This document shows, one piece after another, positions 1-40,456 of a stretch of DNA of 40,456 bases (the first letter of the stretch is position 1; the number at the start of each line of letters is the position of its first letter). The translations under genes and the position numbers were made by a program. The stretch spans positions 1 through 40,456 of the forward strand of contig JAQTVW010000004.1 of the NCBI GenBank assembly GCA_028706655.1. The letters are read 5' to 3'. This stretch comes from Dehalococcoidales bacterium (GTDB lineage Bacteria > Chloroflexota > Dehalococcoidia > Dehalococcoidales > RBG-16-60-22). The notes beneath the pieces were generated by a model, which saw only the letters and a program-made list of their open reading frames with translations, did no database searches and had not been told where the DNA came from.

Positions 1-1652
1 GTGGGATTGATTTCATTGGCGGCTTTGCAGTCCATCCAGTTGTAGGAACCGCAGAGCCCCGTCCGTTCCGGACTGATAACACAGACATGGCTGGGGGCGA
101 ACGACTGGCACAGGGTACAGGAATAGTACATCTCCGTCGTTTCGTCAGTCATGCCTTCAATTCTGGCGTCTCTGATACGGTATACATCTCTCGCCTTGGC
201 GAGTGTTTCATCCACCTTGGCGGAATCGGTATAAATTTTAACTTGCAATTTGTCGAAGATGCGCCCGAAGTCCTGGTGCAGTTTGGCATGGAGCAGGGTG
301 CCGATATGCTTGAGCCGGAAGCCCTTCTCGACTGATTGTTTGCTGATGCGAATCCAGGCAATATCTCTCTGCCCGATGTGCATCACGCCCTGGGCGTAGT
401 TGATAAGATGATGTATCTGGCGTTCCAGGATAGGTTCGTAATCTTCCTGCATCTGGCGTCCGGCTACTTCCACGGCAATAGCCATGGGAAGTTTGGAACC
501 CGGCTGGACATCGGTCAGTTCCGGCCCGATAACTTCAATCTTGCCGTCTTCCACTTCGTCCATGCGCTTGCTGGTGACCCATTCCACCATATGCGTGCGC
601 CCGCCGCCGCATTCCAGGTAGATGTCATCGCCGCGGACACGTTCGCCCTCGAAAGCGGGACCGAAGGCGACCGGGATGGGTACTTCCGCGACATTGACTT
701 TAAGACCCCTGACCTCGATGGCTTTCGCCACTATCTGGTCGTGGGGGATATTGGAGACGACATGCTCGTAGGTGGTGATACCGGTCGGCAGGATTTGCGG
801 GATAGGCGTATCGGCGATGGTCGGGAAGCCGAAGTTGATGGCGCCGGCGGCGTTGGCATACCATTCGTCGGTGACATAGCCCAGCGGCAGCGCGAAGGCG
901 AAGACGCGGTCTTTGTTATAGATAAGCACCTTGCGGAAATCGCCCGGTTCGATACCGCCGAAGGAAAGGGCGGCGCGCGTGGCGAATCCGGCGGCAAAGA
1001 CCGTCGCCGAAACATCCGGCCCGAAGGAGACCAGCCGCGTCGGCCAGCCGATTTGCACGCCCGCTTCCACCAGTTGTTCGGAGAAGCGTTTGCCGTTGTA
1101 TTCCGCGGACATGAAAACGTAGATGTTCTTCTGCTGGAGTTCCTGGGCAATCTTGGCGGCGATTTCCTTGGTCGGCGCCGCGCCGAGCACGGCGGCAAAA
1201 CCGGGTGCCGTGCCGTCCACAAACTCGATGCCGCGCTTGCGGAGGATGACATCATCGGCGGCGCCGAGCCAGATATTCTCTTCGGTGACGTCTTCGCCCC
1301 TCAGGTAGAAGTTCGGCTGCTCCAGGTAGCGGATAGCCTCGATGACTTCCTCGGCGAAGAACGTGACCATGCCCGCATCCAGCGCGGGACCGAGATAGGG
1401 CAGCGGGTGGGTCTCTTTGACCGGCGGCGGGAGAATCTGCTTGCACTTCTTGATAAGCTTCTCCATATCGCCGAGCTTTTCTATCTTCATGCCCAGGATG
1501 CCGTAGATGACGGGCAGGTAGTAGGCGGTATTGGGAAAGCCTACCGGCTCGTTGGGGCCGTGCTTTTCCATCGCCAGCTTCCATTTTTCTTCCGCCTGGG
1601 CGACAATTTTGTGCGCTCCTCGAATCACTGCGGATGCAATTATCTTAGACAT
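1..1652 (-). CDS. acsB: CO-methylating acetyl-CoA synthase (ACS, AcsB), 3' end beyond the window
   Basis: Manual reverse-strand translation from ATG at 1652 (MSKIIASAVIRGAHKIVAQAEEKW...) stays in frame to the edge. It ends in the A-cluster motif ...EMYYSCTLCQSFAPSHVCVISPERTGLCGSYNWMDCKAANEINP. The first cluster Cys is about residue 512, so the bacterial N-terminal domain is present. The ORF track omits it because it has no stop inside the window. Confidence 0.96.
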   Translation of the reverse strand, partial: MSKIIASAVIRGAHKIVAQAEEKWKLAMEKHGPNEPVGFPNTAYYLPVIYGILGMKIEKLGDMEKLIKKCKQILPPPVKETHPLPYLGPALDAGMVTFFAEEVIEAIRYLEQPNFYLRGEDVTEENIWLGAADDVILRKRGIEFVDGTAPGFAAVLGAAPTKEIAAKIAQELQQKNIYVFMSAEYNGKRFSEQLVEAGVQIGWPTRLVSFGPDVSATVFAAGFATRAALSFGGIEPGDFRKVLIYNKDRVFAFALPLGYVTDEWYANAAGAINFGFPTIADTPIPQILPTGITTYEHVVSNIPHDQIVAKAIEVRGLKVNVAEVPIPVAFGPAFEGERVRGDDIYLECGGGRTHMVEWVTSKRMDEVEDGKIEVIGPELTDVQPGSKLPMAIAVEVAGRQMQEDYEPILERQIHHLINYAQGVMHIGQRDIAWIRISKQSVEKGFRLKHIGTLLHAKLHQDFGRIFDKLQVKIYTDSAKVDETLAKARDVYRIRDARIEGMTDETTEMYYSCTLCQSFAPSHVCVISPERTGLCGSYNWMDCKAANEINP

Positions 1653-1683
1653 TGTCTTGTTCTCCTAATTCTTATCGCCGGCG

Positions 1684-3651
1684 TTAGACCGCATCGAGCT
1701 CGCGGCGCATTGCCATATCGTAAAGGACACGCTCGCGGGACTTGTCAATGCCCAGAGCCTTGCGCTTCTTATCTATGTGCTCAATCATCAGTTTCGCCGC
1801 CTGTACCGGGTCGGGCTGGAAGTCCCACTTGCCGCCGTACATCTCTTCCATGTCTTTGAACAGGTGGTTGGTGAACTCACCGCTGCCGAGCGTAGGCCAG
1901 GTGGTGCCGAATACGGTGTACATGCCGGAAGCGACAAAGTACTGCCCGATGGCGATTGCCTTTTCGCTCATCCATTCCGGAGCGGCACCGGCGGCAGGCA
2001 GATCGCTGATATCATCGCCCAGTCCGCCATCTTTGACGACGGCGGTAGCGGCGATGAGGATGCGGCTGTTATCGACACAGGCGCCCATGTGGAGCACCGG
2101 CGGGATGCCGACTGTCTCGCATATCTCGGCGAGGCCGGGTCCGCAGAACTGTTTGGCGGCTTCGGGCACCATGAGCCCGGCTTTAGCCGCCGCCATCGCG
2201 CCGCAGCCTGTGGAGAGCACTAGAACATCGTTCTTGATAAGCTCTTTTATCATAGCGACGTGGGCGCCGTCGTGGGTGGTGCGGGCGTTGTTGCAGCCGA
2301 CGACTCCGGCTAAGCCCCGGATTCTGCCGTTGATGATGTTATCGTTGAGAGGACGGTATGACGCGCGGAAGAGACCGCCGAGCAGATAGTTGATGGTCTC
2401 ATGGCTGAAACCCGCGATGAGAGGGGTTTTTATGTTGGGAATTCTGACATTCTTGCCGCGGTTAGGGTAGTTATCAACAGCGGCTTTGATGATGGCTTTG
2501 GCGGACTCTCTGGGGTTGTGCTCATCAAACTGCATATGGGTGGCCCCCGTAATCTTGGCGCGTTCATCAGTGGTGATGAGTTTGGTATGGAAACAGCGGG
2601 CGACTTCCTGGAGCCCCTGCATGATGCACTGCACATCGACGACCATTGCTTCAACCGCGCCGGTGACAATCGCCAGTTCCTGCTGCAGGTAGTTGCCGAC
2701 AATCGGTACGCCATGCCGCATCATAATCTCATTGGCGGTGCAGCACATGCCCGCCAGGTTGATGCCCTTGGCGCCTTTGGATTCGGCGTACTTGATAAGC
2801 TCGGGGTCCTGGCTTTCTACTGCCAGCATCTCGGCGAGCGCCGGTTCATGCCCGTGGATAATGACGTTAACCATGTCCTCTTTAAGCACGCCGAGGTTAA
2901 TTTCGCTTAATGTTGGTGTGGGTGTTCCGAACATGCAGTCCTGGATTTCGGTGGCAATCATGCTGCCGCCCCAGCCGTCCGCCAGCGCTGCCCTTGTACC
3001 CTGCAGCATGATGTTCTTGTAGTCCTGGTCGACGCCCATATGGGTGCGGTGCATCAGTTCGACGACTTCGCGGTCGATACCGCGCGGCACGACGCCCAGC
3101 TTGCGCCATAGTTCCTGGCGCTTGACCGGGGCATTCTTGATAAAGGCTAATTCGCCGTCCTGTTTGCCAAATTCTTTTTCGCAGACTTTAGCAACATCGA
3201 GGGCGATTTCCTCGTTCTTGCGGTTGCCGATTTCCACGCCGAGGTCGAGCGCCAATTTGAGGAGCTTTTGCTCGTCTTTGATGGCGAAGTCCTTGGTCTT
3301 GCCCTCCGCCATAAGTTTGAAAGCCTCGACGACACGTCTGCCGTGGTCGCTGTGGGAAGCGGTACCGGCGGCTATCTTGCGGGCGAAATTGCGCGCCGCG
3401 ATAGTCTCCGCGGTCGCACCGCAAACGCCCGTGCGCAGGGCATGCTCTTCAGGGGTCTCGGTCTTGTTTTTCGCCAGCGGCACCCGGCAGGGTCCCATAG
3501 CGCAGTTACTGCAGCAGCTGCCTTCTCCGCCGATGGGGCAGGGTTTCATCTGCGCAGCGCGGTCAAAGACCGTCCGTACCTTTTCCTGAGCGGCTTTTTC
3601 CAGCATCTCGTTCGTTGCGGCGTCAATACTCTTTATTTCTTTTTCTACCAT
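1684..3651 (-). CDS. cooS: Ni-containing anaerobic CO dehydrogenase catalytic subunit
   Basis: N-terminal D/B cluster motif PCPIGGEGSCCSNCAMGPCR; C-cluster region motifs HGHEP, GMCCTANE, VDVQCIMQ, VGCNNARTTHDGAH, LSTGCGA, HMGACVDNSR. ATG at 3651 follows GAGAGGTGAGG; the track's GTG at 3660 is an alternative. Confidence 0.96.
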   Translation of the reverse strand: MVEKEIKSIDAATNEMLEKAAQEKVRTVFDRAAQMKPCPIGGEGSCCSNCAMGPCRVPLAKNKTETPEEHALRTGVCGATAETIAARNFARKIAAGTASHSDHGRRVVEAFKLMAEGKTKDFAIKDEQKLLKLALDLGVEIGNRKNEEIALDVAKVCEKEFGKQDGELAFIKNAPVKRQELWRKLGVVPRGIDREVVELMHRTHMGVDQDYKNIMLQGTRAALADGWGGSMIATEIQDCMFGTPTPTLSEINLGVLKEDMVNVIIHGHEPALAEMLAVESQDPELIKYAESKGAKGINLAGMCCTANEIMMRHGVPIVGNYLQQELAIVTGAVEAMVVDVQCIMQGLQEVARCFHTKLITTDERAKITGATHMQFDEHNPRESAKAIIKAAVDNYPNRGKNVRIPNIKTPLIAGFSHETINYLLGGLFRASYRPLNDNIINGRIRGLAGVVGCNNARTTHDGAHVAMIKELIKNDVLVLSTGCGAMAAAKAGLMVPEAAKQFCGPGLAEICETVGIPPVLHMGACVDNSRILIAATAVVKDGGLGDDISDLPAAGAAPEWMSEKAIAIGQYFVASGMYTVFGTTWPTLGSGEFTNHLFKDMEEMYGGKWDFQPDPVQAAKLMIEHIDKKRKALGIDKSRERVLYDMAMRRELDAV

Positions 3652-3669
3652 TGTCCTCACCTCTCCCGA

Positions 3670-4611
3670 TTAACCGGTGGTCAAATCCGTAATCATCTCA
3701 CGGATTAATTTGATTGCTTCCGGATGTCTCATGACTAAAATATCCGCGCCTGCCAGAAGCAAGAGCATCGCGGACATTGATTCCAATATAATGCCCCTCT
3801 TTTTGGCATCGCCCATCGCGGGGTCGTCGGCTATTTTAGCCTCTTTGGTCTTCCACGATTCTTTAGCGATGTTGCAGATAATGGGGAATTGGAGTTTATC
3901 GTCCTGCTGGGTCAGGGCAGCCATGCGCATTCGTTCCATTACCGAGTAACAGTATTCGATGCCGTACCCGATGCCGCTCACCGTGGGGTCCATGATGAGC
4001 AGATTGTCCGGCACGCCCAGATTACCGAGCAGGATATTAAGTTGTTTCGCCAGGTTAATATCAATTGGCGACGAAGCAGCTACCGTCTGGTTGTAACCGA
4101 TAGCGGCAGCGCCGATTTTCTTGTGGTCGCCTTCTTCAACAGGCCCGATGATGAGGCGCTTATCCTGGCAAAGCTCCGTAACCCGGCGCATCACCTCGGT
4201 GTCTTTTTCGTGGTTGGCGGTGCCCCAGACTATCAGGGGAACATCGATGGCATCCGCCACCTTCTTGACGACCTGCGCCGCTTCCTCAGCCCCGCGGTTC
4301 ATTCCGTTAGGATCGGTGCTGGCAAGCTGCAGGCAGATCATCTCCGCGCCGTAATCCTTGATGCACTTCTGCGCCCAGGCTACAGGGTCGCCGGTGACGC
4401 CGCTGAATGGTTCCAGAGCGGCGGGCGCCCATTCTTCCGGCGGAGCATCATACACTTCCATCGCGATTTTGGGTTTATTGGGCATGGCGCCTTCAAACAG
4501 ATAAAACGGATAGGCGCTCTCGCCGCCAATGGTGACGACCTTGTCACCCTTGCCCAGTTTTATCTCTTTAATCTTGCCGGTATACGTTGTCTTCGGGATT
4601 TCCAGAGCCAT
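3670..4611 (-). CDS. acsD: Corrinoid iron-sulfur protein small (delta) subunit of CODH/ACS
   Basis: MALEIPKTTYTGKIKEIKLG...YPFYLFEGAMPNKPKIAMEVYD..., TIM-barrel AcsD/CdhD family pattern. Strong RBS AAGGAGGG; flanked by CODH/ACS genes. Confidence 0.94.
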   Translation of the reverse strand: MALEIPKTTYTGKIKEIKLGKGDKVVTIGGESAYPFYLFEGAMPNKPKIAMEVYDAPPEEWAPAALEPFSGVTGDPVAWAQKCIKDYGAEMICLQLASTDPNGMNRGAEEAAQVVKKVADAIDVPLIVWGTANHEKDTEVMRRVTELCQDKRLIIGPVEEGDHKKIGAAAIGYNQTVAASSPIDINLAKQLNILLGNLGVPDNLLIMDPTVSGIGYGIEYCYSVMERMRMAALTQQDDKLQFPIICNIAKESWKTKEAKIADDPAMGDAKKRGIILESMSAMLLLLAGADILVMRHPEAIKLIREMITDLTTG

Positions 4612-4620
4612 CTTCCCTCC

Positions 4621-4842
4621 TTAAGCCGGATTCTTGCGTTTTTCGCTGCCGAACCACTCTTTGCTATACCAGTACCGTTCACCGGAACGCAGGTACTTAA
4701 GTCTCTCCTCGCGGCTGTCCAGTTTCTGGCGCCATTGCCCGGCTTGTTCGCCCTGTGGCTCGCCGGATTCATACGTAGCGCCGAGCACTTCTACCTTGTC
4801 ACGGTTCGGGGCACTTTTCTGTTCGATTTTGTATTCCGCCAT
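4621..4842 (-). CDS. Small uncharacterised highly charged protein in the Wood-Ljungdahl operon
   Basis: MAEYKIEQKSAPNRDKVEVLGATYESGEPQGEQAGQWRQKLDSREERLKYLRSGERYWYSKEWFGSEKRKNPA. RBS GGAGG upstream of ATG 4842; stop abuts the acsD RBS; co-directional in a tight operon. Confidence 0.75.
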   Translation of the reverse strand: MAEYKIEQKSAPNRDKVEVLGATYESGEPQGEQAGQWRQKLDSREERLKYLRSGERYWYSKEWFGSEKRKNPA

Positions 4843-4865
4843 ATCCACCCTCCTGCGAGAAATAG

Positions 4866-5741
4866 TTACCTTAAACCAGCCGCCAAAATTGCTGCTTTTA
4901 TTGTGTTGGACATCAGCATCGTAACGGTCATGGGACCGATGCCGCCGGGAACAGGAGTAATCGCTTCCGCTTTCCGGGCTATCGCGGGGAAGTCAAGGTC
5001 GCCGACGAGTATTTCTTTTTCCTGACCCGGCTGTTTGATATAGTTTGCGCCAAAATCTATCGCAATAACGCCTTCTTTTACCATTTCGGCGGTAATAAAG
5101 TTCGGTTTGTTGACCGCTACTATTATTATATCAGCTTGTTTTGTGTAATGCGAAAGTCCCGGATTATCCGGGGGCACCAGTGTCACCGTAGCGCCTGTCT
5201 TTTCCTGCGCCCAGAGAGAAGCCAGCGGCTTGCCCACCAGGTTGTCTATGTTGACGATGACGGCATGCTTACCTTTCAGGCTATACCGGTAACGGCGCAG
5301 GATTTCATCGATGCCGGCGGGAGTGGCAGGCAGAAATGCTTCTTGCCCCAGCCATGCCTTGCCCACGTTGGCGGGATTGAAGCCATCCACGTCTTTCCGG
5401 GGCAGCACCGCGTTGAGCACCCGGTTTTCATCGACATGGGTGGGGAGGGGAAGCTGGACGAAGATACCGTGTATCGCGGGGTCGGCATTCAGCTTCGTAA
5501 TCTCGGAGAGCAGCGCCGCTTCGCTGATTTCAACGGGCAAACGGAGCATGTTGGACTTGATACCCAGCGCCTCGGCGGCTTTCTCCTTGAGCTTGACATA
5601 ACTCGCTGAGCCGGGATTTTCTCCCACGAGCACCCCAGCGATGCCCGGAGTTATGCCGCGTTCCCTCAGGGCGATAACCTGCTGCGCCAGTTCCGCTTTG
5701 ATATCTGCGGAGGTCTTCTTGCCGTCAAGGATGACCGCCAT
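4866..5741 (-). CDS. folD: FolD paralog 1 (methylene-THF dehydrogenase/cyclohydrolase family), cyclohydrolase Lys retained
   Basis: FolD motifs SYVKLKEKAAEALGI, VQLPLPTH, KDVDGFNP, ITPVPGGIGPMT. The nucleotide loop is atypical (VNIDNLVGKP). Confidence 0.93.
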   Translation of the reverse strand: MAVILDGKKTSADIKAELAQQVIALRERGITPGIAGVLVGENPGSASYVKLKEKAAEALGIKSNMLRLPVEISEAALLSEITKLNADPAIHGIFVQLPLPTHVDENRVLNAVLPRKDVDGFNPANVGKAWLGQEAFLPATPAGIDEILRRYRYSLKGKHAVIVNIDNLVGKPLASLWAQEKTGATVTLVPPDNPGLSHYTKQADIIIVAVNKPNFITAEMVKEGVIAIDFGANYIKQPGQEKEILVGDLDFPAIARKAEAITPVPGGIGPMTVTMLMSNTIKAAILAAGLR

Positions 5742-5742
5742 G

Positions 5743-6597
5743 TTATTTGCTTAACCTCTCCGCGGCCTGTACTGTATGCGCCAGCAGGATGGTGGTCGTG
5801 ACCGCGCCCACGCCGCCCGGAACCGGAGTAATCATGCCGGCAACCTGGCTGACCTCATCGAAGTCCATGTCTCCGCTGAGCTTGCCGTCCGCGCCGCGGC
5901 TGACGCCGACATCAATCACGACTGCTCCGGGACTGACGACATCCTTCTTAATCATTTTCGGCTTGCCGACAGCGCTGACCAGGATTTCGGCGCGGCGGAA
6001 CTCCTCCGCAGGATTCTGGGTCTTATAATCGCAAAGAACGACCGTTGCCCAGCGATTGAGCAGCATAATGCCGGCGGTGCGCCCGATGTTGCCTGCCCCG
6101 CCGATGATGACCACGCGCTTACCTTCAATCGGGACATTGTAGCGGTCGAGCAGTTCAATAACCGCCGAAGGAGTGCAGGGCGCGAAGCCATCGGTCTCGC
6201 GCATCATCAACTTCGCCATGCTCAGGGGATTCAGACAATCGACATCTTTTTCCGTCGCCAGTAGTCTGAGGACGGTATTCTCATTTATATGCTTGGGCAG
6301 CGGGCGCTGGATGATGACACCCTGAAAGCGGGTGTCTTTGTTGAGGGCTTCAACCTGCTGCTCCAGCTTTTGCTGGGTAACATCAATCGGGAAATTGAAG
6401 GTCTCGGTATAGATGCCGAGTGCTTCACATGCTTTGGCAATCCCTTTCAGGTAGGACTGCGCGCCGGCGTCTTCCCCGACGGCAATCGCCGCCAGTCCGG
6501 TGTTGATGCCCTTTGCCTTGAGCGCGGCAATGCGGGGCTGTAACTCGGCGCGGATCTTTTCCGCTACGTCTTTACCACTGATTAACTGTGCAGTCAT
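5743..6597 (-). CDS. FolD paralog 2, likely methylene-THF dehydrogenase
   Basis: FolD motifs IIQRPLPKHINENTV, KDVDCLNP, PCTPSAVIELL, ITPVPGGVGAVTTT. Has SYLKGIAKAC (catalytic Lys position is Ile) and a Rossmann-like GGAGNIGR. Confidence 0.92.
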   Translation of the reverse strand: MTAQLISGKDVAEKIRAELQPRIAALKAKGINTGLAAIAVGEDAGAQSYLKGIAKACEALGIYTETFNFPIDVTQQKLEQQVEALNKDTRFQGVIIQRPLPKHINENTVLRLLATEKDVDCLNPLSMAKLMMRETDGFAPCTPSAVIELLDRYNVPIEGKRVVIIGGAGNIGRTAGIMLLNRWATVVLCDYKTQNPAEEFRRAEILVSAVGKPKMIKKDVVSPGAVVIDVGVSRGADGKLSGDMDFDEVSQVAGMITPVPGGVGAVTTTILLAHTVQAAERLSK

Positions 6598-6614
6598 GTT
6601 TTGGCTCCCTTCAA

Positions 6615-7379
6615 CTATTTATTTTTTAGTAATGAGTTCATCAAGGTATCTATCGCGCTCACCGCCGGCGAGTTGTCCGGCAAGTCGACAAGCGGCTTCA
6701 TCCCGAGGTCATATTCATATATCATCTTGTCCTGGGGGACGACAGCAGTTGGCTTGATGTCCAATCGCACCAATTCCGCTTCCACCTGCGGGTCGATGCT
6801 GCCCGCGGGAACCTGGTTGACCAGTACCGACTGGCGTTTGACATTCAAACGGAGTTCTTTAATCATATCGCGCACGCGGGCGATGGTGCGTACCCCTTTT
6901 ACCGAGTGATTGGAGACAAGGAGCATCTCATCGATATTTTGCGTGGTGCGGCGGCTGAGGTGTTCCATGCCCGCTTCGTTATCGATAACGACGAAGGCAT
7001 AGTTGCCGGAAAGTTGGTCGATGAACTTGCGCAGCATGAGGTTGGGGTAGCAATAGCACTCCGCACCCTCGCCCTTGCCCATGCTGAGCAGGTCCAGTCC
7101 TTTGGCTTCGACAATCGCTTCGTTCAATTTGAAGTCGAGATAGTGTTCCTTGGTCATCCCCTGCGGAATCTGGATCTTTTCTTTCTGGAATTCATCGAGG
7201 ATAAGCCCTACGGTCTTGCCGACGGCAATGCCCAGGCTCTCCCCGAGGTTGGCGTTGGGGTCGGCGTCTACAGCCAGGATGGGCGTGAGTCCTTTTTTCA
7301 GAAGGTAGCGGATGACCAGGGTAGTCAACGAGGTCTTCCCGCTGCCGCCTTTGCCCGCCACTGCAATACTTATCGTCAA
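6615..7379 (-). CDS. CooC/AcsF-type P-loop ATPase for CODH/ACS nickel maturation (copy 2)
   Basis: (M)TISIAVAGKGGSGKTSLTTLV..., VDADPNANLGESLG, CxC motif ECYCYPN. TTG start at 7379 directly after the acsV stop, RBS AAAGGA. The track start at 7517 overlaps acsV and is unlikely. Confidence 0.88.
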   Translation of the reverse strand: MTISIAVAGKGGSGKTSLTTLVIRYLLKKGLTPILAVDADPNANLGESLGIAVGKTVGLILDEFQKEKIQIPQGMTKEHYLDFKLNEAIVEAKGLDLLSMGKGEGAECYCYPNLMLRKFIDQLSGNYAFVVIDNEAGMEHLSRRTTQNIDEMLLVSNHSVKGVRTIARVRDMIKELRLNVKRQSVLVNQVPAGSIDPQVEAELVRLDIKPTAVVPQDKMIYEYDLGMKPLVDLPDNSPAVSAIDTLMNSLLKNK

Positions 7380-7380
7380 A

Positions 7381-9348
7381 TTATTTCCTTTTTCCGGTAT
7401 TCTTCTGCCGCTCGCTGAGTTTCCTTGTGACTTCAGGGAACACGTCAGCGTGGGTATGCGGCAGGAACATAGCGGCAGTATAGCTGTCCATGAAGTCGGC
7501 GCTGTCGCTGAGTTCAATGTTGGTCATCATGGCGGCGATGCGCCGCGAATCATCGAGCAGGTCGGTGGAGAAGGAGACCAGCCGTGCACCCAGCAAGGAG
7601 CCGTTGCCGACGAAGATAAAGCGGTCTTCGGGAAGCTCCGGCAGCAGTCCGATGGTGATGGCGCTTTTTATGTTCAGGTGGCTGCCGAAAGCGCCGGCGA
7701 TAATAACCTGGTCGAACGCGGCGCAACTGGTGCCGACGCTCTTGCTCAGGGTCTGGCAGCCGGCATACATCGCGGCTTTGGCGCGGATGAGGTTTTCAAT
7801 GTCAATCTCGGTCAGTACGATATCCCTGCCGATTTGTGTATCCGGCGCCCATGCCATGACGTACTCGTAGCCGTCTTCGCCGGTGCGGATACGTTTGGTG
7901 GGCAGGTTGTGCTGAAACTTGCCGTTCCGGGTAATGACACCGGCTTCCATCATGCGGGCGATGGTGTTAATCAGTCCCGAGCCGCAGATTCCCTTGGGTT
8001 TGGACTTGCCGATGACCCCGATTTTCGGCTCGTAGGTTTTTTCATCGATATCAAAATCTTCAATGGCGCCATCGGTGGCGACGATGCCGTGACGGATACC
8101 GCCGCCTTCAAACGCGGGTCCCGCCGAGCAGGACGCTGTCACCAGCCAATCCGAATTACCAATGACGATTTCGCCGTTGGTGCCGATATCCAGGAAGAAG
8201 GTCAGCTTGTTGCGCTGGTACATCCCCGTGCCGATGACGCCGGAAACAATGTCCCCGCCGACGTAGCTGGAAACAGCCGGGAAGACGAAGATGAGCGCAC
8301 CTTTTCTCAGATGGATACCCAGCGAACGCACCTCGACCGGGGGAAAAAAATTGGCGGCGGGAATGTAAGGCGCTAATCGGATATACTGCGGGTCGACGCC
8401 GAGCAGCAACTCTGTCATGGTGGTGTTGCCTGCCAGGGTCATGTGCCCGATGTCCTTCAGGTTGACCTGGCTCTTCGCCAGCAGATTGTCAATTACCTTG
8501 TTAATCGTATCAATAACGGCAGTTTGCAGCTTCTTGAGTCCGCCGGGCTTCTGCGCCTGCGCAATTCTTGTGATGACGTCCTGTCCGTACGGTATCTGCC
8601 CGTTAAACTCGATGCTGTCCGCGAGAATTTTACCTTTATTCAAATCGAGAAGCTGTCCGCAGACCGTAGTTGTGCCGATATCGAAAGCGAGGGCATAATG
8701 TCTTTCGCGGGTGTCGCCCGGCTCAACATTCACGATACGGAGGCGGCGCCCGTCATCCTTCCTGCCCTCGCGCACCGCGGTCGTCAGCAGCGTGACCGTG
8801 ACCCTCCAGTTTTTCCGGCGCACAATCCCGGGTAAAGTTTTCAGGATGTCAAAGTCCACGCCCACGTTCTTCAGTTTGTACTGCTGTTTGAGACCGCGCA
8901 GCAGGCGGGAAAGGTCGCTGGCGTTATCGGTCATGGTGGGAGGCGGTAACTCAAGGTAGAACTTGCTGAGCGGCGGTTTAAAGCGCCAGCCGGTGGCGAG
9001 CGCCGCCGAGACGTTCTTGCCTTCCCGGGCAACGATGGCACGCTCCAGACGCGATTCGACCGGCACATAGACTGTCAGGTCGGTAAGGACCCGGGTCTGG
9101 CACGCCTGGCGGACGCCGCGCCCGTATTCTTCATCCGAAATTCTGGTGGTGCGGGTCGTCTCGGCATCGCCCTTTTCAATCACGACCTTACAGGTACCGC
9201 AGGTGCCGCTGCCGCCGCAGGAGGCATGAAGACGCACCCCGGCGGCAATCGCAGCCTGCAGCAGATTTTCGCCCTTCGCCACGACAATATCGACATTATC
9301 GGGATTGAAATGGACGGTTACTTTTTTATGAGCTAAATCTTTCGCCAC
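7381..9348 (-). CDS. acsV: Reductive activator of corrinoid proteins (RACo/AcsV): N-terminal [2Fe-2S] domain plus ASKHA-like C-terminal domain
   Basis: Ferredoxin motif CGGSGTCGTCK...C; DIGTTTV, FLDIGTNGEIVIG and AGAFGSHLNI motifs; position in the operon. Confidence 0.93.
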   Translation of the reverse strand: MAKDLAHKKVTVHFNPDNVDIVVAKGENLLQAAIAAGVRLHASCGGSGTCGTCKVVIEKGDAETTRTTRISDEEYGRGVRQACQTRVLTDLTVYVPVESRLERAIVAREGKNVSAALATGWRFKPPLSKFYLELPPPTMTDNASDLSRLLRGLKQQYKLKNVGVDFDILKTLPGIVRRKNWRVTVTLLTTAVREGRKDDGRRLRIVNVEPGDTRERHYALAFDIGTTTVCGQLLDLNKGKILADSIEFNGQIPYGQDVITRIAQAQKPGGLKKLQTAVIDTINKVIDNLLAKSQVNLKDIGHMTLAGNTTMTELLLGVDPQYIRLAPYIPAANFFPPVEVRSLGIHLRKGALIFVFPAVSSYVGGDIVSGVIGTGMYQRNKLTFFLDIGTNGEIVIGNSDWLVTASCSAGPAFEGGGIRHGIVATDGAIEDFDIDEKTYEPKIGVIGKSKPKGICGSGLINTIARMMEAGVITRNGKFQHNLPTKRIRTGEDGYEYVMAWAPDTQIGRDIVLTEIDIENLIRAKAAMYAGCQTLSKSVGTSCAAFDQVIIAGAFGSHLNIKSAITIGLLPELPEDRFIFVGNGSLLGARLVSFSTDLLDDSRRIAAMMTNIELSDSADFMDSYTAAMFLPHTHADVFPEVTRKLSERQKNTGKRK

Positions 9349-9366
9349 CCGTTCTCCTGCTGGTAG

Positions 9367-11139
9367 CTAGTCTACCTCGTGAAGCCCCTTGACCTTGCCG
9401 GTCTTGACATCGACATCGACCTTGCGGAAGGCAGGGTCGGAACCGGTGCCCGGCATCAGGCTGATCGTGCCCGCCATCGGGCAGAGGAACTTGGCGCCGG
9501 AATAAATCAGGATATCGCGGATGGGCAATACCCAGCCTTTGGGGACACCCTTGAGCGTCGGGTCATGGGTCAGGCTGAGGTGGGTCTTGACCATCATCGT
9601 GGAATATTCGTTGTATTTCGGGTCTGCTTCAAAAGCCTTGGCTTTCGCCTCGGCTTCGGGGCTCCAGGCGACGCCGTCCGCGCCGTAGACCACTTTAGCA
9701 ACCTGTTCGACGCGTTGGCGCAGTTTCGTCTCGTTGGGATAGAGGAAATGGAAATCGTTCTTTTCGTTGCAGGCTTCCTTGACGGCATCCGCCAGTTCCA
9801 GGGCGCCGGCGCCGCCGTTGGCGAAGTGGGTGGAAACAGCGCAGCGCGCTCCCGCCGCCTCGGCAGCCTTGCGCACGATAGCCACTTCTTCTTTGGTATC
9901 GGTTGGGAAGCTGTTGATGCAAACCACCGGGTTGATGCCTGCCGTGCGGATGGTCTTGATGTGGTGCAGCATATTGGCGCAGCCTTTTTCCACCAGTTCC
10001 GGGGCGGATTTCTTGTACGCATCGGGCAGCGGGACGCCGGGAGTCACTTTGGGACCGCCGCCGTGCATTTTAAGCGACCGGATGGAAGCGACCAGCACCG
10101 AGACGTTCGGCTTGAGACCGCTGTTGCGGCACTTGACGTTCCAGAACTTTTCGAAACCGATATCGGCGGCGAAACCGCTTTCGGTGACATGATAATCAAA
10201 CATCTTCAGCCCGAGGCGGTCGGCGATAATAGACGATTGCCCCACGGCGATATTGGCGAAGGGGCCGGCATGCACCATGCAGGGCTGGTATTCCGCCGTG
10301 CAGCAGAGCGTGGGGTTAATCGTGTTGCGCATCCATGCGGTCATCGCCCCGGCTACTTCAAGGTCGCCGGTAGTTACGGGCTTGCCCTTCTTATCAAAGG
10401 CTACTGTAATGTTATTCATTCTCTCGCGCAGGTCGGCAAGGTCGCGGACGATGGACAGCATCGCCATCAGTTCCGAGCTTACCGCGATGCCGAATTTGGA
10501 CTGCATCGTGAAACCGTCCATGCGTCCGCCGAGTCCGATGATGATATTGCGCAGGCTCTGGGCGCAAAAGTCGATGACCCAGCCCATCTCGACGCGGGTA
10601 GGGTCGATATTAAGGCGGCGGATGCCGCTCAGCCGGGCGAGTTGCTCGTCATCATAGTTGCGCTCGTGCTGCATGCGGGCTTGCAGGGCGACCATCGCCA
10701 GGTTGTGCGCATTCATAATATCGTTGATATCGCCGGTCAAGCCCATGGAAAATTCGGTATGGGGAATCAAAATGGCATTGCCGCCGCCGGCAGCAGTACC
10801 CTTGACGTTCATGGTAGGACCGCCGGAGGGCTGCCGGATGCATCCGCCGACGTTCAGCTTCTGCTTACCCAATCCCTCGATGAGCCCCATCGTGGTAGTG
10901 GTCTTGCCCTCGCCCAGCGGAGTGGGGGTGACAGCGGTAACTTCAATATACTTGCCGTCCGGCTTGTTGCCCAGGCGGTTCATTATCTTGAGAAAGTCGA
11001 GCCTGGGCGTTTTGCCGAAGGGGATAATTTCGTCCTTTTGCAGGTTGAGCCGCGCCCGCCATTCTTCCGGATTCGGCATGTGCTCTTCGGCAGCTTCGGC
11101 AATCTGCCAGTCCGCCATCTTGGTGATATCGTAAGCCAT
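9367..11139 (-). CDS. fhs: Formate-tetrahydrofolate ligase
   Basis: [58 protein letters not shown]-like [12 protein letters not shown] and C-terminal MPGTGSDPA motifs. Confidence 0.97.
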
Positions 11140-11210
11140 GAATTATGCCTCCTTCAAAACAGGTAAAACCTACAATTTATGATTTTTAATACCCGGCCTT
11201 TCAGATGTTC

Positions 11211-11987
11211 CTAGTGTGTTGCCTTTGCCGGAAGAAGCTTGCGAAAGATATTATCGATTTCTGCGGCGACCTGACCACTGGCTTCGAAGATGGGATGTCC
11301 CGCCAGGTCGGCATCGATAATCGCCTGGTCGTAAGGGATAAAGCCGAGGAAATCAGAGCCGGGCAGACTGGATGTGATAAAGTCCTTTTCGGCAGGGGTC
11401 TTGACCTTGTTGCCGACGACCGAGATGCTGGGCAGACCCAGGTCCTGCGCCAGCTGGTAAATAGTGCGAGCAGTCTCGATGCTGCGGTGCCCCGGTTCCA
11501 CAACTACAATAAGTTTATCGACGGCTTTGGAAGTGCCCCGTGCCAGGTGTTCGATGCCGGCTTCCATGTCCAGGATAACCACTTCATCACGCTGCAGCAG
11601 GAGATGGGAGAGCAATGCCTGGAGCAGGACGCCTTCAGGGCAATAGCAGCCGGTGCCGCCCCGCTTGATGCGTCCCATCACCATGAGCTTGATGCCGTCC
11701 AGCTTTGCGGAATAGCGTTCGGGCAGGTCATCCACGCGGGGGTTCAGCTTAAAGAACGAGCCGGACTGTCCGGGCTTGGCGCCGGTACGTTCTTCGATGA
11801 TTTCATTCAATTCGGATATGGGGGTAATCTTTTCCGGATGGGCAAAACCGAGGGTCGCCGCCAGATTAGCATCAGGGTCGGCATCGATGGCTATGACTGA
11901 AAATCCTGACGCAGCGAAGCGCCGGGCAAGTGATGCCGCCAGCAGCGTTTTGCCGACGCCGCCTTTTCCGCTAATAGCTAGTTTCAT
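11211..11987 (-). CDS. cooC: CooC-type P-loop ATPase (copy 1)
   Basis: MKLAISGKGGVGKTLLAASLARRFA..., IDADPDANLAATLG, CxC motif GCYCPEG, VILDMEAGIEHLARGT. Internal ATG at 11987 preferred over the track start at 12083. Confidence 0.9.
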   Translation of the reverse strand: MKLAISGKGGVGKTLLAASLARRFAASGFSVIAIDADPDANLAATLGFAHPEKITPISELNEIIEERTGAKPGQSGSFFKLNPRVDDLPERYSAKLDGIKLMVMGRIKRGGTGCYCPEGVLLQALLSHLLLQRDEVVILDMEAGIEHLARGTSKAVDKLIVVVEPGHRSIETARTIYQLAQDLGLPSISVVGNKVKTPAEKDFITSSLPGSDFLGFIPYDQAIIDADLAGHPIFEASGQVAAEIDNIFRKLLPAKATH

Positions 11988-12122
11988 CCGTATCTTAATT
12001 AACCTTTGGATTTCTAGCGAAATCGATAGTTCGCCGGAGAGGTAATGTGAAGAACGAGCGTTTAAAAAACAACTGCGCTTCACAGCCTGTGTCTCTATCT
12101 AGCCTGCGATGGAATGAGTATA

Positions 12123-12151
12123 AGTTTAGCCCAACATCATACAAAAGTCAA
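12123..12151 (-). promoter_or_regulatory. Putative sigma70-type promoter for the Wood-Ljungdahl operon
   Basis: Minus strand TTGACT-N17-TAAACT (-35 at 12151-12146, -10 at 12128-12123), about 130 nt upstream of the cooC ATG. Confidence 0.5.
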
Positions 12152-12164
12152 ATATTTGCAGCGG

Positions 12165-12193
12165 TTGTTATTTATATCTTAAATGACTAGAAT
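12165..12193 (+). promoter_or_regulatory. Putative sigma70-type promoter for the thiamine-binding-like gene
   Basis: TTGTTA-N17-TAGAAT followed by GAGGAGG RBS and ATG at 12218. Confidence 0.5.
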
Positions 12194-12217
12194 TGTGTGT
12201 GTTGAGGAGGTCTGCCG

Positions 12218-12523
12218 ATGGCAATGATTGAAGTAAGCATCGTACCGGTAGGAACAAAGAATCCTTCGTTGAGCCAATATGTCGCCCGTGCCGTGAAGGT
12301 TTTGCGCGAAGAAAAAGATATAAAATACGAATTGACAGCCATGGGGACTATTATTGAAGGCGAACTCGAAAAGCTTCTGGAAATTGCCGGGAAAATGCAC
12401 CGGGCGGCTTTTACGGAAGATATATCGCGGCTGGTGACCAGTATCCGCATCGATGAACGAAGGGATAAACCATCCAGCATTGCAGGTAAAGTAGCGTCCG
12501 TGCGGCAAAAGCTGGGCAAATAG
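12218..12523 (+). CDS. MTH1187/DUF77-family thiamine-binding-like protein
   Basis: MAMIEVSIVPVGTKNPSLSQYVARAVKVL...YELTAMGTIIEGELEKLLEIAGKMH...TSIRIDERRDK is the typical fold pattern of the family; strong RBS. Confidence 0.88.
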   Translation: MAMIEVSIVPVGTKNPSLSQYVARAVKVLREEKDIKYELTAMGTIIEGELEKLLEIAGKMHRAAFTEDISRLVTSIRIDERRDKPSSIAGKVASVRQKLGK

Positions 12524-12524
12524 G

Positions 12525-13349
12525 ATGACCCCGGTACACGCGGCCCTTTTGCTGGGTACCGGTGTCGTTGCCGGCTTTGCGGGTGGGTTGCTGGGTGTCG
12601 GCGGCGGCTTTATCATGACGCCGGTACAATATTTTATTTACATGGATATGGGTCTGCCCATGGACGTTGCCATCAAACTGGCATTCGGTACCAACCTGCT
12701 GGTCATTTTGCCCACCGCAACCAGCGCGGTGTGGCGGCACAGCCGAAAAGGCGCGGTGCAATGGCGCATTGCCGTAACCATGGGATTAAGCGCCTCTATC
12801 GTCGCCTTTCTGGGTGCGATGCTGTCAGCGCATCTGCCCGGAAACTGGTTGAAAATCGGCTTCGGAGTAGTTGTTATCCTGAGCGCCGTACGGATGTTAA
12901 CAGCGAAAGAACCGGCGGTAACGCCGGAGCCAAATCAGAATCCCTGGCTCTGGGCGGCATGGGCAATACCCATCGGCGCTTTGACCGGAATACTGGGCGT
13001 TGGCGGGGGTGTGGTAACAGTACCCGTGCTGACGCTGGCATTAAAATACGAAGTGCACCGGGCACTGGCGACTTCCCTCGCACTGATGATGTTCACCAGT
13101 ACGAGCGCCGTCGTGGGATATATCATCAATGGCATCAACGCCGGCAATTTGCCGGCATACTCTCTGGGCTATGTTTACCTGCCGGCATGGGGACTGCTGG
13201 TAATCAGCAGCATCGGCATGGCGCAGGTCGGCGCTATCGCCGCTCACCGGCTGCAATCCCGCAAGCTGGTCTATCTGTTTATCTCCCTGCTTTTTTACGC
13301 CGGATTGCGCATGCTGGGTGTTTTCGAATGGCTGGGGCTGCCGATATAG
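12525..13349 (+). CDS. TauE/SafE-family membrane permease
   Basis: Repeated GxxxGfxGGLLGVGGGFIMTPV and GALTGILGVGGGVVTVPVL half-repeats, multiple TM segments. Confidence 0.9.
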   Translation: MTPVHAALLLGTGVVAGFAGGLLGVGGGFIMTPVQYFIYMDMGLPMDVAIKLAFGTNLLVILPTATSAVWRHSRKGAVQWRIAVTMGLSASIVAFLGAMLSAHLPGNWLKIGFGVVVILSAVRMLTAKEPAVTPEPNQNPWLWAAWAIPIGALTGILGVGGGVVTVPVLTLALKYEVHRALATSLALMMFTSTSAVVGYIINGINAGNLPAYSLGYVYLPAWGLLVISSIGMAQVGAIAAHRLQSRKLVYLFISLLFYAGLRMLGVFEWLGLPI

Positions 13350-13358
13350 GAAGGACTT

Positions 13359-14192
13359 GTGGAAATTGAAATTACGACATTGAGCGAGAATACGGCGAAC
13401 TACGGTTTCCGCGCCGAATGGGGCATCAGCATGCTTATCGAGGCGGACGGCAAGAAAATTATGATGGACACTGGGCTAAGTAATTCCGCAGTGTATAATG
13501 CCCAGTTGCTGGGCGTTGATTTGAAGGAAATCGATTGTATTGTGCTGAGTCACGGTCATGCCGACCACACCGGTGGGCTGCGCGATGTGCTGAAGAGGTC
13601 AGGACCGAAGGAAATATTCGCCCACCCTGACATCTGGACGAAAAAGTACGCCAACCGGCACGGAGAACGGGAACGTTTCATCGGTATTCCCTTTGCCCGT
13701 GAGGAACTGGAAGCGCTGGGCGGTTCTTTCTCATTGTCCCGCGAGCCGGTCAAGCTTTCGGAAAACATCATGACGACCGGCGAAATCCCCATGATTACGG
13801 AATATGAGTCGATTGAGCCGGTGATGTTCATCAAGGAAAACGGCAAGACCACCCCTGACCCGTTAAATGATGACCTGGCGCTGATAATCAACGCCGATTT
13901 CGGGTTGGTGGTTGTCCTGGGTTGCGGGCATCACGGCATCATCAACACGCTGCAGCATGCCCGCAAACTGACCGGCAATGACGTCGTCTATGCTGTTATC
14001 GGGGGACCGCACCTTATTGGCGCCAGCCCCGAGCGGCTGCCCCTGACGGCGGCGGCGCTGCGAGAAATGGGCGTACAAAAGATAGGACTTTCCCACTGCA
14101 CCGGATTTCCCGCTTCAGTGTACCTGGCGCAGGAACTCGGTGACGCTTTCTTTTTGAATAACGCCGGCAGCCGCTTTAGGCTACCTTTCTAA
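13359..14192 (+). CDS. MBL-fold metallo-hydrolase (dihydropterin ribofuranosylaminobenzene phosphate synthase-like subfamily)
   Basis: CIVLSHGHADHTGGL metal motif; VLGCGHHGIINTL; GGPHLIGAS; GTG start at 13359 with upstream AGGAAGGA. Confidence 0.85.
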   Translation: MEIEITTLSENTANYGFRAEWGISMLIEADGKKIMMDTGLSNSAVYNAQLLGVDLKEIDCIVLSHGHADHTGGLRDVLKRSGPKEIFAHPDIWTKKYANRHGERERFIGIPFAREELEALGGSFSLSREPVKLSENIMTTGEIPMITEYESIEPVMFIKENGKTTPDPLNDDLALIINADFGLVVVLGCGHHGIINTLQHARKLTGNDVVYAVIGGPHLIGASPERLPLTAAALREMGVQKIGLSHCTGFPASVYLAQELGDAFFLNNAGSRFRLPF

Positions 14193-14241
14193 TGCCGCGC
14201 CTTGCATTCTGCATAAAATCTGGGTTAGAATTGAACATAAA

Positions 14242-14328
14242 CCGCTAGGGGTGCTCAGGGCTGAGAGTCCCGGGTAACCGGGACAACCCTTGGAACCTGC
14301 TCTCGGTAGTGCGAGCGTAGGGAAGCGG
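14242..14328 (+). promoter_or_regulatory. TPP (thiamine pyrophosphate) riboswitch aptamer (THI element)
   Basis: ccgctAGGGGTGCtcagggCTGAGAgtcccgggtaaccgggacAACCCTTGGAACCTGctctcggtagtgcgagCGTAGGGAAgcgg matches the conserved TPP core; P1 pairing ccgct/agcgg; directly upstream of thiC. Confidence 0.96.
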
Positions 14329-14394
14329 CAGTGAGACCAGGGGTCTACTGCTTAATGCCGCAGCCCTTGGTTTTATTATTTTAGGGAGACTGCA

Positions 14395-15690
14395 ATGACA
14401 CAGTTAGAATCGGCGAGAAAGAGTATTATTACCCCGGAAATAGCGGCGGTCGCACATGCCGAGCAGGTGGAACCTGAATTTATCCGGCAGGGTATCGCGC
14501 AGGGTAACATCGTTATTCCGGCGAATATCAAGCATACCAACCTCGCGCCGCGCGGCATCGGTAAAGGACTTTCGACAAAGGTTAATGCCAATATCGGCAC
14601 GTCGTCCGATTTTTGTGATAAGTCTGTCGAACTGGAGAAACTGCGGGTGGCGATTGCCGCGGGAGCGGATGCGGTCATGGACCTGAGCACCGGCGGAGAT
14701 ATCCCCGCAATGCGCCGGGCGGTCATTGACGCCAGCCCGATTCCGGTGGGCACGGTGCCCATCTACCAGGCGGGCATCGGAGCGATAAACAAATATGGCG
14801 CTATTGTCAAAATGACGGTGGATGATCTCTTTGCCGGCATCGAAGCGCACGTCCGCGACGGCGTCGATTTTATTACGGTTCACTGTGGCGTGACCCGCTC
14901 GGCGATTGCGCGGCTTAAGCAGCAGGGCAGGGTGGCGGATGTCGTCTCACGCGGCGGCGCCTTCCTCATCGGCTGGATTCTCCACAATGAGCAGGAAAAC
15001 CCGCTTTATGAGTATTACGACCGCTTGCTGGAACTGGCGCGGGAATATGATGTGACTCTGAGCCTCGGTGACGGCATGCGCCCGGGCTGTTTGTCCGACG
15101 CCACCGACCGCGCCCAGATTGAAGAACTGATTACCCTCGGCGAACTGGTGGAGCGCGCCTGGAAAGCCGGCGTGCAGGTCATGGTGGAAGGTCCGGGGCA
15201 TGTGCCGCTGAACCAGATTGAAGCGAATGTCCAACTGCAAAAATCGCTGTGCAAGGGTGCGCCCTTCTATGTGTTAGGCCCGCTGGTCACTGACATCGGC
15301 GCCGGCTACGACCACATTACCGGGGCTATCGGCGGGGCGATTGCTGCGGCGGCAGGCACCGATTTCCTGTGCTACGTGACGCCTGCGGAACACCTCGGTC
15401 TCCCCGATGCGGAAGATGTGCGCCAGGGTGTGATTGCCTCGCGTATTGCGGGGCATGCGGCGGATATTGTCAAAGGCGTAAAAGGCGCTGCCGACCGTGA
15501 TTTGCAGATGTCGCTGGCGCGCAAACGGCTTGACTGGCAGGCGCAGGCGCAGCTCTCCATCGACCCGGAGCGGGCGAAAGAAATTCATGCCAGGCGTGCC
15601 ACCGCCGGGGAAGCCTGTTCCATGTGCGGCGCCTTCTGTGCTATGAAAGTCGTCGAGCAGTATCTCGGCGTACGCACTTCAAGATGCTAG
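14395..15690 (+). CDS. thiC: Phosphomethylpyrimidine synthase ThiC
   Basis: [70 protein letters not shown] and C-terminal [13 protein letters not shown] cluster motif. Confidence 0.97.
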
Positions 15691-15709
15691 CCGCTGGTAG
15701 CTGCCCCTG

Positions 15710-15737
15710 TTGACAATACAATCCGTAGTAGTAGAAT
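15710..15737 (+). promoter_or_regulatory. Putative sigma70-type promoter for the glmM-like gene
   Basis: TTGACA-N16-TAGAAT ending 9 nt before the ATG at 15747. Confidence 0.5.
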
Positions 15738-15746
15738 AAAACCATC

Positions 15747-17033
15747 ATGCGATTGTTTGGTTCTTCCGGCATACGCCGCCTATTCGACCGTGACCTCGTG
15801 GAACTGGCATTCCGGGTGGGGTTGGCGGTGGGAGCAGGCTACAAGAATGTTATTGTGGGCACGGATACCCGCACCTCGGGCGCAGTTCTCAAACACGCTG
15901 TAATTTCCGGTCTGCTGGCTGCTGGCGCCGATTGCCGCGATGCCGGAATTCTGCCTACACCCACAGTGGCTTTTGCTACGCGCCAGTTTTCCTGCGGCAT
16001 TATGGTCACCGCTTCCCATAACCCTCCCGAATACAACGGTCTCAAGCTGCTCAACCCGGACGGTTCTTCCTTTACTATGGAACAGCAGGAGCGGCTGGAG
16101 CCTCTGATTTTGAGTCCTTCGTTGAAAGCGGCATCATGGTCGGACTTGCATACCTGCCTGAATTACGAAGATGCTGTCCCCGAACACATCTCGCGGATAA
16201 TACAGGACTTTCCGCATGAGACGAAAGTCAAGGTGGTGCTGGACTGCGGCTGCGGCGCCGCCTCGGTCATTACCCCTTATTTATTACAGCGAATGGGCTG
16301 TGAAGTCCTGGCATTAAACAGCCATCCTTCCGGTTTCTTCCCGCGCGACATCGAGCCGGTAGAAGCCAACCTGTCCGACCTGATGAGAACTACTCGTGAG
16401 TCCGGCGCGACGCTGGGTATCGCCCACGATGGCGATGCCGACCGCATGATGCTGGTGGACAATCTGGGGCGATTCATTTCGGGAGACCGTTTACTTGTTC
16501 TGCTCGCCCGTGATCTTGGTGCAAAAGACATCGTGACCACCGTGGACACTTCGATGGCAGTTGAGGAAGCGGGCTTTGCCGTGCGCCGTACGGTAGTCGG
16601 CGATACTGCGGTCTCCGAGGAACTGCGCAAAGGCGGCAGCTTCGGCGGCGAACCGGCAGGCGCCTGGATTTTCCCCGGCATTTCTTTGTGCCCTGACGGC
16701 ATTTATGCCGCCGCCCAGGCAATAGCAATCGTAAGCGAGGGCAGGCTCTCGGAACTGGTGGACAGCATTCCGTTTTATCCGATGAAACGCGGCAGTATCG
16801 CCGGGAAAATGCCTGTCGAACTGGCATCGCGATTATCCCAGATGAAGCCGCTTTCGGTGAACAATACCGATGGCGTTAAATTGAACTTTTCCGATGGCTG
16901 GCTGCTCGTCCGCCCGTCCGGCACGGAGCCGAAAATCCGCCTGACCGCCGAAGCCAGGACTGAAACGCGGGTGCGCCAGCTATATGAGGCCGGAGAAAAA
17001 ATAATCAGGAGCGCCATCAACGGGAACGTATAA
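15747..17033 (+). CDS. glmM: Phosphoglucosamine mutase/phosphohexomutase (GlmM-like)
   Basis: MRLFGSSGIRRLF, VGTDTRTSG, VTASHNPPEYNGLKL phosphoserine motif, AHDGDADRMMLVD, FGGEPAGAWIF, RPSGTEPKIRLTAEA. Confidence 0.88.
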   Translation: MRLFGSSGIRRLFDRDLVELAFRVGLAVGAGYKNVIVGTDTRTSGAVLKHAVISGLLAAGADCRDAGILPTPTVAFATRQFSCGIMVTASHNPPEYNGLKLLNPDGSSFTMEQQERLEPLILSPSLKAASWSDLHTCLNYEDAVPEHISRIIQDFPHETKVKVVLDCGCGAASVITPYLLQRMGCEVLALNSHPSGFFPRDIEPVEANLSDLMRTTRESGATLGIAHDGDADRMMLVDNLGRFISGDRLLVLLARDLGAKDIVTTVDTSMAVEEAGFAVRRTVVGDTAVSEELRKGGSFGGEPAGAWIFPGISLCPDGIYAAAQAIAIVSEGRLSELVDSIPFYPMKRGSIAGKMPVELASRLSQMKPLSVNNTDGVKLNFSDGWLLVRPSGTEPKIRLTAEARTETRVRQLYEAGEKIIRSAINGNV

Positions 17034-17040
17034 CCAACGG

Positions 17041-17096
17041 CTCACGCTGAACTTGTCGAAGGATGTACTCGTGGTTCGACAGGCTCACCACGAGCG
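17041..17096. repeat. Intergenic palindromic repeat element
   Basis: ctcacgctgaacttgtcgaaggatgtactcgtggttcgacaggctcaccacgagcg. Contains perfect CTCGTGG/CCACGAG arms plus imperfect GCTGAACTTGTCGAA/TTCGACAGGCTCACC. The spurious antisense ORF reads ...ARGEPVEPRVHPSTSSA, a familiar intergenic-repeat translation. Confidence 0.7.
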
Positions 17097-17126
17097 TTTA
17101 TTAGACCACGGTAAAAAGGGGGATAG

Positions 17127-18329
17127 TTGAAAGCAGTCGTTTTAGCCGCCGGCGAAGGAAGCCGCATGCGTCCGCTCACATACACCCGACCCAAAGTCAT
17201 GCTGCCTATCGTCAATAAACCGATTCTGGAGCATTTACTTCTGGAGGCGAGCGCCGCCGGGATTAAAGATTTCATCTTTGTCGTTGGTTATTGCGATGAA
17301 CAGGTGCGCCAGTACTTCGGCGACGGCGGCAAGTGGAAAGTTCACATCTCTTACTGCAATCAGCGCCGGCAAATGGGTACCGCTGATGCCGTGCGAAGCC
17401 TGGAGGGGCTGGTGGAAGGGAATTTCCTGGTACTGAACGGCGATATCATCGTACATCAGGAAGACATCCGCCGGCTGGCAAGTCACCAACAGAATACCAT
17501 GAGCGTCATTGAGGTGGCGGATACGCGCGGGCTTGGCATTGTAGAGATGGTTGAGGGCAGACTGCTTAAAATCTATGAAAAGGTGGATAATCCTCCCTCA
17601 CATATGGCAAATGCGGGACTGTATTTATTCACACCGGAAATCTTCCGCGCTGTGCACAAGACACCCAAATCGCCGCGCGGGGAATACGAAATCACCGATT
17701 CTCTCAAATTGTTAATTGAGGCAGGACAGGTTGTGCAGTGCCAGGAAATCAAACAGTGGCTCGATTTAAGCTACCCGTGGGACTTGCTCAAGGCAAATGA
17801 AAAGCTGATGGTGGGTCTGACGCCGGAAGTCCACGGCGAACTAGAAGAGTACGTAGTAATAAAAGGACAGGTTGCTATCGGTAAAAACACCGTAGTCCGG
17901 TCGGGTTCGTATATTGAAGGGCCGGTCATCATCGGGGAAGATTGCGAAATCGGGCCATCGTGCCATATCCGTCCTTGTACCGCTATCGGCGATAAGTGCA
18001 AAATAGGTTTCGCGGTGGGTATCAAAAACAGTATTATTATGCGGGGCAGCAAACTGCCGCACCATAATTATCTCGGTGACAGCGTGGTCGGCGAAGACTG
18101 CAATTTCGGCGCCGGCACCAAGGTGGCAAACCTGAGATTAGACAAGAAGAATGTCATCGTCGGCGGCATCGATAGCGGTCGGCGGAAACTGGGTACTATT
18201 GTGGGAGACAGGGTGGAAACGGGAATCAATGCCTCTATCAACGTCGGCTGCGTGATTGGCAACAACACCAGTATCGGTCCGGGCGCTCTGGCTAAAGGCA
18301 TCATCGCACCTGATTCACACATATTATAA
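17127..18329 (+). CDS. GlmU-like bifunctional sugar-1-phosphate nucleotidylyltransferase/acetyltransferase (paralog 1)
   Basis: TTG start; MKAVVLAAGEGSRMRPLTYTRPKVMLPIVNKPILEHLL nucleotidyltransferase motif. Left-handed beta-helix hexapeptides and PHHNYLGDSVVGEDCNFGAGTKVANLR acetyltransferase motif. Confidence 0.88.
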   Translation: MKAVVLAAGEGSRMRPLTYTRPKVMLPIVNKPILEHLLLEASAAGIKDFIFVVGYCDEQVRQYFGDGGKWKVHISYCNQRRQMGTADAVRSLEGLVEGNFLVLNGDIIVHQEDIRRLASHQQNTMSVIEVADTRGLGIVEMVEGRLLKIYEKVDNPPSHMANAGLYLFTPEIFRAVHKTPKSPRGEYEITDSLKLLIEAGQVVQCQEIKQWLDLSYPWDLLKANEKLMVGLTPEVHGELEEYVVIKGQVAIGKNTVVRSGSYIEGPVIIGEDCEIGPSCHIRPCTAIGDKCKIGFAVGIKNSIIMRGSKLPHHNYLGDSVVGEDCNFGAGTKVANLRLDKKNVIVGGIDSGRRKLGTIVGDRVETGINASINVGCVIGNNTSIGPGALAKGIIAPDSHIL

Positions 18330-18360
18330 ACAGATGCAAATCCTGAAAGGAGGTAGCTTT

Positions 18361-19536
18361 ATGAAGCAGGCGGTCATCCTGGCGGCAGGTGAAGGACAGC
18401 GCCTCCGTCCTTTTACCGTGAACCGCCCCAAATCCATGCTCTATATTGCTGCCAAACCTATGCTTCAGTATGTTATCGAATCGCTGGCACAGAACGGCAT
18501 CCGCGATATCGTTCTTGTGGTAGGCTACCGTAAGGAGCAGGTATTTGATTATTTCGGTTCCGGGGAAAAATTAGGTGTTGACATAACATATGTGACGCAG
18601 GAGAAGCAACTGGGCACCGCCCATGCTTTATTACAGGCTAAGGAAGCCACCGGCGAAGAATTTCTCGTGCTGCACGGGGATAATCTCATCACTGCCGCCA
18701 CCATCGCCAAATTCATAAAAATCAAGCCCGATGCGGTGCTGGTCACAAAGGTGACCGACCCGTCACGGTACGGCGTGGTGAAATATTACGGCGACAAACT
18801 GAAAAAGATTGAGGAAAAACCGAAAGAAGCCGGCAGTAACACAATAAATACCGGTATTTACTCTTTCACCAAAGATATTTATGATTTTATTGAGAACGAA
18901 ACCGGTATCCCGGATGTCTTAAACAAGATGGTTGAGTCCGGTAGGAACGTCAGTGTCCTGGAAACCATGGAGACGAGACTGGATATTGTTTATCCCTGGG
19001 ACATCCTGAGCCTGAACAATGCGGTGCTCGCCCAGACGAAGGGCAGCGTCGCCGGTAATATCGAATCAGGGGTATTCCTTAAAGGTTCGGTGCTGGTGGG
19101 AAAAGATACCCTGATACGTTCGGGTACTTATATCGTGGGGCCGGTCGTCATAGGGGAAGGTTGTGAAATAGGTCCCAACGTTACCATCCGCCCGGCGACC
19201 AGTATCGGGGACAATGTGATTATTTCTTCGTTCACCGAGATAAAAAACAGCGTCATCGGTGATGATGTTAATATCGCCGCCGGGAGCGTCATCCAGAATT
19301 CGGTCATCGATAAAGGATGCATTATCAAAGACCATTTTACAGCAGACAGCGGACAGGTGGAGATCAGGGTCAACGGTGATTATCACCCGACTAACGTGGG
19401 AGTAATGCTCGGCGAAGGCTGCAGCGTGGGCAGCAATGTTTTTGCCCAGCCGGGGGCAATCGCCGGAAACTATTGCCAGATTAAAGCGCAAAAGACAATC
19501 AGCGGCAGGTTGCCGGATAAAAGTCTGGTCTTCTAA
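18361..19536 (+). CDS. GlmU-like sugar-1-phosphate nucleotidylyltransferase with beta-helix domain (paralog 2)
   Basis: ATG 18361 after AAAGGAGG. MKQAVILAAGEGQRLRPFTVNRPKSMLYIAAKPMLQYVIE; hexapeptide repeats, but no H-x2-YLGD motif. Confidence 0.88.
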   Translation: MKQAVILAAGEGQRLRPFTVNRPKSMLYIAAKPMLQYVIESLAQNGIRDIVLVVGYRKEQVFDYFGSGEKLGVDITYVTQEKQLGTAHALLQAKEATGEEFLVLHGDNLITAATIAKFIKIKPDAVLVTKVTDPSRYGVVKYYGDKLKKIEEKPKEAGSNTINTGIYSFTKDIYDFIENETGIPDVLNKMVESGRNVSVLETMETRLDIVYPWDILSLNNAVLAQTKGSVAGNIESGVFLKGSVLVGKDTLIRSGTYIVGPVVIGEGCEIGPNVTIRPATSIGDNVIISSFTEIKNSVIGDDVNIAAGSVIQNSVIDKGCIIKDHFTADSGQVEIRVNGDYHPTNVGVMLGEGCSVGSNVFAQPGAIAGNYCQIKAQKTISGRLPDKSLVF

Positions 19537-19550
19537 GGGGTAGCGGAAGT

Positions 19551-21335
19551 ATGTGTGGAATTGTGGGTTACATCGGCGGGCGGCAGGCTCAAACGATTTT
19601 ACTGAACTGCCTGGGCAGATTAGAGTATCGCGGTTATGATTCCTGCGGCATCGCGGTTGCCGCAGAGCATACTACGGTCTTCAAAGACGCGGTGCGGGTC
19701 AAGGCGCTGGCGCAAACGCTGCCGAAACTGGAAGGCAAGACCGGCATCGGGCATACCCGCTGGGCAACTCACGGCGAGCCGTCCATGATTAACGCCCATC
19801 CTCACTGTGACTGCACAGGCAGGATTGCCGTCGCCCATAACGGTGTCATCAATAACTCCCAGAAGCTAAAACAGCAGCTTGTCAGCGAAGGTCACCTTTT
19901 TGTTTCCGAGACGGACAGCGAGGTAATTCCGCATCTCATCGAGAAATACTACGAAGATAGTTTACCCAAAGCCGTTGAAGCGGCTTTACATGAAATCGAA
20001 GGCTCTTACGCCATAGTTGTTTTGATGGAAGGCGAAAGGGAACTGGTCGTCGCCCGGAAAGACAGCCCGCTGATAATCGGTATCGGCGACCGGGAAAACT
20101 TCATCGCGTCGGATGTCCCGGCGATACTGGACTACACCAGTCGTGTCATGTACCTTGAAGAAGGCGATGTCGCCGTCGTTACCGGAGACGAAGTGAAAGT
20201 CAGGGGTAACGGTGTGGAAGTCGCCAGGGAAGAACACAAAGTACCCTGGACAGTCAAGGATGCTCAGCGGGGCGGCTACGAGCACTTTATGCTCAAGGAA
20301 ATCCACGAACAGCCGAAGGTGGTGCGCGATACCCTCAGCGAATATATCTCGATCGCGCAGCCGGCGGCGGACATGACGGTAGTAGGCGGCAGCGGGATGG
20401 AAGACATACTCATGCTTGCCTGCGGCACTTCATACCATGCCGCGCTGGTCGGCAAGTACATCATCGAACAACTGGTGAAAATTCCGGTCAGAGTAGAAAT
20501 CGCCTCTGAATTCAGCTATTCAGGGCGGGCTTCGGCGCGTAATAAAGCGATTGTCATCAGCCAGTCCGGGGAAACGGCGGATGTGCTCAAGGCAATCAAG
20601 CAACTTAAGAATGAAGATTGCCATGTGATCGCTGTTACCAACGTCGTCGGGAGTACTGTCAGTCGTATTGCGGACCAGGTTGTCTATACCCGCGCCGGAC
20701 CGGAAATCAGCGTAGCGGCCACCAAGAGTTTCGTGGCGCAGCTTATTGCTTTATACTGGCTGACTCTGCCTTATTCCCGCGTCGATATCCGCCAGCTGGA
20801 TGAGATGGTGCTGGGCTTGCGGCAGCTCCCGGGGAAAATCCAGCAGGTTTTTGATAATGAAGAGGCTATTAAAAGTCTTGCCGCCGAGTTTGCCAGATTC
20901 AACAACGCTTTTTTCGTGGGACGCGGCATCAACTATCCCATCGCTCTGGAAGGTGCACTTAAACTAAAGGAAATTTCCTATATTCATGCCGAGGGTTATT
21001 CTGCCGGAGAATTGAAGCACGGACCCTTCGCCTTGCTGGGACCGGAGACGCCGGTAGTGGCTGTCGTGGCGCGGGACAACACCTACGAGGCGATGCTGGC
21101 GAATATTAAAGAGGTCAAAGCCCGCAAGTCTCCGGTGCTGGCCTTGGTAGAGGACGACGATGATGAAGTCAGCGGACTGGCAGACTGGATTATTCCGGTA
21201 CCGGGTGTTGACGCCCTGTTTTCGCCTGTGGTGAATGTGGTTGTGCTGCAGCTGCTGGCGTACTACACCGCCAAACAAAGAGGCTGTCCGATTGACTTCC
21301 CCCGCAACCTTGCCAAGAGCGTTACGGTAGAGTAG
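19551..21335 (+). CDS. glmS: Glutamine-fructose-6-phosphate aminotransferase (isomerizing)
   Basis: MCGIVGYIGGRQAQTILLNCLGRLEYRGYDSCGIAV; GHTRWATHGEPS; two SIS domains (ACGTSYHAALVGKY, SQSGETADVL); C-terminal NLAKSVTVE. Confidence 0.97.
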   Translation: MCGIVGYIGGRQAQTILLNCLGRLEYRGYDSCGIAVAAEHTTVFKDAVRVKALAQTLPKLEGKTGIGHTRWATHGEPSMINAHPHCDCTGRIAVAHNGVINNSQKLKQQLVSEGHLFVSETDSEVIPHLIEKYYEDSLPKAVEAALHEIEGSYAIVVLMEGERELVVARKDSPLIIGIGDRENFIASDVPAILDYTSRVMYLEEGDVAVVTGDEVKVRGNGVEVAREEHKVPWTVKDAQRGGYEHFMLKEIHEQPKVVRDTLSEYISIAQPAADMTVVGGSGMEDILMLACGTSYHAALVGKYIIEQLVKIPVRVEIASEFSYSGRASARNKAIVISQSGETADVLKAIKQLKNEDCHVIAVTNVVGSTVSRIADQVVYTRAGPEISVAATKSFVAQLIALYWLTLPYSRVDIRQLDEMVLGLRQLPGKIQQVFDNEEAIKSLAAEFARFNNAFFVGRGINYPIALEGALKLKEISYIHAEGYSAGELKHGPFALLGPETPVVAVVARDNTYEAMLANIKEVKARKSPVLALVEDDDDEVSGLADWIIPVPGVDALFSPVVNVVVLQLLAYYTAKQRGCPIDFPRNLAKSVTVE

Positions 21336-21340
21336 GTCGC

Positions 21341-22915
21341 TCAGGCTTCGGAATTAACCGGCACCACCGCGTACTTTCTTCGGGCGAGTTTCTCGCTGTT
21401 CACCAGTATTGCTTCCGCATCATGGTTCAGTTGGGACACCAGCAGGATGACCGCAGGCGCGGCGACTTGCCGGGTTGCTGTCGTTAAAGCAACGGTAGCG
21501 GGATGGTTGAGGGCAGCCTCCTCTATCGCCCGATGTTCAAAATCCAGCATCGCCAGCAGCCGTTGCGCTGACTCGGATTCGACACGCTTCAATTCGGAGA
21601 TATTCCGGCGCAGTCTTGCCATGTCCGGTTTTGCCAGGTATTGTTGCGGAGACTCGGTCATTGTGATGTCCCGGGTCAAAGCCAGCGCCCGTTTCAGGAT
21701 TTCACGAGGTTCGGTGATGGCAGTAGTAAGCAGGACTTCGTGCTGGTTGTAAGCGGTCAGCGCGGCAGGGATATGCTCGCGGGTGAGGGTTAGCGCCGCC
21801 GTGAGCAGGTTAAATGCCAGGTTATCGGCTTCTTCAGCGCTGCTCACGGAGAGATTAACGGCGATGATTGCCGGGGGTCCGCCCGCCGCCGCAAATTCCC
21901 GGACAATGAGCTGCTGTAATTTAATCGTGTGTTTCCAATCGATGCCGCGAAGCGGGTCGCCTGCCTGATAAGTACGGCTGCCGAGGAATTCCACTCCCCG
22001 GTGGGGCAACCGGATATTCTCCGGAGCGGATTCGGAATCCGTGGCTTCGCCGGCTCCTGATTGTTCCAGGTATTTCCGCGCCATCCATTCCGCGTATTGT
22101 GCCTGCGGGATGACGTGTAAATCCAGCGGTTCAAGCGTTTGGTTGACTACCATCAGCGCCCGGGCGTCAGTAACTACGGCGCGAATCAATGGGTGTGTCG
22201 GTCCTGCCAGCGGTGGCGTCAGGCTCAACTCCAGTTTGACATCATGTCCGTTCAAAATGAAATCCTGCGGGGTGATTTCAACCCAATCGTCATCCGTCTG
22301 TACCGAGACGTACAGCAAGGTGTTTGTCCTGCTGCCCAGTTCCATCGTGGCTTTCGCGGTAGCGCCGGCAACAACCCGCAGGCTTACATCCGTCGGCGCA
22401 AGCGGAGAGCGCGGGATATTCATTAATATATTGATGGTCGTGCCCATCAAATAGAGCGCAAACAAGGTTCCGGTTAATAGCAGAACGCGGATATCGAGGA
22501 GGACGGCAATCATGACCACTGCCAGCGTGGTAGTCAGTAATGCGCGGTAGACGGTCGTGACCCGGCGTCCCGCCCCGACAACGATTACCGCATGAAAGTC
22601 AGAAGAGCTCTGCCTGAGGTGATAATCGAGTAGATAGATTAACGGCAGGAGTGCCGCCGCCGAAATAATTTCGATGACGAAAGGTGTGAGCCCGGTCATT
22701 CGAGCGAGAATTGCGGCAATCGCAAGCGGCAGGAGAAATATAGTGAAAATTGAGGCGACGATGTTAATACGCGGCGCCGCCGGTCGCAGGGTCAGGACAG
22801 TCATACCCAGAAATAGCACGAGAGCCAGAAACAGGTAAGGCGGCGGTGACAGGATGGCGGCAACCAGTAATATAAACAGTGAATATGATTGACATAATCT
22901 CACCAAACTGCCCAT
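21341..22915 (-). CDS. DUF58-domain membrane protein
   Basis: N-terminal TM segments; DUF58 signature RLPHRGVEFLGSRTYQAGDPLRGIDWKHTIKLQQLIVREF; downstream of MoxR. Confidence 0.87.
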   Translation of the reverse strand: MGSLVRLCQSYSLFILLVAAILSPPPYLFLALVLFLGMTVLTLRPAAPRINIVASIFTIFLLPLAIAAILARMTGLTPFVIEIISAAALLPLIYLLDYHLRQSSSDFHAVIVVGAGRRVTTVYRALLTTTLAVVMIAVLLDIRVLLLTGTLFALYLMGTTINILMNIPRSPLAPTDVSLRVVAGATAKATMELGSRTNTLLYVSVQTDDDWVEITPQDFILNGHDVKLELSLTPPLAGPTHPLIRAVVTDARALMVVNQTLEPLDLHVIPQAQYAEWMARKYLEQSGAGEATDSESAPENIRLPHRGVEFLGSRTYQAGDPLRGIDWKHTIKLQQLIVREFAAAGGPPAIIAVNLSVSSAEEADNLAFNLLTAALTLTREHIPAALTAYNQHEVLLTTAITEPREILKRALALTRDITMTESPQQYLAKPDMARLRRNISELKRVESESAQRLLAMLDFEHRAIEEAALNHPATVALTTATRQVAAPAVILLVSQLNHDAEAILVNSEKLARRKYAVVPVNSEA

Positions 22916-22917
22916 GG

Positions 22918-24156
22918 TTATCTGAGAGAGAGCCCGGTACTAACGGCAACGGCGGCAACAACCAGTGCCAGGGCTATCCACATCCAGTGCCGCTTCAAAA
23001 GAGTCTGAACGGTTATAGCCCCAGTTCCCGTTGCAGCTTCAACAACGGTTTGCGGTGGTATTTCATTTTGATTAACGGGAGGACTGACAGCATGGGAAAC
23101 TGAAGAGTCGGTTTTTTGACTCGATGGAGTAATGTGTTCCGGAGGCCGGACGTTATGGCTCGCTGGTTGCGAAAGGTCAGGAACTGGTTTTGCACTGCGT
23201 GCTTCGCCGATGCCTTCTTTGGGTACCGCCGTTTCCTGGATTATCTTTCTGATAACGGCTTCAGGGCTCACGTTGTCCATCTCTGCTTCGCTGCTGAGGC
23301 GGATGCGGTGAGTCAGTGCTGGTAGGGCAAGCCGCTTGATATCATCAGGAATGACAAAATCTCTACCTTGAATGAATGCCAGAGCGCGGGCGCCCTTGAA
23401 CAGTGCGATGCTGGCGCGGGGACCCGGGGCGTGGGAAACATCGGGCTGGTGTCGTAGGTTATCGATAATATCGACGATGTACCGACGGACATTATCGGCG
23501 ATGTGTATTTGTTTTACATCCTGCTGGAGCTGGATGATATCAGCCGGGGTGGCGACAGCCACAACCTGCGGCGCCGAAATAGCATCAATATCGCGGAGAA
23601 TGCGGTCTTCCTCTTCGACACTCGGCAGAGAACTCCAGACGCGGAACATGAACCGGTCTGACTGTACCTCACTGAGCGGTGAAGTACCGATGCTGCCATA
23701 GGGAATCTGGCTGGCGATAAGTATAAACGGCTGTTCCAGCCGGTGAGTTTCCCGCTCGATGGTGACCTGTTGTTCCTGCATCGCCTCCAGCAGGGCAGAC
23801 TGAGTGCGCGGAGTGGTACGGTTCAGTTCATCCGCCAGAACTACGTTGGCGAAGATAGGTCCGGGCATGAAGGTGGCGGCGGCATCGGGACGGTAGAGAT
23901 AGAAACCCAGGATATCAGCAGGGAGCATATCCGGCGTACCCTGCACCCTCTTGAACTTCCCGCCGATGGCGGTGGCAAACGTGCGTGCGATAGTAGTCTT
24001 GGCTGTGCCCGGTAACCCTTCAATAAGGACATGTCCCTGGCTCAGCAGTGCGATGAGCAGGATTTCCTTGATTTCACTCTTGCCGATGACTACCTTGGAA
24101 ACCTCGGCAATGATGTTTTTCAGAAGTTGGCGTCGATTTGTCAGGTCAGTAGTCAC
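22918..24156 (-). CDS. MoxR-family AAA+ ATPase with Pro/Ser-rich linker and C-terminal TM helix
   Basis: GHVLIEGLPGTAKTTIARTFA Walker A, VVLADELNRTTPRTQSALLEAMQE Walker B. C-terminus ...LLKRHWMWIALALVVAAVAVSTGLSLR is a predicted TM segment. Confidence 0.92.
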   Translation of the reverse strand: MTTDLTNRRQLLKNIIAEVSKVVIGKSEIKEILLIALLSQGHVLIEGLPGTAKTTIARTFATAIGGKFKRVQGTPDMLPADILGFYLYRPDAAATFMPGPIFANVVLADELNRTTPRTQSALLEAMQEQQVTIERETHRLEQPFILIASQIPYGSIGTSPLSEVQSDRFMFRVWSSLPSVEEEDRILRDIDAISAPQVVAVATPADIIQLQQDVKQIHIADNVRRYIVDIIDNLRHQPDVSHAPGPRASIALFKGARALAFIQGRDFVIPDDIKRLALPALTHRIRLSSEAEMDNVSPEAVIRKIIQETAVPKEGIGEARSAKPVPDLSQPASHNVRPPEHITPSSQKTDSSVSHAVSPPVNQNEIPPQTVVEAATGTGAITVQTLLKRHWMWIALALVVAAVAVSTGLSLR

Positions 24157-25058
24157 GATAGACTCCTATTCAGATAATCAGGCTGGCGGCGCCATAATGG
24201 AAAAAGAGTGATGGCGAATACCAGCGCTATCAGTAATAATAGCCCTAACGGCGCGGCAAGTAAACTGCGCAACTTTGCCAGCATTGCTTTTGTCTCCTGC
24301 AGATTGGAGGACGACAGGTGCGACTGGTCGAAATACACGCCTTCCGGACTTGTTTTGATAATGTTTGACAACAGATTGCTGTTGCTTGCCATTGTTGCCA
24401 TGCTGTTGATGAAGATGCTGGCATCAGCAATCAATATGACTTGCCCGCTGCCGAGCATGTGCCGGGAAATGACCGGCTTTCTGCCGGTTGGTTCGCCTTC
24501 GTTCCAGGTCCGGTTACTGTTATCATCAAGGAAGCTGAACAGGGACGATTGTGCCATAATCTCGCCAGGCGCGATATTAAGCAGGCTCGTAGCATGGTTC
24601 AGTACCAGGCTCTCCAAACCACTGGTGAGAGAGTCATCGGTAAAGATTGAAACGCGGGGCAGCCACTCGCTGTTGTAATTGGAAAGCGGATCGAGCAGCG
24701 CCCGCCCGGAAAACCGTGCGGTCAATCCCAGATACTCCAGAACATCGTTCCCGTAGCCGTAATCATCTGCCAGTACCAGAGCCCCGCCGCTTGAGGTGAA
24801 GCTGCGGATGGTATCAAGCTCGTCCGGAGTAAATTGAAGATAGGGGACGAGAATGAAAGTCGTTCCTGCTGAGGCGGAAGGCAGTCTGCTGAGGGATTCA
24901 ATAGGCTTGATTTCGTTGCCGGCTTGCAGATTCCCGGTGCCGTTCCAGCAATGGTTTTCAAAGCGAAAATCTTCATGGGAAGGAAACAGCCAGACGACGA
25001 TAACGAGGGTGAGGGTCACGGTAATCGCCAGTATCAGCAAAAATCTACGGAGTATCAC
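24153..25058 (-). CDS. DUF4350-like membrane protein
   Basis: GTG start at 25058 with AAAGAGGAG RBS. VILRRFLLILAITVTLTLVIVVWLF TM, FTPDELDTIRSFTSSGGALVLADDYGYGNDVLEYLGL, C-terminal TM LLLLIALVFAITLFPLWRRQP. The track start at 25154 overlaps the upstream gene more than needed. Confidence 0.7.
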   Translation of the reverse strand: MILRRFLLILAITVTLTLVIVVWLFPSHEDFRFENHCWNGTGNLQAGNEIKPIESLSRLPSASAGTTFILVPYLQFTPDELDTIRSFTSSGGALVLADDYGYGNDVLEYLGLTARFSGRALLDPLSNYNSEWLPRVSIFTDDSLTSGLESLVLNHATSLLNIAPGEIMAQSSLFSFLDDNSNRTWNEGEPTGRKPVISRHMLGSGQVILIADASIFINSMATMASNSNLLSNIIKTSPEGVYFDQSHLSSSNLQETKAMLAKLRSLLAAPLGLLLLIALVFAITLFPLWRRQPDYLNRSLS

Positions 25059-26997
25059 GGCAAAGCTCCTCTTTAATCGTTGCGGCAATCTTTTCCGCCT
25101 GTGCTGCGGCGGCTTCATCTGGATTGCGCGTGGAATAGAGAGCCGATTCGGCAATCGCAGTCAGTGAGGCAAATTGCTGGCTTGTCTCCTGTGTTAAGGC
25201 GGCGGCATGTCCAAGAAATTCACGGAGGGTATCTGCCGGATGCATCAGCGCGCCGGTTTTGTCCTCCACAGCTTTGAGTCCAGCCCGGTAGGCTTCAAGG
25301 ATTTTAATACTGATTCCGGACGGCTTGCGGCTTTCTGTTGTCCGGGAAATCAGCAGAGCAGGTTCCGGCTGGGAGATCGATGGCGGTGTTTCCCGCCGGG
25401 GCTGCGGGACAAAGTTACGCCGGAAGCGTATTCCCAGGAAAGTGATAACAATAGCCAGAAGTAATATTGTAAACGGGTTAAAAGCAGATATTTGCCTTGT
25501 TATGGAGGTTGTAATCGGGATGTCAGCCAAAGGCTGAATCGTGATGGAAACATCCTGCCGGCTGAAAACAGGCCAATGGATGCCGGACGCCAGAGATGCG
25601 GCGAAACTGCCGTCAGCGCTGGTGTTGACCGTGCCGGCAGCGTCATTCAAACGGACAGTGACTACAGCATTGGCGATGGGTTGTGCTGCATAGTAGATTG
25701 TACCTCTGACGGAAATTTGCCGGGACAGGAAGACAAGCGGAGTCATTTGAATATCAGCGGTGACCGGTAATTCCCGTATCATGACCATGGACTGGCTGAC
25801 GCTTGTCCCGCAAGACGCCCCGGCAGGCAGAACGATGACCTTCAAAACATGTTCACCGCTGGAAATATTCAGATGTGCTTTCACTTCAACGCTGAAGCTC
25901 TCTTTTACAGTCCGGGCAGCGAGTAATGATTCATCCAGCATCACAAGGATATCACGTTCCGGAATGTCGCGGGTAGTGATTGTGCCGCTGATGTTAAACG
26001 GCAGTCCGGGGTAGGCTGTTCCGGGCGCGGCAAGGTCGAGTTTCGTGGGGTAGACGCTGGCGTCAACGACAACCCTGCTGATGACACCCGAATAGACCCC
26101 GGCATCTTTGTCACCCGGTGTGTATTGTGCTTTTACCGGAAACGGAGCGGTGAAAGTGTCCCGGTTGCGGTACGGAAACGTCCATTCATTTGGAACAGTA
26201 ATGTTCTCGGTGTACGTTCCGTTGCCATCAGTGATGGCGGTGGCGATAGTCTTATTGTCTGTTACTATTTCTATCGGGCGGGCAGGCAGCGGCATTCCGA
26301 CAGCGCTGAGTATGCCGGAAACAGTCACGGTATCTCCGGCCAGCACTGATGGCGTATCGATTATGAGTGTGAGTTGTGTGGGTGTAAGCTCGGACTGCTG
26401 CTGTAATCGGCTCTCTTGAAGGGTATCCTGCAGCCTGTCAAATTCCGCGATAAGCAGCTGAATCCGCCGCAGGCTGTCTTGCAGGAGGTCGTATTGGGTC
26501 TGATAGATGCTGGATGACGCACCTGCCATCAGTCCCGTCATATTTGTCAGGCTCTCAGTGGCGGCAGTGATTTCGGTCGATAACATCCCTGCCTGCTGCA
26601 GGGATACATCAGCCTCAGCCAGAACCGGTACGGCGGTATCGATTTGGTTATCGTCAATCAGGTTGGCAGCCTCCTCCAGCAGTGTTTCTAATCGGCTGAT
26701 GGTATCGGAGAGTTGACTGCAAAAATCGTTATAACGATTAACAAGATAGCGGAGATCCTGAGGCAGCCGCACGTCGGTCATGTCATCTAATACCACTGCG
26801 GCGTCATGGTATTGCCCGGCGGAAATGCGGTTGAAAAAATTGCGGTACTGGAGAAGAAGCATCGCCGTATCGATGCGTTCTCCGGCAAGAGAGGGATTTT
26901 CGTGGGGTATTTGTGATTGTTTAGCGAAGGCAGGTATATTAAGAAACAGTACCGCTAGTGTGACAGCGCACGAAGCAATGAGAATCGCCCTCTTCAT
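25045..26997 (-). CDS. Secreted/membrane protein with Ig-like repeats, TM helix and DUF4129-like C-terminal domain
   Basis: Signal peptide MKRAILIASCAVTLAVLFLNIPAFAKQ from ATG 26997. Ig-like segments (VLAGDTVTVSGIL, AYPGLPFNISGTI); TM FTILLLAIVITFLGIRF; C-terminal IKILEAYRAGLKAVEDKTGALMHPADTLREFLGHAA...LTAIAESALYS. Confidence 0.72.
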   Translation of the reverse strand: MKRAILIASCAVTLAVLFLNIPAFAKQSQIPHENPSLAGERIDTAMLLLQYRNFFNRISAGQYHDAAVVLDDMTDVRLPQDLRYLVNRYNDFCSQLSDTISRLETLLEEAANLIDDNQIDTAVPVLAEADVSLQQAGMLSTEITAATESLTNMTGLMAGASSSIYQTQYDLLQDSLRRIQLLIAEFDRLQDTLQESRLQQQSELTPTQLTLIIDTPSVLAGDTVTVSGILSAVGMPLPARPIEIVTDNKTIATAITDGNGTYTENITVPNEWTFPYRNRDTFTAPFPVKAQYTPGDKDAGVYSGVISRVVVDASVYPTKLDLAAPGTAYPGLPFNISGTITTRDIPERDILVMLDESLLAARTVKESFSVEVKAHLNISSGEHVLKVIVLPAGASCGTSVSQSMVMIRELPVTADIQMTPLVFLSRQISVRGTIYYAAQPIANAVVTVRLNDAAGTVNTSADGSFAASLASGIHWPVFSRQDVSITIQPLADIPITTSITRQISAFNPFTILLLAIVITFLGIRFRRNFVPQPRRETPPSISQPEPALLISRTTESRKPSGISIKILEAYRAGLKAVEDKTGALMHPADTLREFLGHAAALTQETSQQFASLTAIAESALYSTRNPDEAAAAQAEKIAATIKEELCRDTP

Positions 26998-27013
26998 GGA
27001 TAATCTTTGGTTG

Positions 27014-27265
27014 TCACGAAATAATTCGGAGTATCTGTAGTGATAGTGCAAAAAGAAAACCGATGAATAGCACGATGCTGATAACAGTCAGGCTGCGCTT
27101 AGCTTTAGCATCCAGATGGATAAATAGTTCAGTGATGGCAAGCGCGACGGCAACGTATACCGTGTAGTAGGTTGCCAGGGTTTTTACACCTAACGCCGTC
27201 ATGACGACAGTGCCGACCAAAAGAGCTGTCGATATACTCAGAATATAGAAGTTATATATCTTCAA
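27014..27265 (-). CDS. Small predicted two/three-TM membrane protein, unknown function
   Basis: MKIYNFYILSISTALLVGTVVMTALGVKTLATYYTVYVAVALAITELFIHLDAKAKRSLTVISIVLFIGFLFALSLQILRIIS; overlaps the upstream stop by 4 nt. Confidence 0.7.
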   Translation of the reverse strand: MKIYNFYILSISTALLVGTVVMTALGVKTLATYYTVYVAVALAITELFIHLDAKAKRSLTVISIVLFIGFLFALSLQILRIIS

Positions 27266-28053
27266 TCAAGTACCTTTAGCAAAACGGAGTATTTCTTTTT
27301 CCCGAAGTCTTCCTGAGCTATCGTCATGGGTCTGTTCCAGGCTTCGGCAGCAAGCGTTGCGACTATTGAAGCGAGCGGGTAACCGAGACTGTGATGCGAC
27401 CAGGTGGCGCGGTTGTCAATGCGTGGATTTCGGATAGTTACCTGTATGTGACTGTTTTCGCAAATGACACTGGCGCCGTCAGCGACGCCCAGCTTACCGC
27501 TGAAAAGAGCTGTCAAGGAGTTCTCTAACTCAGCTGGTGTCGGTCCGGGGCGTGTCTCTACCATATCGACGGCACTGCTTCCGATAGTCGAAAGAAGTAA
27601 TCCGATTTCATCAGGCGCGGTACCGTACCGGGTGATGAACCGCTGGGGGATGGCTTTAGTTATGGTGGGGGATATTGAATTGACGTTCAACGGGATAAGG
27701 GCGCGTGGCTTTTCGCCGGTCAAAGAAGAAGGAAGGTAAATAGCACGTGATTTGATACCCAGTTCCTCAACTACAGAGGCGATGTTATCAATACCGGTTT
27801 CAAGGAGTAATTGGCAGACTTCAGGAGGCAGGCGCGGTACCGTACTCCCAAGCGCCAGCAGGATAAAAGACAGTATCAGCAGGCAAATGCTCAGAGCCGC
27901 CAGCCACGTAACCTCAAGAACAAAGTAGGCAGGTGGAAATAAAATGAGTCCGGTGATGAGTAATGCCAGCCCCGCCCATATGTACGGGTTTTTCGTACGC
28001 AACCCTCGCCTCCTCCCTGAAACTGTAACTAAGTATATATCAGCATATAGCAA
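27262..28053 (-). CDS. Uncharacterised membrane protein (N-terminal TM hairpin plus soluble domain)
   Basis: Uninterrupted ORF; YIWAGLALLITGLILFPPAYFVLEVTWLAALSICLLILSFILLALG double TM; first gene of the MoxR/DUF58 operon. Exact start uncertain. Confidence 0.65.
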   Translation of the reverse strand: MLYADIYLVTVSGRRRGLRTKNPYIWAGLALLITGLILFPPAYFVLEVTWLAALSICLLILSFILLALGSTVPRLPPEVCQLLLETGIDNIASVVEELGIKSRAIYLPSSLTGEKPRALIPLNVNSISPTITKAIPQRFITRYGTAPDEIGLLLSTIGSSAVDMVETRPGPTPAELENSLTALFSGKLGVADGASVICENSHIQVTIRNPRIDNRATWSHHSLGYPLASIVATLAAEAWNRPMTIAQEDFGKKKYSVLLKVLD

Positions 28054-28103
28054 AAGTCTATCCCTGTCTGATTCGGAATATCAGGGCGTGGCTGAATTTA
28101 TCG

Positions 28104-28158
28104 TTTTAAAAAGATTGCTCCAGCCGGAGCATCGGATGAAGTCCCGGACTGGAGCAAT
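28104..28158 (-). terminator. Rho-independent terminator for the Pro-Thr stalk gene
   Basis: Perfect inverted repeat ATTGCTCCAG (28114-28123)/CTGGAGCAAT (28149-28158); on the minus strand the hairpin is followed by CTTTTTAAAA. Confidence 0.75.
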
Positions 28159-28183
28159 GTATATCTATATTTGTTTTATTGTT

Positions 28184-29113
28184 TTATTCGCGGCGTGCCT
28201 TTACCTGCCAGACCACGATTGCGATGATGATGATACCGACAACGATCGCCACAACAATCCACCAGTTAAATCCGCTCGGCGTCGGAGTGGGCGGAGTAGG
28301 GGTAGGCGTAGGCGTGGGTGTCGGCGTCGGTTTAGGCGTCGGTGTCGGCGACACGGTAGGCGTAGGGGTCGGCGTCGGTTTAGGCGTTGGCGTCGGCGAC
28401 ACGGTAGGCGTAGGGGTCGGCGTCGGTTTAGGCGTTGGCGTCGGCGACACGGTTGGGGTAGGCGTTGGAGTGGGTGTAGGAGTGGGTGTAGGAGTAGGCG
28501 TGGGCTGCGGTGCCGGCGCCGGAGGTACAGCCATGACTTCAAATACAGTGAAATGGGAAGTCGTACCGCTGACGGTACCTGTAACTGTATTGACGACAAT
28601 GTTGGACAGTGTCACCCACTTCCCTGCTGTCTGGTCATAGAATGCAATAACCAGGTCTTTCTCAGCAACACCAACCGGTAAGCTGGCTTTGACATATTTC
28701 AGAGTGATGGTTATCGGCGGTGAGAACGTGGCGCCGCTTGGTCCAAAATCATACGCCAGACCGATAACGCGGGCATCATCAGGAGGTGCCGGAGGCGGTG
28801 TCTGGGACAGCACGATTAATATGCTGTTCAAAGGAGTACCGGATTGGGATAAAGCTGTGGTGCCATCGTTAATATCTACCGTACAATAGCCATCAGCCGA
28901 TGTGGCTGTCACGTCATTCGTGACAACGCCGCTGCCGGTGATGGTATCTGATAAAGTTGTATAGCCATCCGGCAAGCCGCCGCCGCCGCCGCCGCCGGCG
29001 GAATCACCATAACCTTGCGCGTAGACTGTTGATGGCGGCACGAACGACAGTAAGGCTGTCAGCAACACCAGGCATAATATTGCTACCGTTCCAGTGTAAA
29101 CCTTGTTCTTCAT
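28184..29113 (-). CDS. Secreted, membrane-anchored surface protein with Pro-Thr stalk
   Basis: Signal peptide [33 protein letters not shown]; Gly-rich segment; [11 protein letters not shown]-type surface domain; (PT)n stalk; C-terminal [39 protein letters not shown]. Confidence 0.85.
28323..28466. repeat. Three tandem 48-bp units encoding a 16-aa [16 protein letters not shown]-type repeat
   Basis: ggcgtcggtttaggcg... begins at 28323, 28371 and 28419 (48-bp spacing). Confidence 0.85.
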
Positions 29114-29190
29114 GTTAATAACCTCCTAAATATATTTGCTACTTCAGTGCAAGTCCTATCGGACTGCCCCAAGTTTTCGCAACAATCGCT

Positions 29191-30069
29191 TCATTTCTGT
29201 AGTGTCGGGTCAAGTGCTAATGCCCTATCGAAATCGGAAATTGCTTGCTCATAATATCCCAGACTGATGTAGGCTAAACCCCTGTTGCTATACGCGAGGG
29301 CAAGACCGGGGTCAAGTTCGATCGCTTTGGTACAATCGGCGACGGCTTGTTCGTACCTCCCCAATTTCACGTAGGCTAAACCCCGGTTACTATAGGCGAG
29401 TGCAAGTTTCGGGTCAAGGTCAATCGCCATGGTGCAATCTGTAATCGCCTGTTCGTATTGTCCCAGTTCGAGATATGCCCAGCCCCTGTTATTGTAGGCG
29501 AGAGCAAATCCCGGGTCGAGTTTAATCGCCTTGTTAAAAGCTTCGATGCCTTTGGTGTACTCTTCGCTGTTGTTAAAACTGACTCCCTGGTTATTGGCAG
29601 CAATGGCTGTTTCTGAGGTTGGCGCGCTAAACCACAACATTACGCCGAACAACACTGCCAGCGAAGCAGAAAACACTACCCTCGCCCAGTTCTTATGCGC
29701 CGTGATCATTGTAGACAATCCTTCAAACGACCGAAACGCTCCCTTTTTCTCACTGACAGGATTTGTTTCTCTATTTCCGCTCTCCGCCCGTAACTTTTTC
29801 AGTGTCTTGTGGTCCTTCAGCATCTCGGCGATATCTGAAGGTATTTTGCCGGCGAGCACTATCAATTCATCTCTATCGGTATTCAAAGCCCCGGCAAGAC
29901 TGTTGATTACTTTTTCACTGGGTGGCGGCAGGATACCGTTTTCAATCTTACTGAGGTACGTAAAATCAACCTCGACTTTTGCAGCCAGTGCGCGTTGCGT
30001 CAGCCCGGTCTCTATTCTTAATTGTTTAAGGCGACTGCCGAATCTCTTGGCATCTTCAATGTTTTCCAT
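29191..30069 (-). CDS. XRE-type HTH protein with TM segment and C-terminal TPR repeats
   Basis: HTH FGSRLKQLRIETGLTQRALAAKVEVDFTYLSKIENG; TM WARVVFSASLAVLFGVMLWFSAP; TPRs ...ALAYNNRGWAYLELGQYEQAITDCTMAIDLDP... repeated every 34 aa. Confidence 0.87.
   Translation of the reverse strand: MENIEDAKRFGSRLKQLRIETGLTQRALAAKVEVDFTYLSKIENGILPPPSEKVINSLAGALNTDRDELIVLAGKIPSDIAEMLKDHKTLKKLRAESGNRETNPVSEKKGAFRSFEGLSTMITAHKNWARVVFSASLAVLFGVMLWFSAPTSETAIAANNQGVSFNNSEEYTKGIEAFNKAIKLDPGFALAYNNRGWAYLELGQYEQAITDCTMAIDLDPKLALAYSNRGLAYVKLGRYEQAVADCTKAIELDPGLALAYSNRGLAYISLGYYEQAISDFDRALALDPTLQK
29215..29540. repeat. Tandem direct repeats of about 102 bp encoding 34-aa TPR units
   Basis: Recurrent 'taggctaaacccc(t/g)gtt(g/a)ctata(c/g)gcga' and 'gggtcaag(t/g)tc(g/a)atcgc' blocks every 102 bp. 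Confidence 0.75.
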
Positions 30070-30206
30070 AGATATACCTTCACAGATATAGCTGATTCTA
30101 GCTCATGTTGAGTGAAAAGTCAATAGGTTTTAGCAAACCGGGGGCGGCTTGTTGAGTAATGACTCAAATACAGACGTAGAATAGCTTTGGGCGGCGGTTA
30201 GTATCG

Positions 30207-31058
30207 CTACGGATTTATTTGCCAGCAGCTGATGTCAAGTAGACTGGTACCCTGCCATACCCCAGCCCTGATGGAAGACTTCTGTCCGGAATCGTTGGAT
30301 GCTTGCGCTGTGATAGTATACGGGAGACTGTCCGAGTCCCAAACGGTGCCGACATCATCACGGGTAGCGCGGACGAAACCGTGTCCCTCGATCCCATTGA
30401 TGCCTTCCGCCCCACTGAGTTCGAAGGAATGATCTTTACTGGATCCCGCGCTGATAGTCGTCGGGCTTGGCAGAGTCCAGATGACAGTGATGCCGGAACC
30501 GGGATACCCGTTGACATCGGGATCAAGACTTGTGATGTCACCGCCGGTAGAATCTTCGACAAAGCTGATACCTGCCGGAAAATCGATTAATATTTGTTCT
30601 ATTTTCATGTTGCCGCTGCCATTGTTAAAAAGATTCATCGTGTAGTAATAAACGCCGGCGCTCCAGGTTATTTCCTTGGTAATAATCAGCCAATCCGAGT
30701 GTTCTCCGGACCCGCCAATCATTTCGCCGAAAACAACAGTCACTTCGTCTATTGTCACGCCTACAGTCATCCCGTTGATGCCGGTCAGTTCGTACGAATA
30801 AGGGAACGAAGCGGGCTTGTCGTTAACCAGTTTCCAGAGCGCATCCTCGATACCGGCTTCCGCTGCGTAAAGTCCTTTTGTTTTTGCTTCGGTTGCATCA
30901 CTGCTTTTAAGACTGGTAGCAGCGTAATTCAGGGAAGGTACGGTAACAAGACTCCCAAAAACCAGCAGCGCCAGGACAATCGGCAGCGCCTGCCCGGACT
31001 GGCCGCAACAGATGCGTTTCCACCACTTTTTCAAAGCACACTCACATTGTAAAATCAT
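30207..31058 (-). CDS. PilX-like/pseudopilin-associated protein
   Basis: CCGQSGQALPIVLALLVFGSLVTVPSLNYAATSLKSSDATEAKTKGLYAAEAGIEDALWKL matches the N-terminal pattern of PilX-like minor pilins. Confidence 0.65.
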   Translation of the reverse strand: MILQCECALKKWWKRICCGQSGQALPIVLALLVFGSLVTVPSLNYAATSLKSSDATEAKTKGLYAAEAGIEDALWKLVNDKPASFPYSYELTGINGMTVGVTIDEVTVVFGEMIGGSGEHSDWLIITKEITWSAGVYYYTMNLFNNGSGNMKIEQILIDFPAGISFVEDSTGGDITSLDPDVNGYPGSGITVIWTLPSPTTISAGSSKDHSFELSGAEGINGIEGHGFVRATRDDVGTVWDSDSLPYTITAQASNDSGQKSSIRAGVWQGTSLLDISCWQINP

Positions 31059-31567
31059 TGCCGCTGATCAATTCCATATTCGCGGGAAACTGTCCTTTCA
31101 CCAAAATGTGTCTGGATGTTTAACTGCCAGACATGACCTTGCTGGGTGAAGCCAGCGCCAGCGATGTAGTCCGCTACTTGCCTGGTCTTGTTTTCTGTAA
31201 CCACATTTTCTCTGTCCCGGACAACGAACGTGCGGTTCAGCTTTTGCAGTGAACCCGAGTTGAGCCAGAGATAACGGATATCGTAAGAGTCACCATTCTC
31301 CCAATCCTTCCAGAAGATGGAGATGAACTCATCATCGGAAGTACAGGGATCATCACCGAGCGTGATATTCTGAGAACAGATGACATCCTGACTTATCCAG
31401 TAGCCTGCCTGCTGGGCGTGGCTCACCGCCACCGCCTGGTTATCGTTGCGCTGCGTACTGGTTATCAGTTGCGTTACCGTCATGCCGGCACCAATCGCGA
31501 TCAGGGAAGAAAGCCCGAGAACCACGACCAGTTCAATTGTAAAGAAGCCCCTTTCACTTCTTGTCAT
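31055..31567 (-). CDS. Prepilin-type N-terminal cleavage/methylation domain protein (PulJ-like)
   Basis: MTRSERGFFTIELVVVLGLSSLIAIGAGM class III signal; 4-nt overlap with neighbours. Confidence 0.75.
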   Translation of the reverse strand: MTRSERGFFTIELVVVLGLSSLIAIGAGMTVTQLITSTQRNDNQAVAVSHAQQAGYWISQDVICSQNITLGDDPCTSDDEFISIFWKDWENGDSYDIRYLWLNSGSLQKLNRTFVVRDRENVVTENKTRQVADYIAGAGFTQQGHVWQLNIQTHFGERTVSREYGIDQRQ

Positions 31568-31932
31568 CGGTCTACCTTATATATTTTAACGGATAGTACA
31601 GTCTTGCCGTTGCGTGTTGCACTGACCGTCACTTGCTGTATGCCGTCATCGCTGACGTGGACCAACGACGTTGAAGGCGCGGGAACCGTCCAGCCGGCGG
31701 GAATGTCCATCGAGCCATCAATGGGATAAGTTGCCGGATGGGATTGGTACGCGCAGCTTTTAACGTATTCAATTTCGCTGCGCACGAGGCTGTCAGCAAT
31801 CGCCTGCTCGCTGGTGATTACGGTAGCTTTGGTAGTCGTTGCCATACCGCTGAGCAGGGCGACTGCCACGATACCGAGTATCGCCAGCGCGACAAGAGTT
31901 TCAATGAGAATAAAACCGCGTTCGGCTTTCAT
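31564..31932 (-). CDS. Prepilin-type N-terminal cleavage/methylation domain protein (PulI/PilV-like)
   Basis: MKAERGFILIETLVALAILGIVAVALLSGM class III signal. Confidence 0.78.
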   Translation of the reverse strand: MKAERGFILIETLVALAILGIVAVALLSGMATTTKATVITSEQAIADSLVRSEIEYVKSCAYQSHPATYPIDGSMDIPAGWTVPAPSTSLVHVSDDGIQQVTVSATRNGKTVLSVKIYKVDR

Positions 31933-32200
31933 GCCTGTATATCCCGTTTTTAAGTGCAAACCCCCCTATAATATTTTCACCGAAATACCTGGTAAATCCA
32001 ATAGTCTTTTAGTCATTTGCGTATGGCAATTTAGTACTAGGCAAAAGCATAGCGTTTCAGGCACTGCAGCAATTATAATTATTCAATGCGAGTGACCTGT
32101 TTACAGAAATGATATTAACAGGATTGATATTATTAGCCCGGGTTTGTTTATCGTTTGTTTATAGATACCGTGATAGTCTGATGTCGGTTGAGAGTGACCT

Positions 32201-32836
32201 ATGAATCCGAAATCTTTAACCAGACTAGTTGAAGAATCCACGGCAGTAGCAACTGGCGCGAACGCTGCGGTACCGCGCCAGAGCAAGCCTTCCGTGCAGG
32301 ATTTTATGTTCCTGCTCAGCAAGGTGAAGATGCTCTTTGACCTTCCCGAGACAGAAAATATATACAGATTTATCGCCGTGTCACTCTCGGAATTTCTGAA
32401 CAGTTCGGTGGTGTTTGTCAGTTCATATGACCAGCCTAAGAACATAATGAAAGTGCAGGGACTGGCTGGATTGGGCGGCTATACCGAAAAGATAGTACAT
32501 ATGATTGGTTCAAATCCTGCCGCTTTGTCTACACCGATGACGGAAGATTGCCGCAGGGGCCTGGTTACCAGCAAATTCACCAACGTTGGCGGGGGGATTT
32601 ACGAACTTGCGAATCACTCTTTACCCAAAATCGTATGCTCCGGCGTGGAAGAGTTTATCGGAATCAGATATACCTACGCAATGGGGCTGACCTGGCACGA
32701 TAGGATCCTGGGCAGCGTGGCGGTGTTGAGCCGAGTGGAAATCCGCGATTCTGCCGTAATCGAAACCTTCATTAACTATGCCGCGCTGGCGGTCCGGCAG
32801 AGGCTGGAGAAAGAAAACAACCCCGCCGATACTTAG
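32201..32836 (+). CDS. Stand-alone GAF-like sensor domain protein (tentative)
   Basis: GAF-like organisation: KMLFDLPETENIYRFIAVSLSEFLNSSVVFVSSYD...LTWHDRILGSVAVLSR...FINYAALAVRQRLEKE. Confidence 0.5.
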   Translation: MNPKSLTRLVEESTAVATGANAAVPRQSKPSVQDFMFLLSKVKMLFDLPETENIYRFIAVSLSEFLNSSVVFVSSYDQPKNIMKVQGLAGLGGYTEKIVHMIGSNPAALSTPMTEDCRRGLVTSKFTNVGGGIYELANHSLPKIVCSGVEEFIGIRYTYAMGLTWHDRILGSVAVLSRVEIRDSAVIETFINYAALAVRQRLEKENNPADT

Positions 32837-32859
32837 CTGATTATTTGAATGGAAGGTAA

Positions 32860-32888
32860 AGAGCCCTCAGAAATAGGGGCTCTTTTAT
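32860..32888 (+). terminator. Rho-independent terminator
   Basis: AGAGCCC-tcagaaatag-GGGCTCT followed by TTTATTTT. Confidence 0.75.
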
Positions 32889-33037
32889 TTTGCCAATCCC
32901 AAGATAGTTCAGGATAGGTAGTCTATTCCAGCATTCAGCTTCCCTTGATACTTATAGTCATGGCGCACTAGGATTACAAGAAGCTGTAACTGCATTCAAG
33001 TAAATTTTACCAAGACATGTTTATGATATAAATAATT

Positions 33038-33745
33038 CTAAGAAGATCTCACAGTCTTAGCCTTTTGCTTATTTTTCCTCGATCTTCTTGATGCTGTAAG
33101 AGTCCGTGCTTTATAATCCAGTTCATATAAAAAGTTTAGAAGATCTTCACATAGCTCTATTGCTAGCCTAAGATCCTCAGTACTTGGCGCAGATAATTCA
33201 TGGGCTGCTTCGTTTCCGATGAATCTTATGCTATGAAGGTTTGACACGATATTCTTAGGTAAGATTGTCGTCATGTTGTCTATCTTTTGTTGAAGGTTCT
33301 GCCCAGCTATTTTCTTGTCAGAGCATATCCCCTCAAGTAACGAACGTATACTTAGCGCACATAAGATATTCAATTTGTTATTGTACGCGCCAAGAGTTTC
33401 TCTATATATGTTACTCAGCTTATCTTTTAATTGTTTGAACTCTTTAGAATTTATTTGGAACTCATTTCGTGGTGGATGGTAGGTAAAGTCCCATGAACTC
33501 TCATCATTGAGGTTATCGGAATTTACATCAACAATGTAGTATTCCTCCAACAATCCGGTCTTGCAACCAGAGCAAACCCTTAGACGATATCCTGCTCTTT
33601 CAACAAAGATTAATGAACCGTCAAAATCGTCATAATTTGGATAGTCTCTGAAATGTTCGCCCTTACAGGTATGCTCGGTTTCACATTTACATTTATTACA
33701 GAAAATGTACTTTGGTTTTGCATTGGATATAGATGTTTTAGTCAC
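33038..33745 (-). CDS. Zinc-ribbon plus DUF4145-like protein
   Basis: N-terminal FCNKCKCETEHTC...RVCSGCKTG zinc ligands; C-terminal YNNKLNILCALSIRSLLEGICSDKKIAGQNLQQKIDNM...LHSIRFIGNEAAHELSAPSTEDLRLAIELCEDLLNFLYE matches the DUF4145 pattern; AT-rich. Confidence 0.75.
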   Translation of the reverse strand: MTKTSISNAKPKYIFCNKCKCETEHTCKGEHFRDYPNYDDFDGSLIFVERAGYRLRVCSGCKTGLLEEYYIVDVNSDNLNDESSWDFTYHPPRNEFQINSKEFKQLKDKLSNIYRETLGAYNNKLNILCALSIRSLLEGICSDKKIAGQNLQQKIDNMTTILPKNIVSNLHSIRFIGNEAAHELSAPSTEDLRLAIELCEDLLNFLYELDYKARTLTASRRSRKNKQKAKTVRSS

Positions 33746-33846
33746 ACTTCACCCTTTGCATCTACACTTCGCATATTCTGAGGTTATTCTAATTACACCT
33801 TACTAGCATGTCAACTTGGGCTTAATGCCCATTTCACAAGAAATTC

Positions 33847-33922
33847 TGGCGCGCCTGGGGGGATTCGAACCCACGACCACCGGTTTCGAAGACCGATGCT
33901 CTATCCACTGAGCTACAGGCGC
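33847..33922 (-). tRNA. tRNA-Arg (anticodon TCG)
   Basis: Minus strand GCGCCTGTAGCTCAGTGGATAGAGCATCGGTCTTCGAAACCGGTGGTCGTGGGTTCGAATCCCCCCAGGCGCGCCA; cloverleaf with encoded CCA; anticodon loop CTTCGAA. Confidence 0.96.
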
Positions 33923-34008
33923 ACAAGCTCAATTATAGACGATACCCCAAAAATTTGCACTGCATTTCTTACGCCTCTGTGCTATCATATTGGCACAAGG
34001 AGGTGCCC

Positions 34009-34320
34009 ATGTTTAAAGTCGTTTCCCTCTGGAACCTGCGCCCCGGCGTCAGCCCTGAAGAAGCCGAAAAGCAATATTATGAAGAGCATATACCCATCGC
34101 CAAAAAGATTCCCGGTCTGCGCAAATATATCATCGGCAAAGGGAGAGGTAAAGACCATCCCTTCTACCGCATCGCGGAACTTTATTTTGATGATAAAGAT
34201 GCGATGAGCGCCGGCTTCGCTTCGCCGGAAGGCAAGGCGACCATCGAAGACAATGGCTTCACATCTCGCATCAAGGATAGAATCGTTGTGTATTATGACG
34301 AAGAGGAGGTCAAGCTCTAA
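34009..34320 (+). CDS. EthD-like/dimeric alpha-beta barrel protein
   Basis: MFKVVSLWNLRPGVSPEEAEKQYYEEHIPIAKKIPGLRKYIIGKG...; AAGGAGG RBS before ATG 34009. Confidence 0.8.
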   Translation: MFKVVSLWNLRPGVSPEEAEKQYYEEHIPIAKKIPGLRKYIIGKGRGKDHPFYRIAELYFDDKDAMSAGFASPEGKATIEDNGFTSRIKDRIVVYYDEEEVKL

Positions 34321-34322
34321 AT

Positions 34323-34754
34323 ATGGAAGATAAATCGGCAAAGGTCTGGCGGCGTTTCCAGGATATTACCGGCTATACAGACAAAGAACTGGCGATATTC
34401 AAAGCGAACCCCAAATTTATGAAGATGATGAATACCCCCGCGTACCGGACGCATAAAATTATCGCCGAGGTAGTCGAATCGCACGGCTGCATCTGTCAGC
34501 ACAAGACAGGGCAGCGTATCGTCATGAGCGGCAACGGCGCCCTGGTTAGTGCCGAATGCCCGCCGATTATGTGCATCGGGCTGGTCTCCCAGTTGAACAG
34601 TGTCGTGGCAGCCGTTTTCGAGCGGTTCGCCGCCGGTCTCGATCCCAACGGATTGCTCACTGATACTATCGGATGTGTGGATGTGGGCATTAACTGCGGG
34701 GGCTGGGGGCGGGTACTGGCAAAGATTTTCGTGGAGGGACCGTCTAACAAGTAG
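34323..34754 (+). CDS. Uncharacterised protein resembling the TIGR04076 family (tentative)
   Basis: Contains CICQHKTGQRIVMSGNGALVSAECPPIMCIGLVSQLNSVVAAVFERFAAGLDPNG; adjacent to and co-directional with the EthD gene. Confidence 0.5.
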   Translation: MEDKSAKVWRRFQDITGYTDKELAIFKANPKFMKMMNTPAYRTHKIIAEVVESHGCICQHKTGQRIVMSGNGALVSAECPPIMCIGLVSQLNSVVAAVFERFAAGLDPNGLLTDTIGCVDVGINCGGWGRVLAKIFVEGPSNK

Positions 34755-34759
34755 GATGA

Positions 34760-34838
34760 TGGGGTGAGTGGAGGGATTTGAACCCTCGCTCTCCAGGGCC
34801 ACAACCTGGCGCCTTAGACCAGCTGGGCTACACTCACC
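34760..34838 (-). tRNA. tRNA-His (anticodon GTG)
   Basis: Minus strand GGTGAGTGTAGCCCAGCTGGTCTAAGGCGCCAGGTTGTGGCCCTGGAGAGCGAGGGTTCAAATCCCTCCACTCACCCCA; G-1:C73 pair, anticodon GTG, encoded CCA. Confidence 0.95.
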
Positions 34839-34899
34839 ATAAACCTAGTTATTATAGCCTATCCAGCGGGCTTGTTTCAATGCGGGGGAGGATAAGCCA

Positions 34900-34939
34900 C
34901 TCACACTGAGCTGGTGGCTCGGCGGGCTCACGATACGCG
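34900..34939. repeat. Possible decayed copy of the 17041-17096 repeat
   Basis: ctcacactgagctggtggctcggcgggctcacgatacgcg aligns with both arms of the first element; the middle segment is missing. Confidence 0.4.
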
Positions 34940-34951
34940 GAATGAGTTTAA

Positions 34952-35236
34952 CTATTTGTCGGAAAGTTCAACGATAGTGACGCCGGCGCTGCCTTCTCCC
35001 GGAATACCCCCGCGGTATGATTTGACCAGCGGATGGGTCGACAGATAGCGCCAGACCAGATTGCGGATAGTCCCCGTGCCCTTGCCGTGGACGACTTTGA
35101 CCTGGTAAAAACCGGCGACAAAGGATTCATGCAGGAAATTATCGAGCAGGGGCAGTGCTTCATCCTGGGTGAGATGGCGCAGGCGCAGTTCGTTCGCAGC
35201 CGGCGGCGATTCTGGTTCCAGACGCTTGGGGTTCAT
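34952..35236 (-). CDS. Stand-alone Smr domain protein
   Basis: LRLRHLTQDEALPLLDNFLHESFVAGFYQVKVVHGKGTGTIRNLVWRYLSTHPLVKSYRGGIPGEGSAGVTIVEL is the Smr (MutS2 C-terminal) pattern. Confidence 0.87.
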   Translation of the reverse strand: MNPKRLEPESPPAANELRLRHLTQDEALPLLDNFLHESFVAGFYQVKVVHGKGTGTIRNLVWRYLSTHPLVKSYRGGIPGEGSAGVTIVELSDK

Positions 35237-35294
35237 TCCTTTTAATATAAGTCAAAACGGAGTCCCGGCGCAATCTGGATACAAATGAAGACGG

Positions 35295-36281
35295 CTAAAT
35301 GCTGTGCTGGCTGAGACCGAGCAGAGTGTTGACCACTACCGGGTCGAATTGGGTGCCGCTGCAACGTTTCATCTCGATATATGCTTCCGGCAACGACATC
35401 GCGGGGCGATAGGGACGGTCGGAGGTCATCGCATCAAAAGCGTCGGCAGCCGCCACAATCCTGGCGCCGAGCGGGATATCGTCCCGGGCAATAAGCTGGT
35501 TCAAGCCCCCGCCGTCATAATGGTCGTGGTGGTGGGAGATGATGGAAACCACCGCATCGTTTACCAATGGCTGGACCAGGTGGGGACCGACCATGGCATG
35601 GGTCATGATGTGGCGGTATTCCTCCGTGGTCAGCTCGCCGGGTTTGTTCAGGATACGCGGGTCGATAGCAACCTTGCCGACATCATGCAGCAGGGCGCCC
35701 CAGTAAAGGTCATCAAGCTCTTCCGAGTTCATGTTAAGCCTCTGCCCGATGGCGAGGGCGACTTCCGTCACATCCTGTGAATGGCCTGCCGTATATTTGT
35801 CATTAGCTTCCAGTGTGCTGACGAGCGTCCGGATAGTGCCCAGAAAGAGGCTCCGTAGTCCCTGTTTATATTGATGGGTCTTCTGGTAATCGCGGAGTTG
35901 CAATTCCAAGCGGTGTTTTTCCAGGGCAAGAGTCACGCTCAGCAGAACATCATCGAGGGTGAAGGGCTTGCGGATGTAGTCCTGGGCGCCGTCTTTGATG
36001 CATTGGGCGATAACGCGGGTGTCTGTTACGCCGCTTGCCATGACTACCGATGTCTCAGGGAACCGGGTCTGGATTTCCGGCAGCAGTTCGTTGCCATGCT
36101 TGCCCGGCATCTCGATGTCCAGAACCACCAGGTCGGACGGTTTCAAGACAAGTTTGGCTATTGCCTGTTCGGCGTTGCCGGCTTCGTCGCACTGATAGCC
36201 GGATTTTGACAGCTTGCGGTTCAGCACATAACGAAGCGTTTCTTCATCATCGACAATTAAAATGCTTCCCGGTTTAGCCAT
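35295..36281 (-). CDS. Response regulator with REC and HD-GYP-type output domain
   Basis: REC: ILIVDDEETLRYVLNRKLSK...DLVVLDIEMPGKHG...GAQDYIRKPF; HD: LLHDVGKVAID, SHHHDHYDGGG, ARIVAAADAFDAMTSDRPYR. Confidence 0.92.
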   Translation of the reverse strand: MAKPGSILIVDDEETLRYVLNRKLSKSGYQCDEAGNAEQAIAKLVLKPSDLVVLDIEMPGKHGNELLPEIQTRFPETSVVMASGVTDTRVIAQCIKDGAQDYIRKPFTLDDVLLSVTLALEKHRLELQLRDYQKTHQYKQGLRSLFLGTIRTLVSTLEANDKYTAGHSQDVTEVALAIGQRLNMNSEELDDLYWGALLHDVGKVAIDPRILNKPGELTTEEYRHIMTHAMVGPHLVQPLVNDAVVSIISHHHDHYDGGGLNQLIARDDIPLGARIVAAADAFDAMTSDRPYRPAMSLPEAYIEMKRCSGTQFDPVVVNTLLGLSQHSI

Positions 36282-36311
36282 TGGCGTCCTCCATTTGTTT
36301 GCGTTGTCAGG

Positions 36312-36623
36312 TTATATTAATACCAGCAGTAATTCTTTGATATTCCAGCCGACCACCAGTGTCAGCAGGACGATGGCGGGCAGGAACCACTTGCCGGGTA
36401 CCAGAAGTACCAGAAGCACGGGAAGGACAAGTTTGAACAGAAGCAGGTCCACCGGCGTGTGAATCAGATTAGCCATGAAAGGGTTTAATTCACTGAACCC
36501 GGCTGATACTGCCGCCAGGGTCAACAACAGGTCTGCCTGCTGCAGGAACAGGTAACCGACTTTAAGCGGTATGTCATGAGTCGGATTGGCGTCTCTCAGC
36601 AGTCTTTCGTAGCGGTAATTCAT
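36312..36623 (-). CDS. DUF5658-like small membrane protein
   Basis: LQQADLLLTLAAVSAGFSELNPFMANLI and hydrophobic segments. Confidence 0.65.
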   Translation of the reverse strand: MNYRYERLLRDANPTHDIPLKVGYLFLQQADLLLTLAAVSAGFSELNPFMANLIHTPVDLLLFKLVLPVLLVLLVPGKWFLPAIVLLTLVVGWNIKELLLVLI

Positions 36624-36701
36624 TTGATTCTCTTAAATCCTGTGCTTTATATATGACCCAGAGTATCGTTCCGGCGGCAAACGGGGCATAAACGTTTTTA
36701 C

Positions 36702-36748
36702 GATAGAAATAAACAAATTATAAATACCGTAATTTGTTATCTGCTATC
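36702..36748. promoter_or_regulatory. Bipartite inverted-repeat operator candidate
   Basis: GATAG-N5-AACAAATTA-N9-TAATTTGTT-N5-CTATC, exact symmetry around position 36725. Confidence 0.6.
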
Positions 36749-36763
36749 TGTTTGCATTATAAT
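36734..36763 (+). promoter_or_regulatory. Putative sigma70-type promoter for the GNAT-ACD gene
   Basis: TTGTTA-N18-TATAAT. Confidence 0.55.
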
Positions 36764-36872
36764 TGGACTTGGTACAAACTTCATTCATTTATCGACCGGT
36801 ATCAGATTCCAAATTGCCTGGGCGCTATCCTGAGACAACGCCCGCAAGTATAAGAAAAGGAGAATATGTTGC

Positions 36873-39584
36873 ATGCCCGCAGAAGTTGAGGCAAAATACC
36901 CCGCGCATTACGAAGCTGAAGTGCTGCTGAAGAGCGGCCAGAAGATAATGTTCAGACCCATCCATCGGGAAGACACCGAGCGCTGGCTTGCCTTCATCAA
37001 CCGGCTCAGCGATCACACGAAGTACCTCCGCTTCCATTATATTCCTAAAGAATTTTCCCAGGAAGATGCTCAAAGGTACTGTACCGTAGATTACTTTAAT
37101 ACCTTCGCCTTCGTTGCAGAAATCAGGAAAGGACAGCGTAAGGAAATCATCGCCATCGGAAGGTACTACCGGCTGCCCACGCAGAATTCGGCGGAAATAT
37201 CTTTCGCTATTGAAGACGGCTATCAGGATGTAGGCATTGGCACCAAGCTGCTCGAATGGCTGGCAAACGTCGCGCGGGACAACGGTATTACCATGTTTGA
37301 AGCCGAAGTCCTGCCTGAGAACGAACTGATGCTTACCGTGTTCCGCGATTATGGTTTCCACGTGACCAGCCAGCTTGCCGGCGATATCATCCGCGTGTCT
37401 TTTCCTATCGCCCGTACCAAGCGCGTTGAGCAGAAAGAACAGGAACGGGAGCGCCTCTCAACGGTAGCTTCTTTGAAATACCTCCTTTACCCGCGCTCGG
37501 TGGCGGTGGTCGGGGCTTCCCGCAAGGCAGGTTCTATCGGGCAACTCTTGATGGAACAACTTATCCGTAACGATTACGCCGGTGTCGTTTACCCGATTAA
37601 TCCCAATGCCGAATCGGTGATGGGAGTCAAGACGTATCCTTCGATTGTTGATGTGCCCGGACAGGTTGACCTGGCAATTGTTGCGGTGCCCGCCGCATTT
37701 GTCTCAAAAGTAGCGGACGAATGCGGACAGAAGGGCGTACGCGCTATTGTCGTAATCTCCGATGGTTTCAAGGAACGAGGTGCGGAGGGTGCGGCGCGGG
37801 AGAACGAACTGAGGAGCATCACGCTGGGACACGGCATGCGACTGGTGGGCCCCAACTGCATGGGCATCATCAATACGGACCCGTCCGTACGTATTAACGG
37901 CACCTTCTCCCGGATTTACCCGCCGCACGGGAATGTTGCTTTTTTGACCCAGAGCGGCGCGATGGGTCTGGTTATCCTGGACTATGCCCGCAACGTGAAC
38001 ATGGGTATTTCCACATTCGTCAGCGTGGGCAACCGCGCTGATATTTCCCCCAATGATATGCTCCAGTACTGGGAACAGGACCCGCAGACCAAGGTCATCC
38101 TGCTGTACATGGAGTCTTTCGGTAATCCCCGGCATTTCAGCCGCATCGCGCGAAGGGTATCCGTCAAGAAACCTATCCTCGTCGTGAAAAGCGGCAGCAC
38201 TGAGGCAGGTTCGCGCGCAGCTTCGTCCCACACAGGGGCAATGGCAACACCGGAGATTGTTTCTGATGCGCTGTTCCGCCAGGCAGGCATTACGCGCATC
38301 AACTCTGTGGAAGAACTGTTTGATGTCGCTATCCTGCTGGCAAACCAGCCGCTGCCCCGCGGTAGAAGACTGGCAATCGTTACCAACGGCGGCGGTCCCG
38401 GCATCATGGCGGCGGACGCCTGCACCCGCCAGGGTCTGACTCTGACGGAGTTTTCCGCCAAGACCAAAGAAGCGCTTAAGAAAGTTATCAAGCGCGACGT
38501 GAGTATCAATAACCCCATCGACGTGACTGCAGGAGCGTCACCCGAGGAATTTGAAGGAATTCTTAAAGTGCTCGCTGAAGACCCTGATGTAGATGCGGCG
38601 CTGCCGATGTTTATCCCGGCAACTGCCATCAGCCCTGAAGAAATGCAGGTTGCGGTCAGCCGAGCGGCGCTGGTTTTTCAGAAGCAGGACAAACCGCTGC
38701 TCGCCTGTTTTATCGGGCAACGCGGCGTGCAGCGGAAGCTGGCATCAGGCAAGAGGTTCGTGCCTTCCTTCCTGTTCCCGGAAGACGCGGTAGTCGCACT
38801 GGCCAGAGCCGCCGAACATGGCGAAATGGTACGCAAACCGAAGGGTGTCGTTCCGCAGTTCAAGGGTATTAAGCGGGACAGGGCGCAGGAGATTATCCGG
38901 GAAGTCATGCAGCGGAGCAGCAAACGTCCCATCTGGCTCTCCGCAGAAGAGATTGCCGAACTGCTGGCATGCTACGGGATGCGCTTTGTCCAGACGATTA
39001 TCGCCCGGACGCCGGGCGAAGCAGCCGCCACCGCCGCGAAAATCGGTTTTCCGGTGGTTATCAAGCTCCATTCTTCCACCATCACCCACAAGACTGATGT
39101 CGGCGGGGTCGTCCTCGATGTAAAAACAGAAGCCGATGTCAAAAAGGCATTCAACGATATTAAAGCCAAGCTGGCGAAAATCGGCAAGGCTGACGAAATG
39201 GAAGGGGTTACCATCCAGCGGTATGTCACCGGCGGCGTCGAAGCCATCGTCGGCGTCACGCAGAACCCCACCTTCGGTCCGCTTATCATGTTCGGTCTGG
39301 GCGGCGTTTATGCCGAGTTGTTCAAGGATGTGGCATTACGTCTGCACCCGCTCACCGACCTGGATGCCAGCGAGTTGATAGAGTCTATCAAAGCGGTCAA
39401 GCTCTTCGATGGTTTCCGCGGGGCGCCGCCTGCGGACAAGGCTGCCCTGGCAGACCTGCTGCTGCGGCTGTCCACCATGGTTGAGGATGTCAAGGAAATC
39501 GCCGAACTGGACCTGAACCCGGTCAAGGTCATGCCGCAGGGTGAGGGTTACTGGGTCGTCGATGCCCGCATCATGGTCAAGTAA
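36873..39584 (+). CDS. GNAT acetyltransferase fused to ADP-forming acyl-CoA synthetase-type domains (Pat/ACD-like)
   Basis: N-terminal GNAT (VGIGTKLLEWLANVARDNGITMFEAEVL); CoA-binding SVAVVGASRKAGSIGQ; LVGPNCMGIIN; SRAASSHTGAMA; ATP-grasp segment IGFPVVIKLHSSTITHKTDVGGVVLDV and GLGGVYAELFKDVALRLHPL. Confidence 0.94.
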   Translation: MPAEVEAKYPAHYEAEVLLKSGQKIMFRPIHREDTERWLAFINRLSDHTKYLRFHYIPKEFSQEDAQRYCTVDYFNTFAFVAEIRKGQRKEIIAIGRYYRLPTQNSAEISFAIEDGYQDVGIGTKLLEWLANVARDNGITMFEAEVLPENELMLTVFRDYGFHVTSQLAGDIIRVSFPIARTKRVEQKEQERERLSTVASLKYLLYPRSVAVVGASRKAGSIGQLLMEQLIRNDYAGVVYPINPNAESVMGVKTYPSIVDVPGQVDLAIVAVPAAFVSKVADECGQKGVRAIVVISDGFKERGAEGAARENELRSITLGHGMRLVGPNCMGIINTDPSVRINGTFSRIYPPHGNVAFLTQSGAMGLVILDYARNVNMGISTFVSVGNRADISPNDMLQYWEQDPQTKVILLYMESFGNPRHFSRIARRVSVKKPILVVKSGSTEAGSRAASSHTGAMATPEIVSDALFRQAGITRINSVEELFDVAILLANQPLPRGRRLAIVTNGGGPGIMAADACTRQGLTLTEFSAKTKEALKKVIKRDVSINNPIDVTAGASPEEFEGILKVLAEDPDVDAALPMFIPATAISPEEMQVAVSRAALVFQKQDKPLLACFIGQRGVQRKLASGKRFVPSFLFPEDAVVALARAAEHGEMVRKPKGVVPQFKGIKRDRAQEIIREVMQRSSKRPIWLSAEEIAELLACYGMRFVQTIIARTPGEAAATAAKIGFPVVIKLHSSTITHKTDVGGVVLDVKTEADVKKAFNDIKAKLAKIGKADEMEGVTIQRYVTGGVEAIVGVTQNPTFGPLIMFGLGGVYAELFKDVALRLHPLTDLDASELIESIKAVKLFDGFRGAPPADKAALADLLLRLSTMVEDVKEIAELDLNPVKVMPQGEGYWVVDARIMVK

Positions 39585-39605
39585 TCAACCGGAACTGATT
39601 AACGA

Positions 39606-39637
39606 AGCGGAGAATCGCAAGGTTCTCCGCTTTTTTA
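39606..39637 (+). terminator. Rho-independent terminator
   Basis: AGCGGAGAA-tcgcaagg-TTCTCCGCT then T-tract. Confidence 0.85.
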
Positions 39638-39742
39638 TTGGAAAGCAGCGGAATCATGTTATAAGTAATTGACACCGGACTGGTGAAGTGCTATTCTAGG
39701 GCGTTTTAGGTAGGAGCATCTATTTATATTCGGAGGTTTATG

Positions 39743-40456
39743 ATGAAGCTGTTTGAACCGGGAAAAATCGGTAAACTGACCGTTAAAAATCGCATCGCGC
39801 TGGCGCCGATGACCGTCGGCGGGCTGGTCGAGCCGGATGGACGGCTTTCCGACCGGGCGATTGACTATTTCGTGGCGCGCGCTAAAGGCGGCACGGGTCT
39901 GATTATCACGCCTATCTTCCGCGTTTCGCGGGAAATCGAGCAGTTCCCCAATATCCCGTACTCCTATAACCTGATGATTGATAACAACATCTACCTCTCC
40001 CGCATTAGCGAACTGGCGGATGCCGTCCACGATTACGGTGCGAAGCTCTGCGTGCAACTGACCGCCGGACTGGGACGGGTCATCGGGGTAGCCTATGTCC
40101 GAGCGGGACAGGCGGTCGGTCCATCGGTATTGCCATGCTTCTGGGATAAAAACTACAAGACGCGCGAACTGGCTGTCGGTGAGATTGAGCGCCTGATAAA
40201 ATCCTTCCAGTTCGCCGCCGAACTGCTGGCGATGGGCGGTGTCGACGCTGTTGAACTGCATGCGCATGAGGGTTATCTCTTTGACGAATTCATGACGGCG
40301 TTGTGGAACAAACGCACGGACAAATACGGCGGCGATTTGAACGGGCGGTTGCGCTTTCCGATTGAGGTTATTGATTCTATCCGCAAAGGAGCGGGCAATG
40401 ACTTTCCGATTATCTATCGCTACGGGTTGACCCACTATATCGAGGGCGGCAGGACG
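39743..40456 (+). CDS. NADH:flavin oxidoreductase/old yellow enzyme family protein, 3' end beyond the window
   Basis: MKLFEPGKIGKLTVKNRIALAPMTVGGLVEPDGRLSDRAIDYFVARAKGGTGLIIT...GVDAVELHAHEGYLFDEFMTALWNKRTDKYGGDLNGRLRFPIEVID; RBS CGGAGG. Confidence 0.92.
   Translation, partial: MKLFEPGKIGKLTVKNRIALAPMTVGGLVEPDGRLSDRAIDYFVARAKGGTGLIITPIFRVSREIEQFPNIPYSYNLMIDNNIYLSRISELADAVHDYGAKLCVQLTAGLGRVIGVAYVRAGQAVGPSVLPCFWDKNYKTRELAVGEIERLIKSFQFAAELLAMGGVDAVELHAHEGYLFDEFMTALWNKRTDKYGGDLNGRLRFPIEVIDSIRKGAGNDFPIIYRYGLTHYIEGGRT

What the first reader, a model, noticed from the sequence alone, without database searches (positions are those of the whole stretch)
4866..6597. Tandem FolD paralogs with reciprocal active-site loss: a possible split of dehydrogenase and cyclohydrolase
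Seen: two adjacent FolD-family genes in the Wood-Ljungdahl operon. Paralog 1 (4866-5741) has Y-x3-K (SYVKLKEK), aligning the Lys with E. coli FolD Lys54. Its dinucleotide loop is eroded: VNIDNLVGKP where E. coli has IGASNIVGRP, and AVNKP where E. coli has AVGKP. Paralog 2 (5743-6597) has Ile at the Lys position (SYLKGIAKAC), but a clear GxGxxG (GGAGNIG) and an acidic residue after beta-2 (VVLCDYKT), a pattern usually linked to NAD. Established: this Lys is required for cyclohydrolase activity in bifunctional FolD/DHFD enzymes. Inference: paralog 1 is a cyclohydrolase and paralog 2 a (probably NAD-linked) dehydrogenase, which would change the cofactor budget of the methyl branch.
Basis: partly seen in the sequence, partly recalled or inferred. 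Interest (0 to 1): 0.76.

Follow-up and report, generated by a model that had tools for sequence, protein, structure and literature searches.

The report
Split FolD pair in Dehalococcoidia
Some anaerobic Dehalococcoidia bacteria carry two neighbouring copies of a normally two-job folate enzyme, and each copy has kept the residues for a different job, which looks like a two-function enzyme that has split into two specialists.

Summary
Two FolD-family genes lie head to tail, 1 nt apart, on the minus strand of a Wood-Ljungdahl operon. Paralog 2 (upstream, "A") has Ile where E. coli FolD has Lys54. Paralog 1 (downstream, "B") keeps Tyr50, Lys54, Gln98 and Asp121 but has lost NADP-site residues.

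The pattern is not a one-off. I found 22 such pairs in 21 Dehalococcoidia genomes: A is Ile54 in 22/22 and B is Lys54 in 22/22. A and B are sister clades from one duplication. Both are under purifying selection. No pair genome has FchA. In 20 of 21 genomes the pair is the only FolD (one keeps a canonical third copy).

Elsewhere in the phylum, 14/14 sampled FolDs lacking Lys54 sit next to fchA, a dedicated cyclohydrolase; 0/12 with Lys54 do. B therefore occupies the place of FchA. Best reading: A is a dehydrogenase and B a FolD-derived, NADP-independent cyclohydrolase.

NAD use is supported by sequence only for the window's A subtype (3 of 22 pairs). No activity has been measured, and K54 mutants disagree between E. 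coli and silkworm. I found no earlier report of a cyclohydrolase-only FolD in the open-access library searched.

The parts
5743..6597 (-). folD-A (paralog 2), 284 aa, predicted monofunctional 5,10-methylene-THF dehydrogenase
   Evidence: PF00763+PF02882; Ile at E. coli K54; AF2 pLDDT 93.4, FolD fold, 3p2o TM 0.97
6439..6441 (-). Codon of Ile53 in folD-A, the position of E. coli FolD Lys54
   Evidence: alignment; Ile in 22/22 A proteins
6091..6102 (-). folD-A dinucleotide loop G166-G167-A168-G169 (canonical G-R/A-S-N); the Arg and Ser of the NADP site are lost
   Evidence: shared only with G052 and L057/G458
6028..6030 (-). Asp190 of folD-A after beta-2, in place of the His that helps bind the 2'-phosphate: NAD-type signature
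   Evidence: role of human His196 from PMC3368264
4866..5741 (-). folD-B (paralog 1), 291 aa, predicted monofunctional methenyl-THF cyclohydrolase of FolD fold
   Evidence: PF00763+PF02882; AF2 pLDDT 93.5, FolD fold, 3p2o TM 0.93/0.96
5586..5588 (-). Codon of Lys52 in folD-B, the position of E. coli FolD Lys54, retained
   Evidence: Lys in 22/22 B proteins
5244..5252 (-). folD-B lost dinucleotide loop N164-I165-D166 (canonical G-[RA]-S)
   Evidence: S->D in 19/19, R/A->V/I in 19/19, G->N in 19/19 of the main set; one further B has S-A-D
5109..5111 (-). Asn211 of folD-B replacing the invariant Gly of A-V-G-K-P
   Evidence: N or D in 19/19 B; Gly in A and in single-copy FolDs
9367..11139 (-). 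fhs, formate--THF ligase: the step before the FolD reactions, same operon
   Evidence: NF010032 above cut-off
6615..7517 (-). cooC-like nickel-insertion ATPase directly upstream of folD-A (true start probably inside this frame)
   Evidence: PF01656
4621..4842 (-). conserved 73-aa ORF of unknown function between folD-B and acsD; present with or without the folD duplication
   Evidence: no Pfam or NCBIfam hit

Best explanation
The two genes are the products of one tandem duplication of a bifunctional FolD inside Dehalococcoidia, followed by complementary loss of function. folD-A (paralog 2) keeps a dinucleotide site but has Ile instead of the catalytic Lys54, so it interconverts methylene-THF and methenyl-THF only. 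folD-B (paralog 1) keeps the folate/cyclohydrolase site (Tyr50, Lys54, Gln98, Asp121) but has lost the residues that hold NADP (G166, R/A167, S168, residue 191, G211, V230), so it interconverts methenyl-THF and 10-formyl-THF only. Together they replace the single bifunctional enzyme of their relatives, in the same operon position where the pathway is Wood-Ljungdahl. The window's A subtype probably uses NAD; the more common subtype probably still uses NADP. Shown: sequences, conservation, phylogeny, co-occurrence, absence of alternatives. Inferred: the enzymatic activities and cofactor.
For: A: K54->Ile in 22/22; B: Lys54 in 22/22. B: S168->Asp, residue 191->Pro, G211->Asn/Asp and V230->Phe, each in 19/19, with Lys54, Gln98 and Asp121 kept. 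Human Arg173, His196 and Ser197 bind the NADP 2'-phosphate (PMC3368264); B has Val/Ile for the Arg and Pro for the Ser. Single-copy FolDs of relatives have neither loss, 25/25. Tree: B 100, A 93, A+B sisters 91, within the Dehalococcoidia FolDs 98. Each partner signature led to the other: all 18 B-signature loci in FolD genes, from a scan of 84,980 species, lie in Chloroflexota contigs, and all are preceded by A except L067, whose contig stretch starts inside B and whose genome (G461/G116) has A in place. All 10 A-signature genomes in 393 of the class have B directly after A. No other FolD in 20/21 pair genomes and no FchA in 21/21. Positive control: 14/14 Lys54-less FolDs elsewhere have fchA within about 0.2 kb, 0/12 Lys54 FolDs do. 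E. coli K54N: no detectable cyclohydrolase, ~19% dehydrogenase (PMC5688156). dN/dS well below 1 for both. A and B distances correlate, r = 0.75 without the window subtype, 0/2000 permutations as high.
Against: No enzyme has been assayed. Silkworm K53A kept near-normal cyclohydrolase activity in vitro (PMC6443876), so loss of the Lys need not abolish it everywhere. Methenyl-THF hydrolysis can occur spontaneously (stated in PMC5688156), so a cell could lack an enzymatic cyclohydrolase. G147 carries a third, canonical FolD as well as a pair, so the pair does not always replace it. A-clade monophyly rests on moderate support (77/97 and 93), because the window's A subtype sits on a branch about one change per site long. 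dS is saturated for most pairs.
Confidence: 0.8

Rival explanations
1. A and B work as an obligate heterodimer (FolD enzymes are dimers through the cofactor domain): a bifunctional complex in which B supplies the cyclohydrolase site and A the dehydrogenase site, possibly with transfer of methenyl-THF between them. (This refines the best explanation rather than excluding it.)
For: Tandem order A then B with gaps of -4 to 150 nt in the pairs measured; correlated divergence; both retain the whole FolD fold. The dimer interface lies in the cofactor domain (PMC3368264), which B keeps although its cofactor site is lost.
Against: Not tested: only single chains could be modelled. Tandem order is equally expected from duplication and operon membership.
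Confidence: 0.3
2. B is catalytically dead or regulatory, and the cyclohydrolase step is left to A or to spontaneous hydrolysis.
For: Silkworm K53A retains cyclohydrolase activity (PMC6443876); the reaction can be spontaneous (PMC5688156).
Against: B keeps the folate-site residues almost perfectly (K54, Q98, D121 and F123 in all members of the main set in which they could be read), which drift does not explain. Lys54-less FolDs elsewhere always have a neighbouring cyclohydrolase gene. Reductive flux in the Wood-Ljungdahl pathway needs the reverse, condensing direction.
Confidence: 0.08
3. A remains bifunctional because another basic residue (Arg/Lys at positions 52 or 56) takes over from Lys54, and B is a spare.
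For: A proteins have Arg or Lys at positions 52 and mostly at 56.
Against: Position 56 is also basic in the canonical enzymes. The same Y-x-[KR]-x-I-x-[KR] motif recurs in several fchA-linked FolDs of other Chloroflexota (e.g. RYVRQIGR, RYVKQIAR, WYVRSIRR), whose cyclohydrolase is evidently supplied by FchA. Some A proteins also lose Q98 (to Phe or Leu), another residue needed for cyclohydrolase in E. coli (Q98H ~1%, PMC5688156).
Confidence: 0.07
4. Ordinary divergence of two redundant bifunctional FolDs, with the motif differences of little consequence.
For: NCBIfam best hits for both are bifunctional FolD models, though below their cut-offs; automatic annotation would probably call both bifunctional.
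Against: The same changes are fixed in 22 pairs in reciprocal fashion and absent from 25 single-copy relatives.
Confidence: 0.04

Closest known systems
Bifunctional FolD / MTHFD (E. coli FolD, human MTHFD1 DC domain, MTHFD2)
   Same: Same fold (TM about 0.9 or more to solved FolDs), same two Pfam domains, same folate-site motif in B, same cofactor domain in A.
   Different: Each protein has lost the residues of one of the two activities: A lacks Lys54, B lacks the NADP loop.
FchA-linked monofunctional FolD + FchA pair (many acetogens and other Chloroflexota, here G475, G469, G008 and others)
   Same: A FolD without Lys54 next to a separate cyclohydrolase gene; the same logic of two single-activity enzymes in one operon.
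   Different: Here the partner is not FchA (PF04961; none in 21 pair genomes) but a second FolD paralog.
Yeast MTD1 (monofunctional NAD-dependent methylene-THF dehydrogenase, 1EDZ)
   Same: Dehydrogenase-only, NAD-linked FolD-family enzyme: what A of the window is predicted to be.
   Different: Only distantly related to A (phmmer 3.7e-6 against 5.5e-67 for C. jejuni FolD); no FolD-type cyclohydrolase partner of this kind is known for MTD1 (own knowledge).
Human MTHFD1L (inactive DC domain with active synthetase)
   Same: A FolD-family domain that has lost activity after duplication (PMC11064299).
   Different: There the FolD part lost its activities altogether; B appears to have kept cyclohydrolase.

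Membership tests
FolD family (fold and domains) | PF00763 + PF02882 over the full length, FolD fold | tested here: met
   both proteins
Bifunctional FolD (both activities in one chain) | Catalytic Lys of Y-x3-K (E. coli K54) | tested here: not met
   A: Ile in 22/22; B meets it (Lys in 22/22)
Bifunctional FolD (both activities in one chain) | Cofactor loop G-[RA]-S-x-x-V-G-x-P, Ser/Thr (Arg in E. coli) after the beta-2 His, and G211 | tested here: not met
   B: N-[VI]-D, Pro and Asn/Asp in 19/19 of the main set; the common A subtype meets it
Bifunctional FolD (both activities in one chain) | Both enzymatic activities measured on one protein | not testable with these tools
   needs purified enzyme
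FchA methenyl-THF cyclohydrolase | FTCD_C domain (PF04961) | tested here: not met
   B matches FolD domains only; PF04961 absent from 21/21 pair genomes
FchA methenyl-THF cyclohydrolase (works like) | Gene adjacent to a FolD that lacks Lys54 | tested here: met
   22/22 B genes directly downstream of a Lys54-less A
Monofunctional NAD-dependent methylene-THF dehydrogenase | Loss of catalytic Lys | tested here: met
   A
Monofunctional NAD-dependent methylene-THF dehydrogenase | NAD specificity | tested here: inconclusive
   window subtype: Arg/Ser lost and His->Asp after beta-2; other A proteins keep Arg-Ser and His; no assay
Monofunctional NAD-dependent methylene-THF dehydrogenase | Dehydrogenase activity | not testable with these tools
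   needs purified enzyme

The most novel reading that the evidence does not exclude
B founds a new class of methenyl-THF cyclohydrolase: a FolD that discarded its dinucleotide site, paired with its sister dehydrogenase in a heteromeric complex, so that a bifunctional enzyme was naturally split into two genes while the two sites stay together. The window's lineage then switched the dehydrogenase to NAD.
Probability: 0.25. Interest if true: 0.75.

Novelty: new variant of a known kind. Interest (0 to 1): 0.62.

Why it matters
FolD is a textbook bifunctional enzyme whose two activities share one folate site; separate enzymes for the two steps are otherwise known as an unrelated pair (FolD + FchA). 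Here one duplication seems to have produced both specialists from the same fold, giving a clean natural experiment on which residues serve which activity and whether the two can be uncoupled. Practically, both genes are likely to be annotated 'bifunctional FolD', and metabolic models of Chloroflexota C1 metabolism (e.g. PMC5736913) assign one bifunctional, NADPH-linked FolD; in pair genomes that would be wrong in enzyme count and, in the window's lineage, probably in cofactor.

Tried and rejected
Plus-strand reading of the coordinates: only fragments with stops. Chance or sequencing artefact: rejected by 22 loci in 21 genomes. Pseudogene: rejected, full frames and dN/dS well below 1. Third FolD or FchA hidden in the genome: none in the window's genome (94.6% complete); G147 is the one pair genome with a third, canonical FolD, split over two contig ends. 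Horizontal origin of A or B from outside the class: not supported by the tree. B as an NAD enzyme: no acidic residue after beta-2 in B and the loop glycines are lost. Alternative Lys in A: see rivals. Universal NAD use by A: rejected, only the window subtype has the signature. The B pattern misses variants (V-S-A-D, V-N-V-D-S and V-N-M-D-S in G147, G437 and G386), so 21 genomes is a lower bound. The eight pattern hits outside Chloroflexota showed no FolD similarity at the locus and are chance. Literature searches for a cyclohydrolase-only FolD found none; subscription papers were not searchable, and one mutagenesis paper sought by DOI was not held.

Full report
WHAT IS THERE. The two genes are real, complete and on the minus strand. 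In transcription order the operon reads cooC, fhs, acsV/RACo-like activator, cooC, folD-A (paralog 2, 5743-6597), folD-B (paralog 1, 4866-5741), a 73-aa ORF, acsD, cooS, acsB. A and B are separated by one base. Both carry PF00763 and PF02882, are 36% identical to each other, and model as FolD with high confidence (pLDDT 93.4 and 93.5; best PDB matches are FolD/MTHFD structures). The window's genome (94.6% complete) has no other FolD and no FchA.

THE RECIPROCAL LOSS. Aligned to E. coli FolD, A has Ile at Lys54, whereas B keeps Tyr50, Lys54, Gln98 and Asp121. B has N-I-D where the canonical loop has G-R/A-S, and Asn at G211. In the human enzyme thirteen residues form the NADP site, and Arg173, His196 and Ser197 hold its 2'-phosphate (PMC3368264). 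In E. coli, K54N has no detectable cyclohydrolase and about 19% dehydrogenase activity, and Q98H has about 8% dehydrogenase and about 1% cyclohydrolase (PMC5688156). A contrary datum: silkworm K53A kept cyclohydrolase activity (PMC6443876).

IT IS A CONSERVED SYSTEM. A scan of 84,980 species with a DNA pattern for B's lost loop gave 26 hits. The 18 that lie in FolD genes are all in Chloroflexota contigs, mostly labelled Dehalococcoidia, each with an A-type gene directly upstream, apart from L067, whose stretch begins inside B; the same genome (G461, identical place in G116) has A in place. The reverse test, a pattern for A's C-terminal motif over 393 genomes of the class, found 10 genomes. All have B directly after A, three of them with slightly different B loops. 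In all I count 22 pairs in 21 genomes (G168 has two). A is Ile54 in 22/22, B is Lys54 in 22/22. In the 19 pairs of the main set, B has S168->D, residue 191->P, G211->N/D and V230->F in 19/19, while A has F123->T/L, H124->N/S and M266->V. Twenty-five single-copy FolDs of relatives, two of them read in the same operon slot (G008, G016), show neither loss.

ORIGIN. With other Chloroflexota FolDs as outgroups, B is one clade (SH-aLRT 100), A one clade (93), A+B sisters (91), inside the Dehalococcoidia FolDs (98) (an earlier tree without the phylum outgroups agrees, with weaker A support 77/97). One tandem duplication followed by complementary loss is the simplest history. Distances within A and within B correlate (r 0.39 overall, 21/2000 permutations as high; r 0.75, 0/2000, without the fast window subtype). 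Both genes are under purifying selection (dS mostly saturated, so only the direction is meaningful).

A NATURAL CONTROL. In other Chloroflexota I found FolDs with Ile or Leu at Lys54. All 14 (12 in the phylum sample, plus G008 and G016) have fchA within about 0.2 kb; none of 12 Lys54-bearing FolDs does (Fisher p about 1e-7, but these genomes are related, so the number overstates independence). Five of the 12 have PF04961 only in 525-548 aa frames elsewhere, and G473 in a 289-aa frame on another contig. None of the 21 pair genomes has FchA. So a Lys54-less FolD comes with a partner: FchA elsewhere, folD-B here. This is the strongest indirect evidence that B is the cyclohydrolase.

COMPLETENESS OF REPLACEMENT. 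In 20 of 21 genomes the pair(s) are the only FolDs. G147 (99% complete) has in addition a canonical FolD (Lys54, GRSNIVG) split over two contig ends.

COFACTOR. Two A subtypes exist. In the window, G052 and L057/G458 the loop is GGAGN/GGAGK and the His after beta-2 is Asp, the usual NAD-type arrangement. The other 19 keep GRSNIVGKP and CHT, as in the single-copy enzymes. The NAD inference and the 'cofactor budget' argument therefore apply to the window's lineage only, and are inference. A deep-sea Chloroflexi study assumed a single bifunctional, NADPH-linked FolD (PMC5736913).

CONTEXT. Pairs also occur outside the CODH/ACS operon: next to fhs (L046, L054, L058, L062, L066), in a MetF-MetV-RnfC-like cluster (L069), and beside a corrinoid protein (L048). 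All are C1/methyl-branch settings. MTHFR (PF02219) is present in 17 of 19 genome handles searched.

WHAT IS NOT SHOWN. No activity, cofactor or oligomeric state was measured; tools gave single-chain models without coordinates, so the cofactor pocket was judged by alignment. No prior report of a cyclohydrolase-only FolD was found in the open-access library.

Noticed in passing
window 4621-4842 (-): A 73-aa ORF without Pfam or NCBIfam match lies directly before acsD; it is conserved (53-75% identity) in this position in other Dehalococcoidia CODH/ACS operons with or without the folD duplication, so it may be an unrecognised component.
   Followed up: partly
G168 (UBA3088; L054, L058): This genome carries two different folD-A/folD-B pairs, each beside an fhs gene: a second round of duplication or transfer of the whole pair.
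   Followed up: partly
G147 (L139, L140): Third, canonical FolD in a pair genome, with C-D-T after beta-2, next to a second fhs-like gene; the gene is split over two contig ends.
   Followed up: partly
L104-L107, L110, L112, L113, L116, L117, L121, L122, L124; L040, L042: FolDs of several Chloroflexota lineages have lost Lys54 (to Ile or Leu) and sit next to fchA: a clade that automatic annotation may call bifunctional.
   Followed up: yes
G001: The only same-genus relative held (95% complete) has no FolD and no FchA at the thresholds used.
   Followed up: partly
window 14237-14340 (+): TPP riboswitch (Rfam RF00059) just upstream of the 14395-15690 ORF, which looks like thiC.
   Followed up: no
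window 6615-7517 and 11211-12083 (-): Two distinct CooC-like ATPases in one CODH/ACS operon (cross-identities around 30%), both conserved in other Dehalococcoidia operons.
   Followed up: no
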